A stretch of 64,000 nucleotides of DNA from Bryobacteraceae bacterium CoA2 C42 (lineage in GTDB: Bacteria; Acidobacteriota; Terriglobia; Bryobacterales; Bryobacteraceae). Every line of letters starts with the position of its first letter. Position 1 is the first letter of the stretch. The notes under the pieces are model-generated. The model was not told the DNA's origin, did no database searches, and was given only the letters and a program-made list of their open reading frames with translations. The position numbers and the translations under genes are program-made. Shown here in pieces: positions 1-64,000 of the stretch. Location: positions 29,121-93,120 of the forward strand of contig JAINDL010000035.1 of assembly GCA_019931245.1 (NCBI GenBank), given 5' to 3'.

Positions 1-12
1 TTAGGAATCAGC

Positions 13-558
13 ATGAAGGCCAGGCTCAGAGAACACTATTTGAAGAACGTTGTCCCCGCGTTGAAGAACGAGTTCGGGTACACCAACATCATGGCGGTGC
101 CCAAGATCGAAAAGATTTCAGTCAACGTTGGATTGGGCGAGGCGACCTCCAACCCTAAGATAATGGATGGCGCGGTAAACGAACTGGCGTCGATCACGGG
201 TCAACGCCCAGTGGTGACCAAGGCCAAGAAGTCCATTGCCGCCTTTAAGCTACGCGAGAACATGCCTATCGGTTGCATGGTCACCCTGCGGGGCGACCGA
301 ATGTTCGAGTTCTTGGACCGCCTGATGAACATCTCGCTGCCACGTGTGCGCGACTTCCGCGGGGTCTCTTCAAAGTCCTTCGATGGTCGGGGCAACTACA
401 CCCTGGGCGTGAAGGATCAGTTGATTTTTCCGGAGATCGACTATAACAAGGTAGACAAGACGCGGGGGATGAACATCAGCATCACTACCACGGCCAAAAC
501 CGATGCCGAGGGCGTTGCCCTACTCAAGCTGATGGGTATGCCGTTCCGGCAGCAGTAA
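13..558 (+). CDS. rplE: 50S ribosomal protein L5
   Basis: L5 binds 5S rRNA in the central protuberance of the large subunit, next to L18, and contacts the P-site tRNA. The 181-residue product is full length for the family. Visible family stretches are [13 protein letters not shown] near residues 32-44, [19 protein letters not shown] near 62-80 and the C-terminal [20 protein letters not shown]. The ATG at 13 fits the family N-terminus. It is the first complete gene of the window and heads the visible part of the spc operon, 19 nt before rpsN. The TAG at bases 2-4 could end the preceding gene (normally rplX), but too little is present to say. Confidence 0.97.
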
Positions 559-577
559 CGAATCAAGGATTTGACTC

Positions 578-787
578 ATGGCTACGACTGCGAAAATCGC
601 AAAAGATCTCAAGCTCAAGAAGGCCGCCGATGCCAACGTGCCCAAATTGGGCGTACGCCATCGGAATCGGTGCTTTCGCTGCGGGCGCCCCCGCGGCTTC
701 ATGCGTAAGTTTGGCCTCTGCCGCATCTGTTTCCGCCAGTTGGCGCTGTCCGGACAGATCCCCGGTGTAACTAAATCGAGCTGGTAA
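578..787 (+). CDS. rpsN: 30S ribosomal protein S14, zinc-binding type
   Basis: S14 sits in the head of the small subunit. This is the short zinc form (69 residues; about 61 is usual for this type). It has two CxxC knuckles, CFRC and CRIC, around residues 28-31 and 45-48, which should hold one zinc ion. The core [20 protein letters not shown] and the end [11 protein letters not shown] are typical. The roughly 8 extra residues are at the N-terminus ([18 protein letters not shown]), so the start could lie slightly downstream, but no better start codon is seen. Position between rplE and rpsH is canonical. Confidence 0.96.
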
Positions 788-835
788 TCCCAGCGCAACG
801 ACAGTATTTTCTAGACAAGGAAACCTGAACGGACC

Positions 836-1231
836 ATGACCAGCGATCCTATCGCCGATATGCTTACGCGGATCCGCAACGCGATGGCCGCACGGCATCC
901 CAAAGTGGATGTGCCGGGGTCGAAGTTGAAGTTGGAGATTGCTCGAATCCTCCGGGAGGAGGGGTATATTCTCAACTATAAACTCGCCGAGGAAGGGGCC
1001 AAGAAGATAATCAAGATCTATTTGAAGTACACGGCGGCGAATGCTCCCGTTATTTCAAAAATGGAACGGATCTCAAAACCCGGTTGCCGGGTCTATGTTG
1101 GCTCAAAGGACGTTCCGCGCGTTCTTGGCGGCATGGGTATCAACATTCTGACCACCCCGAAAGGTGTGATGACCGGTCGCACCGCCCGCAAAGAGGGTGT
1201 GGGCGGGGAACTCCTCTGCCAAGTCTGGTAG
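836..1231 (+). CDS. rpsH: 30S ribosomal protein S8
   Basis: S8 binds 16S rRNA helix 21 early in small-subunit assembly; in enterobacteria it also represses the spc operon. The 131-residue length is normal. The N-terminus TSDPIADMLTRIRNA and the C-terminal GVMTGRTARKEGVGGELLCQVW are diagnostic. It starts at ATG 836, after AAGGAAACC in the 48-nt gap that separates it from rpsN, and lies 27 nt before rplF. Whether S8 autoregulates here cannot be judged from this stretch. Confidence 0.97.
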   Translation: MTSDPIADMLTRIRNAMAARHPKVDVPGSKLKLEIARILREEGYILNYKLAEEGAKKIIKIYLKYTAANAPVISKMERISKPGCRVYVGSKDVPRVLGGMGINILTTPKGVMTGRTARKEGVGGELLCQVW

Positions 1232-1258
1232 ACGACCGGAAACCGAGAGAATAATCAT

Positions 1259-1798
1259 ATGTCGAGAGTAGGAAAAAAACCAATCCCGCTCCCAGCCGGG
1301 GTCAAAATTCAAATCGGCGATCAACTTTCGGTTCAAGGACCGAAGGGTCAGTTGAATGTGCCGATTCCCGGGGGCATCCGGATTGAGCAGAACGCGAACG
1401 TACTGGAGGTGAAGCGCGACAGTGACTCCCACGCGGCGCTACACGGACTGACACGCGCGCTGGCCGCTAACGCCGTGACCGGGGTTACCGCAGGCTTTAC
1501 CCGGGAGTTGGATATCGTGGGGACCGGCTACCGCGCGGACGTGAGAGGACGAGTGGTGGTTTTCACCCTTGGCTATTCGCATCCGATTGAGTTTCTTCTG
1601 CCGGACGGCGTTGATGCCAAAGTGGAGAAGATGACCCACGTTGTGCTTACCAGCCATGACCGTCAACTGATCGGGCAGGTAGCTGCCAACATGCGGTTTC
1701 TCCGGCCGCCGGATCCCTACAAGAATAAAGGCGTCCGCTACACCGGCGAGGTGCTGCGTAAGAAGGCGGGCAAGTCGGGTGCGGGTGGCAAAAAGTAA
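1259..1798 (+). CDS. rplF: 50S ribosomal protein L6
   Basis: L6 binds 23S rRNA near the GTPase-associated centre. The 179-residue product has the usual duplicated fold. The N-terminus [16 protein letters not shown] and the C-terminal segment [27 protein letters not shown] are hallmark sequences. The ATG at 1259 is preceded by GAGAGAATAATCAT, with GAGA as a weak ribosome-binding site. It lies between rpsH (27 nt) and rplR (21 nt) in the canonical spc order. Confidence 0.97.
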
Positions 1799-1819
1799 CC
1801 GGGTGAGGAGCTAACAGGC

Positions 1820-2176
1820 ATGATTTCGAAAATCAATAAAGACGCCGTCCGGCGCCGTATTCATACCCGCATCCGCAAACGCGTGGAAGGTACTCCGCAG
1901 CGGCCTCGTCTGGCGGTATTTCGCAGCATCAAGCATATTTACGCGCAGGTTATTGACGACTTGGCGGGAGTCACCCTCGTGGCTGCGTCTTCAGCGGAGA
2001 AGGATGCCTTGGATGGTGGCAATCTGGCGGGTGCACAGGCGATCGGCAAGTTGGTTGCTGAGCGGGCAAAGGAAAAAGGGATCGAGAAAGTCGTCTTCGA
2101 CCGGGGCGGCTTTCTTTACCATGGACGCGTGAAGGCGCTGGCCGATGCCGCCCGCGCGGCGGGTTTGGAATTTTAA
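1820..2176 (+). CDS. rplR: 50S ribosomal protein L18
   Basis: L18 joins L5 on 5S rRNA and anchors the 5S particle to the large subunit. The product is 118 residues, normal for the family. [20 protein letters not shown] near residues 30-49 and the C-terminal [22 protein letters not shown] are typical 5S-binding core sequences. The basic N-terminus ([16 protein letters not shown]) fits rRNA contact. GGTGAGGAG lies 9-17 nt ahead of the ATG. rplF and rpsE each lie 21 nt away. Confidence 0.97.
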
Positions 2177-2197
2177 GGGGCTGAGGAGGATTAACGC

Positions 2198-2707
2198 ATG
2201 CCAGCAACCGTAGTCAAGCGCGTCGAAGCGACCGCCAACCTGAAAGAACAAGTCGTCTCGATCAACCGCGTAACGAAGGTGGTCAAGGGCGGTAAAAACC
2301 TTAGCTTTTCTGCCTTGGTTGTAGTCGGAGATCCCCAAGCCCGCATTGTCGGGTTTGGGACCGGTAAGGCAAAGGAAGTGCCGGCGGCTATCAAGAAAGG
2401 AATTGAGTCGGCGAAGAAGAATCTTCGGAAGATTAACGTTTTGGAGACCACCATTGCCCATCCGGCAACCGGTCGGTTTGGCGCGGGTCTGGTGCTCATC
2501 AAACCGGCACCCGAGGGCACTGGGGTGATCGCCGGAAGCGCTGTGCGCGCGGTGATTCAGGCGGTCGGTATTCCGAACGTTCTGACCAAGTGCTTGGGTT
2601 CGCGCAACCCGCACAACATGGTGAAAGCGACGATGGCTGCTCTGGTGCAACTCCGGGAAAAGGGCGAAGTGGCCGATGTTCGCGGGATTGCGCCGGAGAA
2701 GATGTAA
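2198..2707 (+). CDS. rpsE: 30S ribosomal protein S5
   Basis: S5 lines the mRNA entry region of the small subunit and affects decoding accuracy. The 169-residue product contains the N-terminal double-stranded-RNA-like domain ([20 protein letters not shown] near residues 22-41) and the C-terminal domain with [17 protein letters not shown] and [25 protein letters not shown] sits just upstream of ATG 2198 as a strong ribosome-binding site. rpmD follows after 12 nt. Confidence 0.97.
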
Positions 2708-2719
2708 GGATCTGTGGCC

Positions 2720-2905
2720 ATGAGCACTGCTAAAATGATAAAGATTCAGCTGTATCGGAGTCCTATCTGTACTCCGGAGCCGCACAAAGCGATTGTGCGA
2801 TCCTTGGGTTTGAAGAAAATGAACCGGATTGTGGAGCGCCCCGACACCCCGTCATTTCGGGGCATGGTGGCTAAAGTTCCGCATCTTCTCCGGATCGTTG
2901 AATAG
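2720..2905 (+). CDS. rpmD: 50S ribosomal protein L30
   Basis: L30 is a small, non-universal large-subunit protein. From ATG 2720 the product is 61 residues, near the family's usual 58-62. KMIKIQLYRSPICTPEPHKA and the SLGLKKMNRIVERPDTPSFRGMV core are characteristic. The ORF track begins two codons earlier at a GTG (2714). I prefer the ATG because it gives the usual length, but AAGGATC before the GTG keeps the alternative open. It lies between rpsE and rplO as expected. Confidence 0.94.
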   Translation: MSTAKMIKIQLYRSPICTPEPHKAIVRSLGLKKMNRIVERPDTPSFRGMVAKVPHLLRIVE

Positions 2906-2929
2906 CCCGTCCCGTGGAGATGAACGCAA

Positions 2930-3376
2930 ATGAACCTCAGTGATATAAAACCTCCTGCCGGGCAGGTAAAGAAGAAACAGCGCGTTGGTCAAGGTATGGG
3001 CACCGGCCGCGGCAAGTACTCTGGACGTGGCGCCAAGGGCGCCAAGTCCATCAGTGGATATTCGCGGATGCGTGGATTCGAAGGCGGGCAGATGCCGCTC
3101 CATCGTCGTTTGCCGAAGCGTGGATTCACTAATATCTTCCGTAAAGAGTATGCCATCGTGAACGTCGCCGTACTCGATCAGCTTAGCGGGGACTCCTTTG
3201 ACGCCGCCAAGCTGATCGAACTGGGCGTGATCAAGAAGCTCCAGGACGGGCTCAAGATTCTCGCTCATGGTGAGATTACGCGGCCGATCCACGTGACAGC
3301 GACCCTCTTCTCGAAGGCTGCTCAAGAGAAGATCAAGGCGGCAGGCGGTACCGCTACCGTCGTAGAGAAAAAGTAA
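2930..3376 (+). CDS. rplO: 50S ribosomal protein L15
   Basis: L15 is a late-assembling large-subunit protein with a long extended N-terminus that threads through 23S rRNA. The 148-residue product shows the Gly/Lys/Arg-rich N-terminus (VGQGMGTGRGKYSGRGAKGAK near residues 20-40), the GGQMPLHRRLPKRGF motif and a globular C-terminal half ending in AAGGTATVVEKK. It lies 24 nt after rpmD and 21 nt before secY, the standard order. Confidence 0.96.
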   Translation: MNLSDIKPPAGQVKKKQRVGQGMGTGRGKYSGRGAKGAKSISGYSRMRGFEGGQMPLHRRLPKRGFTNIFRKEYAIVNVAVLDQLSGDSFDAAKLIELGVIKKLQDGLKILAHGEITRPIHVTATLFSKAAQEKIKAAGGTATVVEKK

Positions 3377-3397
3377 AGAGCTCGATAACGAATCGTC

Positions 3398-4792
3398 ATG
3401 AAGTTCTTCGAAGCACTGGCGAACGCATTCAGAATTCCGGACCTCCGGAATCGCATCCTATTCACCCTGGGGATGCTGGCGATCTACCGTTTGGGTGGGC
3501 ACATCCCTACGCCCGGCATCGACGCTGAGCGCCTGGAGCAGTTCTTCCAGCAGAACCAGGGAACCCTATTCGGTTTCATTGACCTTTTCTCTGGTGGGAT
3601 GTTCCGTCGCTTGACGGTCTTTGCACTCGGGATCATGCCCTACATCACTTCGTCGATCCTGCTGCAGTTGATGACGATTGTCGTTCCTACTCTCGAAAAG
3701 CTCTCGAAGGAGGGCGAGTTGGGACGGAGGAAGATCACGCAGTGGACACGCTACCTGACGGTAGGTTTGGCTCTCATTCAGTCCTTCACCCTGGCTACTG
3801 CGTTGCAGTCGCAAGGGAATTTCGTGGTCAATCCCGGTTTTGGATTCGTTCTGATGACGATGATTTCGCTTACCACCGGAACGGCCTTTATCATGTGGCT
3901 TGGGGAGCAGATCACGGAGCGGGGCATTGGAAACGGCATGTCGCTGATCATCTTCACCGGCATCGTCGTGGGTTTGCCGGATGCGATCGCGAATATTTAC
4001 CAAAAGGCATTCCAGACCCGCGAGTGGAACATCGTCCAACTGCTCGTCATCATTGCGATCATGATTGCAGTGGTCGGCTTGATCGTCTTGGTGGAAAGGG
4101 GAGAGAGGCGCATTCCCGTGCAGTACGCGCGCCGGGTGGTTGGCCGGCGAATGATGGGTGGTCAGTCGACTCACCTTCCGCTGAAGGTGAATGCCGGGGG
4201 CGTGATTCCGGTCATCTTTGCAAGTTCCCTGTTGACCTTTCCGCAAACGCTGACCCAAGTGGCTTGGGTACGGGACAATCCTTATCTAAGCGCGATGCTG
4301 AGAAGTATCCAGCATTCCGAACCGCTCTACATTATCTTGTTCATCACGCTGATTGTATTCTTCTGTTTCTTCTACGTCTCGATCATCTTCAATCCGAACG
4401 AAGCCGCTGACAACATGCGCAAGTATGGTGGTTTTATTCCTGGTATCCGCCCGGGGAAGAACACTGCGGATTATATGAACAGCATTCTCACCAAGATTAC
4501 GGTAGTCGGTGGGTTATACCTTTCAATTCTGTGCCTGTTGCCTGAGATTATGATCTCCGGGATCAAGCTCCAACACCTTCCGCTTATTGGAAACTGGGTG
4601 GATGCTTATTTCCCCCGCTTCATTCTGGACGGTTTAAATGTTAACTTCTATTTCGGCGGCACCTCTTTGCTGATTGTGGTAGGCGTCGCTATGGATACCG
4701 TCAACCAGATTGAGGCTCAGCTGATCATGAGGCATTACGAGGGCTTTACCCCTCGTGCGGGCCGGATTCGTGGACGCCGCTCGTCGGCCTAA
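3398..4792 (+). CDS. secY: Preprotein translocase subunit SecY
   Basis: SecY is the channel subunit of the SecYEG translocase in the inner membrane; it exports unfolded proteins and inserts membrane proteins. At 464 residues it is slightly longer than the usual 430-445. About ten hydrophobic segments are visible. FSGGMFRRLTVFALGIMPYI near residue 65, GIGNGMSLIIFTGIVVGLP near 175 and the cytoplasmic loop GGFIPGIRPGKNTADYM near 345 are signature regions. The tail RAGRIRGRRSSA is basic. It precedes adk and map, the typical arrangement in the spc operon. The start of the adk reading frame may overlap its end. Confidence 0.97.
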   Translation: MKFFEALANAFRIPDLRNRILFTLGMLAIYRLGGHIPTPGIDAERLEQFFQQNQGTLFGFIDLFSGGMFRRLTVFALGIMPYITSSILLQLMTIVVPTLEKLSKEGELGRRKITQWTRYLTVGLALIQSFTLATALQSQGNFVVNPGFGFVLMTMISLTTGTAFIMWLGEQITERGIGNGMSLIIFTGIVVGLPDAIANIYQKAFQTREWNIVQLLVIIAIMIAVVGLIVLVERGERRIPVQYARRVVGRRMMGGQSTHLPLKVNAGGVIPVIFASSLLTFPQTLTQVAWVRDNPYLSAMLRSIQHSEPLYIILFITLIVFFCFFYVSIIFNPNEAADNMRKYGGFIPGIRPGKNTADYMNSILTKITVVGGLYLSILCLLPEIMISGIKLQHLPLIGNWVDAYFPRFILDGLNVNFYFGGTSLLIVVGVAMDTVNQIEAQLIMRHYEGFTPRAGRIRGRRSSA

Positions 4793-4811
4793 CATAGTCG
4801 TTCTTTCGCAA

Positions 4812-5519
4812 TTGAATACCGCCGTTGCCGCCAGTTTTTTTGCTTCCAAACCGCTGGCGCTGTTGTTGTACGGCGTGCCAGGTTCAGGCAAAGGTACTCT
4901 GGGGAAAATGTTGAGTCAGGTAACCGCTTGGCCGCACATATCCACCGGGGACCTCCTGCGGAAGCATGTTGCCGAGGGAACGTCAACCGGCCAAGCCTCG
5001 GCAGGCATCCTTCGTGGGGCTTACGCGCCGGATTACATTGTCAACAATTTAGTCGCCTCGCGGATGCGGGAGGCCGATTGCCGGAGAGGGGTCATCCTAG
5101 ACGGTTATCCCCGAACTCTTGAGCAGACTATGGATTTGCTCCCTGTATTGCGTCGCCTCAATCTCGAACCAGTCCTAGTCCGTCTCAACTTGGACTATAC
5201 TGAAGTGGTGCATCGTCTTCAGGCACGATGTCATTGCCAGACCTGTGGGGCTATTTACAATCTCGTTCATTTACCGCCCAGGCTGGCCGGCAGTTGTGAC
5301 CAGTGTGGTGGTCGATTGGTCGCACGGGAAGATGATCAAGTTGATTTGTTGTCCAAAAGAATTGAACAGTACCTCACGTTGACGGCTCCGGTCGCTCGAT
5401 TTTTGGAGGCCAGTTCAGTGAGAGTGGAGGAGTTTAGCGCAACGGAAGCGCCCTCCCGACTGCTGACGGCTGTCCTGACTCGGATCGGTACCGAGACTCC
5501 GAGCGATGAATTACCATAA
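4812..5519 (+). CDS. adk: Adenylate kinase, zinc-LID type
   Basis: Adenylate kinase converts ATP + AMP to 2 ADP in the cytoplasm. The P-loop GVPGSGKGT is near the N-terminus; HISTGDLLRKHV and ILDGYPRTLEQ are AMP- and phosphate-binding motifs. The LID carries two Cys pairs (CHCQTC and CDQC), so it is a zinc-binding LID. The start is uncertain. The track opens at GTG 4755, inside secY, which would add a long non-homologous tail. In-frame TTG 4812 is the next candidate and leaves about 15 residues before the core. No ATG and no clear ribosome-binding site precede the P-loop. map follows after 24 nt. Confidence 0.9.
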   Translation: MNTAVAASFFASKPLALLLYGVPGSGKGTLGKMLSQVTAWPHISTGDLLRKHVAEGTSTGQASAGILRGAYAPDYIVNNLVASRMREADCRRGVILDGYPRTLEQTMDLLPVLRRLNLEPVLVRLNLDYTEVVHRLQARCHCQTCGAIYNLVHLPPRLAGSCDQCGGRLVAREDDQVDLLSKRIEQYLTLTAPVARFLEASSVRVEEFSATEAPSRLLTAVLTRIGTETPSDELP

Positions 5520-5543
5520 CCTGTTTTTGTTTCCCTATCCTCA

Positions 5544-6314
5544 ATGATCATTCGGAAAAGTCCCGCAGAACTGGAGAAGATGCGCCGTAGCGGTCTGCTC
5601 GTCTACCGTGTTTTGCAGACTCTCGCGGGAATGGTCGAGGTGGGCGTCTCAACGTTGGAATTAGAGAACGCGGCAGAAAAGCTGATCCTCGACGCCGGAG
5701 CGCGTCCCGCCTTTAAAGGCTACTATTCGGCGGCGGCCGGTAACCGTTATCCCTACGTTCTCTGTACCTCGGTAAACGATGAGATTGTGCACGGGATGCC
5801 GTCCAGGAATAAGGTTTTAAAGCGAGGGGATATAATCTCGATCGACACCGGCGTACAACTCGACGGCTACTTCGGTGACTCTGCGATCACGGTGGGGGTC
5901 GGCGAGATTTCCCCGCAGTTGGTCAAGCTTCTTGCGGTGACGCAGGAGTCGCTTGAACGAGCGATCGACAAGGCTAGACCGGGCAACCGCTTGTTTGATA
6001 TCTGCTCGACGGTGCAAAAACACGTCGAATCGAATGGTTTTACGATTGTTCGGGAGTTTGTCGGGCACGGGATTGGAACCGAGCTGCACGAAGAGCCGCA
6101 AGTTCCCAACTATGTGGACCGCAATAATGAAAATCCACGGCTGAAAGAGGGAATGGTGTTGGCGATCGAGCCGATGGTCAACGCCGGGAAACCGCAGTCT
6201 AAAGTTTTATCCGACCGTTGGACCGCCGTCAGCCAAGACGGTTCAGCGTCGGCTCATTTTGAGCATTGTGTGGCTGTTACAAAAGATGGACCGTGGGTGT
6301 TGACCCGGCCATGA
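5544..6314 (+). CDS. map: Methionine aminopeptidase, type I
   Basis: This metalloenzyme removes the initiator methionine from nascent proteins. The product is 256 residues. Metal ligands are visible as the two aspartates in SIDTGVQLDGYFGDSAI (near residues 97-112), the histidine of GHGIGTELHEEPQVPNY, the glutamate of LAIEPMVN and a final glutamate in SAHFEHCVAV. There is no N-terminal zinc-finger or SH3 linker extension, so it is the simple type Ia form. Its stop overlaps the infA start as ATGA at 6311-6314, pointing to translational coupling. Confidence 0.97.
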   Translation: MIIRKSPAELEKMRRSGLLVYRVLQTLAGMVEVGVSTLELENAAEKLILDAGARPAFKGYYSAAAGNRYPYVLCTSVNDEIVHGMPSRNKVLKRGDIISIDTGVQLDGYFGDSAITVGVGEISPQLVKLLAVTQESLERAIDKARPGNRLFDICSTVQKHVESNGFTIVREFVGHGIGTELHEEPQVPNYVDRNNENPRLKEGMVLAIEPMVNAGKPQSKVLSDRWTAVSQDGSASAHFEHCVAVTKDGPWVLTRP

Positions 6315-6538
6315 GTTGTGGAGTCCAGATGCAAAGCCATCGCGCAACCGTGTTGGAGCTCATGCCCAATGGGATTGTCAAGGTGGAGTTGGAAAACCGG
6401 CAGCAGGTGCTTGCCCACCCCGCCGGGACACGAGAAGTTCAGTTTATCCGGCTGCGGCCGGGAGATCTGGTTGAAGTGACGCTCTCGCCACAGGATCACA
6501 GGCGAGGGCGCATCACGGGAGCATCGAGGAAGTCATGA
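6311..6538 (+). CDS. infA: Translation initiation factor IF-1
   Basis: IF-1 is a single OB-fold protein that occupies the ribosomal A site during initiation. The matching segment runs from about [21 protein letters not shown] to [18 protein letters not shown]. The track start at 6266 lies inside map and adds non-homologous residues. ATG 6311 overlaps the map stop (ATGA) and gives 75 residues; ATG 6329 would give 69. The usual length is about 72, so both are possible and I prefer 6311 for the coupling. Its own stop overlaps rpmJ in a second ATGA at 6535-6538. Confidence 0.93.
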
Positions 6539-6648
6539 AAGTACGGGCATCAGTCAAGAAGATTTGTGATAAGTGCAAGATGATTCACCGTTACGGAACG
6601 GTCCGGGTGATCTGCACCAACCCGAAGCACAAACAGCGTCAAGGCTAG
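6535..6648 (+). CDS. rpmJ: 50S ribosomal protein L36 (too short for the ORF track)
   Basis: Reading ATG 6535 gives a 37-residue protein that begins [19 protein letters not shown] and ends in NPKHKQRQG, a full-length L36. The zinc ligands are the CDKC pair, one further Cys (ICT) and the His of NPKH, so this is the zinc-binding form. It overlaps the infA stop by four bases (ATGA). Order infA-rpmJ-rpsM is canonical. The gene is missing from the supplied ORF list only because of its size. Confidence 0.97.
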
Positions 6649-6705
6649 ACGCGCAGCGATCCGGCCTATTGAGATTCAGTTTAAGATAACAGGAGCACCC
6701 AGCCT

Positions 6706-7089
6706 ATGGCACGTATCGCCGGCGTCGACCTCCCCGCAAAGAAGCGGGCCGAGATAGGTCTCACTTACATTTATGGAATTGGCCGTACTCGGGCCAAATC
6801 GATCCTTTATCGGGTTGGAGTCGACCCGGACCGCAAGATCGCCGATCTGACGGAAGACGAAGTCAACCAGATTCGAACCCTGTTAGAGAACGAGGGAGCG
6901 GTGGAGGGTGACCTGCGGAAGGAGGTTTCTCTCAACATCAAGCGCTTGATTGAGATGGGTTCCTATCGTGGACTGCGTCACCGGCGCGGATTGCCGGCGC
7001 GGGGCCAGCGTACTCATACCAACGCCCGCACGCGCAAGGGTCCCAGAAAGGGAACTGTCACCAACAAGAAGAAGCCGGGTCAGAAGTAA
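6706..7089 (+). CDS. rpsM: 30S ribosomal protein S13
   Basis: S13 lies in the head of the small subunit and bridges to the large subunit. The 127-residue product starts [20 protein letters not shown], includes the helix-hairpin-helix [13 protein letters not shown], and ends with the very basic tail ([20 protein letters not shown]) that reaches the P-site tRNA. A Shine-Dalgarno-like AGGAGC lies 16-11 nt upstream of the ATG. rpsK follows after 18 nt. Confidence 0.97.
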
Positions 7090-7107
7090 GGATCCCCAGT
7101 AAACAAC

Positions 7108-7515
7108 ATGGCCAAAGCAGCAGCTAAAAACGCGAAAAAGAAGGCCTTCAAAAAGAAGGAACGAAAGAACGTACCGATCGGGCTGTGCCACGTGCAGGCG
7201 ACGTTCAACAACACGATTATTACGTTTACGGATCCGACCGGGAATGTGATCGCCTGGTCGAGTTCTGGCTCTCTCGGGTTTCGTGGTTCGAGGAAGGGCA
7301 CCCCGTTTGCCGCCCAGCAGGCCTCGCTGACCGCAGCGAACAAGGCCAAAGAGTCGGGTCTGCGGACGGTGGAGGTTCGGGTGAGCGGTCCGGGGGCGGG
7401 CCGAGAGTCGGCAATCCGTGCCCTGTCGACCGCCGGGATTGAGGTTCGTTCGATCAAGGACCGGACGCCCATTCCTCACAACGGTTGCCGGCCGCCGAAG
7501 AAGCGGCGCGTCTGA
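7108..7515 (+). CDS. rpsK: 30S ribosomal protein S11
   Basis: S11 is on the platform of the small subunit near the E site. The product is 135 residues with a lysine-rich N-terminus ([20 protein letters not shown]). The core [21 protein letters not shown] near residues 29-49 and the end [21 protein letters not shown] are highly typical. It ends 174 nt before rpsD; that unusually long gap for this operon holds a structured leader, listed separately. Confidence 0.97.
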
Positions 7516-7545
7516 TCGCTCGTTCCCCTTTTTGACGACCCTGGC

Positions 7546-7672
7546 CCGTGCGTTAGCACGGTAAACTCGGTCTGTGTCATAATGTTAATTGGCGAATCTG
7601 CAGGTTTGCAGTCGTCACCAGCAAGCAGGATGAAGGCGTATGCCGTAAACTGCACCTTGAGCACGTGCTCAA
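7546..7672 (+). promoter_or_regulatory. Structured leader of rpsD with three hairpins
   Basis: Three inverted repeats are visible in the 174-nt gap before rpsD: CCGTGC-GTTA-GCACGG (7546-7561), CTGCA-GGTT-TGCAG (7598-7611) and TTGAGC-ACGT-GCTCAA (7657-7672). The last is a perfect 16-bp palindrome that can be extended by three more pairs with one bulged A, is followed by GGTTTT, and ends only a few bases before the AGGAG of rpsD. S4 is known to autoregulate through structured leaders in several phyla, so an S4 target or attenuator is the natural guess. No promoter with both boxes is convincing here. Confidence 0.5.
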
Positions 7673-7689
7673 AGGTTTTAGGAGATTGA

Positions 7690-8331
7690 ATGGCTCGTTA
7701 TAACGGACCGGTATGCCGCCTCTGTCGGCGTGAAGGAATGAAGCTCTACCTGAAGGGAGAGCGGTGTTACGGCCCCAAGTGTGCCGTGAGTGATGAAAAG
7801 AAGCGCAACTTCCCTCCTGGTCAGCATGGTCAGGCCCGGAAGCCGAAGATTCTTGGATACGGGCTCCAACTGCGCGAAAAGCAAAAGACCAAGCGGTACT
7901 TCGGCCTGCTCGAGGGGCAGTTCCGGAATATTTTTGAAAAGGCCAGCCGCTCGAAGGGCATTACAGGTGAGGTGATGTTGCAGATGCTCGAAAAGCGTCT
8001 GGACAATGTCGCTTTTCGCATCGGATTTGCTACTTCCCGCGCCGGTGCGCGGCAGGTTGTGCGTCACGGTCACCTGTTGGTGAACGGTAAGAAGGTTAAC
8101 ATTCCCTCTTATCAGGTGCGTGCCGGAGACGTCGTCTCGGTGCGGGAGAAGAGCAAAAGTAATCCTTCTATTCTAGCCTCGCGCGATGCAACGGCTCATC
8201 TGCCCTCTCCCACGTGGTTGGAGGTCGACCGCGAAAACCTAAAGGCGACGATTGCCTCCAACCCCAAGCGTGATGAGCTCGTTCAGATCCAGGTCAATGA
8301 ACAGCTGATCGTCGAACTGTACTCGAAGTAA
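7690..8331 (+). CDS. rpsD: 30S ribosomal protein S4
   Basis: S4 is a primary 16S rRNA binder at the five-way junction, and a translational repressor in many bacteria. The 213-residue product keeps a four-cysteine N-terminal module (CRLCRREG ... CYGPKC, residues 9-31), so it is the zinc-containing form. The S4 RNA-binding domain follows ([19 protein letters not shown] to VRAGDVVSV, about residues 97-155). AGGAGATTGA gives a good ribosome-binding site for ATG 7690. It lies between a structured leader and rpoA. Confidence 0.97.
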
Positions 8332-8365
8332 GCGACCCGAGGTCCCTAAATCCACAAGGAGTGCT

Positions 8366-9385
8366 ATGTTCAAAGGCTTTCAGAAACCGAAGCGTCTGGT
8401 TGCCAATACCGAGACGCTGACCGAGCGTTATGGCATGTTCACGGCTCAGCCGTTCGAGCGGGGTTTTGGCACAACGATCGGCAACAGCCTCCGTCGTGTG
8501 CTCCTCAGTTCAATTGAGGGCGCGGCGATTACGGCGGTCCGCATTGAGGGCGTTGCCCACGAATTCAGCCCGATCCCCGGGGTGACCGAAGACGCCACCG
8601 ACATCATCCTCAATCTGAAACAGGTACCCTTCAAAATGACCTCTGATGGGGTGCACACCGCGCGGATCATCGTCGACCAGCCGGGGGAGGTGCTTTCAGG
8701 TCAAATTCAGACCGATGCGGACGTCGAAGTTCTCGACCCGCACCTTCACATTGCGACGGTAGGCGAGGGCGGACGGTTGAACATTGAAGTTCGTTTGAAG
8801 CAGGGCCGGGGCTATGTTGCGGCCGACCGTAACTTTGACGAAGATCTGCCTATCGGTTTTATTCCGATCGACTCAGTTCACTCGCCGGTGCGCAAGGTCA
8901 ACTATTCGGTCGAGGCGGCCCGCCTTGGGCAAATGACCGACTACGACAAGCTCACCCTTGAGGTCGTGACTAACGGCGCCATCTCGCCGCAGGACTCCAT
9001 CGGGATGGCGGCGAAGCTTCTCAAAGACCACATGAGCATCTTCATTAACTTTGAAGAGGTCTCCGAGGCGGTCGAGGAGCCAGTCGAGCGGGGCGTAACC
9101 GGTCAGGTCAACGAGGTTCTCAACCGCTCAGTCGAGGAGTTGGAGTTGTCCGTGCGCTCTTACAACTGCCTCAAGAATGCCAATATCCAATCGATCGGCG
9201 ATCTAGTACAGCGCTCCGAGGCCGAAATGCTGCGAACGAAGAACTTTGGGCGTAAATCGCTGAACGAGATCAAAGAGATTCTCTCCGGCCTTGGCCTTGG
9301 CTTTGGCATGAAGTTTGATTCCCAGGGACGGTTGGTCTCCCCGGTAGGCGCGCCGGTCAGCGATAGCGCGGAAATTGGCGAGTAA
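8366..9385 (+). CDS. rpoA: DNA-directed RNA polymerase subunit alpha
   Basis: The alpha subunit dimerises to start RNA polymerase assembly and contacts promoters and activators. It has 339 residues. The N-terminal assembly domain spans about 1-230, with [21 protein letters not shown] near 25-45. The C-terminal domain ([41 protein letters not shown]) follows an acidic linker. AAGGAG at 8357-8362 precedes ATG 8366 closely. The order rpsD-rpoA-rplQ is canonical. Confidence 0.98.
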
Positions 9386-9406
9386 TTCAGAAGTTAGAGA
9401 AAGAGC

Positions 9407-9862
9407 ATGAGACACAATCGAGCAGGATTTAAACTAAAGCGCGATATTGGCGCGCGTCGCGCCTTGTTACGCGGCCTTGTGACCAGCGCCATCCTCGAAG
9501 AGCGCATCGTGACCACGGTTCCCAAGGCGAAGGCGGCCAAGCCGCTGGTCGAGAAAATGATCACCCTCGCCAAGCGCGACACCCTGCATTCGCGCCGGCA
9601 GGCGGCAGCGTTCCTGTTGACCCCGGCCGCCGTGCAGAAGCTGTTTGACAAGATTGGCCCCCGGTTCACCCAGCGCAATGGCGGCTACACCCGCGTAGTC
9701 CGGGTGGGCGTCCGTAAAGGCGATGGCGCCGAGACCGCGATGTTAGAGTTGGTGGGATCCGAGTTGGTTCGTCGCGCGGCCGACCGGGCCAAGCGGCGGG
9801 AAGAGCGACTGAAGCAGCTGCAGCAGGGTCAGGAAGCTGACGTCGAACAGGATACGAAGTAG
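9407..9862 (+). CDS. rplQ: 50S ribosomal protein L17
   Basis: L17 lies near the exit tunnel of the large subunit. The core MRHNRAGFKLKRDIGARRALLRGL, TTVPKAKAAKPLVEKMITLAKR and RNGGYTRVVRVGVRKGDGAETAMLELV match the family. At 151 residues it is longer than the 116-127 of many homologues because of an acidic, glutamine-rich tail (KRREERLKQLQQGQEADVEQ). It is the last ribosomal gene of the operon and is followed by a strong inverted repeat. Confidence 0.97.
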   Translation: MRHNRAGFKLKRDIGARRALLRGLVTSAILEERIVTTVPKAKAAKPLVEKMITLAKRDTLHSRRQAAAFLLTPAAVQKLFDKIGPRFTQRNGGYTRVVRVGVRKGDGAETAMLELVGSELVRRAADRAKRREERLKQLQQGQEADVEQDTK

Positions 9863-9882
9863 CATCTCCGCTCCTGCACTCC

Positions 9883-9915
9883 CGGCGCAAGAATCGGTAA
9901 AAGGTTCTTGCGCCG
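9883..9915 (+). terminator. Inverted repeat after rplQ, probable terminator
   Basis: CGGCGCAAGAA (9883-9893) and TTCTTGCGCCG (9905-9915) form a perfect 11-bp stem with an 11-nt loop, 21 nt after the rplQ stop. The stem is strong but has no U-tract (GTCGTGTG follows), so it may act as a Rho-assisted or processing hairpin rather than a classical intrinsic terminator. It separates the ribosomal operon from the glycosyltransferase gene at 9943. Confidence 0.6.
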
Positions 9916-9942
9916 TCGTGTGTTGGGGACGTCTCGGGTCCC

Positions 9943-10791
9943 ATGGAAAGCACACCCAACTCCCAGACGCCGCTCGTCTCGGTCCTGTGCGTCAGCCGCA
10001 ATCAGGATCTCAACCTACGGCGGTGCCTAGTCGCTTTGTCTCGGTCGACCCTGGCGGCCCAGACGCAGGTTGTGGTCGTGGACCTTGCCTCGCATGATGA
10101 GACCGCCACGGTCGTGGCGGATTTTTCCGAACTGACGGCCCTCCGTCTGCCAAAAAACTTCGGATGGACGAAGGCGGCCAATATCGGACTGCGCTCGACC
10201 ACGGCCGAAAACATTCTTTTCCTCGATCCCTGCGTCGAACTGGACCCAGGCACCGTCGAGGTTCTGCTGAGTAGCGTGGCTGAGAGCGGAACCGTGGCGG
10301 CGGCGGTGGCCACCCTGCGCACGACCGACGGAAGCCCGGCATCCTATCTCCGCCCCCTGCCGGTTGCCACGCTCCTCCGAATGGAGGCCCATGCCCCCGC
10401 CCAGCCGGAAGAGAGTGAATCGGTTGACTACCCCGGGCTAGCCGCTCTGTTGATTCGGAAGTCCTTTCTCAAAGGCATGAACTATTTCGACGAGCGGTAC
10501 GGCGAACTCTGGTCCGATGCGGAGCTCGCGGCGCAGGTGAAGCGAGCCCAGCGGCGCATTCTGCGCTTACCCGGTGCTGGCGGCGTGCTCCACCCGGAGC
10601 AGGACAAGCGCATTCCTTCTGCCCTGCTCGCCGCCGACTGGCACTCGGGGGCGGCTGTGTATCTCAAGAAGCATTACGGATTGTCGCTCGGCCGTTCTCT
10701 GGGCCCGATCGTGAGATCGCTGTTGAGCGGGAATCTCAGCCTGGCCCGCCATTTGCTCGCTGGGGACAAAGTCGATGGGACGCAGGAGTGA
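9943..10791 (+). CDS. Family 2 glycosyltransferase
   Basis: The protein has 282 residues and a GT-A type start: LVSVLCVSRNQDLNLRRCL near residues 9-27, then VVVVDLASHDETATVV, the nucleotide-sugar-binding half. Rhamnosyltransferase-like relatives usually carry a DxD-type LxPD motif after FLFL; here the equivalent reads ILFLDPCVELDPG, so the last Asp is replaced by Cys unless DPGTVE supplies the ligand. The acceptor half contains YLRPLP and FDERYGELWSDAELAAQVKRA, resembling O-antigen type GT2 enzymes. No glycan cluster surrounds it: it sits alone between rplQ and rpmB. Substrate unknown. Confidence 0.8.
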   Translation: MESTPNSQTPLVSVLCVSRNQDLNLRRCLVALSRSTLAAQTQVVVVDLASHDETATVVADFSELTALRLPKNFGWTKAANIGLRSTTAENILFLDPCVELDPGTVEVLLSSVAESGTVAAAVATLRTTDGSPASYLRPLPVATLLRMEAHAPAQPEESESVDYPGLAALLIRKSFLKGMNYFDERYGELWSDAELAAQVKRAQRRILRLPGAGGVLHPEQDKRIPSALLAADWHSGAAVYLKKHYGLSLGRSLGPIVRSLLSGNLSLARHLLAGDKVDGTQE

Positions 10792-10823
10792 GCAACTCGA
10801 GCCGGTTTCCGCTACCGAGTTGC
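10792..10823 (+). terminator. Inverted repeat after the GT2 gene
   Basis: GCAACTCG (10792-10799) pairs perfectly with CGAGTTGC (10816-10823) across a 16-nt loop, starting at the base after the GT2 stop. There is no U-run, so termination is only a guess. A -10-like TGATAAACT follows at 10832-10840, upstream of rpmB, which suggests one transcript ends and another begins here. Confidence 0.4.
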
Positions 10824-10897
10824 CTGGTTTGTGATAAACTCAAATCTTGTGTGTGGCTTGAGAACAGGCCCGCGCAACCTATTTCTTGGAGTCTTCT

Positions 10898-11128
10898 ATG
10901 GAATGTCCTGTAACCGGAATCAAAACTCAGTTCGGCAATCGCGTCTCTCACGCAAATAACAAAACCCGTCGCACCTGGCAGCCGAACATGCAGAGTAAGC
11001 GCTTCTGGTATCCTGCAGAGAACCGATTCGTTCGGCTGACGCTCAGTGTCCAAGGCATCAAGCACATCGACAAGGTCGGGATCGATACTGTGGTACGCGA
11101 GCTGCGTGCAAAGGGTGTGAAGCTCTAA
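10898..11128 (+). CDS. rpmB: 50S ribosomal protein L28
   Basis: L28 is a small large-subunit protein. From ATG 10898 the product is 76 residues: MECPVTGIKTQFGNRVSHAN, then RTWQPNMQSKRFWYP and a C-terminal GIDTVVRELRAKGVKL. The track begins at TTG 10886, but TTGGAG there is better read as the ribosome-binding site for ATG 10898. The first Cys plus the missing later pair indicate a non-zinc form. It ends with a 4-nt convergent overlap with mutM. Confidence 0.94.
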   Translation: MECPVTGIKTQFGNRVSHANNKTRRTWQPNMQSKRFWYPAENRFVRLTLSVQGIKHIDKVGIDTVVRELRAKGVKL

Positions 11129-11907
11129 CTGCGCTGGCAGCGCGGGCAGAAGTGGGTGCCCCGCTGCACGAGAGCGATCCTTTCAATTGCGGTACCGCAC
11201 CGGTAGCACGGCTGCCCGGTACGGGCGTATACTTGGTGCTGCAGCTGAAAGCTCCCCCGCTCTCCAGCCGTATTGACGTAGTCGGAGATGGACGATCCCC
11301 CGGCGCGAATTGCCTCCTTTAGCAAGGCACTCATCTCCCGCCATAGTTTGGCCCAGGCTGCCTCGGGGAGACTCTCTGTGCGCTGCGCGGGATGGATTCG
11401 TGCCCGGAATAGCAGTTCGTCTACGTAGATGTTGCCGAGACCGCGTAGGAAGTTCTGGTTGAGCAGCAGCCCTTTCACGGTGGTGCGGTAGGGCGTTGCG
11501 CGGCGGACCAACGCGGCCCGGCCGATCTCCAACGGATCCGGCCCCAGGGCCGCCACCGGCTCAGGTAACGACTCGGCCCAGAGGACGCGGCCGAACTGCC
11601 GGATATCTTCAAGGCTCAAGGAGATGTCTCGAAACCGCCACACCGCGCGCGTGTGGCGGTTAAGCGGCACGTCGAATAGAAGTTTACCGGTCATCCCCAG
11701 GTGAATTGCCAGTACGCCCCGGTCGAGTTCGACTACGATAAATTTGCCGTACCGGCGGACCCCGGCTACGCGCCCCCCGGCTAGCTCCGGCGGAAAACAG
11801 CCCCGAAAGATGCGGGAGGGGAAATAGCGCCCCTCCAGGACTGTCTGCCCCTCGAGCCGGGGTACCAGCGCCCGGACGATCGTCTCCACCTCCGGTAGCT
11901 CCGGCAC
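11125..11907 (-). CDS. mutM: Formamidopyrimidine-DNA glycosylase
   Basis: This base-excision enzyme removes 8-oxoguanine and formamidopyrimidines and cuts the abasic site. At 260 residues it is nearly standard (about 270). The catalytic N-terminus PELPEVETIVRAL is intact, so Pro2 and Glu3 are present; AIHLGMTGKLLFD carries the conserved Lys; the helix-two-turn-helix lies around QNFLRGLGNIYVDELLFRA; and the C-terminal zinc finger is CYRCGTAIERI ... CPRC. The Rieske gene is just upstream on the same strand (3-nt gap), so the two are probably cotranscribed. Confidence 0.96.
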   Translation of the reverse strand: MPELPEVETIVRALVPRLEGQTVLEGRYFPSRIFRGCFPPELAGGRVAGVRRYGKFIVVELDRGVLAIHLGMTGKLLFDVPLNRHTRAVWRFRDISLSLEDIRQFGRVLWAESLPEPVAALGPDPLEIGRAALVRRATPYRTTVKGLLLNQNFLRGLGNIYVDELLFRARIHPAQRTESLPEAAWAKLWREMSALLKEAIRAGGSSISDYVNTAGERGSFQLQHQVYARTGQPCYRCGTAIERIALVQRGTHFCPRCQRS

Positions 11908-11910
11908 CGC

Positions 11911-12219
11911 TTAATCCAGTTCGACCGCAATCGAACGGTCCGCCAGCACCTGAACCGGATAGCGGCGCAGGGCAAGACCTGGGTCAAACGCGCACACTCC
12001 GGTGGTGCAATCGAATTCCCATCCATGCCACGGACACACGAGCAGCGTCCCGTGCAGCGCTCCCATCGCCAGCGGTCCCCCCCGGTGGGGACACCGGTTA
12101 TCAACGGCGAATACCTCGCCGTTCACGTTGCAGACTGCCATCTCGGTGCCGTCCTTCCGGAATGCAAGCACCCCGCCGGGTCTTAGGTCATCGAGCGAGC
12201 CAACCTGCACCAAGGGCAT
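11911..12219 (-). CDS. Rieske [2Fe-2S] ferredoxin-like protein
   Basis: The 102-residue protein consists of one Rieske domain of the NirD or dioxygenase-ferredoxin type. The cluster ligands are CPH in NRCPHRGGPLAMGALHG and CPWH in VCPWHGWEFDCTTG, giving CxH and CxxH. No signal peptide is seen, so it is probably cytoplasmic. No oxygenase, reductase or nitrite reductase large subunit is nearby, so its redox partner is unknown. Its start codon lies 16 bp from the divergent gene at 12236, leaving almost no room for separate leaders. Confidence 0.88.
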   Translation of the reverse strand: MPLVQVGSLDDLRPGGVLAFRKDGTEMAVCNVNGEVFAVDNRCPHRGGPLAMGALHGTLLVCPWHGWEFDCTTGVCAFDPGLALRRYPVQVLADRSIAVELD

Positions 12220-12235
12220 ATAGAATTAAGCTACC

Positions 12236-13207
12236 ATGCGACTCCGCTTCCTGGTCTGTGTCCCCCTCTTTCTGCTCGTCACCTGCCGTCAGTCGCCGTC
12301 GAAAGTGATCGGGGTCGTCCCGAAGGGCGCCGGCCATGTCTTCTGGCTCACGGTGAAGGCGGGGGCGGAAAAGGCGGCGGCCGAATCCGGCTACACCATC
12401 GAGTGGAACGCCCCGACCCTCGAAGTCGATGCCAGCCGCCAGCGGGATATCCTCGACTCCATGATCACCCGGCGCCTCGCCGGCATCGCCCTTGCCCCCG
12501 TGGACCGCAAGGCGCTCGCCGGTACCGTAGACCGCGGCACGGCGGCGGGCATCCCCATGGCTGTGTTCGACTCCGACGTCGACACGACCAACCGCCTGAC
12601 CTATGTCGCCACCGATAACCGGGCTGGCGGCAGGCTGGCCGCGCAGCGCCTGGCAGCCGTCCTGGGTGGCAAGGGGAAGGTCGCCATGATTGGCTTCATG
12701 CCGGGCAGCGCTTCGACCATGGACCGGGAGGCTGGCTTTCGCGAGGAAATTGCGGCCCACCACCCCGGGATGCAAATCGTGGTGGAGAGCTTCGGCATGG
12801 CGGACCGCGCCAAGGCGATGGCGGTGACCGAAAACGCCCTGACAGCCCACGCCGACCTGGCCGGTATCTTCGCCGACAACGAATCCAGCTCGGCCGGGGC
12901 ATTGCAGGCCATCAAGAGCCGGCAAGCAAAAACGGTGAAGTTTGTGGCCTTTGACGCCAACGAACAGTTCATCGAGGACCTCCGCGCCGGCTGGATCGAC
13001 GCGCTGATCCTGCAGGATCCCTTCGAGATGGGATATCAATCAGTGAAGGCCATCGCTACCCGTTTGAGTGGAGGCGCCCCCGCGCCCCGCCGGGACCTGC
13101 CTGCGACATTGGTGACGTTGGCCAACCTCGATGCCAAAGAGATCCCCGCCGATGATCCTGCCAGGCGCCCAGAAGCGGCTCACGCAGGGCGCACATTAGG
13201 CGGCTGA
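12236..13207 (+). CDS. Periplasmic sugar-binding (RbsB-like) lipoprotein, orphan
   Basis: The 323-residue protein has a hydrophobic N-terminus with an imperfect lipobox (FLLVTC, Cys17) and a type I periplasmic binding fold: VIGVVPKGAGHVFWLTVKAGAEKAA, then SMITRRLAGIALAPVD, FDSDVDTTNRLTYVATDNRAGG, IFADNESSSAGALQAI and VAFDANEQFIEDLRAGWIDALI. These match the sugar ABC transporter substrate-binding family. No permease or ATPase gene is adjacent, so it may serve a transporter elsewhere or act as a sensor partner. TAGAAT lies 9 nt before the ATG as a possible -10 box. Confidence 0.87.
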   Translation: MRLRFLVCVPLFLLVTCRQSPSKVIGVVPKGAGHVFWLTVKAGAEKAAAESGYTIEWNAPTLEVDASRQRDILDSMITRRLAGIALAPVDRKALAGTVDRGTAAGIPMAVFDSDVDTTNRLTYVATDNRAGGRLAAQRLAAVLGGKGKVAMIGFMPGSASTMDREAGFREEIAAHHPGMQIVVESFGMADRAKAMAVTENALTAHADLAGIFADNESSSAGALQAIKSRQAKTVKFVAFDANEQFIEDLRAGWIDALILQDPFEMGYQSVKAIATRLSGGAPAPRRDLPATLVTLANLDAKEIPADDPARRPEAAHAGRTLGG

Positions 13208-13475
13208 TCCCGCCGGTTGGCCTCAAACAGGCCCTCATCCCCGCGTGTCACCGGAGGTGCGTCCGAATCCACGCGGATTCACGGAGCCGTCTGCCTTGGA
13301 AAGTACTTTCGTCCGCCGGGTCAACCGCGACGGCCTTCGACAGCGTGAGGAAGCGAATTGAACCAAATCCGCCTGAACATCGCGACGTCTCCCGTCCACC
13401 CGGGCCACCGCGCACATCCAGCGGCACAGCACCGCCACCGCGCTCCGCCAAGACCGCGCCCCAACGGCGCAGATC

Positions 13476-13741
13476 ACCAGTGGAGGCTTTCGCCGAGGTT
13501 TGACGAACTGGGCGTCTTCGACGGTGGAATTGCTGCCGCGTCTTTGAACGGGAAAGCTGGATTCGTTTCTCCGGAAGGAGAGTGGGTCGTTGCGCCTCGT
13601 TTCGACCGGTCCCATCGTTTTGTCGGTGACCTCGCCGTGGTGCAGACTGGCGACAAGTACAGCTATGTTTGAAGGAGAGGCGAAGTTGTCTGGACATCGG
13701 AACCCTATTCGATGCCACAGGTCCCTCCACTCAGAGACTGA
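13476..13741 (+). pseudogene. WG-repeat protein fragment with in-frame stops
   Basis: The frame of the 13358-13672 ORF encodes LSPRFDELGVFDGGIAAASL, NGKAGFVSPEGEWVVAPRFD and VQTGDKYSYV, which are WG (KWG-type) repeats: GK.GFV.PEG..V..PRFD. A TGA at 13670 interrupts it exactly where the next strand of the repeat is expected, and the same frame continues RRGEVVWTSEPYSMPQ until another TGA at 13739. It stays open again to 13879 (ETFEALASTLADRKVSVEAW). There is no plausible start and the first 40 residues of the track ORF do not look coding. I read it as a decayed internal piece of a WG-repeat protein. Confidence 0.6.
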
Positions 13742-13895
13742 GGAACAAAGTTATACGGAGTGTCCGCCCGGAATGAGACGTTTGAAGCACTAGCATCGAC
13801 TCTTGCTGATCGCAAGGTCAGCGTCGAAGCGTGGACAGTGGTCCTGGGGGGCGGGTATAAAGCTTCGAAAAGGTCGTAGCAGATGCCGGCCCTGT

Positions 13896-13982
13896 ATCCG
13901 ATTCATCTAAGCCATGCTGGGGCACGCGGACCTGAAGACAACCCAGATCCATACGCGAGTTGCGATCCGGCAACTGAAGGCC
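13896..13982 (+). pseudogene. C-terminal remnant of a tyrosine recombinase/integrase
   Basis: The frame reads IRFI-stop-AMLGHADLKTTQIHTRVAIRQLKA. This is the C-terminal box of XerC/D-like and plasmid-type integrases (usual form RFIQAMLGHADLKTTQIYTRVS). The Gln before AMLGH is now TAA at 13908-13910, consistent with CAA to TAA. The catalytic tyrosine expected in TTQIYTR is His (CAT for TAT), also one transition. Nothing of the Arg-containing core is recognisable upstream. It is therefore a dead fragment, joined within about 9 bp to the toxin fragment on the opposite strand. Confidence 0.75.
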
Positions 13983-13991
13983 AAGGTAGGA

Positions 13992-14174
13992 AAAGCGGAC
14001 GCGGCAGTCGCCGACACGAAGGCGGAACTCGGGCGGGTCGATGCCTTGCAGGCGCTTCACATCGCCAGCGCCGGTTTCGGCGAAGCGCTCGACAGCCTGC
14101 TTGAGGCGGCCAGCGATGCCCTTATCGAGACCGGCCATGTCGGACAGAGCCGCACCGGTCCATTCGATCTCAAT
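13992..14174 (-). pseudogene. Truncated ParE/RelE-family toxin
   Basis: On the minus strand the frame gives IEIEWTGAALSDMAGLDKGI, AGRLKQAVERFAETGAGDVK and RLQGIDPPEFRLRVGDCRVRF, a clear RelE/ParE superfamily toxin body. No ATG opens it: the codon where the start is expected is ATT, directly overlapping the antitoxin stop, and the first in-frame ATG (14138) would drop 12 residues. After RVRF the similarity stops and the frame runs into the antisense of the integrase remnant, so about 20 C-terminal residues are lost. It is most likely inactive. Confidence 0.72.
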
Positions 14175-14344
14175 TAGTCCAGACCAAGCCGCCGCATCGC
14201 TTCTGCGTCGGGAATGCCCTTGCCGCCGTTGTTCTGGGGCCTGGTCTTGGGGCCTGGTCTTGGCTACCGTGACGGCAGCCTTCTCTTCGTCGGTCTCCGG
14301 CTCATCGTCGAGCGGCGCGTTGCGTAAGGCGGCAGGCCTCGGAA
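14174..14344 (-). pseudogene. Frameshifted antitoxin remnant
   Basis: Just upstream of the toxin, the minus strand reads RPAALRNAPLDDEPETDEEK, then AAVTVAKTR, and, in a shifted frame, NNGGKGIPDAEAMRRLGLD followed by TAA at 14174-14176. The acidic DDEPETDEE and the ending G.GIP..E.MR.LGL are typical of small antitoxins paired with ParE/RelE toxins. The frameshift comes from a 13-bp tandem duplication (14236-14261); removing one copy restores one frame. The N-terminus is lost at the boundary with the promoter region of the next gene. Confidence 0.65.
14236..14261. repeat. 13-bp perfect tandem duplication inside the antitoxin remnant
   Basis: GGGGCCTGGTCTT occurs twice in direct succession (14236-14248 and 14249-14261). 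Thirteen bases is not a multiple of three, so the duplication changes the antitoxin reading frame on the minus strand. It looks like a replication-slippage event in a gene no longer under selection. Confidence 0.85.
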
Positions 14345-14398
14345 AATACTCCCCTCCGGCGTACCGCGCACCGTCTGATAAACTAAGTGCAGAATTCG

Positions 14399-17300
14399 AT
14401 GTTACTGCGCGGACTCTTACTGGCCGCCGGCTTGGCGGGAATCATCGGGGCCAATGACGCTGTCGCCCCGGTGGTCAGAAAATACTGCGTCAGCTGCCAC
14501 GGCGCCGCCAAGCCGGCCGGGGATGTCGACCTCGCCAAACTCTCCGGCGACCCCATCTCCCGGCACGCCCGCACCTGGCAGAAAGTCGTCGAACAGATAT
14601 CCCTCGGCGAAATGCCCCCCCAAGGCCTGCCGCGCCCCTCGGAAGAGGAACGCTCCAGCCTCCTCACCGCCGTCCGGGCCGACCTCAGGAAAGCCGCCCT
14701 CGACCGCGCCGGAGACCCCGGCCCCGTCGTCCTGCGCCGCCTCAATAACGCCGAATACACCTACACCGTCCGCGACCTCACCGGCGTCCCTTCGCTCGAC
14801 CCCGCCAAAGAGTTTCCCGCCGACGGCGCCGCCGGAGAAGGCTTCACCAACACCGGCAACTCGCTCGTCATGTCGCCCTCCCTGGTCACCAAGTACCTCG
14901 ATGCCGCCAAGCAAATCGCCCGGCACGCCGTCCTCGAACCGGCAGGCATCCGCTTCTCCAGCTTCACCTCCAGCCGCGATTGGACCGACGAAACCCTCCG
15001 CGAGATCCGCGCCTTCTACGCCAACTTCACCGAAGCCGGCGGCGCCGATACCGTCCGCCAGCAGGGAATCGACCTCGACCGCAACCGCGGCGGACGCCTC
15101 CCCCTTGAAAAATACCTGGCCGCTTCGCTCGCCGTCCGCGATGGCCTGCCCGTCGCCACCGTAGCCCGCCGCCACGGCCTCAGCCCGAAGTACCTCGCCT
15201 CGCTCGTCGCGGCCCTCCGCGGCACGAACCCGTCTCTCCTGCTCGGTCCGCTGCGCCAACGCTGGGCCACCGCCAGGAACGCCGACATCGCCCCCATGGC
15301 CGCCGCCATCGGACAGTGGCAGGAATCGCTCTGGCGCTTCAGCAGCGTCGGCCACATCGGTAAGGTCAACGGCCCCAAGGCCTGGATGGAGCCCGTCACG
15401 CCTCTCGCCGCCGAGCAGGAGTTCCGTCTGAAGCTCACCCCGGCGCCGCCGCAAGAAGAAGTCACGCTCTATCTCGCCGCCCGTCAGGTCGGCGCCGGAC
15501 CCGCCACCGTCATCTGGAACGCGCCCCGGCTCCTCATCCCCGGCCGCGAGCCCCTGCCCCTCCAGCAGGTGCCGAACCTCGTCGACCAACTCCGCCGCCG
15601 CCGCGCCGTGGTCGTCTCCTCCACGGCCGCCGTACTCACCGGCCAGCCCGCTCCCGACGAAGCGCGCGCCGCCTGGGAAACCTTCCTCGGCCAGAGCCGC
15701 CCGCCATCCCTCGCCCTCCTCACCACCCGCATCGAGAAAACCGCCGACTTCGACTTCATCCGCGGCTGGGGCGGCGGCAAAGAACCCTCCGTCCTCATCA
15801 ACGCCAGCGAACAGACCGTCCGTATCCCCGGCGTCATGAAGGGCCGCGGCGTCGCCGTCCTGCCCAAAGTGACCGCCCAGGCCGGCATCGCCTGGCGCAG
15901 CCCGCTCGCCGGTACCGTCCAGGTCAACCTCACCCTCACCGGCGTCCATGTCGGCTGCGGCAACGGCGTCACCTGGGCCCTCGAACTCCGCCGCGGCAAC
16001 GTCCGCGTCGGTCTCGCCGAAGCTGCCAAAGCCGGCCCGGCCACCGCCTCCCTCGCCGTGCGCGAAGACGACCTACTCACCCTCGTCGTCGGCCCCAAAG
16101 ACGGCAACGCCTCCTGTGACCTCACCGCCGTCGATTGGACCATCGCCGCCGCCAACCGCGCCTGGTCCCTGGCGCCCGATGTCTCGGCGGACCCCCTCCG
16201 CGCCAATCCGCTAGGCCCCTGGGCCTTCTTCTCTGAACCCGTCGCCGCCCCCGGAGTAGGCGCCACCATCCCGTCCGGCTCCCTCCTCGCCCGCTGGTTC
16301 ACCGCCGCCGATCCCGCCCAGCGCGCGCCCCTCGCCGCCCAACTCCAGCAACTCCTCGAAGGTCCGGCGCCCGCCGGCGCCACCCCGGACGCCCGTCTGC
16401 GCCAGCAGCTGCGCTCGCTCGCCGGCCCCCTGTTCTCGGGTGTCACGGTCGCGTCGAAGACCGAGCCCCTCACGGTCCGGGCGCCCGGACTGCTCGCCTT
16501 CCCCTTGCCGGCCGATCTGGTCGCCGACGCCGAATTCGCCGTCTCCGCCACGGTCCCCGAAGCCGCCGGCGCCGTCCAATTGGAAGTGGCCACCACGAAG
16601 CCGTCCCTCGAAACCGGCCTGCTGCCCAGCCTCACCGCCGTGCGGGATAAAGGCGGCACCTGGAGCTCCAACAACCAGGCGCTCACCGTCGCCCGCCCCG
16701 TCGTCGCCGGCGCCGCCGCCCGTACCCGCTTCGCCGCGATGTTCGAAGAGTACCGCCAGCTCTTCCCGGCCTCGCTCTGCTACACGCGCATCGTCCCGGT
16801 CGACGAAGTGGTCACCATGACCCTCTTCCATCGCGAAGACGCTCACTTAATGCGTCTGCTGCTCTCGCCGGCCGAACAGAAGCACCTCGACGCGCTCTGG
16901 GCCCGCCTGCGCTTCGCCAGCCGCGCGCCGCTGCTCACCGTCGACGCCTTCGAGCAGCTCTGGCAGTACGCCACGCAGGACGCCGACCCCTCGGCCTTTG
17001 AGCCCCTCCGCCAGCCCATCCAGGACGACGCCGCGCTCTTCCGCCGCCAGTTGGTGGAGGCCGAACCCAATCATCTCGACGCCGTCCTCCGCTTCGCCGG
17101 TCAGGCCTACCGCCGCCCCGTTACCCCGGCCGAAGAGCAGGGCCTGCGCGCCCTCTACGCCCGCCTCCGCCAGCAGGAACTGCCCCACGACGAGGCCATC
17201 CGCATGACCCTCGTCCGCGTCCTCACCGGTCCGGCCTTCCTCTACCGCACCGAGAAAGCGCCGGCCGGCCCCGCGTCCGCCCCCGTCTCGGCCTGGGAGC

Positions 17301-18334
17301 TCGCCAGCCGCCTGAGCTACTTCCTCTGGTCCTCCCAGCCCGATGAAGCCCTGCGCCAGGCCGCCGCCACCGGCGTGCTGCGCACCCCGGCCGGCCTCGC
17401 CGCCCAGGTCCGCCGCATGCTCAAAGATCCCAAAGCCGCGCGCCTGTCCACCGAGTTCGGCGCCGCCTGGCTGCACCTCGCCGGCTTCGACACCCTCGAC
17501 GAAAAAAGCGAGCGCCACTTCCCGGAGTTCGCTGCCCTGCGCGGCCCCATGTACGAAGAGACCCTCCGCTTTTTCACCGACTTCTTCGCCAACGGCCGGT
17601 CCATTCTGAGCCTTCTCGATGCCGACCATACCTTCGTCAACGAACCGCTCGCCCGCCACTACGGCATCGCCGGCGTCGCCGGCGCCGCCTGGCAGCGCGT
17701 GGCCGGCATGAAGGCGCGCGGCCGCGGCGGCATCCTCGGCCACGCCGCCACGCTCGCCAAGCAGTCCGGCGCCTCGCGCACCAGCCCCATCCTCCGCGGC
17801 AACTGGGTCGCCGAAGTGCTTCTCGGTGACAAGCTCCCGCGCCCGCCCAAAGACGTCCCGCAACTGCCCGAGGACGAAGCCGGCCTCACCCTCACCATGC
17901 GCGAGCTCACCGAAAAGCACACCGCGGACCCACGCTGTGCCGGCTGCCACCGTCGCATCGACCCCTACGGCTACGCCCTCGAACGGTTCGACGCCATCGG
18001 CCGCGCCCGCGACAAGGATCTCGGTGGCCGCCCCGTGCACACCGCCACCCGGCTCCTGGACGGCGCCGAAATCGACGGCCTCGACGGCCTCCGCCGCTAT
18101 CTGCTCACGCAGCGCAAGGACGACTTCGTCCGCCAGTTCAACCGCAAGCTGCTCGGCTACGCCCTCGCGCGCGGCCTGCAGCTCTCCGACGAGCCCCTGC
18201 TCGATCAGATGCAGGCGCGCCTGGCGGCTAATGGCTATTCCGTCGAAACCGCCATCGCCAGTATCATCGAAAGTAAACAGTTCCGGCAGATCCGCGGCCG
18301 CGCCGCGGCCATCGAGGAGGAGACCGCCCCATGA
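14399..18334 (+). CDS. Large exported cytochrome-type protein, DUF1587/1595/1592/1588/1585
   Basis: About 1,311 residues from ATG 14399 (the track's GTG 14387 adds four). MLLRGLLLAAGLAGIIGAND is a good signal peptide. A cytochrome-like heme motif CVSCH follows near residue 33. DUF1587 matches RRLNNAEYTYTVRDLTGVP, DUF1595 matches FAGQAYRRPVTPAEEQGL, DUF1592 matches WELASRLSYFLWSSQPDEAL, DUF1588 matches GGILGHAATLAKQSGASRTS and a second CAGCH, and DUF1585 matches DFVRQFNRKLLGYALARG. Between DUF1587 and DUF1595 lies an insert of several hundred residues with beta-rich sequence. Related families are common in Planctomycetes and Acidobacteria; their reaction is not established. The next gene overlaps as ATGA. 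Confidence 0.88.
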   Translation: MLLRGLLLAAGLAGIIGANDAVAPVVRKYCVSCHGAAKPAGDVDLAKLSGDPISRHARTWQKVVEQISLGEMPPQGLPRPSEEERSSLLTAVRADLRKAALDRAGDPGPVVLRRLNNAEYTYTVRDLTGVPSLDPAKEFPADGAAGEGFTNTGNSLVMSPSLVTKYLDAAKQIARHAVLEPAGIRFSSFTSSRDWTDETLREIRAFYANFTEAGGADTVRQQGIDLDRNRGGRLPLEKYLAASLAVRDGLPVATVARRHGLSPKYLASLVAALRGTNPSLLLGPLRQRWATARNADIAPMAAAIGQWQESLWRFSSVGHIGKVNGPKAWMEPVTPLAAEQEFRLKLTPAPPQEEVTLYLAARQVGAGPATVIWNAPRLLIPGREPLPLQQVPNLVDQLRRRRAVVVSSTAAVLTGQPAPDEARAAWETFLGQSRPPSLALLTTRIEKTADFDFIRGWGGGKEPSVLINASEQTVRIPGVMKGRGVAVLPKVTAQAGIAWRSPLAGTVQVNLTLTGVHVGCGNGVTWALELRRGNVRVGLAEAAKAGPATASLAVREDDLLTLVVGPKDGNASCDLTAVDWTIAAANRAWSLAPDVSADPLRANPLGPWAFFSEPVAAPGVGATIPSGSLLARWFTAADPAQRAPLAAQLQQLLEGPAPAGATPDARLRQQLRSLAGPLFSGVTVASKTEPLTVRAPGLLAFPLPADLVADAEFAVSATVPEAAGAVQLEVATTKPSLETGLLPSLTAVRDKGGTWSSNNQALTVARPVVAGAAARTRFAAMFEEYRQLFPASLCYTRIVPVDEVVTMTLFHREDAHLMRLLLSPAEQKHLDALWARLRFASRAPLLTVDAFEQLWQYATQDADPSAFEPLRQPIQDDAALFRRQLVEAEPNHLDAVLRFAGQAYRRPVTPAEEQGLRALYARLRQQELPHDEAIRMTLVRVLTGPAFLYRTEKAPAGPASAPVSAWELASRLSYFLWSSQPDEALRQAAATGVLRTPAGLAAQVRRMLKDPKAARLSTEFGAAWLHLAGFDTLDEKSERHFPEFAALRGPMYEETLRFFTDFFANGRSILSLLDADHTFVNEPLARHYGIAGVAGAAWQRVAGMKARGRGGILGHAATLAKQSGASRTSPILRGNWVAEVLLGDKLPRPPKDVPQLPEDEAGLTLTMRELTEKHTADPRCAGCHRRIDPYGYALERFDAIGRARDKDLGGRPVHTATRLLDGAEIDGLDGLRRYLLTQRKDDFVRQFNRKLLGYALARGLQLSDEPLLDQMQARLAANGYSVETAIASIIESKQFRQIRGRAAAIEEETAP

Positions 18335-19638
18335 CGAAAAAACATCTTTACTCGCGGAGGCTTTTCCTGCGCGGCGCGGGAGTCACCATGGCGCTCCCGT
18401 GGCTCGAATCGATGCCGGTTTGGGGCGATACCCCCGGCGCCCGCGCCGCCGGCAGCCAGGCCCCCGTGCGTCTCGGCGTCCTGTTCGCCGGTAATGGCTT
18501 TCATAGCAAGGAGTGGTGGGCCCGGGGTGAAGGCGCCTCCATGGAACTGGGCCAGGTGCTCGCCCCGCTCGGCGACCTCCGCCGCAAGATGCTCTTCATC
18601 CGCGGGCTCTATAACGAAGAGGCGCTCAAGGGCAACATCCACAGTTCGCAAACCGGCAACCTGCTGTCCGGCGCTCCCCTCGCCTCGGGCGGGGAAATCC
18701 GCTCCGGCACCAGCTTCGATCAGCTGCTCGCCCAGCGCTACGGCGCCTCGACCCGTGTGCCGAGCCTCGTTCTCGGCTGCGAGAAGTCGAATCCGTCGGT
18801 ACACAAAAACTACTCGATGCTCTACAGCTCCCATATCTCCTGGAGCTCACCCACCACGCCAACCCCGCTCGAACTCTACCCCGCGCTCGCCTTCGACCGG
18901 CTCTTCAAAGATGAAGCCTCGAAGGCCGACCAGAGTGTGCTCGACGCCGTGCTCTCGGACGCCCGTGATCTCCGGCGCGACATCAGCTCGGGCGACCAGC
19001 GCAAGCTCGACGAGTATCTCGAGTCCGTGCGCGACGTCGAACAGCGCATCGCCAACGCCGGCAAGCGGGGCCAACTGCAGGGCTGGCGCCCCACTCTCGA
19101 TAAACCCAACATCCCGCGCCCGGCCGACGGCATCCCCCAGGACATCGCCGAGCACATGCGCCTGATGGCCGACATCGTCGTGCTGGGCTTCCAAACCGAT
19201 ACCACGCGCATCGCGACCCTCAAGCTCAACAACGATCACAGCTCGCTGCGCTTCCCCAACCTCGGCGTCGACTACATGATTCACCATCTGCTCTCGCACG
19301 CCGACACCCCGGACTGGCTCAAGGTGAATCAGTTCTTCCTCGCGCAGTTGGCCTATCTCGCCCGCAAGCTGGACTCCATCCGCGAAGGCGACCGCACCCT
19401 GCTCGATAACACCATGCTCCTGTTCTGCTCGAGCATGCTGACCGGCAGCCACGAAGCGCGCCAACTGCCCGTCGTCGTGCTCGGCGGCGGGGGCGGCCGC
19501 ATCCAGGGCGGCCGCGTACTCGACTATCGCGAAAAGCCGGACCGCCAGCTCTGCCGGCTCTACCTTTCGCTCATGGACAAAATGGACGTGCGGCCCCCGC
19601 GCTTCGGCGACGCCGCCCGCCCCCTCGACGAAGTGTAA
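18331..19638 (+). CDS. DUF1552 exported protein with Tat signal
   Basis: This 435-residue protein starts MTKKHLYSRRLFLRGAGVTMALPWLE, a twin-arginine signal (SRRLFLRG), so it should be folded before export. The body matches DUF1552: RLGVLFAGNGFHSKEWW, SGTSFDQLLAQRYG, DARDLRRDISSGDQRKLDEYLESVRDVEQRI and NDHSSLRFPNLGVDYMIHHLLSH. DUF1552 genes regularly follow DUF1592-type cytochrome genes, as here by a 4-nt ATGA overlap. The fold is thought to resemble the alkaline phosphatase/DUF1501 group, but no activity is established. Confidence 0.88.
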   Translation: MTKKHLYSRRLFLRGAGVTMALPWLESMPVWGDTPGARAAGSQAPVRLGVLFAGNGFHSKEWWARGEGASMELGQVLAPLGDLRRKMLFIRGLYNEEALKGNIHSSQTGNLLSGAPLASGGEIRSGTSFDQLLAQRYGASTRVPSLVLGCEKSNPSVHKNYSMLYSSHISWSSPTTPTPLELYPALAFDRLFKDEASKADQSVLDAVLSDARDLRRDISSGDQRKLDEYLESVRDVEQRIANAGKRGQLQGWRPTLDKPNIPRPADGIPQDIAEHMRLMADIVVLGFQTDTTRIATLKLNNDHSSLRFPNLGVDYMIHHLLSHADTPDWLKVNQFFLAQLAYLARKLDSIREGDRTLLDNTMLLFCSSMLTGSHEARQLPVVVLGGGGGRIQGGRVLDYREKPDRQLCRLYLSLMDKMDVRPPRFGDAARPLDEV

Positions 19639-19656
19639 GAGACGGCGGGAAGCCGC

Positions 19657-20517
19657 TTAGTAAGTAGGCCGGTCCTTGCCGTCCGCTGCCCATTTCCCGA
19701 ACGGCTTCAGCAAGCCCTCGGCTCCGGTCCGCAGCATCACCATATCCGACGGACCCTGGAAGAACGTAAACCCCTGGTCGATGCCCTCGCGAATCTGCGC
19801 GGCGTTCGCCACCGGCCGGCCCACGGGCAGCCCGTTCTTCTTGGCCGCCGCAATGATCTTCGCCATCGCCTCCCGGTGCTTGGGATGGTCCTGGTTCCCG
19901 CGCAAACCGAGCGAATAGCTCAAGTCGTTCGCGCCAATGAACAAAACATCAATCCCGGGGGTCGCGGCGATCTCTTCAATCTTCTCTACCGCGCTGACCT
20001 CTTCGATAATCACGATCACCAGCCCGTTCTTATCGATGAAGTCGGCATACCCCTCCGGCGCCGGCCAGCGGAACGTCCCTAACGCGGGACCCGAACCGCG
20101 CCGCCCCGCCGGCGGGTACTTCATCGAAGCCACGGCTTGCCTGGCCAGTTCCGGCGTCGAAGTAAACGGAAACACAACCCCGATCGCCCCAATATCCATC
20201 GCCCGCTTCGCCGTCCAGAGTTCGTTTACCGGAACCCGGATGAAGGGAAGAGCCTTCAACCCGCGCGTCGCCAGAATCATATTCCGCGCCGTCTCGAGAG
20301 TAATCGGGCTGTGCTCCATCTCAATCCAAATGAAGTCGAACCCCATGCCGGCCGCCTGCGCGGCCACCTCCGGGCTCGCCGCCGTGATGGTGGCGCCGAT
20401 CACCGGCTTGCCCTCCTTCAGCAGCTTCCGGACCGGGTTCTCCCAGGAAGTCTGCCCAAAAATCTGACTCGCGGTGATTCCCGCCAGGACTGCACAGAAA
20501 ACGAAAATGTTGCTCAT
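19657..20517 (-). CDS. HpcH/HpaI-family aldolase with signal peptide
   Basis: The 286-residue protein belongs to the metal-dependent class II pyruvate aldolases (2,4-dihydroxyhept-2-enedioate aldolase type). IWIEMEHSPITLETA contains the active-site His, LPFIRVP the Arg, VIIEEVSAVEKI the metal Glu and VLFIGANDLSYSLG the metal Asp. Unusually it begins MSNIFVFCAVLAGITASQIFGQ, a clear signal peptide, so the enzyme should be exported, whereas characterised members are cytoplasmic. It sits between two exported cytochrome-type gene sets, convergent to DUF1552. The substrate is unknown. Confidence 0.87.
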   Translation of the reverse strand: MSNIFVFCAVLAGITASQIFGQTSWENPVRKLLKEGKPVIGATITAASPEVAAQAAGMGFDFIWIEMEHSPITLETARNMILATRGLKALPFIRVPVNELWTAKRAMDIGAIGVVFPFTSTPELARQAVASMKYPPAGRRGSGPALGTFRWPAPEGYADFIDKNGLVIVIIEEVSAVEKIEEIAATPGIDVLFIGANDLSYSLGLRGNQDHPKHREAMAKIIAAAKKNGLPVGRPVANAAQIREGIDQGFTFFQGPSDMVMLRTGAEGLLKPFGKWAADGKDRPTY

Positions 20518-20542
20518 ACGGTACCGTACGCTATCACAAACT

Positions 20543-21946
20543 TCAGACTAAAACCTTGCGCACGACCTCGCCGCGCACCCCGGTCAGCCGCTGATTGAAA
20601 CCCTGATAGAAGTAAGTCAGCTTGGTGTGGTCCATTCCGAGCAGGTGTAGCAGCGTCGCGTGCAGGTCAGAGACATGCACCCGCTCCTCCACGGCCGCGA
20701 AGCCGAGTTCATCGGTCGCCCCGATCGCCTGCCCGCCCTTCACCCCGGCGCCGGCCAGCCACATCGAAAACCCGTGCCAGTCATGATCGCGGCCCGGCTT
20801 GCCAACGCCTTCGCTCGTCGGGGTCCGGCCGAACTCTCCGCCCCAGAGCAGCAGCGTCTCGTCCCACAATCCGGTCGCCTTCAAGTCCTCCATGAGCGCG
20901 GCGATCGGCCGGTCCGTCTCCCCGGCGTGGAGCCGGTGGTTGGTGATGCAGTCGTTGTGTCCGTCCCAGGTATCTTCGATGTGTCCCCCGCCCGAGTACA
21001 GTTGAATGAACCGCACCCCTTTCTCAAGCAGCCGTCGCGTCATGAGGCACTTGCGCCCAAAGTCCGCCGTCAGCGGATCGTCGAGTCCGTAGCGGGCCCG
21101 CGTAGCCGCCGACTCGGTAGAGAGATCGACGACCGCGGCGGCCTCCATCTGCATCCGGTAGGCGAGTTCGTAGGAGGCGATCCGGGCCGACAGCTCCGAT
21201 TCGGCGGCGTGTTCGGCGAGGTGTTCGTCGTTCAGCCGTTTGAGCAGATCGAGCGACTGCCGCTGGGTCTGGTCGGTCACCCCCGGCGGCGGCTGCAAAT
21301 TGAGCAAGGGCGCCTTTCCGCTGCGGAACAACGTCCCCTGATACGCCGCCGGCATGTAGCCCGCGGTCCAGTTCGAGGCCGAGCCGATGGGGCCGCCGCG
21401 CGGGTCCGTCATCACCACAAACGCGGGCAGACTCTGGTTGTCGGTCCCGAGCCCGTAGGTGACCCAGGAGCCCATGCTGGGTTTGCCGAGGAAGATACTG
21501 CCGGTGTTCATCTGCAGGCAGCCGGAGGCGTGCGCCGCCGTATCCGTATACATCGAACGGATCACACAGAGGTCGTCCGCGAACCTGGCCGTGTGCGGGA
21601 ACAGGTCGCTGATCGGCAGCCCGCTTTTGCCGCGGGGCGCGAAGGCAAAGGGCGACTGCATGAGGTAGCCGACGGGGCGGCCGTTGGAGCCGACGGCGAG
21701 GGGGCCCTTGTAGGGCTGGCCGTTGCGCCGGGTCAATTCCGGTTTGGGGTCGAAGGTATCGACCTGGCTGGGGGCGCCGTTCATGAACAGGAAGACGGCG
21801 CGTTTGGCCTTGGCGGGAAAGTGCGGCCGCTTGGGCGCGAGAATCGAGTCGGCGGCCAGGGCCTGATCGCGCTGCAGCAGGTCGAGCAGGGCGATGCCGG
21901 CGAATCCGCCACCTGTCTGCCAGAGAAAGTCACGCCTTGTCTTCAT
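20543..21946 (-). CDS. DUF1501 exported protein with Tat signal
   Basis: From ATG 21946 the protein is 467 residues and starts MKTRRDFLWQTGGGFAGIALLDLL, a twin-arginine signal (TRRDFLWQ). The track's earlier start (21973) lies inside the upstream gene; GAGGAG two to three bases ahead of ATG 21946 supports the shorter form. DUF1501 hallmarks include RAVFLFMNGAPSQVDTFDPK, GWLQMNTG-like CLQMNTGSIFLGKPSMGSWV, RGVRFIQLYSGGGHIEDTWD and LWGGEFGRTPTSEG. It belongs to the alkaline phosphatase/sulfatase-like superfamily and is usually paired with DUF1549/1553 cytochromes, as here (10-nt gap). Confidence 0.9.
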   Translation of the reverse strand: MKTRRDFLWQTGGGFAGIALLDLLQRDQALAADSILAPKRPHFPAKAKRAVFLFMNGAPSQVDTFDPKPELTRRNGQPYKGPLAVGSNGRPVGYLMQSPFAFAPRGKSGLPISDLFPHTARFADDLCVIRSMYTDTAAHASGCLQMNTGSIFLGKPSMGSWVTYGLGTDNQSLPAFVVMTDPRGGPIGSASNWTAGYMPAAYQGTLFRSGKAPLLNLQPPPGVTDQTQRQSLDLLKRLNDEHLAEHAAESELSARIASYELAYRMQMEAAAVVDLSTESAATRARYGLDDPLTADFGRKCLMTRRLLEKGVRFIQLYSGGGHIEDTWDGHNDCITNHRLHAGETDRPIAALMEDLKATGLWDETLLLWGGEFGRTPTSEGVGKPGRDHDWHGFSMWLAGAGVKGGQAIGATDELGFAAVEERVHVSDLHATLLHLLGMDHTKLTYFYQGFNQRLTGVRGEVVRKVLV

Positions 21947-21956
21947 CAGCTCCTCG

Positions 21957-24335
21957 CTAGTTCGTGTAGGCAAACTCGTTCAGGTTCAGGATCACGCGGC
22001 ACATCTGTTCGAGTGTTCCTGTCTGCAAAAAAGTGCTCATGGCGTCGCGCTCAGCGGGCTTGGGTGGGCGGGCGAGCGCGAGGCGGTAGGCCATCTCGAT
22101 CTGCGCGGCGGGCTCGGCGCCGGCTTCGCGCCGCAGGCGTTCGGCCAGGTGGCGGGCCTGCCGGTTCATGAAGCCGCCATTGAACAGTTGCAGCGCCTGT
22201 GGCGCGACGGAGGTGGTTTGCCGCTTGGCGGCGGGGCGGGCGGTGTCGCAGACGTCGAGCACCTCCATGAGGGGGACGAGGAGGGAGCGCTTGACGATGT
22301 AGTAAATGGCCCGCCGCGACGCCTGCTCTTCGGAGAAGCTCTTCCAGACCTTATCCGGATCGCTCGACCCTTCGAGCGCCTCGCGCGGCACCTCCGGGTA
22401 GACGAACTCGCCGAACAGGGTCCGGTTCAACTTGCCGCTGACGGCCAGCGCAGAATCTAGAATGGCTTCGGCTTCGAGGCGGCGGTAGGGCGCCCGCCAC
22501 CACAGGCGGTTTTCCGGATCCTCGGCCGCATAGGCCGGGTTACCCGTTTTCGCCATGCGGTAGGTGTTGCTGCTGAGGATCAGCGCGTGGAGTTTCTTGA
22601 GCGACCAGCCGTTATCCATGAACCAGACGGCCAGCCAGTCGAGGAGTTCGGGGTGGGAGGGCTTATCGCCCATGACGCCGAAGTCATTGGCGGTGCGCAC
22701 GAGGCCTTCGCCGAAGTGCCATTGCCAGACGCGGTTGACGATGACGCGGGCGGTGAGGGGATTTTCGCGCGAGGCGATCCAGCGGGCGAGGGCGAGGCGG
22801 CGGCCGCTCGAGCGCGGGGCGGGGGTGAAGACGGGCGGGGCGTGAGCGGCGACGACCATGGGCGCTGCGGGCGGCACCTCCGGCCCCGGCGAGGTCGCCT
22901 TGCCGCGGATCAGGATATGGGTTGGCGGCGGCCGCTGGCCGCGCTCTTCGAGGAAGTATCCGCGCTCCAATTCGGGCGTCTCGCGCCGGAGCCGCTTCAC
23001 CTCGTCCTCAACCGGGAGGGAGGCGAGCTCCTCGTCGAGCTTCCTGGTGTAGTCTTTGACGAGTTTCCGGGCGGCTTCGTCGCGATCCTTGGCGGGTTGC
23101 AGGAAGGCCGCGGCGGCGGCCGGGGGCATGGCGCTTTGGCCCGAGCGCAGCCATTCGGTGCGCGCGGCTTCGCGCAGCTTGATGATCTGCTCTTCGCGGG
23201 CGTCGTCCCTTTCGATTTCGGGCCATGTGCCGATGGGGCGGTCGAGTTCGGTTCGTCCTTTGCGCGGCCTTTCAAGGCCGTTGAAGACGGCGATCATGCC
23301 GTAGTAGTCCTTGGTGGTAAGCGGTTCGAATTTATGGTTGTGGCAGCGGGCGCAGGCGAGGGTGAGGCCGAGAAAGCCCTGAGCGGTGGCGTTCAGGATA
23401 TCGTCGAGCTGGTCGAAGCGGTCTTCGGCGGGGTCGGCCGGTTCGTCGTCCCAGGGGCCGAGCCGGAGGAAGCCGGTGGCGAGGAGGGTTTCGGCGTTGG
23501 CGTCCGGCAGTTCGTCGCCGGCGAGTTGTTCGACAACGAAACGGTTGAAGGGTTTGTCGGCCTGGAGCGAGCGGATGACATAGTCGCGATACTTCCAGAC
23601 CTTGGGCTTCACGTCGTCGCGTTCGTAGCCGTTGGTATCGCCGTAGCGGACGACGTCGAGCCAGTGGCGGGCCCAGCGTTCGGCGTGGGCGGGGCGGTCG
23701 AGCAGTTCCTGCGCGAGGCTGTCCCAATTGCCGCGGAAGCGGTCCTGTTCGGCGAGGGAGGGCGGCAGGCCGGTGAGGTCGAGATAGATGCGCCGGAGCA
23801 GGTCGGGCGGGGTGGCAGGGGGGGCGGGTCGCCAGCCTTTGGCTTCGAGCCGGGCGAGGATGAAGGCGTCGATGGGGTTGCGAACCCAGCTGGTATCGCG
23901 GACCGGCGGGAGAGCGGGCGCGGCGCGGAGGGGTTGGAAGGCCCAGTGGCTGAGGCGGGGATCGGGTTTAGCCGCCAAGGGAGCTTTGGGTTCGGCGCCG
24001 GTCCACTCGGCGCCCGCGTCGATCCACTGGCGCAGGGTCTCCACTTCGGCCGGGGTGAGCCGGGGGCCGGCGGGGGGCATGACGAGCTTGGGGTCGGCGC
24101 CGGAGACGTAGCGAATCAGCAGGCTGTCTTTACTATTTCCCGGCACGATAGCCGGGATGCCGCTTTCGCCGCCGTGCAGGGCATCGGCGCGGCGGTCGAG
24201 GCGCAGGTCGCTTTTGTGCAGGGCGGGGCCGTGGCAGCCCCAGCAGCGGCGGGCCAGAATGGGCCGGACGTCCATTGCAAAATCCGCTGCCGCGCAACCG
24301 GCAGCACCCAGGAGGATCCAGATGAGCCACACCAC
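21957..24335 (-). CDS. DUF1549/DUF1553 cytochrome-type (PSD1) protein
   Basis: About 790 residues. The best start is GTG 24335 (or 24332), giving the signal peptide VVWLIWILLGAAGCAAA just after the NUDIX stop; the track start (24395) overlaps NUDIX by 47 nt. PSCyt1 follows: FAMDVRPILARRCWGCHG with a CxxCH heme site and GSPD-like VMPPAGPRLTPAEVETLRQWID. DUF1549 covers about 120-330 (IDAFILARLEAKGWRPAPPA, ERWARHWLDVVRYGDTNGYE, CARCHNHKFEPLT with another CxxCH). DUF1553 forms the C-terminus (LARWIASRENPLTARVIVNR, SLKKLHALILSSNTYR). It is paired with DUF1501. Function unknown; probably periplasmic redox or polymer handling. Confidence 0.9.
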   Translation of the reverse strand: MVWLIWILLGAAGCAAADFAMDVRPILARRCWGCHGPALHKSDLRLDRRADALHGGESGIPAIVPGNSKDSLLIRYVSGADPKLVMPPAGPRLTPAEVETLRQWIDAGAEWTGAEPKAPLAAKPDPRLSHWAFQPLRAAPALPPVRDTSWVRNPIDAFILARLEAKGWRPAPPATPPDLLRRIYLDLTGLPPSLAEQDRFRGNWDSLAQELLDRPAHAERWARHWLDVVRYGDTNGYERDDVKPKVWKYRDYVIRSLQADKPFNRFVVEQLAGDELPDANAETLLATGFLRLGPWDDEPADPAEDRFDQLDDILNATAQGFLGLTLACARCHNHKFEPLTTKDYYGMIAVFNGLERPRKGRTELDRPIGTWPEIERDDAREEQIIKLREAARTEWLRSGQSAMPPAAAAAFLQPAKDRDEAARKLVKDYTRKLDEELASLPVEDEVKRLRRETPELERGYFLEERGQRPPPTHILIRGKATSPGPEVPPAAPMVVAAHAPPVFTPAPRSSGRRLALARWIASRENPLTARVIVNRVWQWHFGEGLVRTANDFGVMGDKPSHPELLDWLAVWFMDNGWSLKKLHALILSSNTYRMAKTGNPAYAAEDPENRLWWRAPYRRLEAEAILDSALAVSGKLNRTLFGEFVYPEVPREALEGSSDPDKVWKSFSEEQASRRAIYYIVKRSLLVPLMEVLDVCDTARPAAKRQTTSVAPQALQLFNGGFMNRQARHLAERLRREAGAEPAAQIEMAYRLALARPPKPAERDAMSTFLQTGTLEQMCRVILNLNEFAYTN

Positions 24336-24348
24336 GGGGAGAACTCTA

Positions 24349-24804
24349 TCACACCCGCCGGGCGAGGTAGCGGTCGACCACTGCGCGCGTTCCATCGGTG
24401 AGCTGGATGTCGCCGAGTTGGGCGACGGGCCACCAGGTGACGGCGGCGGAGTCGTCGCCGGCCTGTAAGTGACCGCCGGTGACGCGGCACTCGTAGTCGA
24501 TGAGCACGTAGTGATACTCGCAGCGTCCCTCGGCGTCGGGCATCAGCCGCTCGAAGATGGTGGCGAGCTGGACGATCTCGACTTCGAGGCCGGTCTCTTC
24601 GCGCACCTCCCGCCGGATCGCCGCCTCGAGCCGTTCACCGGTTTCAACCCCGCCGCCCGGAAGCGACCACCACCCTTTGTACGGTTCGTTGCCCCGCTGG
24701 ACGAGCAGGATGCGGTCGCCGTCGCGGTCGCCGTCGCGGTCGCCGTCGAAGATGAGCGCCCCGACGCCGAGGACGGGACGTTCCGGGTAGCGTCTACTGG
24801 ACAA
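24349..24804 (-). CDS. NUDIX hydrolase
   Basis: The 151-residue protein hydrolyses some nucleoside diphosphate linked to X. The Nudix box is complete: GGVETGERLEAAIRREVREETGL near residues 51-73, preceded by WWSLPGG. ADP-ribose and NTP-pyrophosphohydrolase relatives look alike, so the substrate cannot be called. A loop near residues 20-31 is a GDRD-GDRD-GDR triplet encoded by a perfect 12-bp x3 repeat. It lies between an SMP-30 gene (11-nt overlap) and the DUF1549 gene on the same strand. Confidence 0.92.
   Translation of the reverse strand: MSSRRYPERPVLGVGALIFDGDRDGDRDGDRILLVQRGNEPYKGWWSLPGGGVETGERLEAAIRREVREETGLEVEIVQLATIFERLMPDAEGRCEYHYVLIDYECRVTGGHLQAGDDSAAVTWWPVAQLGDIQLTDGTRAVVDRYLARRV
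24712..24747. repeat. 12-bp x3 tandem repeat inside the NUDIX gene
   Basis: GCGGTCGCCGTC is repeated three times without mismatch. Because the unit is 12 bp it adds whole GDRD tetrapeptides in the loop before the strand RILLVQRG and keeps the frame, so copy number could vary between strains without breaking the enzyme. Confidence 0.9.
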
Positions 24805-25657
24805 TGCTGCCCCGGCGGTCGACGCGGATGCGGTAGACGCTTTTTTGCGCGGTGAGGTAGAGGGTTTGGAGATCGGCGTCGCCGAAGGCGAGGTTGGCGG
24901 CAGGTTCGGGCATTTCGAGTTTGGCGGTAGGTTTGCCGTCCTCGCTAAAGACGAGAAGGGCTTTGGCGGCTACCCAGACGGCGCCTTTTTCGTCTGTCTT
25001 GACGCCGTTGGGCGGGCCTTCGATGCCGGAGACGAAGATGCGTTCGTTGGTGGCGCGGCCGGCGCGGTCGAGGTCCCAGAGGCGGACCAAGCGTTGGTCG
25101 GAGTCGGTGACGTAGAGGCGGTCGCCTTTGGGGGAGAGGGCGATGCCGTTGGGGCGGCCGGGGGTTTTGGCGACGAGGGCGAGTTCCCCTTTGGGCGAGA
25201 GGTGATAGACGCCGTAGAAGTCGAGTTCGCGCGTAGCGGCCTGCGAGCCGAAGGCGGGATCGGTGAAGTAGAGATGGCCGTCTTTGCGGATGGCGACATC
25301 GTTGGGGGCGTTCAGGCGCTTGCCTTCGAAGCGTTCGGCGAGGACTTCGACGGCGCCTTTTTTGTCGGTGCGGGTGAGGCGGCGGGCGGCGGCTTCGCAG
25401 GTGACGAGGCGGCCCTGGAGGTCGAAGGCGCTGCCGTGGGCGCCGCCGGAGGAGGCGCGGAAGACGGCGGGCGGTTCTCCGGGCATAAGTTTGATGATGC
25501 GGCCGGTGGGCACGTCGGAGAAGAGCAGGAACCCCTCGCGGCTCCAGGCGGGGCCTTCGGTGTACTGGTAGCCGGCGGCAACCTTCTCGAGTTGAATTTT
25601 CGAGAAGTCCTGCGCCGCAAGAACGGCCGCGCCGGCAATCACCCATAGCATCCGCAT
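24794..25657 (-). CDS. Exported SMP-30/gluconolactonase-like beta-propeller
   Basis: About 287 residues from ATG 25657; the track ATG at 25675 would leave only five bases to the divergent gene. MRMLWVIAGAAVLAAQD is a signal peptide. The six-bladed SMP-30 fold shows the metal-binding Glu in YQYTEGPAWSREG, the Asn in NAPNDVAIRKDGHLYFTDP, the Asn in GRPNGIALSPKGDRLYVTDSD and the Asp of that last stretch. The likely activity is lactone hydrolysis in the periplasm. It overlaps the NUDIX start by 11 nt. Confidence 0.87.
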   Translation of the reverse strand: MRMLWVIAGAAVLAAQDFSKIQLEKVAAGYQYTEGPAWSREGFLLFSDVPTGRIIKLMPGEPPAVFRASSGGAHGSAFDLQGRLVTCEAAARRLTRTDKKGAVEVLAERFEGKRLNAPNDVAIRKDGHLYFTDPAFGSQAATRELDFYGVYHLSPKGELALVAKTPGRPNGIALSPKGDRLYVTDSDQRLVRLWDLDRAGRATNERIFVSGIEGPPNGVKTDEKGAVWVAAKALLVFSEDGKPTAKLEMPEPAANLAFGDADLQTLYLTAQKSVYRIRVDRRGSIVQ

Positions 25658-25680
25658 GTTTTTGCAAGATATCATGTGCC

Positions 25681-26514
25681 ATGCGCTTGCGTGTCTTTTT
25701 TCTCGCAGTTCTGCCCTTGCTGGCGGCCGATCCGCTGACCGAAAAGGTGACGGCTTGGCGGACGAAGTACGAAGCCGGGCTGAAGAGTGAAACGGGATGG
25801 CTCTCGGTGGCCGGGCTCTACTGGCTCGAGCAGGGGGCGAATGTGGCGGGGACGGCGGCGTCGAACAAGGTTGTGCTGCCGGCCGGGCCGGCCGTGGCGG
25901 GAACGTTCGAGCGGTTGGGGGACCGGGTGAAGTGGAAGCCGGCGAACGGGCCGGCGCGGACGCTGCAGTCTGACAAAGACGGCGCGAAGCCGGACCTGCT
26001 GACGATTGACCGGCTGACGCTGTTTGTCATCGACCGCAACGGCAAGATCGGCATCCGGATGCGCGACCCGCAGTCGAAGATGCGGCGCGAGTTTCATGGC
26101 ACCAAGTGGTTTCCCATTCGGGCGCAGTATTCGTTGACCGGGGAGTTCAAGCCGTATCCGCAGAAGAAGGTGGTCATGGTGCCGGATGTGACGGGGAACA
26201 CGCTGCGGTACGAAAGCCCGGGCGAGGTGGAGTTTGCGGTCAACGGGCAGAAGGTGCGCCTGGAGCCGGTGCTCGATGAGGGGCAGCTGTTTTTTGTGTT
26301 CCGGGATAAGACTTCGGGCAAACAGACCTACGGCGGGGGGCGGATGCTGTACGCGCCGCTGCCGGGTCCGGACAACAAGGTGGATCTTGAGATGAACATC
26401 GCCAAGAATCCGCCGTGTGTGTTCACGCCCTATGCGACCTGTCCGCTGCCGACCAAGCGGAATACCCTGAATGTGGCCATCGAGGCGGGTGAGCTGGCGC
26501 AGCCGGGTCACTAA
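25681..26514 (+). CDS. DUF1684 family exported protein
   Basis: The 277-residue protein has a short signal peptide (MRLRVFFLAVLPLLAADP) and matches DUF1684: WRTKYEAGLKSETGWLSVAG, LYWLEQGANVAG, FHGTKWFPIRAQY and the very characteristic NPPCVFTPYATCPLPTKRN near the C-terminus. The Cys pair in PPCVFTPYATC may form a disulfide or bind a ligand. The function of the family is unknown. It is transcribed away from the SMP-30 gene and is followed 22 nt later by the FkbH-ACP gene on the same strand. Confidence 0.85.
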   Translation: MRLRVFFLAVLPLLAADPLTEKVTAWRTKYEAGLKSETGWLSVAGLYWLEQGANVAGTAASNKVVLPAGPAVAGTFERLGDRVKWKPANGPARTLQSDKDGAKPDLLTIDRLTLFVIDRNGKIGIRMRDPQSKMRREFHGTKWFPIRAQYSLTGEFKPYPQKKVVMVPDVTGNTLRYESPGEVEFAVNGQKVRLEPVLDEGQLFFVFRDKTSGKQTYGGGRMLYAPLPGPDNKVDLEMNIAKNPPCVFTPYATCPLPTKRNTLNVAIEAGELAQPGH

Positions 26515-26536
26515 AGCCGATTGTTAAACTAACCTA

Positions 26537-28486
26537 GTGATCTGCATCAGCGCCACGTTTACCGCCGAGCCGATCCAGCCGGTTTTGGAGTTCTGGGCTC
26601 GCCAGTTGGGTGAGCGGTGGCCGATTCAATTCGCCCCTTACAACCAGGTTCTGCAGACGCTGCTGGACCCGGGCGGTTTGTTTGCCCAGAACCGGGAGGG
26701 GGCGAACGTGATTCTGGTGCGCCCGGCGGACCTGGCGCAGTTTGCCGGGGCGACGGAGGCGGACGAGGACAGGCGCCTTGAAGAGATTCTGGCAACGGCG
26801 GCAGCGCAGCGGTTTGCCGTGCCGACGCTGGTGGCGATCTGTCCGCCGCGGCAGGTGCGAGTGGCGCCGCAGCCGCATCTGCTGGTGGTGAACACGGATC
26901 TTTATCCGGTGGCGCAGTGGGAGGATGCGGCGGCGGACCGGCTGGGCCGGATCCCCTACACGCCGGCGTACTTCACGGCGCTGGGCACGGCGGTGGCGCG
27001 GTTGCTGCACGCGCTGCGGCGGCCGCCGTTCAAGGTGATTGCCCTCGACTGCGACCACACGCTGTGGGCCGGGGTGTGCGGCGAGGACGGGCCGACGGGA
27101 GTGACGATTGACGGGCCGCGGCGCGCGCTGCAGGAGTTTCTGTTGCGGCAGCGCGAGATGGGGATGCTGCTGGCGCTGTCGTCGAAGAACAATCCGGAGG
27201 ATGTCTGGCAGACTTTTGCCGCGCATCCCGAGATGGTGCTGCGGCGGGAGCACATTACGACGCACCGGCTTTCGTGGGGAGCGAAGGCGCAGGGGCTGCG
27301 GGAGATGGCGGCCGAGCTTTCGCTGGGGGCGGATTCGTTTCTGCTGCTGGACGATAATCCGAAAGAGATCGCGGAACTGGCCGAGGGGGCGCCCGAGGTG
27401 TTGGGGCTGACGCTGCCGGAAACGGGAATTCCGCATTATCTCGACCATGTGTGGGCGTTTGACCATCCGGTGGTCACCGAGGCGGACCGGAACCGGGCGG
27501 CGAGCTATCAACTGCAGCAGTCGTTCGCGGCGGCGGCGAGTCTTGCACACTTCTATGAAACGCTGCAGCTGCGGGTGGACATTCACCGGCTGCATCCCCA
27601 GGAGCTGCCGCGGGCGGCGCAACTGACGCAGCGGACCAACCAATTCAACTTCACGACGCGGCGGCGGAGCGAGGCGGAGCTGGCGGGGTTCGAGGCGTAT
27701 GCGATTCACGTGGCTGACCGGTTTGGCGAGTATGGATTCACGGGTCTGGTGGTGGTGGTTGCCGGGGTGGTGGATACGTTTCTGCTGAGTTGCCGGGTGC
27801 TGGGCCGGGGTGTGGAGCATGCCGTGGTGCGGTGGCTGGGCGAGCATTGGGCGGCGCTGACGTTTGAGCTGATTCCAACGGCGCGCAACGCGCCGGCGCA
27901 GAGCTTTTTGCATGAGCTGGCGGGGCAGCGGCAGGGGACGGCGACGCTGAGCGCGGCGCAGATGCGGGCCGTGGCGTTTTCGGCGCCGGCGCCGGCGGAG
28001 ACCGCGACGGCGGCGGAGCCGGTGGTGGCGGCGGACCGCTTCACGGGCTACCAGCGGCTGGCCACGCATCTGGACACCGTCGAACGTATTCAGGCGGCCA
28101 TGGCGGCCGAGCAGCGGGAGGCGGCGCCGGCGCGGGAGGTGGCGAGTCCGCCGGTGACGGAGACGGAGCGGCGGCTGGCGGCGATCTGGTCCGAGCTCCT
28201 GGGACAGTCTGCTATCTCGACCGGGGATAACTTCTTTGACCTGGGGGGGCACTCGCTGCTCGCGGTGCTGCTGGTGACGCGGGTGCAGGAGGAGTTTGGC
28301 ATGGAGCTGTCGATGGACGATGTCTACTCGGCCGATACCACGCTGGCCAAGTTGGCAATGATTGTCGAGACACAGCAGTTGCGCACGTATGACCCGGCGG
28401 AGGTAGCGGCGGTGATTGGCGAAATTGAGACGTTGTCGGAAGAAGAGGTCCGGTCGGAAATCTCCCGCCTATGCGCGTTCTTTTAA
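26537..28486 (+). CDS. FkbH-like HAD protein fused to an acyl carrier protein
   Basis: The 649-residue protein starts with GTG 26537. It has an N-terminal domain (1-165), the HAD-IIIC/FkbH core (ALDCDHTLWAGVCGEDG near 169-185 with the DxD pair, LLALSSKNNPEDV, FLLLDDNPKE near 270), the FkbH C-terminal acetyltransferase-like part (LTQRTNQFNFTTRR, FGEYGFTGLVVV), an Ala-rich linker and an ACP (LGQSAISTGDNFFDLGGHSL near 552-572, whose Ser takes phosphopantetheine). Characterised FkbH proteins dephosphorylate 1,3-bisphosphoglycerate and load a glyceryl unit on an ACP; a fused carrier suggests it makes glyceryl-S-ACP in cis. It overlaps the next gene by 16 nt. Confidence 0.9.
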   Translation: MICISATFTAEPIQPVLEFWARQLGERWPIQFAPYNQVLQTLLDPGGLFAQNREGANVILVRPADLAQFAGATEADEDRRLEEILATAAAQRFAVPTLVAICPPRQVRVAPQPHLLVVNTDLYPVAQWEDAAADRLGRIPYTPAYFTALGTAVARLLHALRRPPFKVIALDCDHTLWAGVCGEDGPTGVTIDGPRRALQEFLLRQREMGMLLALSSKNNPEDVWQTFAAHPEMVLRREHITTHRLSWGAKAQGLREMAAELSLGADSFLLLDDNPKEIAELAEGAPEVLGLTLPETGIPHYLDHVWAFDHPVVTEADRNRAASYQLQQSFAAAASLAHFYETLQLRVDIHRLHPQELPRAAQLTQRTNQFNFTTRRRSEAELAGFEAYAIHVADRFGEYGFTGLVVVVAGVVDTFLLSCRVLGRGVEHAVVRWLGEHWAALTFELIPTARNAPAQSFLHELAGQRQGTATLSAAQMRAVAFSAPAPAETATAAEPVVAADRFTGYQRLATHLDTVERIQAAMAAEQREAAPAREVASPPVTETERRLAAIWSELLGQSAISTGDNFFDLGGHSLLAVLLVTRVQEEFGMELSMDDVYSADTTLAKLAMIVETQQLRTYDPAEVAAVIGEIETLSEEEVRSEISRLCAFF

Positions 28487-31400
28487 CTTCCAATGCTTCG
28501 TACGAACCGCCGCGGGGCGGTTCGACGCGGAGCAATCTGATTTGGCTCGAGGCGCTGGCGGCGGCGGGGCATGCGGTGCGGGTGGTGTGCCCGGCGCACG
28601 ACGAGGCGGGCGAGACGACGCGGCGGGGGATTGCGATTCTGCGCGTGCCGGAGTTGACGCGGCACGTGGAGCGGTTGGCGGCGGAGATCGAAACGTGGAA
28701 GCCGGACTGGGTGCTGGTTTCGAGCGAAGACCTGAGCCACGTGCTGCTGCGGGAGGCGTTTCGCGTGGCGCCGGGGCGGTTGATTTTCGTGGCGCATACG
28801 CCGCAGTTTCTGCCGTTCGGGCCGGAGAGCTGGTACCCGGACGCGGCGGCCACGGCGCTGGTGCGGCAGGCGCGGGGCGTGGTGGTGATTGGCCATCACA
28901 TGGCGGGTTACGTGCGGGAGCACCTGGGGGTGCGGCCGGTGGTGATCCATCCGCCGATCTACGGGACGGCGCCGTGGCGGAGGCTGGGGCGGTTTGAGAA
29001 CCGCTATGTGCTGATGGTGAACCCTTGCGTCGTGAAGGGCGTGACGGTGCTGGCGAGTCTGGCGCGGCGGATGCCGCAGCTTGAGTTTGCCGCGCTGGCG
29101 GGATGGGGCACGACGGCGGCGGACCGGGCGCTGCTGCGCGATTTGCCGAACGTGACGCTGCTGGAGACGGTGCCGGATATTGAAGACGTGCTGGGGCAGG
29201 CGCGGCTGCTGCTGATGCCGTCGCTTTGGTACGAGGGCTTCGGGCTGATTGCGATGGAGGCGATGCTGCGGGGCTTGCCCGTGGTGGCGTCGAATTCGGG
29301 AGGCCTGGCCGAGGCGAAGGCGGGGACGGGGTATGTGATCCCGGTGCAGCCGATTACGAAGTACCGGGCGGAGTTCGACGACAACCACATGCCGCGGCCC
29401 GTGGACGTGGAGCAGGACCTGACGCTGTGGACGGCGGCGATTGCGGAGCTGACGACGAACGAGACCGCGTGGGAGGCCGAGGCGGCGCGGTCGCGGGCGG
29501 CGGCGGAGCGGTTTGTGGGGGCGCTCGATGCGCGGGATCTGGAGCGGTACTTGCAGTCGCGGCGGAAGCTGCGGGTGGTGCTCGCGCATAACTCGCTGTA
29601 CTATCCGTCGGCCGGGGGCGGGGACAAGTCGAACCGGCTGCTGATGGAGGCGCTGGCGGCGCGGGGGCATCAGGTGCGGGTGGTGACGCGCGTGGAGTCG
29701 TTTGGCGATGCGGACCATGCGGAGTACCTGCAGGCGCTGGCGTTGCGGGGGGTGAGCCCGGCGGTGGGGGAGAGTGAGGTTAGCTTTTCGCTGCGCGGCG
29801 TCGAGGTGCGGACGCTAACGCGGAGCCCGTTGTGGCGTCCGTATTTTCAGCGGCAGATTGAGGAGCTGGATCCGGACGTCATTGTGACATCGACGGATGA
29901 CCCGGCGCAGCTGTTGTTTGATCTGGCGGTGCGGACGCCGCGGGCGCGCGTGGTGTATCTGATCCGGGCGACGATTGCGGTGCCGTTTGGGCCGGATAGC
30001 TCCGGGGTGAATGCGGAGCGGACGCAGTGGCTGGCGCAGGCGGATGGGGTGGTGGGGGTGTCGCACTACGTGGCGGGTTATGCGCGGGAGCACGGGGGAT
30101 TGGCGCAGGCTATTCATGTCCCGATTTCGCTGCTGGAGCCGGGGCCGGCGCCGGTCTTGGGCCGGTTTGATAACCCGTACGTGCTGATGGTGAACCCTTG
30201 CGCGGTGAAGGGAATTGCGATTCTGCTGGGGTTGGCGGACGCGATGCCGGAGGTGACCTTCGGCGCGGTGGCTTCGTGGGGTACGACGCAGGAGGACCTG
30301 GCGGAGCTGGCCAAGCGGCCGAACATCCGGATGCTGCCGCGGACGGACGACATTGACGAGCTGCTCGGGCAGGCGCGGGTGACGCTCGTGCCTTCGGTGT
30401 GGGCGGAGGCGCGGAGCCGGATGGTGCTCGAAAGCCTGTCGCGGGGGGTGCCGGTGTTGGGCGCGAACGTAGGCGGGCTGCACGAGGCGATGCTGGGCGT
30501 GCCGTATCTGCTGCCGGTGAATCCGGTGACGGCGTACCGGGGATCGGTCGATGAGCACATGGTGCCGGTGGCGGAGGTGCCGCCGCAGAATCTGGAGCCG
30601 TGGATTGAGGCCCTGCGGCGGCTGACAACCGACCGGGGGCATTGGGAGAAGCTGTCGGCGCTGTCGCGCGAGAAGGCGCTCGCCTACATGGAGAACCTGA
30701 ACGTGCTGCCGTTTGAGGCCTACTGCGAGAGCCTGCAGCATCGAGTGAAGCGCGGGGTGGCGGCGCGGGGCCCGGAGGCGGGGCCGCTGGCGCGGCTGAG
30801 CGCGGAGCGGCGGCGGCTGCTGGAGCTGCGGCTGCGGGAACGGGCGGCGTGGATGCCGGTGGTGCCGGTGAGCGGGCGGCGCGTGTTCTGCTTCCCGTGG
30901 GCGGGGGCGGGGCCGTTGGCCTACCGCGGATGGCAGGAGCGGCTGGGGGCGGAGTTTGCCCTGATCCCGATCCGGCTGCCGCAGCGGGAGTGGGCCGGGA
31001 TTGATGAGTTAGTCGAGCAGTTGGCGCGGCAGGTGAAGCCGCTGCTGACGGCGGACGCGGTGTTTTTCGGGCACTCGATGGGGGCGGGGCTGGCGTTTGA
31101 AGTGGCGCGGCGAGTGGCTCCGGCGCGGCTGGTGGTTTCGGCGGCGCGGGCGCCGAAGTTTCGGATCGGTTACGTGCCGCCGGCAGAGCCGAGCGACGCT
31201 GAGTTGCTTGCGCAGTTGGAGCGGCTGGGGGGGGCGCCGAAGGAGCGGCTGGAGGCGCTGCTGCCGGCTTTCCGGCGGGATACGCGGCTGTTCCGGCGGT
31301 GGGTGTACGCGCCGGGTGAGCGGTTGACGATGCCGGTGGTGGCGCTGGGCGGGGCGGGGGATCCGCAGGTAACGGCGGAGCATCTGGCGCCGTGGGCCGA

Positions 31401-31506
31401 GGTGACGACGGGGGCTTTTGCGCTGCGGACGTTTGCCGGGGGCCATTTCTATTTCCAGACGGAGGAGTCGTTTTTCGGGGAGTTGGCGGCGATGCTCCGC
31501 GAGTAG
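28471..31506 (+). CDS. Fusion of two GT4-type glycosyltransferases and a type II thioesterase
   Basis: A 1,011-residue trifunctional protein. Residues 1-355 and about 358-735 are two related GT-B glycosyltransferases, an internal duplication: YVLMVNPCVVKGVTVLASLA and YVLMVNPCAVKGIAILLGLA, AGYVREH and AGYAREH. The first has a full GT4 E-x7-E box (YEGFGLIAMEAMLRGLPVV); the second has EARSRMVLESLSRGVPVLG. Residues about 775-1011 are a type II thioesterase: VFCFPWAGAGPLAYRGW, FFGHSMGAGLAFEV (Ser about 868) and AGGHFYF (His about 991). No signal peptide. Together with the upstream FkbH-ACP this suggests glycosylation of a carrier-bound substrate, followed by release. Confidence 0.88.
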   Translation: MRVLLTSNASYEPPRGGSTRSNLIWLEALAAAGHAVRVVCPAHDEAGETTRRGIAILRVPELTRHVERLAAEIETWKPDWVLVSSEDLSHVLLREAFRVAPGRLIFVAHTPQFLPFGPESWYPDAAATALVRQARGVVVIGHHMAGYVREHLGVRPVVIHPPIYGTAPWRRLGRFENRYVLMVNPCVVKGVTVLASLARRMPQLEFAALAGWGTTAADRALLRDLPNVTLLETVPDIEDVLGQARLLLMPSLWYEGFGLIAMEAMLRGLPVVASNSGGLAEAKAGTGYVIPVQPITKYRAEFDDNHMPRPVDVEQDLTLWTAAIAELTTNETAWEAEAARSRAAAERFVGALDARDLERYLQSRRKLRVVLAHNSLYYPSAGGGDKSNRLLMEALAARGHQVRVVTRVESFGDADHAEYLQALALRGVSPAVGESEVSFSLRGVEVRTLTRSPLWRPYFQRQIEELDPDVIVTSTDDPAQLLFDLAVRTPRARVVYLIRATIAVPFGPDSSGVNAERTQWLAQADGVVGVSHYVAGYAREHGGLAQAIHVPISLLEPGPAPVLGRFDNPYVLMVNPCAVKGIAILLGLADAMPEVTFGAVASWGTTQEDLAELAKRPNIRMLPRTDDIDELLGQARVTLVPSVWAEARSRMVLESLSRGVPVLGANVGGLHEAMLGVPYLLPVNPVTAYRGSVDEHMVPVAEVPPQNLEPWIEALRRLTTDRGHWEKLSALSREKALAYMENLNVLPFEAYCESLQHRVKRGVAARGPEAGPLARLSAERRRLLELRLRERAAWMPVVPVSGRRVFCFPWAGAGPLAYRGWQERLGAEFALIPIRLPQREWAGIDELVEQLARQVKPLLTADAVFFGHSMGAGLAFEVARRVAPARLVVSAARAPKFRIGYVPPAEPSDAELLAQLERLGGAPKERLEALLPAFRRDTRLFRRWVYAPGERLTMPVVALGGAGDPQVTAEHLAPWAEVTTGAFALRTFAGGHFYFQTEESFFGELAAMLRE

Positions 31507-31523
31507 TGATAGGCTGAGGCAGG

Positions 31524-32918
31524 ATGCTGGCGCTGTTGCCAATGCTGCTGTGGACCGGGCCCGAGGTCACGCTGCTGGGCGGGCCGTCGCGGGATGGGCG
31601 CGTGTTGTCGAACGTGCAGGCGCCGTCGCGGGAACTGGTGCTGTATGACGTGGCGGCGAAGACGGCGCGGACGGTGGCGGCGGCGCAGGGGGGCGAGTAC
31701 GCCTACTTTTCGATTGTCTCGGCCGATGGGAAGCGGGTGGCGTACGCGTGGAAGAACCGGGACGGGTTCTATGAGCTGCGCGTGGACGGGCGGACGGTGT
31801 ACCGGAACGAGGAAGCCGGCTTCGTGCAGCCGTGCGCGTGGAGCCCGGACGGCACGGCCGTATTGACGCTGCTGTTCCGGCGGGATAACACGAGCCAGAT
31901 TGCGATGGTGCCGCTCGCGGGGGGCTTGCCGCGGGTGTTGAAGTCGCTCGCGTGGGTGTATCCGAAGCGGATGGATCTTTCGGCGGACGGCAAGTGGATT
32001 GTCTACGACACGCTGGCGGGCCGGGAGCGGCGGCTGTATGTGCTGGCGGCGGACGGGTCGGGGGAGCGGATGGTGGGGGAGGGGGTGTTTCCGCTGTGGC
32101 GGGCGGATGGGCGGCGGGTGGTGTACGCGCTGGGCGAGGAGTTGTGGGAGTTGACGGTGGAGACCGGGGCGCGGCGGCGGCTGCGGGAGGGATTGGGGCG
32201 ATTCTTGCCGCTGGGGATGTCCGCGGGGGACGTGCTGGTGTACGGGGTGCGGGCTGGGGGCTCGGAGGTTTACTACGACGCGCGGCAGCGGGCGTCGCTG
32301 CGGTTTCCGGGGCGGAACGCGGCGCCGGCGTGGAGCCGGGACGGGAAGTGGCTCGCTTTCGTCTCGCGACGGGGGGAGGAGAATTTCGGCGAGGAGGCGC
32401 GGGTGCTGGTGGTGCGCGAGGTGGCATCAACCGTGGAGCGGGAGATTGACCCGGGGCTGGCGCTGGTGGATGCGCCGGCGTGGAGCGGGGACGGGCGGCG
32501 GCTGCTGGTGCGGGGGGCGGACCGGCAGGGACGGGCGGGCGTGTTCGTGGTGGACGTGGAGACGGGGAGGGTGACGCCGGTGGCGCGGGAGGCGGGCGTG
32601 GAGCCGGGGCTGTTCCGGGCGGCGTGGGGGGAGGGCGATACGATCTGGGTGCAGCGGGGGACGGAGCTGCGCAACGGGGAACGGGTTTACCGGGAGGTGC
32701 GGGCGTTTGCGGCGCAGGGGAAGCGGCTGGCAGTGCTCTATAGCAATGGGCGGCTGGAGGTGGATGGCGAGGAGCGGGGGACGAGCAGTGCGCGGGAGAT
32801 TGTCTGGCGGGGGGAGAAGCTGGTGGGCGGCGGGGCGTATGATGCGAGTGGGGAGCGGGAGGCGTGGACGGAGTCGGACGCGCGGAACGAGATCTGGCAA
32901 TGGGAGCTGCCGCGATGA
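31524..32918 (+). CDS. Exported TolB-like (PD40) beta-propeller
   Basis: The 464-residue protein begins MLALLPMLLWTGPEV, a short possible signal peptide, and is made of PD40-like blades: YFSIVSADGKRVAYAWKNRD, CAWSPDGTAVLTLLF, MDLSADGKWIVYDT, APAWSRDGKWLAFVSRRGEE and DAPAWSGDGRRLLVRGADRQG. Such propellers are scaffold or binding domains; no catalytic motif is visible. It lies 17 nt after the GT-GT-TE gene and overlaps the peroxidase as ATGA, so it is probably in the same operon. Confidence 0.8.
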   Translation: MLALLPMLLWTGPEVTLLGGPSRDGRVLSNVQAPSRELVLYDVAAKTARTVAAAQGGEYAYFSIVSADGKRVAYAWKNRDGFYELRVDGRTVYRNEEAGFVQPCAWSPDGTAVLTLLFRRDNTSQIAMVPLAGGLPRVLKSLAWVYPKRMDLSADGKWIVYDTLAGRERRLYVLAADGSGERMVGEGVFPLWRADGRRVVYALGEELWELTVETGARRRLREGLGRFLPLGMSAGDVLVYGVRAGGSEVYYDARQRASLRFPGRNAAPAWSRDGKWLAFVSRRGEENFGEEARVLVVREVASTVEREIDPGLALVDAPAWSGDGRRLLVRGADRQGRAGVFVVDVETGRVTPVAREAGVEPGLFRAAWGEGDTIWVQRGTELRNGERVYREVRAFAAQGKRLAVLYSNGRLEVDGEERGTSSAREIVWRGEKLVGGGAYDASGEREAWTESDARNEIWQWELPR

Positions 32919-33784
32919 GCGCATGGTGGCTGGCGGCGATTGTGGCGGTGCCGTTGGGATTGGATCAGCTGATTCCGGCGCCGGCGGAGAACCCGCTCGA
33001 GCCGGGGCGCGTGAAGCGGGGGCGGGAGCTGTTCTTCGATAAGCGATTGTCGCGGGACGGGACGGTGGCTTGCGCGACGTGTCATGATCCGGCGCGGGGG
33101 TTTGCCGATGGCGCGGCGCGGGCGGTGGGGATTGGCCGGCAGGTGGGGCTGCGGCGGAGCCCGCGGATTGTGAACCGGGCGTATGGGAAGACGTTCTTCT
33201 GGGACGGGCGGGCGGCGACGCTCGAAGAGCAGGTGGTGCAGCCGATTGCGAATCCGCTCGAGATGGGGATGCGGGTGGAGGAGGCGGCGGCGCGGGTGGG
33301 GATGACGGGGGAGGAGCTCGCGCGGGCGCTGGCGAGTTACGTGCGGACGATTCTGGCGGGGGATAGCCCGTATGACCGGTTTATCGCCGGGGACCGCGGG
33401 GCGTTGACGGCGGAGCAGCAGGCGGGATTGAAGCTGTTCCGGGGGAAGGCGAACTGCGTGGCGTGCCATTTGGGGCCGAACCTGACGGATGAGGAGTTTC
33501 ACGCGACGGGGCCGGTGGGGGACGACCTGGGCCGCTTCGCGGTGACGGGGCGGGTGGAGGACCGGGGCGCGTTCAAGACGCCGTCGCTGCGGCAGGTGGC
33601 GGAGACGCCGCCGTATCTGCATGACGGGTCGAAGGCGAGCCTTGAGGAGGTGGTGGAGTTTTATGACCAGGGGAAGGGAAGTGACCCGGAGATCCGGCCG
33701 TTGGGGTTGACGGCGGAGGAGAAGCGGCAGTTGGTGGCGCTGCTGCGGGCGTTTACGGGACGGGTGCAGGAGGGGTGGCCGTGA
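32915..33784 (+). CDS. Di-heme cytochrome c peroxidase / MauG family protein
   Basis: From ATG 32915, overlapping the previous stop, the protein is 289 residues with signal peptide MSAWWLAAIVAVPLGLDQLI. The track start (32864) is inside the propeller gene. Two heme sites are visible, CATCH in TVACATCHDPARGFADG and CVACH in ANCVACHLGPNLTDEEFH, as in bacterial CcpA/MauG enzymes. RSPRIVNRAYGKTFFWDGRA and FKTPSLRQVAETPPYLHDG are family blocks. It likely reduces peroxide or oxidises a periplasmic partner. The TPR gene follows with a 4- to 10-nt overlap. Confidence 0.9.
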   Translation: MSAWWLAAIVAVPLGLDQLIPAPAENPLEPGRVKRGRELFFDKRLSRDGTVACATCHDPARGFADGAARAVGIGRQVGLRRSPRIVNRAYGKTFFWDGRAATLEEQVVQPIANPLEMGMRVEEAAARVGMTGEELARALASYVRTILAGDSPYDRFIAGDRGALTAEQQAGLKLFRGKANCVACHLGPNLTDEEFHATGPVGDDLGRFAVTGRVEDRGAFKTPSLRQVAETPPYLHDGSKASLEEVVEFYDQGKGSDPEIRPLGLTAEEKRQLVALLRAFTGRVQEGWP

Positions 33785-34536
33785 TCGCGCTGCTGCTGGC
33801 TTTTCAGTTGTGGCAGCCGGTGGATTGGCGGGCGCTGCTGCCGCTGTACGAGGCGCGGGCGACGAATGAAGCGGGGGTGCGGGACGTGGCGCTGTTCCTG
33901 TTGCGGGAGCAGCAGTGGGCGTTGGCCGAGCCGTGGCTGCGGCGGCTGGGGGATGCCGAGATGCTGGCCGATTGCCTGGCGGCGATGGGGCGGAACGCGG
34001 AGGCCGAGGCGGAGTATGCCAAGGCGCCGTCGACGCGGGCGCTGGCGCGGCGGACGGAATTGACGGGGGATCCGCAGTATCTGGAGCAGGCGGTGCGGCG
34101 GGAGCGGAAGCCGGGGTATCTGAACGATCTGGCGCTGCTGCTCAAGGGTTCGGCGCGGGCCGAGGCGCTGCTGCGGGAGGCGCTGGCGGCGCAGGAGAAG
34201 ACGCTGGGGCCGCAGCATCCGGAGGTGGGGACAACGCTGAACAACCTGGGCAGTGAGTTGTTTGCCAAGGGGAAGCTGGCCGAGGCGGAGGCCGTGCAGC
34301 GGCGGAGCCTGCGGGTGCTGGAGACGGCGCTGGGGCCGCGGCATGTGCGGACGGGGTTGGGAGCGAGCAACCTGGCGGATGTGCTGGCGGCGGCGGGCAA
34401 GCCGTCGGGGGCGTTCTATGAGCAGGCGTGGCGGATTTTCAACGCGCAGTTGGGCCCGCGGCACCCCTGGACCGTAGAAGCGGCAGCAGCGGCTTCCGCG
34501 GCGCGTACACCCCAATCCAATGGTTTGAAAAAGTAA
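33781..34536 (+). CDS. TPR-repeat protein
   Basis: The protein is about 251 residues; GTG 33781 overlaps the previous stop (GTGA), and the track's GTG 33775 is a possible alternative. A hydrophobic N-terminus (VIALLLAFQLW) may be a signal peptide. Tetratricopeptide-like helices include ALFLLREQQWALAEPWLRRL and, of the Kinesin-light-chain type, KTLGPQHPEVGTTLNNLGSE followed by ETALGPRHVRTGLGASNLAD. TPRs bind proteins, perhaps the peroxidase upstream. Its last 98 bp overlap convergently with the heptaheme cytochrome gene. Confidence 0.75.
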   Translation: MIALLLAFQLWQPVDWRALLPLYEARATNEAGVRDVALFLLREQQWALAEPWLRRLGDAEMLADCLAAMGRNAEAEAEYAKAPSTRALARRTELTGDPQYLEQAVRRERKPGYLNDLALLLKGSARAEALLREALAAQEKTLGPQHPEVGTTLNNLGSELFAKGKLAEAEAVQRRSLRVLETALGPRHVRTGLGASNLADVLAAAGKPSGAFYEQAWRIFNAQLGPRHPWTVEAAAAASAARTPQSNGLKK

Positions 34537-35332
34537 GCTGGGGGCTGGCGCCGACCTTGGGCATGTGGCAGGATTCGCAGGATTGGCCGGCGGGGGGCTT
34601 GGTCGTGTGCCGGACGGCGGGGTGGCAGCTTGCGCAGGTGGCGGCCTTGAGTTCGCCCGAGTGGGGGTCGTGGCAGGTGGTGCAGCTCAGGCTGCCTTTC
34701 TGAAAGCAGGCGCTTTGGGAGAGGGAGACGGGCTGGTGGCGGACGTTCCAGGGGTCCTGCCAGTTGATGTCTTCGCCGGGTTTGGGGGGCTGGCGGTGGC
34801 AGGCGCCGCAGAGGTCGTTGAGGCCGGCGGGGTTGAGGATTTTGGGGTTGAGGAGCTGGTTGTGCTGAGCGCCGGGCCCGTGGCAGGCTTCGCATTGGAC
34901 GCCGTGTTCGGCGGGTTCGATGCCCTTTTCGGCGGTGAAGCGCAGGGCGCCGGTGGAGTGGCACTGGAAGCAGCGGAGGATCTGGGCGCCGGGATCGAAG
35001 ACGCGGTATTTGACGCCTTGCGGGGTGGTGTGGCCGGGGGTGAGGGCTTTGGCGTTGGGGTTGGTGTACTGCGAGAGACCGTGTTCGAGGTAGTGGTCGG
35101 GATCGAGGCGGGAGACCGGGGTGGTGGCCTGGCGGCCGGCGCCGAACAGCCAGAGGTCGTTGCGGCGGGAGAGGGCATAAGAATGGGCCGAGCGTTTCTG
35201 CGCGGCCCATTGGGGTTGATGACATTCGGCACAGGCCGCCGACCCGGTGAACTGGGCGGCGGCCGGGACGAGGAACAGGCTAGAAAATAATGCGGCCCGA
35301 ATACTGAAGCTGACGGCCAAAGAATCCTCCAC
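34439..35332 (-). CDS. Seven-heme exported cytochrome c
   Basis: The 297-residue protein contains seven CxxCH sites: CAECH, CFQCH, CEACH, CGACH, CTTCH, CASCH and CESCH. The early part, SAACAECHQPQWAAQKRSAH, resembles cytochrome c554-type families. A signal peptide IRAALFSSLFLVPAAAQ is visible, but the start is unclear: ATG 35332 lies 53 nt inside the end of the TonB gene, and TTG 35320 or ATT codons are closer. Its C-terminus (APRKPLLPLLRSRGAAGPTAR) overlaps the TPR gene. It should transfer electrons in the periplasm and may serve the di-heme peroxidase. Confidence 0.87.
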   Translation of the reverse strand: MEDSLAVSFSIRAALFSSLFLVPAAAQFTGSAACAECHQPQWAAQKRSAHSYALSRRNDLWLFGAGRQATTPVSRLDPDHYLEHGLSQYTNPNAKALTPGHTTPQGVKYRVFDPGAQILRCFQCHSTGALRFTAEKGIEPAEHGVQCEACHGPGAQHNQLLNPKILNPAGLNDLCGACHRQPPKPGEDINWQDPWNVRHQPVSLSQSACFQKGSLSCTTCHDPHSGELKAATCASCHPAVRHTTKPPAGQSCESCHMPKVGASPQLTFSNHWIGVYAPRKPLLPLLRSRGAAGPTAR

Positions 35333-38300
35333 GCTGCGTGACGACGCGGCCGAAGTTGGGCGAGTTCACGTTGAGATCCGGGTCGGACCCGAAGAAGCTA
35401 TTGGCCACATTGTACGCTTCCATGCGGAGTTCAAACTTCACCTTTTCGGTGATGGGGAACTCTTTGGCGAGCGTGGCATCGAGGTTGAGCGTATTCGGTC
35501 CGACCAGCTTCGGATACTGGAAGGGGTTCGACCGGCGGGTGAAGGCCGGCAGGATGGCGAACTTCGAGGTGTCGAACCAGCGGCTGCGGGTCGGATTCTC
35601 AAGAGTGGGGTCGCCGCTTGCGAGCAGGCCGCCGAAGCGGAGGAAGAGGCCCGTGTTGTAGGTAAACAAGGGGGCGACGGACCATCCGCCGAAGGCGAGG
35701 TCGAGAGCTTTGGGCGCGTTGGCCATGAAGCGGCGGCCTTTGCCGAACGGGAGTTCGTAGATGGCCGCGCCGGTGAGCCGGTGGCGGGCGTTACGCGCCG
35801 GTTGGAAGGTGAGGGTGCGGGTGAAGAAGTCCTGTTCGTCGTAGAACTCTTCGTTGCGTTCGCGGTTGTAGTTATATCCAACGGTGAAGTTGAAGCCGTT
35901 CGAGAAGGGCCGCTGGAACTGCATCTGGAGCGAGCGGTAGTAGTTGCGCGCACCCGCGTTCAGGGTTTCGGTGAGGTCGCCGTACTGCGGGTAGGGGCGC
36001 AGTAGCTGGCTGACCGGAAGGTTCGCCTGGGTGCGGAGCTGGCCGGGGAACTTGTCGGCGCCGAGCACGTTGAAAAACGGGTTGGGAACCGATTGGGTGA
36101 CGGCGGTTTTGACGTTGTAGCCGATGCGGGGGTCGATCTGGTTGAGGTTGTAGGTGTAGGGCTGGTTCCGGCCGGTGTTCATGAAGAAGGTGATGTCGGC
36201 GAGGATCTGGCCGGGCAGCTGCCGCTGCAGCGAGACGTTGAAGCGGTCGTTAACGCCGGGGGTGAAGTCCTGCTGATACCAGGTGGCCGGGGCGCCGAGG
36301 TTGGTGTAGCGGCCGAGGGTCTTGCCGCTGACGGGGACGAGACCGCCGGGGAAGGGGTTCGACAGGCGCTGCTGCGGGACGCCCTGGATTTCGGGTACCG
36401 AGGTGCTGGTGGCGTCGAAGCCGGGCAGCGGGACGGAGCCGAGAATGTTGAGGCCGTCGGTGAGCGTGGCCGGCACGATGTAGCGGGCCCAGCCGATGCG
36501 GAGGGCCGATTTATCGTTGATGCGGTAGGCGATGCCGGCGCGCGGCATCAGGAGCGTCCTGGGGGCGTTCCAGCTGCCGCGATTGTTGGAGTCGGTGAAG
36601 ACCCAGGCGCCGTTGTAGATGGGGGCCGCGGTGCGGAGGGCGGCGGCGGCCGCGGGCATGCGGGGAGCGTTGGCACCCTGGAACTCGGGGATGGGACTGG
36701 TGAGGTCGAGGAAGCGGGAGAAGCGGTCTTCGGGGTCGGTCATCGGTCCGAAGTACTCGTAGCGGATGCCGAGGTTGAGGGTGATGCGCTGGGTGAGTTT
36801 GTAGTCGTCCTGCACGAAGAGCGAGTAGAAGTTGACCTGCGGGCGCTGGATGGGAATGGAACTGAAGTTGGAAGATCCATTCATCGCGCCGAGCAGCATG
36901 GTGGCCCAACCGTCGCCCGAGAGGTTGACGTTGGGGTTGAGGAAGGTGTCGGCGGTGACGGCGGGCACGAAGTTGAAGACCGGCGGGCGGGGGCGGGAAG
37001 CGACGACGTTTTCGCGCCGGTATTCGCCGCCAACCTTCACGTAGTGGCTGCCGATGTTTTTCGACATCTTGGCTTCGACGTTCCAGGATTTCGGCTCCTG
37101 ATACCAGTAGCCGGTGCGGCCGAGGGTGGTGCTGGAGCCCTGGGTGACGGTGACGCCGGGGTAGTAGATATCGGGCAAGCCGCCGAGGTAGGGCTTGTAC
37201 CAGGCGTTGCCGGGCCAGAACTTATCGAGGTCGGACTCCTTGAGCGTGGCCGAGGGGACGCCGAAGGAGTCGACGATGGCGTTGGAGGCGCCGCGGATGT
37301 TGAGCACGGTGCTCGAGTTCAGGGCGTAGACCATGTCGCCGGAGAAGCTGAGGGAGTGGCGCTTGGAGCCGTCCGGGGGCTGGGCTTTGGAGCCGCCGGT
37401 GTAGTCGTCCTGGGCGGTGAAGGTGCGGAACTGGTTGTAGCGGCCGAAGAATTTGAGCTTGTCGGTAGCGTTGTAGTCGACGCGGTCGCTGAGGTTCCAG
37501 TAGCGAAAGCGGTTGGCGAAGCCAGCGATGAAGTTATTCACCTGGGTGGGGCCGGTGCCGGGGCCGTTGGGCTTCCAGAGGTCGTTCATGATGATGCGGG
37601 AGGTGGGGTCGATGCGATTGGCCGGAATGACGTTGCCAGCGAAGGGCATGCGGCTGGCGACACCGTTGGTGACGGTGGTGGTGTAGGGGTCGAAGATGGT
37701 GCGGCGGGCGCCGGCCGTGTTGAGCGACCGGGAGAAGTCGCCGGTGCGTTCGAGATCGGTGGGCAGGGTGTTGAAGGCGCTGCGCGGCTCAATGGTGCGC
37801 CACCCTTCGTAAGAGACGAAGTTGAAGAGTTTGTTCTTCTTGATGGGGCTGCCGAGGGTGGCGCCCCAGGTATTCTGCCGGGTGAGGTTGGCGCGTTGGG
37901 TGATGCGATCGGCGAGCGCGTTCAAGGCCGGGTTGCGGCCGAGATAGTAGGCGGTGCCGTGATAGTCGTTCGTGCCGGATTTCATCGAAACGCTAAGGAC
38001 GCCGCCGGCGGAGTGGCCGAATTCGGCGTCGACGGCGTTCTGCTGGAGGTTGACCTCCTGCACGGCGTCCATGGGGGGCGTGTAGGAGGACTTCTGGCCG
38101 GTCATGGACGGCGAGCCGTCGAGAATGATGTCGTTCTTGGTGCTCGTATTGCCGCCGACGTCGAACTGGGAGGCGGCCCAGTGGTGGAAGGGGCTCTGTT
38201 CGGTGGAGGAGCGGATGACCGTGGCCGGGTTCAGGCTGACCAACAGGAAGGGGTTCCGATGGATGATCGGGAGGTTGTTGGTCATCTTGGTGTCGAGCGT

Positions 38301-38702
38301 GAGGCCCATGGTCGAGGTGTTGAACTGCACGGCGACGGGGGAGGCTTCGACGGTGATCGACTCTTTGGTGGAACCGGCTTCGAGGCGGGAATCGACGGTG
38401 ACGTCGGCGCGCGCCTGCACGAGAATGTTCTTCTGGACAAACTTGCGGAATCCGGCTAGCTCGACACTCAAGGTGTACTTGCCGGGCAGCACGAGGTCGA
38501 AAATGTATTGCCCCGTGGCGTTAGACACCTGCGTGGACTGAATATTCGTGTTGTCGTTCTGCAGAACGACAGTAGCGCCGACGATAACGGCGTCGGTGGC
38601 GTCGGTTACTCGTCCCTGTACCCTGCCGCGCGTATCCTGTGCGAGCAGCGGCAGCGAGAACAGAGTCATTAAAATTACTAAATGGCTTCTCTTGTCCAAC
38701 AT
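35280..38702 (-). CDS. Oar-like TonB-dependent receptor with carboxypeptidase-regulatory domain
   Basis: An outer-membrane protein of 1,140 residues. After a signal peptide (SHLVILMTLFSLPLLAQ) comes a carboxypeptidase regulatory-like domain, residues about 25-110 (VQGRVTDATDAVIVGATVVL, TGQYIFDLVLPGKYTLSVEL), a plug around 110-230 (NLPIIHRNPFLLVSLNPATV, KNDIILDGSPSM) and a long beta-barrel ending in LQYSGRIIF, with the terminal Phe expected for BAM insertion. Acidobacteria of the Solibacter type encode many such receptors for oligosaccharides or peptides. GGGAGG is close upstream of the ATG. The ligand is unknown. Confidence 0.92.
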   Translation of the reverse strand: MLDKRSHLVILMTLFSLPLLAQDTRGRVQGRVTDATDAVIVGATVVLQNDNTNIQSTQVSNATGQYIFDLVLPGKYTLSVELAGFRKFVQKNILVQARADVTVDSRLEAGSTKESITVEASPVAVQFNTSTMGLTLDTKMTNNLPIIHRNPFLLVSLNPATVIRSSTEQSPFHHWAASQFDVGGNTSTKNDIILDGSPSMTGQKSSYTPPMDAVQEVNLQQNAVDAEFGHSAGGVLSVSMKSGTNDYHGTAYYLGRNPALNALADRITQRANLTRQNTWGATLGSPIKKNKLFNFVSYEGWRTIEPRSAFNTLPTDLERTGDFSRSLNTAGARRTIFDPYTTTVTNGVASRMPFAGNVIPANRIDPTSRIIMNDLWKPNGPGTGPTQVNNFIAGFANRFRYWNLSDRVDYNATDKLKFFGRYNQFRTFTAQDDYTGGSKAQPPDGSKRHSLSFSGDMVYALNSSTVLNIRGASNAIVDSFGVPSATLKESDLDKFWPGNAWYKPYLGGLPDIYYPGVTVTQGSSTTLGRTGYWYQEPKSWNVEAKMSKNIGSHYVKVGGEYRRENVVASRPRPPVFNFVPAVTADTFLNPNVNLSGDGWATMLLGAMNGSSNFSSIPIQRPQVNFYSLFVQDDYKLTQRITLNLGIRYEYFGPMTDPEDRFSRFLDLTSPIPEFQGANAPRMPAAAAALRTAAPIYNGAWVFTDSNNRGSWNAPRTLLMPRAGIAYRINDKSALRIGWARYIVPATLTDGLNILGSVPLPGFDATSTSVPEIQGVPQQRLSNPFPGGLVPVSGKTLGRYTNLGAPATWYQQDFTPGVNDRFNVSLQRQLPGQILADITFFMNTGRNQPYTYNLNQIDPRIGYNVKTAVTQSVPNPFFNVLGADKFPGQLRTQANLPVSQLLRPYPQYGDLTETLNAGARNYYRSLQMQFQRPFSNGFNFTVGYNYNRERNEEFYDEQDFFTRTLTFQPARNARHRLTGAAIYELPFGKGRRFMANAPKALDLAFGGWSVAPLFTYNTGLFLRFGGLLASGDPTLENPTRSRWFDTSKFAILPAFTRRSNPFQYPKLVGPNTLNLDATLAKEFPITEKVKFELRMEAYNVANSFFGSDPDLNVNSPNFGRVVTQRGGFFGRQLQYSGRIIF

Positions 38703-38774
38703 AAACCCTCCCTAACGGTTCGGGCATTACATCACAGATAGCCTCGGGAAAACAACCGGGCCGCGGAGCGGCAC

Positions 38775-39836
38775 TTACTGCGAAGGACGCCGCGGCGGGC
38801 GGCGGTGTGGCATCCGGCAGCCAGAGATACGCATGGGGTTGGGCATGGCGGGCATGCCGTCTTCGAGCTCCCAGGGCGTGATCTGGCGCAGGGCTTCGGC
38901 AACGGTTTGCACGCTGCCGCAGGGGACCCCTGCCGTGTTGAACCGCTGCTGCCAGTCGGCGCGCGAACGCGCGGTGAACAGCGGAGTCAGAAGCGGGAGT
39001 AGTTCGTCGCGGTGCCGGACGCGCAGGGCGTTGCTGGCAAAACGCGGATGCGCTTTCCATTCCGGCTGCTCCATCATGTCGCAGAAGCGGAGCCAGATGC
39101 GTTCGTTCGGAACGCCGACGGCAAGCTGGCCATCGGCGCAGGCGAATACCTGATAGGGGACGATGCTGGCCAGGCCCAGGCCGGCCGGCGCCGGGTCCAC
39201 GCCCGCCAGGAGCGCCGCCGAGGTGAGCGGCGACATACCGGCGAGTAGGCTATCCAACAGGGAGACGTGAATCCGGGCGCCCTCTCCGGTGCGCTGGCGG
39301 CGGAACAGGGCGGCGAGAATGGCTTGGCTGGTGAAGAGCGAAGCGAGGACGTCGGCAACGGGGAAGGAGGTTTTGCCAACGGTGTTCCCGGGCAGCGCGC
39401 TGGTATGCATGAGGCCGCTGAGGGCCTGCACCATGAGGTCGTAGCCGGGCTGCGTGGACTCCGGGCCGAAGCCGCTCACCGAGGCATAGATGAGCGCAGG
39501 CTGCCCCAGTTGCTCGTAGCCGAAGCCGAGGCGGTCCATCACGCCGGGGCGGAAGTTTTCGACCAGTACGTCCGAGGCGGCGATACGGGCGAGGACGGCG
39601 GCGCGGTCGGCCTTGAGATCGAGCGCGACGCTGGTCTTATTGCGATTCAAACCCAGCCAGTAGGTGCTGTCGTCGCCGTGGAAGGGCGGGCCCCATTGGC
39701 GCGTTTCATCACCGGCGTCCGGCTCTTCAACCTTGGTCACTTCGGCGCCGAGGTCGCCCAGCATCATTGTGCAGAACGGCCCGGCCACCGCCCGGGTCAG
39801 GTCGAGCACCCGGATACCCGCCAGCGGCAGGCTCAT
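38775..39836 (-). CDS. CoA-transferase, family III (CaiB/BaiF)
   Basis: From ATG 39836 (ATGA overlap with the methyltransferase stop) the protein is 353 residues; the track ORF runs 147 residues further upstream into a shadow frame. MSLPLAGIRVLDLTRAVAGP and GAEVTKVEEPDAGDETR are family signatures. The catalytic Asp is likely in PGYDLMVQALSGLM; FPVADVLASLFTSQAILAAL and EGARIHVSLLDSLLAGM follow. It moves CoA between carboxylic acids; the acids cannot be named. It lies downstream of the methyltransferase gene and 72 nt before the TonB gene. Confidence 0.92.
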   Translation of the reverse strand: MSLPLAGIRVLDLTRAVAGPFCTMMLGDLGAEVTKVEEPDAGDETRQWGPPFHGDDSTYWLGLNRNKTSVALDLKADRAAVLARIAASDVLVENFRPGVMDRLGFGYEQLGQPALIYASVSGFGPESTQPGYDLMVQALSGLMHTSALPGNTVGKTSFPVADVLASLFTSQAILAALFRRQRTGEGARIHVSLLDSLLAGMSPLTSAALLAGVDPAPAGLGLASIVPYQVFACADGQLAVGVPNERIWLRFCDMMEQPEWKAHPRFASNALRVRHRDELLPLLTPLFTARSRADWQQRFNTAGVPCGSVQTVAEALRQITPWELEDGMPAMPNPMRISGCRMPHRRPPRRPSQ

Positions 39837-41365
39837 GCCGGGAGCACCTCTTGGCTGGGCGGCAGCAGGGAGACCGGGATGAGGTAGCCCCGCTGCAGCA
39901 GCCCGCGCAGAATCGGCAGCGCGGCGTCCACAATCTCGGGAAAGCTGACCCCGACGGCCTCGCCCATGGCGGCGATGAGTTCCCGCAGGGGAACGGTTCC
40001 ATCGCAGCGGGCGAGCAGCCCGGCGGTGTACTGATCGATGCGCCCGCTGTAGGGCAGTGGCTCTTCGAGAAAGATCTCCGCTTCGGTCGAGGCCCAGCGG
40101 CTGCTCACCTGCTGGTAGACGTGGCGCATGCGGGCGGCGCTGGCGAGCTGGTAGGGTTGGTCGAGCAGTTCGTCTACCGTAGCTTGGTGGAGCAGCGTGT
40201 GGATAGCGAGTAACTGCAGCAGCGTTTCTCCCCAACGGCCGCGGATCACCGGGGGCGCTTCGTCGATGTACAGCCAATTACCGCCGGCGCGCTTGCGCAG
40301 AACGACGAGTCCGGTTTGGATTCCGGTCATGTGGAGATCGTCGTAGTAGTCCAGCCAGCGATTGTAGGTGCGGTGGAACTCTTCGGGGGAGAGATGGGCC
40401 CGGTAGGAGCGGAGCCACGACATGGCGTAGCTGGGCAGATCTTCCCCTTTACTTGTCGACACCCAGACATCGCAGCCGTTGCCGGCGACCCACTGCCGGA
40501 GCCGGTCGCTCGGGCTGGTGCCTTTGAGCACGGCCCACTCGCAGATAATCACGGCGATGCCGCCTTCGGCTAAGTGCTGGGGGGCGCCGCGAATGACGGT
40601 TTCGGTGACGCGGTCGGCGCCGAGTCCGCCGTCTCGGTAGTGAAACTCCGTTTCGGGCGAGATCACAAACGGAGGATTGGAGACGATCAGATCGAAGGTT
40701 TCGCCCGCGACCTCCGCGTAGAAGTTCGACAGGCGGAAATCGATGTTCGCCGCCCGGTTCAGCCGGGCGGCCAGGCGGCCGAGGCTCAGCGCGCGGGGGT
40801 TGATGTCGAGGCCCACCACCTCGTCGCAGTGCGTGGCGAGATGGAAGGCTTGGAAGCCGCCGCCGCAGCCAACGTCGAGGGCGCGGCGGTAGTGGCGGCG
40901 GGGCGCCGCGTTGGCGGGCGCCAGCGAACTAGTGCCCACGCCCATCACCAGATATCTGGCCACCGGCGACCGCTTGGCCGCGAGCGTGTCGTAGACAATG
41001 TAAAAACCGCGGATCGGGTGCACGATCACCGGGCAGACGAGGCCCCCGGGCGCGGCTTCGAGTAGGCCACCGGCGGTGAGGGCGGCGAGCAGGCTTTCGC
41101 CGAACAGTTCGCGCAGGGACTCCGCGGGCACCGGCACCGTAAGCAGGAACAGCCGGATCAGCAGGCTGAGCGGCGTTGTTTCGTCGAGAGCGCGGAGAAC
41201 CATGGGGGCCGCGCCCTCGGTGGTCGCATTGCCGTTGAGGCCGGGCGGCAGGACGGCTTCGAGCGACTTTTCGTCGAAGCCGACGCGGTCGAACAGGGCG
41301 CGGAGCGCAGGCAGCGCTCGCGGGTCGAGCCGGGAAAAGGGGGCGAGGATCGCTGCGTTGGTCAA
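39833..41365 (-). CDS. Class I SAM-dependent methyltransferase with extra N- and C-terminal domains
   Basis: The 510-residue protein has a central Rossmann methyltransferase (about 150-330): ALDVGCGGGFQAFHLATHC is motif I and VSNPPFV the NPPF catalytic motif seen in N6-adenine, N5-glutamine and RsmC-like enzymes. An N-terminal all-helical domain (LIRLFLLTVPVPAESLREL) and a C-terminal domain of about 170 residues (DQYTAGLLARCDGTVPLREL, resembling a small winged-helix/recognition element) flank it. This layout resembles actinobacterial SAM-methyltransferases of unknown substrate. It is translationally coupled to the CoA-transferase. Confidence 0.82.
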   Translation of the reverse strand: MTNAAILAPFSRLDPRALPALRALFDRVGFDEKSLEAVLPPGLNGNATTEGAAPMVLRALDETTPLSLLIRLFLLTVPVPAESLRELFGESLLAALTAGGLLEAAPGGLVCPVIVHPIRGFYIVYDTLAAKRSPVARYLVMGVGTSSLAPANAAPRRHYRRALDVGCGGGFQAFHLATHCDEVVGLDINPRALSLGRLAARLNRAANIDFRLSNFYAEVAGETFDLIVSNPPFVISPETEFHYRDGGLGADRVTETVIRGAPQHLAEGGIAVIICEWAVLKGTSPSDRLRQWVAGNGCDVWVSTSKGEDLPSYAMSWLRSYRAHLSPEEFHRTYNRWLDYYDDLHMTGIQTGLVVLRKRAGGNWLYIDEAPPVIRGRWGETLLQLLAIHTLLHQATVDELLDQPYQLASAARMRHVYQQVSSRWASTEAEIFLEEPLPYSGRIDQYTAGLLARCDGTVPLRELIAAMGEAVGVSFPEIVDAALPILRGLLQRGYLIPVSLLPPSQEVLPA

Positions 41366-41411
41366 GAGGCGGTGGTTCCTTTTAGAGGTGCGCGGTAAGC
41401 CAGAGAGAATT

Positions 41412-41467
41412 CCATCAGGAGAAACCCATCAGAAGAAACCCATCAGAAGAAACCCATCAGAAGAAAC
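41412..41467. repeat. 14-bp x4 minisatellite between divergent genes
   Basis: Four head-to-tail copies of CCATCAGAAGAAAC span 41412-41467; the first differs by one base (GGA for GAA). The array lies 47 bp from the methyltransferase start and 47 bp before the TssB-TssC start, upstream of its likely -10 box, so copy-number change could alter promoter spacing. It is too short and lacks spacers, so it is not a CRISPR. Confidence 0.9.
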
Positions 41468-41498
41468 GATGATGGGGTCATGTTACACCTACCGCGTG

Positions 41499-41504
41499 TA
41501 TAAT
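41499..41504 (+). promoter_or_regulatory. Probable -10 box for the TssB-TssC gene
   Basis: TATAAT, a perfect consensus hexamer, ends 10 nt before ATG 41515. Transcription would begin about 3-4 nt ahead of the start codon, giving an almost leaderless mRNA, and no Shine-Dalgarno sequence is seen. No good -35 lies at 16-18 bp. Confidence 0.45.
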
Positions 41505-41514
41505 CGGGAGCGCC

Positions 41515-43014
41515 ATGGCGAAAACTGCAATCTCTGAGGTCTTTTTGGATGTCGATCCGCAGCGGCGCTCGACCGCGCGGCCGGAGCCGGATGCGCCGTT
41601 TTCCATCCTGATTCTGGGCGATTTTTCCGGGCGGACGAGCCGCGGAGTGGTCGAACCCCTGGCCGGGCGCCGTCCCGTGGCGATCGACCGCGATGAGATC
41701 GACGCCGTCATGCGGCGTTTCGAGATCCGGCTGCGTCTGCCGCTGGGTGCGGGCGGCGCGGTGGCAGACCTAAGCATTGCCGAACTCGACGATTTTCATC
41801 CCGATCGCATCCTGGCCACGCAGCCGCTGTTCGCCGCGCTGCGGCAGATGCGCCGGCGTCTTGAAAATCCGGCGGCGCTGGCGGCCGTCACGGAGGAGAT
41901 TCTCGGCGGGGCGGCGCGCCCGCCGGCGCCCTCGGCCGCGGTGCCGGAATCGGGCATCGTCACGGGAAGCCTGCTGGACGCCATCGTCGAAGGCGCGGAG
42001 CCGCCTGCTTCCCCTTCCGCCCGCAGACGGCCGGCCGACCCGCTCCTGGCCTATGTACAGGACCTGGTGGCGCCGCACCTCGAACGGACAGACGATCCGC
42101 GCCAGAAGGAGCTGCTGGCGCAACTGGACGAAACCATTGCCGGGCAGATGCGGTCGTTGCTGCACCAGCCGCAATTTCAGGCCCTTGAGAGTGCGTGGCG
42201 GGCGCTCGATTGGCTCGTGCGGCATACCGAGACGGATTCCCAACTGCGGATTTACCTGCTCGATGTGAGCAAAGCGGAGTTGATCGCCGATCTGGCGACC
42301 GCCAGCGATCTGCGCACGACGGCGCTGTACCGGCTGCTGGTGACGCAGCCGGTCGACGGGGAGCCGTGGTCGCTGTGGGGAGCGGATCTGTACTTCCGGC
42401 CGTGGATCGACGAAATCGAGCTGCTGGCCCGGCTGGCGATGATTGCCGATCAGGCTGGTGCGCCGCTGTTGTCCGGGGCGGATCCGTCGATTCTAGGGGT
42501 GAAGAATCCCGAGGACCTCCGGCATACCGAAGAGTGGGAGGAAGGGGATCCGGTCTGGCGGGAGATGCGGCAGCTGCCCGAGGCCCGGCGCATCGGACTG
42601 GCGCTGCCCCGCTTTCTGGTTCGTTTGCCATACGGGAGGCTCTCAAATCCGGTTGAGGGCTTCGCCTTTGAGGAGATGCCGAATCGAACGTCGGTGCACG
42701 CGGGCTATTTGTGGGCCAATCCCATGTATGCCGGTGTGCAGTTGATCGCCCATGCCTTCGCCGTCGAGCGGTGGCAGATGCGTCCCGGGCAGTTTCAGAA
42801 CATCGATGGATTGCCGCTGCACGCCTATCTCGAATACGGCACTCCGGAGGTCAAGCCCTGCGCCGAGGTTCTGTTGACTCTGCAGGCGGCGGAGCGTATG
42901 ATTGCGCAGGGATTGATGCCGCTTCTGACGATGAAGGGGACCGATACGGTCCGCATCGGCATGTTTCAGTCGATTGTGGATCCGCCGGCGGCGCTGGCTG
43001 GAAGGTGGGGATAA
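41515..43014 (+). CDS. Fused TssB-TssC-like contractile sheath protein
   Basis: The 499-residue protein joins both type VI secretion sheath subunits. Residues about 25-135 resemble TssB (FSILILGDFSGRTSRG, RRPVAIDRDEIDAVMRRFEI, IAELDDFHPDRILA). A Pro/Ala-rich linker follows (about 140-185). Residues 190-490 resemble TssC (RSLLHQPQFQALESAWRALD, LRIYLLDVSKAEL, LALPRFLVRLPYGR, HAGYLWANPMYAGVQLIAHA). In classical T6SS these are separate adjacent genes, and no tube (Hcp), baseplate, membrane complex or ClpV gene is nearby. It is either an orphan or the sheath of a divergent contractile system encoded elsewhere. Confidence 0.85.
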   Translation: MAKTAISEVFLDVDPQRRSTARPEPDAPFSILILGDFSGRTSRGVVEPLAGRRPVAIDRDEIDAVMRRFEIRLRLPLGAGGAVADLSIAELDDFHPDRILATQPLFAALRQMRRRLENPAALAAVTEEILGGAARPPAPSAAVPESGIVTGSLLDAIVEGAEPPASPSARRRPADPLLAYVQDLVAPHLERTDDPRQKELLAQLDETIAGQMRSLLHQPQFQALESAWRALDWLVRHTETDSQLRIYLLDVSKAELIADLATASDLRTTALYRLLVTQPVDGEPWSLWGADLYFRPWIDEIELLARLAMIADQAGAPLLSGADPSILGVKNPEDLRHTEEWEEGDPVWREMRQLPEARRIGLALPRFLVRLPYGRLSNPVEGFAFEEMPNRTSVHAGYLWANPMYAGVQLIAHAFAVERWQMRPGQFQNIDGLPLHAYLEYGTPEVKPCAEVLLTLQAAERMIAQGLMPLLTMKGTDTVRIGMFQSIVDPPAALAGRWG

Positions 43015-43037
43015 CTGGCGGGCGATCCGTTTCGCGG

Positions 43038-43043
43038 TATACT
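43038..43043 (+). promoter_or_regulatory. Probable -10 box for the DksA/TraR-like gene
   Basis: TATACT lies 17 nt before ATG 43061 in an otherwise GC-rich gap, giving a short leader containing AAGGTAGAAAG. No convincing -35 hexamer is found. Confidence 0.4.
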
Positions 43044-43060
43044 AAGGTAGAAAGTTTTTA

Positions 43061-43447
43061 ATGAATCAACCTGACAGAAAGAAGTTCCACGCGATGCTAC
43101 TCGCCAAGCAGATCGAGTTGCAGAATCGGTTGGCTCGCCGTGACGACCTAGAGGTGCAGGTATCCCCTGACGAATTCGATGCCCGGCTTCAGTTGGTAGA
43201 CCGGGAATTCCAGAGCGGCCTGTTGCATCAGACAGCGTTGGATCTTCGCGAAGTGCGTGCGGCTCTCGTCCGCATTGAGGACGACAGCTACGGCGTTTGC
43301 GCCGAGTGTGACGACGCGATTTCGCCGGCCCGGTTGCAGGTGATTCCGTGGGCTAACTACTGCGTGAAATGCCAGGAGCAGATCGAGGTGGAAAAACAGA
43401 TGGAAGACCTCGATGAACGGCCGCAGGAGTTAGTGCCCAGCGAGTAA
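43061..43447 (+). CDS. DksA/TraR-type zinc-finger protein
   Basis: The 128-residue protein has a helical coiled-coil N-terminal half (FHAMLLAKQIELQNRLARRD, LREVRAALVRIEDDSYG) and a C4 zinc finger CAECDDAISPARLQVIPWAN followed by YCVKCQ, the DksA/TraR family signature. Members bind the secondary channel of RNA polymerase, often with ppGpp. The coiled-coil tip lacks an obvious DxxDxA motif, so the activity may differ from E. coli DksA. It follows the TssB-TssC gene by 46 nt but has its own -10-like box. Confidence 0.88.
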   Translation: MNQPDRKKFHAMLLAKQIELQNRLARRDDLEVQVSPDEFDARLQLVDREFQSGLLHQTALDLREVRAALVRIEDDSYGVCAECDDAISPARLQVIPWANYCVKCQEQIEVEKQMEDLDERPQELVPSE

Positions 43448-43470
43448 GCCGGGCTGGCGTTCCCTATTTC

Positions 43471-44802
43471 CTAGTGGTTGAGGCGGATCTGCTGGCCTTC
43501 CTGGAGACCGCCCAGGATGGTGGCGTGGGTGTCGTTGCTGAGTCCGATGGTCACTTCGCGGGCAGCAAAGCCGTCTGCAGTCTTCACGTCGACAAAGGCT
43601 TTGCCGTCCTGTCGGTAAATCGACTGCCGAGGCACGATCAAGGCGGTCTGCACCTGGTCGAGGACAACATCGGCGGAGCCGGAAAGGTCGGGAATCAGGT
43701 GGGAGTCGGAACCCTCGATGGCAAGTTTCAGAGGAATCGTACGGATGTACGGGCTCTGGCGCCAGCCTCCGGCGGCGATGGCCCCAATGCTGAAGACCTT
43801 GGCCTTCATGACCATTCCAGGGAAGGCGTCGAGGCGGACTTCCGCCGTTTGTCCCAGGCGGAAGTCGTCACTTTCGGCCTGATTGATCCGGGCATCGAGC
43901 ATCATGCTGGCCGGATTAACGACCTTCATGAATGGCTGCCCGGGAGTGACCTGATCTCCCTGTTCGACCGTGCGCATGGAACTGCCGCCCCAGACGGATT
44001 GCAGAACCACCAGACCGTCCATCGGCGCCGTAATGGTGAACCGCTTGACATCGGATTCATGGCGGGCCAGATGCCGCTTATGACGCTCCAGGGTGAAGCC
44101 CAGGATCGCCAGATCGGCCGCCTGCTGCTTCTTGGTATTTTCAAGGTCCGACTGCAGCTGCTTGTAACGAGCCTGAGCCTCTTCAAAGGAGAGTTGCAGC
44201 AGTTGGCGTTCGACCTCCGTCCGGACTTCGGCGGCGGAGGCTTCGAGCCGCGCCTTGTCGAGATCGGCCTTGGCTACCAGAATGGTTTGCTCAAGGTTCT
44301 TCCAGTCAATTTCGAGTTCCGCCTTGCGCTTCCGCACATCAGCGATGGCGGCCTCGACGGTGTCCTTGACGTCGTCGATATGGTCCTGCAAACTCTGCCC
44401 GTCAATGCGGGCGATGACATCCCCCTGCTTGACCTGCGCCCCCGAGTTGACCATATTGAGGAGGACCATCGGACGGTTGCCCTCCGGGCCGCGAATCATG
44501 GGGGCCGTGATCGTGGCGAAGTTTTTCGCCGCGGTAGTCCCGGCGATGCGGGTCCGCTTCTGCAGCGTACCGCGCTGCACGTTCGTGGTAGGGATGACTA
44601 CCTCTACGGACTGCGCCTTTTGGGCTTCGCGCGGCTTGTAGCCGAACTCGTAGCCGGCCCAGACCGCGCCGGCCACGAGGGCCAGAACCAGGAACGATTT
44701 CCAGCGCTTGCCGGACGGTGCTTCGGGAGGCAGCGCCGGAGAGAGCTTGGCCGGTTGGCCAGAGGGGGTCGGTTGCGGTGTGGGGTTGAGAATCGCCGAC
44801 AT
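43471..44802 (-). CDS. HlyD/RND-type periplasmic adaptor (membrane fusion protein)
   Basis: About 443 residues from ATG 44802; the track start (44817) is five codons earlier. A Pro-rich cytoplasmic N-terminus precedes one membrane segment (SFLVLALVAGAVWAGYEFGY). Then come a lipoyl-like half (SGAQVKQGDVIARIDGQSLQ), a long coiled-coil hairpin (ADVRKRKAELEIDWKNLEQT to HLARHESDVKR), the second lipoyl half (FTITAPMDGLVVLQSVWGG) and beta-barrel/membrane-proximal regions (ARINQAESDDFRLGQTAEVR). It should bridge an inner-membrane pump to the outer membrane, but no ABC or RND pump gene is adjacent. Confidence 0.88.
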   Translation of the reverse strand: MSAILNPTPQPTPSGQPAKLSPALPPEAPSGKRWKSFLVLALVAGAVWAGYEFGYKPREAQKAQSVEVVIPTTNVQRGTLQKRTRIAGTTAAKNFATITAPMIRGPEGNRPMVLLNMVNSGAQVKQGDVIARIDGQSLQDHIDDVKDTVEAAIADVRKRKAELEIDWKNLEQTILVAKADLDKARLEASAAEVRTEVERQLLQLSFEEAQARYKQLQSDLENTKKQQAADLAILGFTLERHKRHLARHESDVKRFTITAPMDGLVVLQSVWGGSSMRTVEQGDQVTPGQPFMKVVNPASMMLDARINQAESDDFRLGQTAEVRLDAFPGMVMKAKVFSIGAIAAGGWRQSPYIRTIPLKLAIEGSDSHLIPDLSGSADVVLDQVQTALIVPRQSIYRQDGKAFVDVKTADGFAAREVTIGLSNDTHATILGGLQEGQQIRLNH

Positions 44803-44813
44803 AGAAAGTAGGA

Positions 44814-44825
44814 CCAAGATCTTGG
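44814..44825. promoter_or_regulatory. 12-bp perfect palindrome upstream of the adaptor gene
   Basis: CCAAGATCTTGG is a perfect 6+6 palindrome placed 12 bp upstream of ATG 44802 (minus strand). It could be an operator for this gene. If the earlier ATG at 44817 were the true start the site would be partly coding. Confidence 0.3.
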
Positions 44826-44903
44826 ATACAGGATCACGGAGACGGGCCGCGTCACGAGGGAGGACGACTGGCGTCAGGTCAAGGTTACGCCTCTTTCACT
44901 CTA

Positions 44904-44923
44904 GCACCCGGATGTCAGGGTGC
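44904..44923 (+). repeat. Hairpin between the divergent adaptor and propeller genes
   Basis: GCACCC (44904-44909) pairs with GGGTGC (44918-44923) across an 8-nt loop in the 190-bp divergent intergenic region. Its role is unknown. The rest of this region shows no two-box promoter that I trust. Confidence 0.4.
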
Positions 44924-44993
44924 GCGAAGGGGTAAAGTTTTGCACCGGGTCGGACGATGAACCACTCGGGAGCGGTCTCCCAAAGGTTTTTTG

Positions 44994-45902
44994 ATGCGCC
45001 ATCTCTCATTCGGAATTTTCCTACTCTGGACACTCGCCTGTTGGGCGGGCGCTCCCCGTTTGTCGCCGCCGGAACCCATCGGTATGGTGGTGGACCCCGA
45101 GCAGGGTCACGTGCTTGCGATTGAGGGTGTCGTCGGACGCCTGAGTCTGGGGCGCCGGCTGTTTGACGGGCCGGTTGACGGGGTTTGGTCGGCAGGGCCC
45201 CGTGCGCTGGTGCGCGCCGCCGCGGGATGGCAGTTGCTCGAATGGAGCGAATCCTGGTCGGTGGTCAAGGGGATTGACCTGGGGGCGCGGGATTGGTCGG
45301 CCCCGGTCTGGAACGGGCGCGGTTCGGCTTGGTTTGTCTGTGGCGAGGGTACGGGAATCTGCGGGATTTATCGGGGGGAGGATGGCCGATTGGTGCGGGA
45401 GTTGCGGGGCGGCGTTGGGCTGCGGCCGGTCGGGCTGTCGGATAATGGCGTCGATGCGCTTGTTTCGGAGGACGGGCGTGCCTTTTTGTGGACCGACAGT
45501 GATGCGCTGGTGCCCGTAGCCGCGGGGGAAGGGCTTCTGGGCGCCTTCGCGCCGGGCGGTGAGCGGTTGGTGACACTGGATGCGGCGGGCGCTCTGACGT
45601 TTTTCGACGTGCGAACGGCGGCCTCGCGGCAGATGGAAGCACCTGCGGGAGGCGTGGGTGTGGCTTGGTCCGGCGGCTCTCTGGTGTCTGTCCACCGGTC
45701 GGGTGAGATCCGGCGGTGGGATGAGCGGGCTGAATTGGTCTTTGCGGGCAGTTGTGGCTGTGAACCGGTCGGGGCCTGGGCCGCTGGGCAGGGCCTGATT
45801 CGGCTGCATGACTCGCTCAAGCAGGTCGGTCACTTTATTGACTTTAGAGGCGGAGAGGCTGTGGTTACGCTGCTTCCCGCCCTGGCGCCGGAGGTCCGCT
45901 AA
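44994..45902 (+). CDS. Exported WD40-like propeller protein
   Basis: The 302-residue protein (ATG 44994; the track begins one codon earlier at TTG) has a signal peptide MRHLSFGIFLLWTLACWAGA and short repeated blades such as IGMVVDPEQGHVLAIEG, GLRPVGLSDNGVDALVSEDG and FAPGGERLVTLDAAGALTFF, which fit a WD40/YVTN-like propeller. GSCGCEP contains a Cys pair that may be a disulfide. No enzymatic motif is seen. Its stop overlaps the next start (TAATG), so it is coupled to the large Ig-like protein and may act with it at the cell surface. Confidence 0.65.
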   Translation: MRHLSFGIFLLWTLACWAGAPRLSPPEPIGMVVDPEQGHVLAIEGVVGRLSLGRRLFDGPVDGVWSAGPRALVRAAAGWQLLEWSESWSVVKGIDLGARDWSAPVWNGRGSAWFVCGEGTGICGIYRGEDGRLVRELRGGVGLRPVGLSDNGVDALVSEDGRAFLWTDSDALVPVAAGEGLLGAFAPGGERLVTLDAAGALTFFDVRTAASRQMEAPAGGVGVAWSGGSLVSVHRSGEIRRWDERAELVFAGSCGCEPVGAWAAGQGLIRLHDSLKQVGHFIDFRGGEAVVTLLPALAPEVR

Positions 45903-48900
45903 TGGCAATCGAACGCCATGACAATGTGCTGCCGGAGGAGGCAGCGTTCACTTCCGATCTTCTCGCCCTCGCACGGGCGGTAGAAGCGGAGGGCGGTGCT
46001 GAGTCTCCCCGGCCAGAGGCGGGAGGGGGGGCTGAATGGAACCGCATCCGGATGCCGCAGGCGCGGAGCGTGTTGCCGCTGTTGGCCCTGTTTGCCAGCG
46101 GTTTCATCCTTTCCCCGTCCTTGACGGCGCAGGCCATCCGGGACCTCCCTGGATTCAAGTCCCGCAGTGTGCCCCGCAACGATGATGGCTCCGGCCCTTT
46201 TGTGTCACTGCCCTTTCCGATCAACTTTTTTGGCCGGCTGCGGGGCGGTTGCTGGGTGAACAACAACGGAAACATCACTTTCGACCGCGCCTTGTCTACC
46301 TACACCCCATTCGGACTGGAGAGCACACGGACGGAGATCATTGCTCCATTTTTTGCTGATGTGGATACGCGGGGTCAACGGTCTCGCCTCGTCACCTTCG
46401 GCGAGGATACCGTGAATGGACGTCAGGCCTTTGGCGCCAACTACCTGGATGTGGGTTATTACGCCAGTCATGACGAAAAGCTGAATCGCTTCCAGGTTAT
46501 CTTGATCGACCGATCCGATACGGGCTCCGGGAACTTCGATGTTGAGTTCAACTACGAGCGGATTGTTTGGGAGACGGGGGATGCCTCAGGGGGGTCGAAC
46601 GGCTTCGGCGGGGTTCCGGCGGCGGCAGGTTGGTCGAACGGATCCGGACTTCCCGGGACCAGTTTCCAACTGCCAGGTTCTCTAACCGCCGGGGCGTTTC
46701 TAGACAGCGGCTCGCAGTCCCTGGCGCGGCGCCGGTTGAACTCACCGGTCATCGGCCGGTATCTGTTTCGCGCCCGGGACGGTCAATTGAGTCCCGGGCT
46801 GCGGATCACATCAGGAAGTCCTTTACCGAATGGACGGCTTGGGTCGGCCTACTCCACGGTCCTGAGTGCCGAAGGAGGCTCCGCCTATCAGTGGACTCTC
46901 CTGCCGGACCCGGGTCAGTCGTTGCCCTGGCTGTCCCTGTCCCCGGCGGGTATCTTGAGCGGGACCCCTACGGTCGCGGGCACCTACCAGTTCACCGTGC
47001 GCGTGACTTCCCGCATCGATGGGCTGGAGGAGTCGGCCGCGCAGCGGGTTACCCTTGTTGTTCTCCCGGCGACTCTTCAGATTTTGAGCGGTACCTGCCC
47101 TTTGCCTGAGGCGACCGAGGGTGCCGTTTACCGGCAGACTCTGCGTGCGGCGGGGGCGCCCGGCCCCTACCTCTGGTCCTGGGGAGAGAATGGCGCAAGC
47201 CCGGTTTCCGGCCTTGCACTGAGCGAAGACGGCGTCCTGGCGGGAACGCCTACCACGGCGGGCTCCTACAACTTCGTCGTGCGGGTCGCCGGCAACCCCC
47301 GATCCGAGGTCGAGGCGGCCACCCGGGTGTGCGCCTTGACAGTCCGGGCCCGTCCCTCTCAATTGACTGTGTCATCCTGCCCCTCTCCCGCAGGTACGGC
47401 CGGCGTTGGCTACGACGAAATGGTTCAGGCCGCCGGAGGAGCGCGTCCATACCGTTGGCGAGCGCTCGGCGCATTACCGCCCGGTATCTCGTTTTCGGAG
47501 TCTGGCCGTCTTACCGGCATCCCCGCGGGTACCGGCGGCTTCGTCTACGCCGTGGAGGTCAGCGACGCCGTGGGGCTCACCAGCCGCCTTACCTGCAACC
47601 TGAATATCGAGGAGCCCGGGCTGACCGTCGAGACCGCGTGCCCTTTGGCGCCGGTCGACACGGGCCAAGCGTTGCGTATCCCCCTCGATGTGTCCGGCGG
47701 GATGGCGCCCTACGTCTGGAGCGCCGTTGGTACACTTCCCCCCGGGCTGGTCCTGAGCCCGGAGGGAACACTGCAGGGGACTCCGAACGGGGCGGGAGCG
47801 TATCAATTTCAACTCGTCGTTAGAGACCGGGACGGTCGGGCGGCGGGAAAACCGTGTGCGATTGGCGTACGCCGTGCGCCGCTGAGTATCTCCTCCTGCC
47901 CGCTGCCGCCTGCCCAACTGGGCCAGTCCTACGAAGCGAATCTCGCTGTCGAGGGTGGCGTGGCGCCGTACCTCTGGACGGCTAATGGCGCACTGCCTCC
48001 CGGGTTAACTGTTAGCTCCGAGGGCCGTTTGCGTGGTATCCCGGCCCGGCCAGGCACCTCCACCTTCCAGTTGACCGTACGCGACGCAAACGGCCTGGTC
48101 GCCACCCAGCAATGTGAACAGTTCGTTACTCCGAACTCCCTCCGTCTCCAGGGTGAATGCCCGCTGCCCCCGGCCACGGTCGGTTCGTTCTATCGCGCGC
48201 AGGCTATCGCGGACGGCGGCATCCCGCCCTACCGCTTTCGCGCCGAGGGACAACTGCCGGCCGGGGTGGTGCTGAACCTGGATGGTTGGTTTACGGGAAC
48301 CCCGCGTGAGCCGCGGAAGGGGGAGGTCACCGTGGTGGCCGAGGATTCCCGGCGGGCTATCGTAACCCGCACTTGTGCGCTGCAAGCGGATTTGCCCGAG
48401 CCGGCAAACCTGCGGTTAGTCGGCACGCCCTCCGTTGTCAACCCCGCCGGCGGTAGCCTCCCATTGGTATTGCAACTCGATCGCGCGTATCCGTTGCCTA
48501 TCAGCGGCTTGCTGTCGCTCGAGTCCCAGCCCGACACCGGTGTCGCCGATGACCGGGTCAATCAGGCCGACCCCGCCGTTGTGTTTGCCGCCAATGGTCG
48601 CCGACAACTCCCGTTCTCGCTTCCGGCCGGGCAACTGCGGTTTGCGGCCACCATTACCGGACCGGGTTCGGTCGCTGGATATCTCATGGCCCGCGTCGAA
48701 CGCTTGGAGATTGCCGGGCAGGCACAGGTGGCCACGCCAGGGGCGGCCCGGGTTACCGTACTTCGGACCGCTCCCGGTTTGACGGATGCCTGCTACGCCG
48801 TGGCGGCGGGCCAGTTGACTTTGCGCGTCACCGGAGCCAGTTCGACGCGGGACCTTACGGCGATCACTGCCTTCCTGAACGGGAACGAACTCAAAGATCT

Positions 48901-49090
48901 CAGTATTGGACCCTATGCGGCGGACTACTTCTCGAGCGAACTCAGCATCCGCACCGGTGGGACCTTCCAACTCGAAATCCCTCTGCCCACCCCCTCTTCT
49001 ACCAACGCCATCCGGGTAGACTCACTCCGTGTCTCTCTTGGGAACAAAATCGGGACCTCGGTGGAAAGAACCGCCCGAGCCTGCAATTGA
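45902..49090 (+). CDS. Secreted nidogen-like/putative-Ig (He_PIG) repeat protein
   Basis: A large surface or secreted protein. The frame opens at ATG 45902 (1,062 residues), but the signal peptide MPQARSVLPLLALFASGFIL begins at ATG 46052, so 46052 may be the real start. A nidogen-like domain follows (INFFGRLRGGCWVNNNGNIT, EIIAPFFADVDTRGQ, FQVILIDRSDTGSGNFDVEF). Then come six He_PIG repeats of about 85 residues (PYLWTANGALPPGLTVSSEG is one core). Repeats 2-6 each have one Cys at the start (SSCPLPPA-like) and one at the end, probably a disulfide each. A unique C-terminal domain of about 230 residues ends it. Role: adhesion or glycan binding. Confidence 0.82.
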   Translation: MAIERHDNVLPEEAAFTSDLLALARAVEAEGGAESPRPEAGGGAEWNRIRMPQARSVLPLLALFASGFILSPSLTAQAIRDLPGFKSRSVPRNDDGSGPFVSLPFPINFFGRLRGGCWVNNNGNITFDRALSTYTPFGLESTRTEIIAPFFADVDTRGQRSRLVTFGEDTVNGRQAFGANYLDVGYYASHDEKLNRFQVILIDRSDTGSGNFDVEFNYERIVWETGDASGGSNGFGGVPAAAGWSNGSGLPGTSFQLPGSLTAGAFLDSGSQSLARRRLNSPVIGRYLFRARDGQLSPGLRITSGSPLPNGRLGSAYSTVLSAEGGSAYQWTLLPDPGQSLPWLSLSPAGILSGTPTVAGTYQFTVRVTSRIDGLEESAAQRVTLVVLPATLQILSGTCPLPEATEGAVYRQTLRAAGAPGPYLWSWGENGASPVSGLALSEDGVLAGTPTTAGSYNFVVRVAGNPRSEVEAATRVCALTVRARPSQLTVSSCPSPAGTAGVGYDEMVQAAGGARPYRWRALGALPPGISFSESGRLTGIPAGTGGFVYAVEVSDAVGLTSRLTCNLNIEEPGLTVETACPLAPVDTGQALRIPLDVSGGMAPYVWSAVGTLPPGLVLSPEGTLQGTPNGAGAYQFQLVVRDRDGRAAGKPCAIGVRRAPLSISSCPLPPAQLGQSYEANLAVEGGVAPYLWTANGALPPGLTVSSEGRLRGIPARPGTSTFQLTVRDANGLVATQQCEQFVTPNSLRLQGECPLPPATVGSFYRAQAIADGGIPPYRFRAEGQLPAGVVLNLDGWFTGTPREPRKGEVTVVAEDSRRAIVTRTCALQADLPEPANLRLVGTPSVVNPAGGSLPLVLQLDRAYPLPISGLLSLESQPDTGVADDRVNQADPAVVFAANGRRQLPFSLPAGQLRFAATITGPGSVAGYLMARVERLEIAGQAQVATPGAARVTVLRTAPGLTDACYAVAAGQLTLRVTGASSTRDLTAITAFLNGNELKDLSIGPYAADYFSSELSIRTGGTFQLEIPLPTPSSTNAIRVDSLRVSLGNKIGTSVERTARACN

Positions 49091-49128
49091 TCAGGAAAAA
49101 ACTACTGTCATCTAGGCACTCTTGCTGA

Positions 49129-49157
49129 TTGGGCACCGGCCGCTTTCTTTCTAAAAT
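49129..49157 (+). promoter_or_regulatory. Candidate promoter for the small HTH gene
   Basis: TTGGGC (49129-49134) and TAAAAT (49152-49157) are separated by 17 bp. The -10 matches the sigma-70 consensus at five of six positions and the -35 only at the TTG. It lies between the Ig-like gene and ATG 49190. Confidence 0.35.
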
Positions 49158-49189
49158 TGAGGAAAGGTCAGAGCCAAGGAACCCAATTC

Positions 49190-49387
49190 ATGCTAGCTAC
49201 CCGAGCATCCAAGTCGTATTATTCCGAGTCCGAAGCGGCGGAGGCTTTGGGAGTTTCCATCGAACAGTTCCGCTCTCTCGTGCGCACTCACATCGCGCCC
49301 TCCGACGAGGAGCAGCACATGATCCCGTCGACCACCTTCCAGCCCTCGGACCTCGTCATTCTTCGCCTCCTCGCCAACCTCCGATAG
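49190..49387 (+). CDS. Small MerR-like helix-turn-helix protein
   Basis: From ATG 49190, preceded by CCAAGGAAC, the product is 65 residues; the track's TTG at 49157 adds eleven. SKSYYSESEAAEALGVSIEQ looks like a MerR/excisionase-type winged helix (Y.s..EaA..LgVs...), followed by a short tail MIPSTTFQPSDLVILRLLAN. Its partner and target are unknown. It ends 18 nt before the dehydrogenase gene. Confidence 0.6.
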   Translation: MLATRASKSYYSESEAAEALGVSIEQFRSLVRTHIAPSDEEQHMIPSTTFQPSDLVILRLLANLR

Positions 49388-49405
49388 CGATACAATAACC
49401 GGGGT

Positions 49406-50311
49406 ATGGCGAAACTCGGCTTTCTCGGATTGGGCATCATGGGATACCCCATGGCCCGGCATCTTCTCGACGCAGGGCATGATGTGGCCCTCTGGTCTTA
49501 CTCCCCCGCCAAGGTCACCGACCTGGCGTCCGGTCGGTCCAACGCCCGGCCCTGCGCTACTCCGAAAGAGGTAGCGGAAAACGCCGATTGCATCTTCCTG
49601 ATCGTCGGCGACACCGCCATGTCCGAAGCGGTCGTCTTCGGCCCCGACGGTCTGCTTGCCGGAGCGAAGCCCGGCGCCGTCATCGTCGATGCCTCGACGG
49701 TTGCCCCCGCCTACAGCCGGTCCGCCGCCGAACGTTGCAAACACAAGGGCGTCGAGTTTCTCGACGCACCCTGCACCGGCTCCAAACCCGGCGCCGAAGG
49801 CGGCACCCTCACCTTTATGATTGGCGGCGACCCGAATGTCTTCGCCGCCGTCAAACCCTACTTCGAACCCATGGGCAAGCAACTCTATTACTGCGGAGGC
49901 CCCGGCCTCGGCATGAACGCCAAGCTCACCCAGAATCTGATCCTGTCCAACCTCCTCCAGGCCTTCAACGAAGGCATGGTCCTCGCCACCAAGGCCGGCG
50001 TCGATCCCGACCTCATGGTCGATATCCTCAGCAACTCCGCCGCCCGCAGCGGCCTGATCTCCTTTAAAGCCCCCTACGTCTTCCGCCGCGACTTCTCCAC
50101 CAACTTCTCCGTGAAATGGATGCACAAGGACATCGGCCTCATGCTCGACTCGGCCAAAGAGATCGGCGTACCCCTCCCGCTCACCGCGTTAACCCAGCAA
50201 ATGTTCCAGGCCGCCATCTCCCTCGGCTCCGGCGATGAGGATATCTGCAGCACTATCAAGGTGTTAGAGGGAATCGCCGGTGTTGAGGTCAAGAGCAAGA
50301 CGACAGCATAA
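49406..50311 (+). CDS. NAD(P)-dependent beta-hydroxyacid dehydrogenase
   Basis: The 301-residue protein belongs to the 3-hydroxyisobutyrate dehydrogenase family. GFLGLGIMGYPMARHLLDAG is the Rossmann nucleotide site, LDAPCTGSKPGAEGGTL the substrate-binding loop, and GLGMNAKLTQNLILSNLL holds the catalytic Lys. LSNSAARSGLISFKAPYV and DIGLMLDSAKEIGVPLPL are typical of the C-terminal helical domain. Relatives include glyoxylate/succinic-semialdehyde and tartronate-semialdehyde reductases, so the substrate is open. TACAAT ends 9 nt before the ATG, which suggests a very short leader. Confidence 0.9.
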   Translation: MAKLGFLGLGIMGYPMARHLLDAGHDVALWSYSPAKVTDLASGRSNARPCATPKEVAENADCIFLIVGDTAMSEAVVFGPDGLLAGAKPGAVIVDASTVAPAYSRSAAERCKHKGVEFLDAPCTGSKPGAEGGTLTFMIGGDPNVFAAVKPYFEPMGKQLYYCGGPGLGMNAKLTQNLILSNLLQAFNEGMVLATKAGVDPDLMVDILSNSAARSGLISFKAPYVFRRDFSTNFSVKWMHKDIGLMLDSAKEIGVPLPLTALTQQMFQAAISLGSGDEDICSTIKVLEGIAGVEVKSKTTA

Positions 50312-50431
50312 ACCGTCGTCTCCATTTTTCAGAAAAAAACTCTTGCGATTCCAAAAATCATATTCTAATATTGAAAGTAAGACGGGGGGGCAACTCCCAC
50401 CAAAGCGAGACTAACCTCAATATAGACCCCT

Positions 50432-50480
50432 GAAGCATCCCTCCCGTCGCCCTTCGGGGTTCCTTGTCTCCCGGTGCTTC
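50432..50480 (+). other. Structured RNA candidate in the dxr leader region
   Basis: GAAGCA (50432-50437) pairs with TGCTTC (50475-50480) and encloses a CCC-TTCG-GGG hairpin (50450-50459). The 208-bp gap before dxr also has an AT-rich stretch (50320-50375) with a weak promoter-like TTGCGA-17-TAATAT (50343-50371) and a run of seven G. This may be a terminator for the dehydrogenase gene or a leader for dxr. Confidence 0.35.
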
Positions 50481-50531
50481 CTTCCTCCAAACTCCTCCTA
50501 ACCGAGTGATACCATAGACTTGTCTGCTTGG

Positions 50532-51689
50532 ATGAAGACCCTTACCTTACTCGGCTCGACCGGTTCGATCGGTACCAGCACCCTCGACGTGGTCCGGCAT
50601 CGCCGCGACCAATTCTCCGTCCACGCCCTCGTCGCCGGAAGTAATCTCGATCTCCTCGTCGAACAGATCCGCGAATTTTCACCCGCCCTCGCCGTCGTCG
50701 CTGACGCCAAACTCTGCGACGAACTCGCGCGCAAGCTCCATGCCGCCGGTCTCGCTCTTCCCGAACTGGCCCACGGCTCCGCCGGACGCCTCGCCGCCGC
50801 CATCGCCCCGGAGGTCGACATCGTCATGTCCGCCATCGTCGGCGTTGCCGGCCTGGAGGCCACCTACGAAGCCGTCCGCCGCCGCAAAATCATCGGGCTG
50901 GCCAATAAAGAGGTGCTCGTCGCCAGCGGCCAACTCGTCATGGCCGCCTGCCGCGAAGCCGGCACGGAGATGATCCCCGTCGACAGCGAGCACAACGGCG
51001 CCCACCAATGCCTCCGCGCCGGCCGTCGCGACGAGGTCACCAAGCTCATTCTCACCGCCTCCGGCGGCCCCTTCCGCCGCACCCCGGCCGCGGAACTCGC
51101 CCAGGTCACCGTCGCTCAGGCCCTCAATCACCCCACCTGGAAAATGGGCCAGCGCATCACCATCGATTCGGCCACCATGATGAATAAAGGTTTCGAGGTC
51201 ATCGAAGCCTGCTGGCTCTTCGATTTCCCCCCGGCCGAAGTCGAGGTCGTCGTCCACCCCCAGTCCTCCATCCACGCCATGGTCGAGTACAACGACGGCT
51301 CCGTCATCGCCCAGGCCTCGGCCACCGACATGCGGATGCCGATCCAGTACGCCCTCACCTACCCCGCCCGTGCCTCCGCCCCCGTCCCCCGCATGGACTG
51401 GAAAACCGCCCGCACCTGGGAGTTCGAACCCCCGGACCTCGACCGCTTCCCCCTGCTCGCCCTCGCCTACGCCGCCCAAACCGCCGGCGGCTCCGCCACC
51501 TGTACCCTCAACGCCGCCGACGAAGTCGCCGTCGAAGCCTTCCTCGCCGGCCGCATCTCCTTCCCGGGCATCGCCCGCGTCGTCCGGGAAACCCTCGAAA
51601 AGGTACCCAATCGCACCCCCCGCGCCGTCGAAGAGGTGCTGGAGATTGATCGCGCCAGCCGCCAGATGGCCCGCGCGCTCCTAGGATAG
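50532..51689 (+). CDS. dxr: 1-deoxy-D-xylulose 5-phosphate reductoisomerase
   Basis: DXR makes 2-C-methyl-D-erythritol 4-phosphate with NADPH, the committed step of the MEP isoprenoid pathway. From ATG 50532 the product is 385 residues (TTG 50520 in the track adds four). TLLGSTGSIGTSTLDVVRHR is the NADPH site, GLANKEVLVASGQLVM and VDSEHNGAHQCL hold metal and substrate residues, and SGGPFRRTP plus HPTWKMGQRITIDSATMMNK are hallmark blocks. It is followed by rseP after 9 nt, a common pairing. Confidence 0.96.
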   Translation: MKTLTLLGSTGSIGTSTLDVVRHRRDQFSVHALVAGSNLDLLVEQIREFSPALAVVADAKLCDELARKLHAAGLALPELAHGSAGRLAAAIAPEVDIVMSAIVGVAGLEATYEAVRRRKIIGLANKEVLVASGQLVMAACREAGTEMIPVDSEHNGAHQCLRAGRRDEVTKLILTASGGPFRRTPAAELAQVTVAQALNHPTWKMGQRITIDSATMMNKGFEVIEACWLFDFPPAEVEVVVHPQSSIHAMVEYNDGSVIAQASATDMRMPIQYALTYPARASAPVPRMDWKTARTWEFEPPDLDRFPLLALAYAAQTAGGSATCTLNAADEVAVEAFLAGRISFPGIARVVRETLEKVPNRTPRAVEEVLEIDRASRQMARALLG

Positions 51690-51698
51690 CTGTCTCTT

Positions 51699-53033
51699 AT
51701 GATCTTCTTTCAAAACGTCTGGTGGGTCCTCGTCCTGCTCGGCATCATGATCCTCATTCATGAACTGGGTCATTACTGGGCCGCCCGCTACTTCGACGTC
51801 CGCGTCGAAGCCTTCTCGTTCGGCTTCGGGCCACGCCTGTTCGGCTTCCGCCGCGGCGAAACCGATTTCCGTGTCTCCCTGGTCCCCTTCGGTGGATACG
51901 TCAAGATGACCGGCGAGCAGACCGCCGACGAAGACGCCCCCGACGGCGCCGTCGCCGCCGACCCCCGCAGCTTTCTCGCCAAACCCCGCTGGCAGCGCAT
52001 GATCATCGCCTTCGCCGGTCCCGCCATGAACATCCTGCTGGCCCTCGCCTTGCTGACCGGCCTCTTCCTCTACCGCTACCCCAAAATCGTCGGCGCCGAC
52101 GGCCCGGCCGTCGTCGGCTACGTCGCCAAGGACTCCGTCGCCGCCAAAGCCGGCATCCTGCCCGGCGACCGCATCGCCCGCTTCGACGATATCGCCGACC
52201 CCACCTGGGAGGACGTAACCATTGCCGAAGTAGCCGCCACCAACCGCCCCGTCCCCGTCGTCCTCGCCCGCGGGTCCGGCCAGGTCATCGTCACCGTCAC
52301 CCCGGCCCTCGATGAGCAGATCGGCGTCGGCTCCCTCGGCTGGGCCGCGCAGCATGAGATTCAACTGGGCGGCGTCAGTCCCGATATGGAAGCCGCCCGC
52401 GTTGGCCTGCGGGCCGGCGATCTGCTCGTAGCCCTCGACGGTGTCGCCCTGCGCTCCACCCAAATGCTGCTGTCCCTCCTCAAAGAAGGGCAGGGAAAAC
52501 CGGTCGAACTCACCTACAGCCGCAGCGGCGAAATCCGCAAGGCGCAGGTGACACCCCGCGCCGTCGGCGAAGGCGACGCCAAACGCTACATGCTCGGTGT
52601 CCAACTCTCGCCCCGCGTCACCTTCGTCTCACTCCCCTTCGCCGAAGCCCTCCGCGAATCCGCCCGCCAGAACTTCCGCAGCGCCGGATTAATCGTCCAG
52701 TTCCTCCGCGGCATGGTCGAACGCCGCATGTCCCCCAAAAATCTCGAAGGACCCGTCGGCATCGCCCGGCTCAGCGGCGACGCCGCACGCGAAGGCCTCG
52801 CTTCCTTCGTCGGTCTGATGGCCGCCGTCAGCCTGAATCTCGCCATCTTTAACCTGCTGCCCATCCCCATCCTCGACGGCGGCACCATCCTCATGCTCGC
52901 CATCGAAATGATCATGCGCCGCGATCTAAGCCTCCAGATCAAAGAGGCCATCTTCAAGCTCGGCTTCGTGTTCCTCATGATGCTCGTCGTCTTCGTCCTG
53001 TACAACGATATCTCCAAACTCCTCCCGGGCTAG
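51699..53033 (+). CDS. rseP: RseP-type site-2 intramembrane metalloprotease
   Basis: This inner-membrane zinc protease cuts anti-sigma factors and leftover signal peptides. The 444-residue protein has the HExxH motif in LIHELGHYWAARYF (residues about 21-34), two PDZ domains (AAKAGILPGDRIARFDDIAD; ARVGLRAGDLLVALDGVALR), and the second metal motif NLLPIPILDGGTILML in the third membrane segment. The last segment is FKLGFVFLMMLVVFVLYND. It follows dxr, as in many genomes. RseP-dependent sigma factors are not in the window. Confidence 0.95.
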   Translation: MIFFQNVWWVLVLLGIMILIHELGHYWAARYFDVRVEAFSFGFGPRLFGFRRGETDFRVSLVPFGGYVKMTGEQTADEDAPDGAVAADPRSFLAKPRWQRMIIAFAGPAMNILLALALLTGLFLYRYPKIVGADGPAVVGYVAKDSVAAKAGILPGDRIARFDDIADPTWEDVTIAEVAATNRPVPVVLARGSGQVIVTVTPALDEQIGVGSLGWAAQHEIQLGGVSPDMEAARVGLRAGDLLVALDGVALRSTQMLLSLLKEGQGKPVELTYSRSGEIRKAQVTPRAVGEGDAKRYMLGVQLSPRVTFVSLPFAEALRESARQNFRSAGLIVQFLRGMVERRMSPKNLEGPVGIARLSGDAAREGLASFVGLMAAVSLNLAIFNLLPIPILDGGTILMLAIEMIMRRDLSLQIKEAIFKLGFVFLMMLVVFVLYNDISKLLPG

Positions 53034-53062
53034 AACCTGAGTCTCTCCTGCTAAAATATTAC

Positions 53063-53091
53063 TTGACAATGGATCGCGCAGATTCAATACT
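53063..53091 (+). promoter_or_regulatory. dnaK operon promoter
   Basis: TTGACA (53063-53068) and AATACT (53086-53091) are 17 bp apart, a good sigma-70-type promoter with a perfect -35. Transcription should start near 53098, some 30 nt before ATG 53128, leaving AGGAGG (53108-53113) in the leader. Confidence 0.6.
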
Positions 53092-53106
53092 TGTAGTACA
53101 CTAAAG
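53090..53106. promoter_or_regulatory. Imperfect palindrome at the dnaK transcription start
   Basis: CTTGTAGT-AC-ACTAAAG overlaps the end of the -10 box and the predicted start site. The arms match except for one extra G on the left. It is not a CIRCE element, and the spacing does not match the HAIR consensus (CTTGAGT-N7-ACTCAAG), though the outer CTT/AAG recall it. As hspR is the third gene of the operon, it is a candidate operator. Confidence 0.35.
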
Positions 53107-53127
53107 CAGGAGGCAAAAGTTCTTGTC

Positions 53128-55041
<1,914 letters not shown>

Positions 55042-55098
55042 TTACCAGCCAGGAGCCGGTGGGGCCGCCGCTGTGCGGCCCCGCCGCCGAGGTGTGCC

Positions 55099-56259
55099 AT
55101 GCCGGAACGCAAAGACTATTACGGCACCTTGGGTGTCGACAAGAAAGCATCGGAGGATGAGATCCGCAAGGCTTACCGCCGCCTCGCCCGGAAGTATCAT
55201 CCCGACCTCAACCCCGGCGACAAAGCCGCCGAAGACAAGTTCAAAACCGTCCAGGAAGCCTACGACATCCTGAGCGAGCCCAAAAAGCGCGCCATGTTCG
55301 ACCAGTACGGCTTCTACTCCGATAGCGGCTTCCCCCCGGGCGGACCCCCTCCCGGCGGCGGCCCCGGCATGGGCTTTGAAGGCTTCGACTTCTCCGATTT
55401 CGTCAATCAGCAGACCGGGCGTCGCTCCGCCCCCGGAGCCGACACCGGCGGCCGCTTCAGCGATATCTTCAGTCAATTCTTCGGCGGCCGCTCCGGCGCC
55501 CAACCCCAGCAGCCCGAAAAAGGCGCCGATCTCGAATACACCCTCAACATCGACTTCTGGCAGGCCATTCGCGGCACCCAGGTCCGCCTCAGCATCTCCC
55601 GCCAGGAGTCCTGCGCCACCTGCCACGGCTCCGGCTCGGCCGGCGGCAGCGTCGCCTCCTGCCCCGAATGCAACGGCACCGGTCAGGTCAGCCAAACCGC
55701 CGGCGCCATGAAATTCAACCTTACCTGCACCCGCTGCAACGGCGCCGGACGCCTCCGCAACGTCTGTCCCTCCTGCCGCGGCGATGGCCGCGCCGCCCAC
55801 ATCGATTCGGTCGAGGTCCGTCTCCCGCCCGGTGTCGCCGCCGGCTCCCGCCTGCGCGTCGCGGGGAAGGGAAATGCCGGGCGCATGGGCGGCCCCGCCG
55901 GCGATCTCTACATCACCGTCCGCGTCGAAGAGCACGCCTTCTTCAAACGCGACGGCGATACCATCGAAATCAAGGTCCCCGTCACCCTCCCCGAAGCCGT
56001 TCTCGGCGCCAAAATTGAGGTCCCCACCATCGACGGCCGCGCCATTCTCAAAATCCCCCAGGGCACCCAGAACGGCCAGAAGTTCCGCCTGCGCGAAAAG
56101 GGCGTCCCCAACTCCCGCAAAGATACCCGCGGCGACCAGATCGTCGAAGTCGTCCTCCAGGCCCCGCCCGCCAACGACGAGCGCACCCGCGAACTCCTCC
56201 GCGAACTCGCCGAGCAGTATCCGCCCGACCCCCGGAGCGAACTCTGGACCAAGGTATAA
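55099..56259 (+). CDS. dnaJ: Co-chaperone DnaJ
   Basis: DnaJ delivers clients to DnaK and stimulates its ATPase. It has 386 residues. The J domain includes DYYGTLGVDKKASEDEIRKA and KYHPDLNPGDKAAED with HPD; a Gly/Pro/Phe-rich stretch follows (GFPPGGPPPGGGPGMGFEGF). The zinc-binding region has four CxxCxGxG repeats: CATCHGSG, CPECNGTG, CTRCNGAG and CPSCRGDG. The C-terminal domains end in SELWTKV. It is a full type I DnaJ, 57 nt after dnaK and 19 nt before hspR. Confidence 0.96.
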   Translation: MPERKDYYGTLGVDKKASEDEIRKAYRRLARKYHPDLNPGDKAAEDKFKTVQEAYDILSEPKKRAMFDQYGFYSDSGFPPGGPPPGGGPGMGFEGFDFSDFVNQQTGRRSAPGADTGGRFSDIFSQFFGGRSGAQPQQPEKGADLEYTLNIDFWQAIRGTQVRLSISRQESCATCHGSGSAGGSVASCPECNGTGQVSQTAGAMKFNLTCTRCNGAGRLRNVCPSCRGDGRAAHIDSVEVRLPPGVAAGSRLRVAGKGNAGRMGGPAGDLYITVRVEEHAFFKRDGDTIEIKVPVTLPEAVLGAKIEVPTIDGRAILKIPQGTQNGQKFRLREKGVPNSRKDTRGDQIVEVVLQAPPANDERTRELLRELAEQYPPDPRSELWTKV

Positions 56260-56278
56260 AGGTAGAGGTCCCAAGCCG

Positions 56279-56716
56279 ATGGCGAAACGCAACAAAGCTG
56301 CCTACATGATCTCGGCCGTGGCCGAGCAGTACAACCTCCACCCGCAAACCCTCCGCATGTACGAACGCGAGGGCCTCCTCAAGCCCTCCCGCAGCGACGG
56401 CAACACGCGCCTCTACACCGACGACGATATCGAACGCCTCGAAGTCATCCTCCAACTCACCCGCGAACTCGGCGTCAACCTCGCCGGCGTCGAAATCATC
56501 CTCAATATGCGCGAAAAAATGGAGGAGATGCAGCGGCAGATCGAACAGTTCGTCGCCTCGCTCAACTCGGAAATCGCTCAGCGCGTCCGCCACCCCGCCC
56601 CCGGCCCGGAGTCTCAGGCCCTCGTCCCCGTCATCAGCGTCTCCTCCCTCGTCCGCGTCGAAACAGAAGTCGCTCCCCCGGAATCCAAACCCCGCCGGAA
56701 GAAACTCACGCTCTAG
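56279..56716 (+). CDS. hspR: HspR-like MerR-family heat-shock repressor
   Basis: The 145-residue protein begins YMISAVAEQYNLHPQTLRMY, EREGLLKPSRSDGNTRLYTD, DDIERL, the winged-helix of MerR proteins and very like actinobacterial HspR. A coiled helix (IEIILNMREKMEEMQRQIEQ) and a variable basic tail (PRRKKLTL) follow. In Streptomyces and others HspR is the last gene of the dnaK operon and represses it with DnaK as corepressor; the position here is the same. GGTAGAGG lies 11-18 nt before ATG 56279. The track merges it with a longer shadow ORF. Confidence 0.9.
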   Translation: MAKRNKAAYMISAVAEQYNLHPQTLRMYEREGLLKPSRSDGNTRLYTDDDIERLEVILQLTRELGVNLAGVEIILNMREKMEEMQRQIEQFVASLNSEIAQRVRHPAPGPESQALVPVISVSSLVRVETEVAPPESKPRRKKLTL

Positions 56717-56738
56717 CCCCGATACAATAGGAGGCTGA

Positions 56739-58388
56739 ATGCGGATTGCCTTGGGGCAGATCAATACCACGGTTGGCGACCTTGCCGGAAACGCCAGCCT
56801 CATCATGCGCTACGCGCGGCGAGCCGCCGAAGGAGGCGCCGAAGCCGTCGTTTTCCCGGAACTCGCCCTCACCGGCTACCCGCCCCAGGACCTCCTCGAA
56901 CGCCCCGCGTTCCTCGAAGCCGCCGAAGCCGAACTCGAACGCCTCGCCGTCGAATCCGCCCCCCTGCGTATCGCCATTCTCTGCGGCACGGCCGAAGTCG
57001 CCGACTTTAACGAGGGGAAACGGGTCTCGAACACCGCCGCCATGCTGCAGCGCGGCAAAGTCCTCTTCCGCCAGCACAAAATGCTGCTCCCCAACTACGA
57101 CGTCTTCGACGAGCAGCGCTACTTCCGCCCGGCCGAAAGCCAGTCCCTCGCCACCATCGGCGCCACCCCCGTCGCCATCACCATCTGCGAAGACGCCTGG
57201 AACGACCAGCACTTCTGGCAGAAACGCCTCTACCAGCGCGACCCCGTCGAAGAGCTCATCGGCGCCGGCGCCAAAGCCATCCTCTCCATCAACGCCTCCC
57301 CCTACCACCTCGGCAAACGCGCCCTCCGCCAGCAGATCTTCTCCGCCACCGCCCGCCGCTATCAAACCCCCCTCGTCTACGTCAATCAGGTCGGCGGCAA
57401 CGATCAACTCGTCTTCGACGGCTCCAGCTTCGCCATGGACTCGACCGGCAAAGTCATCGCCGCCGCCTCCAGCTTCTCCGAAGAACTCCTCTTCGCCAAC
57501 CTCCATACCGGCACCGGCGACCTCCACCCCTCCCATCCCGACGAACTCGACGCCGTCTACGAAGCCCTCGTCCTCGGCACCCGCGACTACTTCCGCAAAA
57601 CCGGCTTCCGCAAAGCCCTCCTCGGCCTGTCCGGCGGCATCGATTCCGCCCTCGTCGCCTGCCTCGCCGTCGAAGCCCTCGGCAAGGAAAACGTCACCGG
57701 CGTCGCCATGCCCGGACCCTACTCCTCGGACCACTCCCTCACCGACGCCCACGCCCTCGCCGCCTCCCTCGGCATCTCCTGCCCCACCGTCTCCATCAAC
57801 CACGCCTACGCCGCCATGCTCGAAACGCTCGGCCCCGTCTTCGCTGGCGCCCCCCCCGACGTCACCGAAGAAAACCTCCAATCCCGCCTCCGCGGCCTCA
57901 CCCTCATGGCCCTCTCCAACAAAACCGGCGCCCTCGTCCTCTCGACCGGCAACAAAAGCGAAACCGCCGTCGGCTACGCCACCCTCTACGGCGACATGTG
58001 CGGCGGCCTCGCCGTCATCAGCGACATCCCCAAAACCCAGGTCTACGACCTCTGCCGCGTCGCCAACCGCCGTCTCGCCAACGCCATCCCCGAATCGGTC
58101 TTCGTCAAGCCCCCCTCGGCCGAACTCCGGCCCGATCAGAAAGACTCCGACTCCCTGCCCGAATATCCCGTCCTTGATGCCATCCTCGCCCTCTACGTCG
58201 AACAGATGGTCTCCCCCGCCCGCATCGCCGAAAAGCTCAACCTCCCGCTCACCCTCGTCCGCGACGTCACCCGAAAAGTGGATCGAAACGAATACAAGCG
58301 CCAACAGGCCGCGCCCGGCCTCAAAGTAACCACCAAGGCCTTCGGCTTCGGCCGCCGCCTTCCCATCGCCCAGGGGTACAGCGAATGA
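56739..58388 (+). CDS. nadE: Glutamine-dependent NAD+ synthetase
   Basis: The enzyme amidates nicotinic acid adenine dinucleotide to NAD+, using ammonia from glutamine. The 549-residue protein has an N-terminal nitrilase-type glutaminase with Glu in FPELALTGYPPQDLL, Lys in HKMLLPNYDVFDEQRYF and Cys in ITICEDAWND, and a C-terminal ATP-pyrophosphatase synthetase with LLGLSGGIDSALVACLAVEA near 293 and LSTGNKSETAVGYATLYGDM. AGGAGG is 4 nt before the ATG. Its stop overlaps the next gene as ATGA. Confidence 0.96.
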   Translation: MRIALGQINTTVGDLAGNASLIMRYARRAAEGGAEAVVFPELALTGYPPQDLLERPAFLEAAEAELERLAVESAPLRIAILCGTAEVADFNEGKRVSNTAAMLQRGKVLFRQHKMLLPNYDVFDEQRYFRPAESQSLATIGATPVAITICEDAWNDQHFWQKRLYQRDPVEELIGAGAKAILSINASPYHLGKRALRQQIFSATARRYQTPLVYVNQVGGNDQLVFDGSSFAMDSTGKVIAAASSFSEELLFANLHTGTGDLHPSHPDELDAVYEALVLGTRDYFRKTGFRKALLGLSGGIDSALVACLAVEALGKENVTGVAMPGPYSSDHSLTDAHALAASLGISCPTVSINHAYAAMLETLGPVFAGAPPDVTEENLQSRLRGLTLMALSNKTGALVLSTGNKSETAVGYATLYGDMCGGLAVISDIPKTQVYDLCRVANRRLANAIPESVFVKPPSAELRPDQKDSDSLPEYPVLDAILALYVEQMVSPARIAEKLNLPLTLVRDVTRKVDRNEYKRQQAAPGLKVTTKAFGFGRRLPIAQGYSE

Positions 58389-60889
58389 GAACTCTCCTCT
58401 TCACCCTCGGCGGCACCCTCCTTGCCGCCTTCCTCCTCGTCTCCCAGTCCGGCGTCACCGAACGCGTCGGCCCCCGCCCCGATGGCGCTTTCCTCCTCAA
58501 CAGCGGCGCCCTCCTCACCCCCGCCGGCCGCCAGCAGGCCACCGACACCTTCCCCATGGCCTCCGCCCTGTCGCCCGACAAGCGCTGGCTCCTCGTCCTC
58601 CACGGAGGCTATAATCCCCCCGCCGTCGTCGTCTTCGACGCCCAGTCCATGACCGAAAAAAGCCGCGTCAACCTCCCCGACGCCTGGCTCGGCCTCACCT
58701 TCTCCCCCAACGGCAAAATGGTCTACGTCGGCGGCGGCAGCCAGGCCAACGTCCACGAACTCAGCTTCGACCCCACCGCCGGCGCCCTCCAACTCCTCCG
58801 CTCCATGCCCATCGTCCCCGCCGCCGACCGCAAACATACCGACTTCATCGGCGATGTCGCCCTCTCCCCCGATGGCCGCCTCGTCTACGCCGCCGCCCTG
58901 TTCCAAAACGCCGTCCACGTCATCAATCCCCAGTCCGGCCGCGTCATCGAAACCTGGAAAACCGGCCGCCGCCCCTACCGCATCCTCTTCCACCCCGACG
59001 GCCAAAGCTTCTTCGTCTCCCACTGGGCCGACGCCTCCGTCGGCCAGTACGCCGCCAATACCGGCGTCCGCCTCGCCCTCCTCCGCGCCGGCCAGCACCC
59101 CACCGACATGCTCTGGAGCAGCCGCCAGCCCGACGCCGGAGAAGGCGACAGCGACGCCCCCAAACTCACCGGCCGCCTCTTCGTCACCAACGGCAACGCC
59201 AACTCCGTCACCGTCATCGGCGTCAACGACAGCAACACCGCCTCCCCCCTCGAATCCATCAACGTCTCCCTCTCCCCCGAACAGCCCGCCGGCATGACCC
59301 CCAGCGCCCTCGCCCTCAGCCCCGACCAGAAGCAGCTCTACGTCGTCTGCTCAGACGCCAACGCCGTCGCCGTTGCCGACATCAGCCGCCTCCGCAGCCA
59401 GGTCCGCGGCTTCATCCCCACCGGCTGGTACCCCCTCGCCGCCCGCGCCCTCGACTCCCAACTCCTCGTCTTCAACGGCCGCGGCCCCCGCAGCTATCCC
59501 AACCCCAAAGGGCCTAACCCCACCCTCCGCCCCGCCCCCGTCCACGAAGGCAACGCCGCCGTCGAATACGTCGGCCGCCTCCAGCGCGGCTCCGTCTCCG
59601 TCATTCCCCCCTTCGACGATGCCCAACTCGAAACCTGGACCACCGCCGTCCGCCAAAACCTCCCCTACAACGACCGCCGCCTCTTCCTCGCCCACTCCGC
59701 CACCACCCTCGCCCCCATCCTCCCCCTCCGTCCCGGCGATCCCTCCCGCCTCGAACACGTCATCTACATCGTCAAGGAAAACCGCACCTACGACCAGGTC
59801 CTCGGCGACCTCGGCAAAGGCAACGGCGACCCCTCCCTCACCCTCTTCCCCGAACGCGTCAGCCCCAATCACCACAAACTCGCCCGCGAGTTCGTCCTCC
59901 TCGACAACTTCTACGTCTCCGCCGACGTCTCCGCCGATGGCCACAACTGGACCACCGCCGGCATCGCTCCCGACTACGTCCAGCGCATGTGGCCCAATAG
60001 CTACGCCGGCCGCCGCAAGCACTACGACTACGAAGGCGGCGAACCCGCCGCCCTGCCCCCCGCCGGCTACCTCTGGAACAACGCCCTCGCCGCCGGACGC
60101 ACCGTCCGCAACTACGGCTACTTCGTCGAAAACACCCCGCTCAAAGACGTCACCGCCTCCACGCCCCACGTCAAACTCGTCCGCGACCCCGCTCTCCTGC
60201 CCCACACCAATCGCCAGTACCGTGGCTTCGACATGGACTACCCCGACGTCGAACGCGCCAAATCCTTCCTCGCCGATCTCGCCAACCTCGAAGCCGCCGG
60301 CAAGTTCCCCCATCTCTCCGTCGTCCGCCTCGGCAACGATCACACCAGCGGCCTCGCCGCCGGCAAAATCTCCCCCCTCGCCGCCATGGCCGACAACGAC
60401 TACGCCCTCGGCCTCATCGTCGAAGGCCTCTCGAAAAGCAAATTCTGGGAGAAAATGGCCATCTTCGTCATCGAAGACGACGCCCAGAACGGTCCCGACC
60501 ACGTCGACTCCCACCGCTCCCCCGCCTTCGTCATCTCCCCCTACACCAAACGCGGCGCCATCGACAGCTCCTTCTACAACACCACCTCCATGCTCCGCAC
60601 CATCGAACTCATCCTCGGCATCCGCCCCATGACCACCTTCGATGCCGGCGCCCGCCCCATGACCGGCGCCTTCCAGCTCACCCCCAACGTCAGCGCCTAC
60701 TCGGCCGAAAAACCCCGCTACCCCCTCGACGAACGCAACCCCGGCCAGGGCGCCCTCGCCGCCCGCTCCGCCCGCATGGACTTCGACGAAGCCGACGAAA
60801 TCGACGACGACGAACTCAACGCCATCCTCTGGACCGCCATCAAAAAAACTACGCCCCCCGTCCCCGTGCGCAGCTACTTCGGAAAGTAA
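58385..60889 (+). CDS. Exported beta-propeller fused to a phosphoesterase domain
   Basis: An 834-residue protein with signal peptide MRTLLFTLGGTLLAAFLLVS. The first half is a YVTN-like propeller (ASALSPDKRWLLVLHGGYNP, GLTFSPNGKMVYVGGGSQAN, VALSPDGRLVYAAALFQNAV, ALSPDQKQLYVVCSDAN). The second half matches the phospholipase C/acid phosphatase-type phosphoesterase family: HVIYIVKENRTYDQVLGDLG near 457-476, LDNFYVSADVSADGHNW, IFVIEDDAQNGPDHVDSHRS and FVISPYTKRGAIDSSFYNTT. It should hydrolyse phosphate esters outside the cytoplasm. It is translationally coupled to nadE although the functions look unrelated. Confidence 0.88.
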   Translation: MRTLLFTLGGTLLAAFLLVSQSGVTERVGPRPDGAFLLNSGALLTPAGRQQATDTFPMASALSPDKRWLLVLHGGYNPPAVVVFDAQSMTEKSRVNLPDAWLGLTFSPNGKMVYVGGGSQANVHELSFDPTAGALQLLRSMPIVPAADRKHTDFIGDVALSPDGRLVYAAALFQNAVHVINPQSGRVIETWKTGRRPYRILFHPDGQSFFVSHWADASVGQYAANTGVRLALLRAGQHPTDMLWSSRQPDAGEGDSDAPKLTGRLFVTNGNANSVTVIGVNDSNTASPLESINVSLSPEQPAGMTPSALALSPDQKQLYVVCSDANAVAVADISRLRSQVRGFIPTGWYPLAARALDSQLLVFNGRGPRSYPNPKGPNPTLRPAPVHEGNAAVEYVGRLQRGSVSVIPPFDDAQLETWTTAVRQNLPYNDRRLFLAHSATTLAPILPLRPGDPSRLEHVIYIVKENRTYDQVLGDLGKGNGDPSLTLFPERVSPNHHKLAREFVLLDNFYVSADVSADGHNWTTAGIAPDYVQRMWPNSYAGRRKHYDYEGGEPAALPPAGYLWNNALAAGRTVRNYGYFVENTPLKDVTASTPHVKLVRDPALLPHTNRQYRGFDMDYPDVERAKSFLADLANLEAAGKFPHLSVVRLGNDHTSGLAAGKISPLAAMADNDYALGLIVEGLSKSKFWEKMAIFVIEDDAQNGPDHVDSHRSPAFVISPYTKRGAIDSSFYNTTSMLRTIELILGIRPMTTFDAGARPMTGAFQLTPNVSAYSAEKPRYPLDERNPGQGALAARSARMDFDEADEIDDDELNAILWTAIKKTTPPVPVRSYFGK

Positions 60890-60894
60890 CCCGC

Positions 60895-62910
60895 ATGGCC
60901 CAAATCGATCTCTGCTTCGTCTGGCACATGCACCAGCCTTTCTATAAGGATCTGGTCACCGGCGAATACAAACTGCCCTGGACCCGCCTCCACGGCCTCA
61001 AAGACTACTACGGCATGGTGGAGATCCTCGCCGCCTTCCCCTCCATCCACCAGACCTTCAACCTCGTCCCCTCCATGGTCGCCCAGCTCGACGAATACGC
61101 CGCCGGCGCCGCCGAAGACCCCTTCCTCCGCCTCGCCCTCAAACCCGCCGAAGAGCTCACCGACGCCGACCAAGCCTTCCTCCTCCGCTACTTCTTCCAG
61201 GCCAACCTCTCCCGGATGGTCTACCGCTACCCCCGCTACGGCGAACTCTACGAACTTAGCCTCAAAGCCGGCCGCTTCTTCGGCGCGCAGGAGTTCCGCG
61301 ACCTGCAAATCCTCTCCCAGCTCGCCTGGTTCGACGAAATCTTCCTCGCCGCCGACCCGGAAATCCGCGACCTCGTCGCCAAAGGCCGCCACTACTCGCT
61401 TGCCGACCAGAAACTCATGGGCCGCAAACAGCTCGAAATCCTCGGCCACGTCGTCCCCGTCTATCAAAAGTTCGCCGCCACCGGCCAGATCGAAGTCTCC
61501 ACCACCCCCTACTACCACCCCATCCTCCCCCTCCTGTGCGACTCCGACATCGCCGCCGTCGCCCACCCCCACGTCCCCCTCCCCACCCCCTTCCGCTACC
61601 CCGAAGACGCCCGCCACCAACTCCTCACCGCCCGCGACTACATGCAGAAGCGGCTCAACCTCACCCCCCAAGGCCTCTGGCCCTCGGAAGGCTCCGTCTC
61701 CGACCAAGCCCTCCTCCTCGCCGCCGACTGCGGCTTCCGCTGGTTCGCCACCGACAACGGCGTCCTCGCCCGCACCCTCGGCCGCGCCGCCGGCGCCGCC
61801 GAAACCTACCGCCCCTATCTCTGGCAGCACCAGGGCCGCCAACTCCACTGCCTCTTCCGCGATCACTACTTAAGCGACCTCGTCGGCTTCGTCTACTCCA
61901 AAATGGGCCCCGAAGAGGCCGCCGACCACTTCCTCGGCCGCATCCGCGAAAACTGCAACGGCCGCGACTCCCTCGTCCCCATCATCCTCGACGGCGAAAA
62001 CGCCTGGGAGTACTTCCCCGAAAGCGGCCGCGAATTCCTCCGCCAACTCTACGCCCGCATCGCCGCCGACCCCGGCATGCAGGCCGTCACCGTCAGCGAA
62101 GGCCTCGCCCGCCACCCCGCCCACACCCTCGACCGCATCTTCCCCGGCTCCTGGATCAACGCCAACTTCGATATCTGGATCGGCGCCGACGAAGACAACC
62201 GCGCCTGGGAGTACCTCCGCCTCGCCCGCGCCGCCTTCGACCAACACAAAGACAAAGTCACCCCCGAACAACGCGCCCTCGCCTACGAAGAGATCCTCAT
62301 CGCCGAAGGCAGCGACTGGTGCTGGTGGTACGGCCCCGAACACGAATCCGCCAACCGCACCGAGTTCGATCAACTCTTCCGCGACCACCTCGCCAACGTC
62401 TACCGCGCTCTCGAACTCCCGCCCCCCGCCGAACTCTCCCGCCCCATCCTCCGCCTCGAGTTCCTCGAACACCACCACCTCCCCACCGGCCACATCGATC
62501 CCACCCTCGACGGCCAGGTCTCCAGCTACTTCGAATGGATGGGCGCCGGCGAGTACCACATCGACCAGCGCCAGGGCGCCATGCACGGCGGCCGCATCGG
62601 CCTCCAGCAACTCCTCTACGGCACCAACGGCCAACGCATCTTCCTCCGCTTCGACTTCGACCCCCTGCCCGACTGCACCCACCTCGAAATCCGCATCAAA
62701 GCCGGCGCCGCCGAAACCACCCTCCACCCCGGTCAGTTCATCGCCGGACGCATCATCGAAGCCGCCGTCCCCCTCACCGAACTCCAACTCGCCCCCGGAG
62801 ACCTCGCCCGCTTTCAGGTCTCGCTCTGGCAGTCCGGGCTTCCCCTCGAATCCCTCCCCCGCCAGGGCGTCTTCGAATTGGCTACCCTAACCCCAAAAGA
62901 CTGGAACTAA
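60895..62910 (+). CDS. Glycoside hydrolase family 57 protein
   Basis: The 671-residue protein starts AQIDLCFVWHMHQPFYKD, the GH57 N-terminal signature, and continues PWTRLHGLKDYYGMVEIL and FNLVPSMVAQLDEY. The probable nucleophile is the Glu of LWPSEGSVSDQALLLA (about residue 265) and the acid/base the Asp of ILDGENAWEYFPES (about 366). GH57 enzymes act on alpha-glucans (amylase, amylopullulanase, 4-alpha-glucanotransferase, branching). No signal peptide is seen, so glycogen-type substrates in the cytoplasm are likely. Residues from about 510 form an extra beta-rich C-terminal domain. Confidence 0.9.
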   Translation: MAQIDLCFVWHMHQPFYKDLVTGEYKLPWTRLHGLKDYYGMVEILAAFPSIHQTFNLVPSMVAQLDEYAAGAAEDPFLRLALKPAEELTDADQAFLLRYFFQANLSRMVYRYPRYGELYELSLKAGRFFGAQEFRDLQILSQLAWFDEIFLAADPEIRDLVAKGRHYSLADQKLMGRKQLEILGHVVPVYQKFAATGQIEVSTTPYYHPILPLLCDSDIAAVAHPHVPLPTPFRYPEDARHQLLTARDYMQKRLNLTPQGLWPSEGSVSDQALLLAADCGFRWFATDNGVLARTLGRAAGAAETYRPYLWQHQGRQLHCLFRDHYLSDLVGFVYSKMGPEEAADHFLGRIRENCNGRDSLVPIILDGENAWEYFPESGREFLRQLYARIAADPGMQAVTVSEGLARHPAHTLDRIFPGSWINANFDIWIGADEDNRAWEYLRLARAAFDQHKDKVTPEQRALAYEEILIAEGSDWCWWYGPEHESANRTEFDQLFRDHLANVYRALELPPPAELSRPILRLEFLEHHHLPTGHIDPTLDGQVSSYFEWMGAGEYHIDQRQGAMHGGRIGLQQLLYGTNGQRIFLRFDFDPLPDCTHLEIRIKAGAAETTLHPGQFIAGRIIEAAVPLTELQLAPGDLARFQVSLWQSGLPLESLPRQGVFELATLTPKDWN

Positions 62911-62917
62911 CAAACTC

Positions 62918-63832
62918 ATGAACCTCTCCTGGCATGGCGTCTACCCCGCCCTCACCACCCAATACCACCCCGACCTCTCCGTCAACCTCCCCGCCACCGC
63001 CGCGCACCTCGAAAAACTCATCGCCGCCGGCATCCACGGCGTCATCCTCCTCGGCAGCGTCGGCGAAAACACCGCCCACGAATATGAAGAAAAATTAATC
63101 ATCCTCCGCGAGCTCAAATCCGTCGTCGCCGGCCGCATCCCCGTCCTCTCCGGCGTCGCCGAAAACACCACCATGGTCGCCGCCCGCTTCGCCCGCGACT
63201 GCGAAAAGCTCGGCCTCGACGGCCTCATGGTCCTCCCCGCCATGATCTACAAAGCCGACCGCCGCGAAGCCATCGCCCACTTCCGCACCGTCGCGCAGTC
63301 GAGCGGTCTGCCCGTGATGATCTACAACAACCCCCCGGCCTACTACGTCGACATGCCCCCGGACGCCTTCGTCGAACTCGCCAACGAGCCCACCATCGTC
63401 GCCATCAAAGAGTCCTCCGACAACGTCCGCCGCATCACCGACCTCCGCAACGCCGTCGGCCGCCGCTTCATCCTCTTCAGCGGCGTCGACGACCTGGTCC
63501 TTGAAAGCGCCCTGCTCGGCGCCGAAGGTTGGGTCTCCGGCCTCGTCAACGCTTTCCCCGACGAGAACCGCGTCCTCTGGCAGTTAGCCCAACAAGGCCG
63601 CTGGGCCGAAGCCCGCGAACTCTACCAGTGGTACACCCCGCTCCTCCACCTCGATACCAAAATCAAGCTCGTCCAGTACATCAAGCTCTGCATGGCCGAA
63701 GTCGGCCTCGGCACGGAACTGACCCGCCCGCCCCGCCTCCCCATCGCCGGCGCCGAAAGAGAAGAGGTGCTCGGCATCATCCGCTACGCCCTGGCCCACC
63801 GCCCGGACCTCACCCGCTATGCTGACCACTGA
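62918..63832 (+). CDS. DHDPS/N-acetylneuraminate lyase family aldolase or deaminase
   Basis: The 304-residue TIM-barrel protein has [40 protein letters not shown] (the GSxGE phosphate/carboxylate loop), the catalytic Tyr in [16 protein letters not shown] and the Schiff-base Lys in [14 protein letters not shown]. The family includes DapA, NanA, KDG aldolases and the delta1-pyrroline-4-hydroxy-2-carboxylate deaminase of hydroxyproline breakdown. The next gene encodes a proline racemase/4-hydroxyproline epimerase homologue, so the last role is favoured by context. Confidence 0.85.
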
Positions 63833-63905
63833 CCCCATCGCCGAAAGCTTGGCTTCGTTTCGCCAAACGCCCGCCCACCGCCCCGACCTCACCCGCCCCG
63901 CCGAC
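63786..63905. repeat. Imperfect direct repeat around the end of the DHDPS-family gene
   Basis: The gene's 3' end, encoding [12 protein letters not shown] (from about 63786), is echoed 82 bp downstream by GCCCACCGCCCCGACCTCAC and CCGCCCCGCCGAC (up to about 63905), which would encode [12 protein letters not shown]. It looks like a tail duplication lying between this gene and the next start codon. Confidence 0.7.
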
Positions 63906-63909
63906 CCCC

Positions 63910-64000
63910 ATGCCAACGATTGACGTCATCGACTCCCACACCGGCGGCGAACCCACCCGCCTCGTCATCGCCGGCGGCCCCGACCTCGGCTCCGGCTCCA
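63910..64000 (+). CDS. Proline racemase / 4-hydroxyproline 2-epimerase family, partial
   Basis: ATG 63910 opens a frame that runs off the window: [20 protein letters not shown] followed by [10 protein letters not shown] (30 codons, missing from the ORF track). [11 protein letters not shown] is the N-terminal signature of the proline racemase superfamily, in which 4-hydroxyproline 2-epimerases and trans-3-hydroxyproline dehydratases are found. The catalytic Cys pair lies beyond the window, so the exact activity cannot be read. With the upstream DHDPS-family gene it suggests hydroxyproline catabolism. Confidence 0.85.

Follow-up and report, generated by a model that had tools for sequence, protein, structure and literature searches.

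A probable S4 autoregulatory leader resembling 16S rRNA helix 16 upstream of rpsD in Acidobacteriota, with a circularly permuted form

Comparative analysis of the region upstream of rpsD in a 64,000-nucleotide stretch of DNA from Bryobacteraceae bacterium CoA2 C42 (the window, to which all positions refer) revealed a conserved hairpin at 7625-7653 of the forward strand, GCAG-GAUGAA-GGC-GUAU-GCC-GUAAA-CUGC, which is identical to helix 16 (h16) of 16S rRNA in the sequence of its internal loop and in its two-stem structure. From sequence comparison, the rpsD leader very probably carries an autogenous operator for ribosomal protein uS4, in which 7625-7653 is a structural copy of h16. Three features expected of a uS4 r-leader were found here, a conserved structured RNA 5' of the gene, covariation, and likeness to the rRNA site, the last being common but not obligatory among such leaders. 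The first-pass annotation of this DNA had proposed a phylum-specific S4-binding leader, and this proposal is strongly supported, although the conserved element is 7625-7653, which was absent from its list, and not the hairpins it had named.

The rpsK-rpsD gap and its h16-like hairpin

All genes of the locus lie on the forward strand. The upstream gene rpsK (uS11) is a 135-aa open reading frame at 7108-7515, rpsD (uS4), the presumed repressor and target, encodes a 213-aa S4 protein at 7690-8331 with an ATG at 7690, and the open reading frames of rpoA (8366-9385) and rplQ (9407-9862) follow in the same direction. The sequence AGGAG at 7680-7684, 5 nt upstream of the ATG, provides the Shine-Dalgarno. 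The rpsK stop at 7515 and the rpsD start codon are separated by 174 nt, an outlier among the gaps between neighbouring ribosomal protein genes of the window, which are mostly about 16-57 nt, and the unusually long leader claimed by the earlier annotation is thus real. Gaps in relatives were delimited by tblastn using the rpsK open reading frame as query, and S4 was found in 95 of the 101 family genomes searched. In the family of the host (f1), apparently Bryobacterales or Solibacter-like judging from named loci that share 65-72% S4 identity, a long gap is the rule (median 128 nt), with a 5' half devoid of conservation and a 3' part carrying the motif. Long imperfect inverted repeats of REP/MITE-like type are present between rpsK and the h16-like element in L011, L036, L038, L044, and L046, and such repeats seem to account for much of the variation in gap length.

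Regarding transcription, an extended -10-like sequence, TGTCATAAT (7575-7583, +), is a putative internal promoter for rpsD-rpoA-rplQ; it is kept as TGTGTCATA(A/C)TG in two congeners and as TGTGCCATACTG in L031 despite diverged flanks, while the site at 7575-7583 was not called by a consensus promoter scan and a good -35 element was not seen. This conserved site suggests that rpsD-rpoA-rplQ may have an additional transcription start within the gap, in which case the leader would be roughly 100 nt long.

The lower stem of the h16-like hairpin, P1, is formed by GCAG (7625-7628) and CUGC (7650-7653) and is paired in 100% of 78 leaders. The internal loop consists of the strands GAUGAA (7629-7634) and GUAAA (7645-7649), both identical to those of h16 in the host's own 16S rRNA, and the GTAAA strand is present in 103 of 104 leaders and is the same in h16 of every 16S examined. 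The upper hairpin P2, GGC-GUAU-GCC (7635-7644, with the stem 7635-7637/7642-7644), varies freely in length and sequence among relatives with its pairing preserved. P1, the internal loop, and P2 agree with the lowest-energy structure predicted for the window RNA, and the folding energy of the leader is, taken alone, modestly unusual (z = -2.2; 4 of 200 shuffles were as good). The conservation of this hairpin, by contrast, greatly exceeds chance expectation. The entire mimic matches the leader covariance model R1 at 7621-7657 (+) with 49.5 bits and E = 1.9e-11, E-values of these models being rough by construction, and this was the sole significant match across the host genome.

The host's own 16S reads GAAC-GATGAA-GCCC-TTCG-GGGT-GTAAA-GTTC from E. 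coli position 406, corresponding to h16, which we take to span E. coli 16S 406-436. This helix belongs to the five-way junction bound by S4 and is itself contacted by the protein. The loop GANGAA/GUAAA was found in every 16S inspected. Leader and 16S h16 share this loop, a 4-bp lower stem and a variable upper stem, whereas the leader is a free-standing hairpin in mRNA whose stems and apical loop vary independently. The models R1 and R2, the latter built from more diverse leaders, were trained on leaders only. Run unfiltered on the host's rRNA locus, R1 ranked h16 first, at 12.3 bits against 5.5 for the next match, and R2 matched h16 in 14 of 14 family rRNA loci at 22-26 bits, including that of the host (26.2 bits, E = 4e-5). 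In genome-wide scans the significant matches outside leaders likewise included 16S h16 (G111, G145, and the five checked f90 genomes). A leader copying the particular 16S variant of its host was considered and rejected, the third loop residue being identical in only 3 of 18 cases. The neighbouring helices h3, h4, h17, and h18 were not recognised in the leader, and only one of the five helices of the S4 site is copied, which speaks against the S4 reading. In the ribosome, S4 binds the five-way junction of 16S rRNA and thereby nucleates 30S assembly (PMC10296100, PMC10931766).

Conservation and distribution of the canonical and permuted forms

The h16-like element is located directly 5' of rpsD in 90 of 93 sampled f1 genomes, where it appears as the near-invariant motif AAGC(A/G)GGANGAAGG...GUAAAC(U/C)GCACCU with a median distance of 31 nt between its 3' end and the rpsD start codon. 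Among these 93 leaders it was missing from G025 (L122) and G003 (L161), and L162, beside an assembly gap, contains only its 3' half; in L161 an unrelated inverted repeat fills the gap. In an alignment of 78 leaders (A1), 93.6% of cells were paired compared to 76.5% after shuffling, and P1 is paired throughout despite exchanges, 26 sequences having G-C in place of A-U and six having C-G in place of G-C. In a second alignment of 37 deliberately diverse leaders (A2), 98.6% of cells were paired, compared to 67.5% after shuffling and at most 43% with the partner slid, and double changes were found at all 8 pairs of the two helices, P1 taking, among others, the forms GCAG/CUGC, GCGG/CCGC, CCGG/CCGG, AAAG/CUUU, and UCGG/CCGA. 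The invariant part of the element in these diverse leaders is the internal loop. Conservation and covariation of the stems in relatives, the check suggested by the first-pass annotation, are thus both strong, and the lack of them that would speak against an S4 leader was not observed.

The element is present at rpsD in at least five other families of Acidobacteriota (f2, f10, f21, f69, and f91), while most other families sampled in the phylum have short rpsD gaps without it, and the 66 rpsD loci examined from other phyla all lacked it (best E 1.7). In a sample of the class, R2 gave matches in 58 of 151 genomes, comprising 29 of f1, 21 of f2, one of f91, and seven of f90. By coordinates, all 21 matches in f2 lie just upstream of rpsD, and the f91 match was confirmed at rpsD (L362); in f90, each of the five matches checked is 16S h16. 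A match on another contig of G291 (L196) lies away from rpsD and was discounted as probable chance.

The leaders of f34, f66, and f78 carry the two loop strands in reversed order, GUCC-GUAAA-CCGGC..loop..GCCGG-GACGAA-GGAC, so that P1 is closed by a loop and P2 is opened, a circular permutation of h16. A pattern search of the class containing these families gave 16 matches, of which 14 (L288-L294 and L296-L302) are located 74-84 nt before rpsD; the other two, L287 and L295, lie elsewhere and were dismissed as probably fortuitous. In the permuted form 98.5% of cells are paired, with some compensation, and the model R3 finds it in the phylum sample at E-values from 1.7e-14 to 5.5e-18. Weak R3 matches in G340 (L368 and L374; E 3e-4 and 3e-3) and elsewhere lie away from rpsD and are probably due to chance.

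The loop of the permuted hairpin can pair with sequence immediately before the Shine-Dalgarno, for example as GAACCCA/UGGGUUC, GGACCGCC/GGCGGUCC, CGACUCCG/CGGAGUCG, and CCGAUUCCG/CGGAAUCGG, and the helix between them has a mean length of 7.5 bp compared to 4.8 bp (maximum 5.6) in shuffles. Because of this complementarity a pseudoknot is predicted beside the ribosome-binding site. Taken together, it seems fairly probable that Acidobacteriota have rebuilt the h16 S4 site ahead of rpsD with two chain connectivities, canonical in f1, f2, f10, f21, f69, and f91 and permuted, with a pseudoknot, in f34, f66, and f78. If so, the GANGAA/GUAAA internal loop by itself would be the main S4 recognition unit, and a regulatory mRNA would contain a naturally circularly permuted rRNA mimic. 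The permuted version serves as a natural experiment, which suggests that what has been conserved is the internal loop and not the connectivity of the chain, and its existence opens the question of RNA recognition to direct test.

The other hairpins of the gap and alternative explanations

The three hairpins listed in the first-pass annotation do exist in the gap. Hairpin 1 (7546-7551/7556-7561) has 6 bp and the loop GUUA and hairpin 2 (7590-7617) is a two-part structure, and both were rejected as conserved elements since the genus alignment shows them to be unconserved even within the genus. The last of the three had been described as a 16-bp palindrome followed by four T. The palindrome, TTGAGCACGTGCTCAA at 7657-7672, and the TTTT at 7676-7679 are present, but the former is 16 nt long and made up of 8+8 nt, not 16 bp, so that in the RNA 6 bp would enclose a loop of 4 nt, with ACC/GGU lengthening the stem. 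It is included in a predicted hairpin, P3 (ACCUUGAGC-ACGU-GCUC(A)AAGGU, 7654-7676, +), in which the ACCU right after P1 is paired with AGGU, leaving 3 nt between the hairpin and the Shine-Dalgarno. Two congeners have lost the palindrome (CTGGGCGAGAGCTCAA and CTGAGTGAAAGCTCAA) but retain the hairpin, capped there by GAGA and GAAA loops; the palindrome would therefore act, if at all, as RNA, and it is a lineage-specific version of the less conserved P3 hairpin. The ACCU/AGGU complementarity is common in the family, reaching at least 4 bp in 86% of leaders compared to 62% after shuffling. As a covarying helix, P3 was not retained: tails swapped between sequences score nearly as well, so that it draws little support from covariation, and lone pairings such as ACGUGC/GCACGU in L169 and ACCGA/UCGGU in L174 are suggestive of it.

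The same features bear on two explanations that place the function of this region in transcription. The first-pass annotation had offered, as its alternative, an attenuator in which the palindrome hairpin and TTTT form an intrinsic terminator between rpsK and rpsD-rpoA-rplQ, and a hairpin followed by four T is indeed found at 7657-7679. However, a scan for intrinsic terminators, defined as a stem followed within 0-2 bases by at least five T in eight, detected none on the forward strand at the leader, the U-tract amounts to just four residues that run into the Shine-Dalgarno, congener L002 interrupts it (TTCT), and in other relatives the helix is not followed by a U-tract (AAGGTAAGGAG, CAGGTAAGGAG, and the like), making attenuation quite improbable. 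It is more improbable still that TTGAGCACGTGCTCAA is a DNA operator bound by a dimeric transcription factor: the dyad symmetry is perfect in the window, but it is lost in both congeners that retain the RNA hairpin, is absent elsewhere in the family, and would lie downstream of the possible promoter.

Regarding the h16-like element itself, the ligand could be other than S4, namely S11, the alpha subunit, or an rRNA-processing or assembly factor that recognizes h16. The gene order rpsK-rpsD-rpoA-rplQ is formally compatible with several ligands and h16 has further protein neighbours in the 30S subunit, yet h16 belongs to the S4 junction and the element is found directly before rpsD, and never before rpsK or rpoA, in every lineage seen. 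As S4 is moreover the known repressor of the E. coli operon and of B. subtilis rpsD (PMC10931766), another ligand is unlikely, if the least unlikely of the alternatives considered. The loop that is identical to the host's 16S could also indicate a recent 16S fragment, or an element for rRNA processing or enhanced translation, without autoregulation. Against this, h16 alone is present, the stems are unlike those of the host 16S and show covariation of their own, the variable loop base matches that of the host in only 3 of 18, and a permuted form with the same loop is not expected from a simple copied fragment; this explanation is as improbable as the DNA operator.

Comparison with known S4 leaders and proposed mechanism

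In E. coli and B. subtilis, S4 acts as a repressor of the mRNA that encodes it (PMC10931766), and S4 leaders are known or have been proposed in Gammaproteobacteria, Firmicutes, Bacteroidia, Flavobacteria, Clostridia, and Fusobacteriales (PMC7247131). In E. coli, S4 autoregulates the alpha operon containing rpsD, rpoA, and rplQ by means of a pseudoknot over a ribosome-binding site and 30S entrapment (PMC10931766). The permuted Acidobacteriota form is similar in having a predicted pseudoknot by the Shine-Dalgarno; however, the E. coli S4 site is located at rpsM and is unlike rRNA (PMC7247131), whereas the Acidobacteriota element precedes rpsD and copies h16. The B. subtilis leader is alike in that S4 represses its own rpsD through an untranslated leader (PMC10931766), and a conserved GUAA in the Firmicutes rpsD leader has been reported as an imitation of rRNA (PMC7247131). 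Compared by description, B. subtilis rpsD is not part of the alpha operon and the mimic named there is a GUAA alone, while in Acidobacteriota the whole of helix 16, with two stems and both loop strands, is found within the alpha operon. The Fusobacteriales S4 r-leader (Eckert and Weinberg, 2020) is likewise a candidate and shares the GUAA mimic, but belongs to an operon starting at rpsM and to another phylum (PMC7247131). Of the further candidate S4 leaders, the motifs of Bacteroidia and Flavobacteria have no similarity to rRNA, and that of Clostridia shares only GAAA (PMC7247131).

Searches against Rfam, including Alpha_RBS, gave no match at the gathering score in the window or in 16 relatives' loci of canonical and permuted form, and nothing relevant around the leader at E-values up to 10. 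Acidobacteria are not mentioned in the main text of PMC7247131, and no S4 leader of this phylum was found in the main texts of the open-access papers searched. A probable S4 r-leader in which an entire rRNA helix is reproduced, which occurs in several families of one phylum and has a natural circular permutation, therefore appears to be new. A phylum without a described S4 leader would thereby gain a regulatory element for an operon of ribosomal protein and RNA polymerase genes, and the element would provide a minimal candidate S4 ligand of about 30 nt, in which the part played by h16 is isolated from that of the remaining five-way junction.

With regard to mechanism, we infer that S4 in excess of free 16S rRNA would bind the h16 mimic, free 16S competing for S4, and that regulation would act on translation and not on transcription. 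Bound S4 would stabilize the mimic and the adjoining P3 (7654-7676), next to the Shine-Dalgarno at 7680, and 30S initiation at rpsD would be blocked or trapped, while in the permuted form the predicted pseudoknot would take the place of P3 in keeping the 30S subunit from starting rpsD. Expression of rpoA and rplQ might perhaps be affected through coupling.

In f21 (L185, L186, L188, and L193), a short hairpin with the stem CCGA/UCGG or CCGCU/AGCGG is present 3' of the mimic and overlaps the Shine-Dalgarno GGAGG, which suggests that it may sequester this site directly. Genome G027 has a second S4 paralogue (L175), 45% identical to the query, which lacks the N-terminal cysteines (zinc-free) and the leader element, whereas its main S4 has both the cysteines and the leader.
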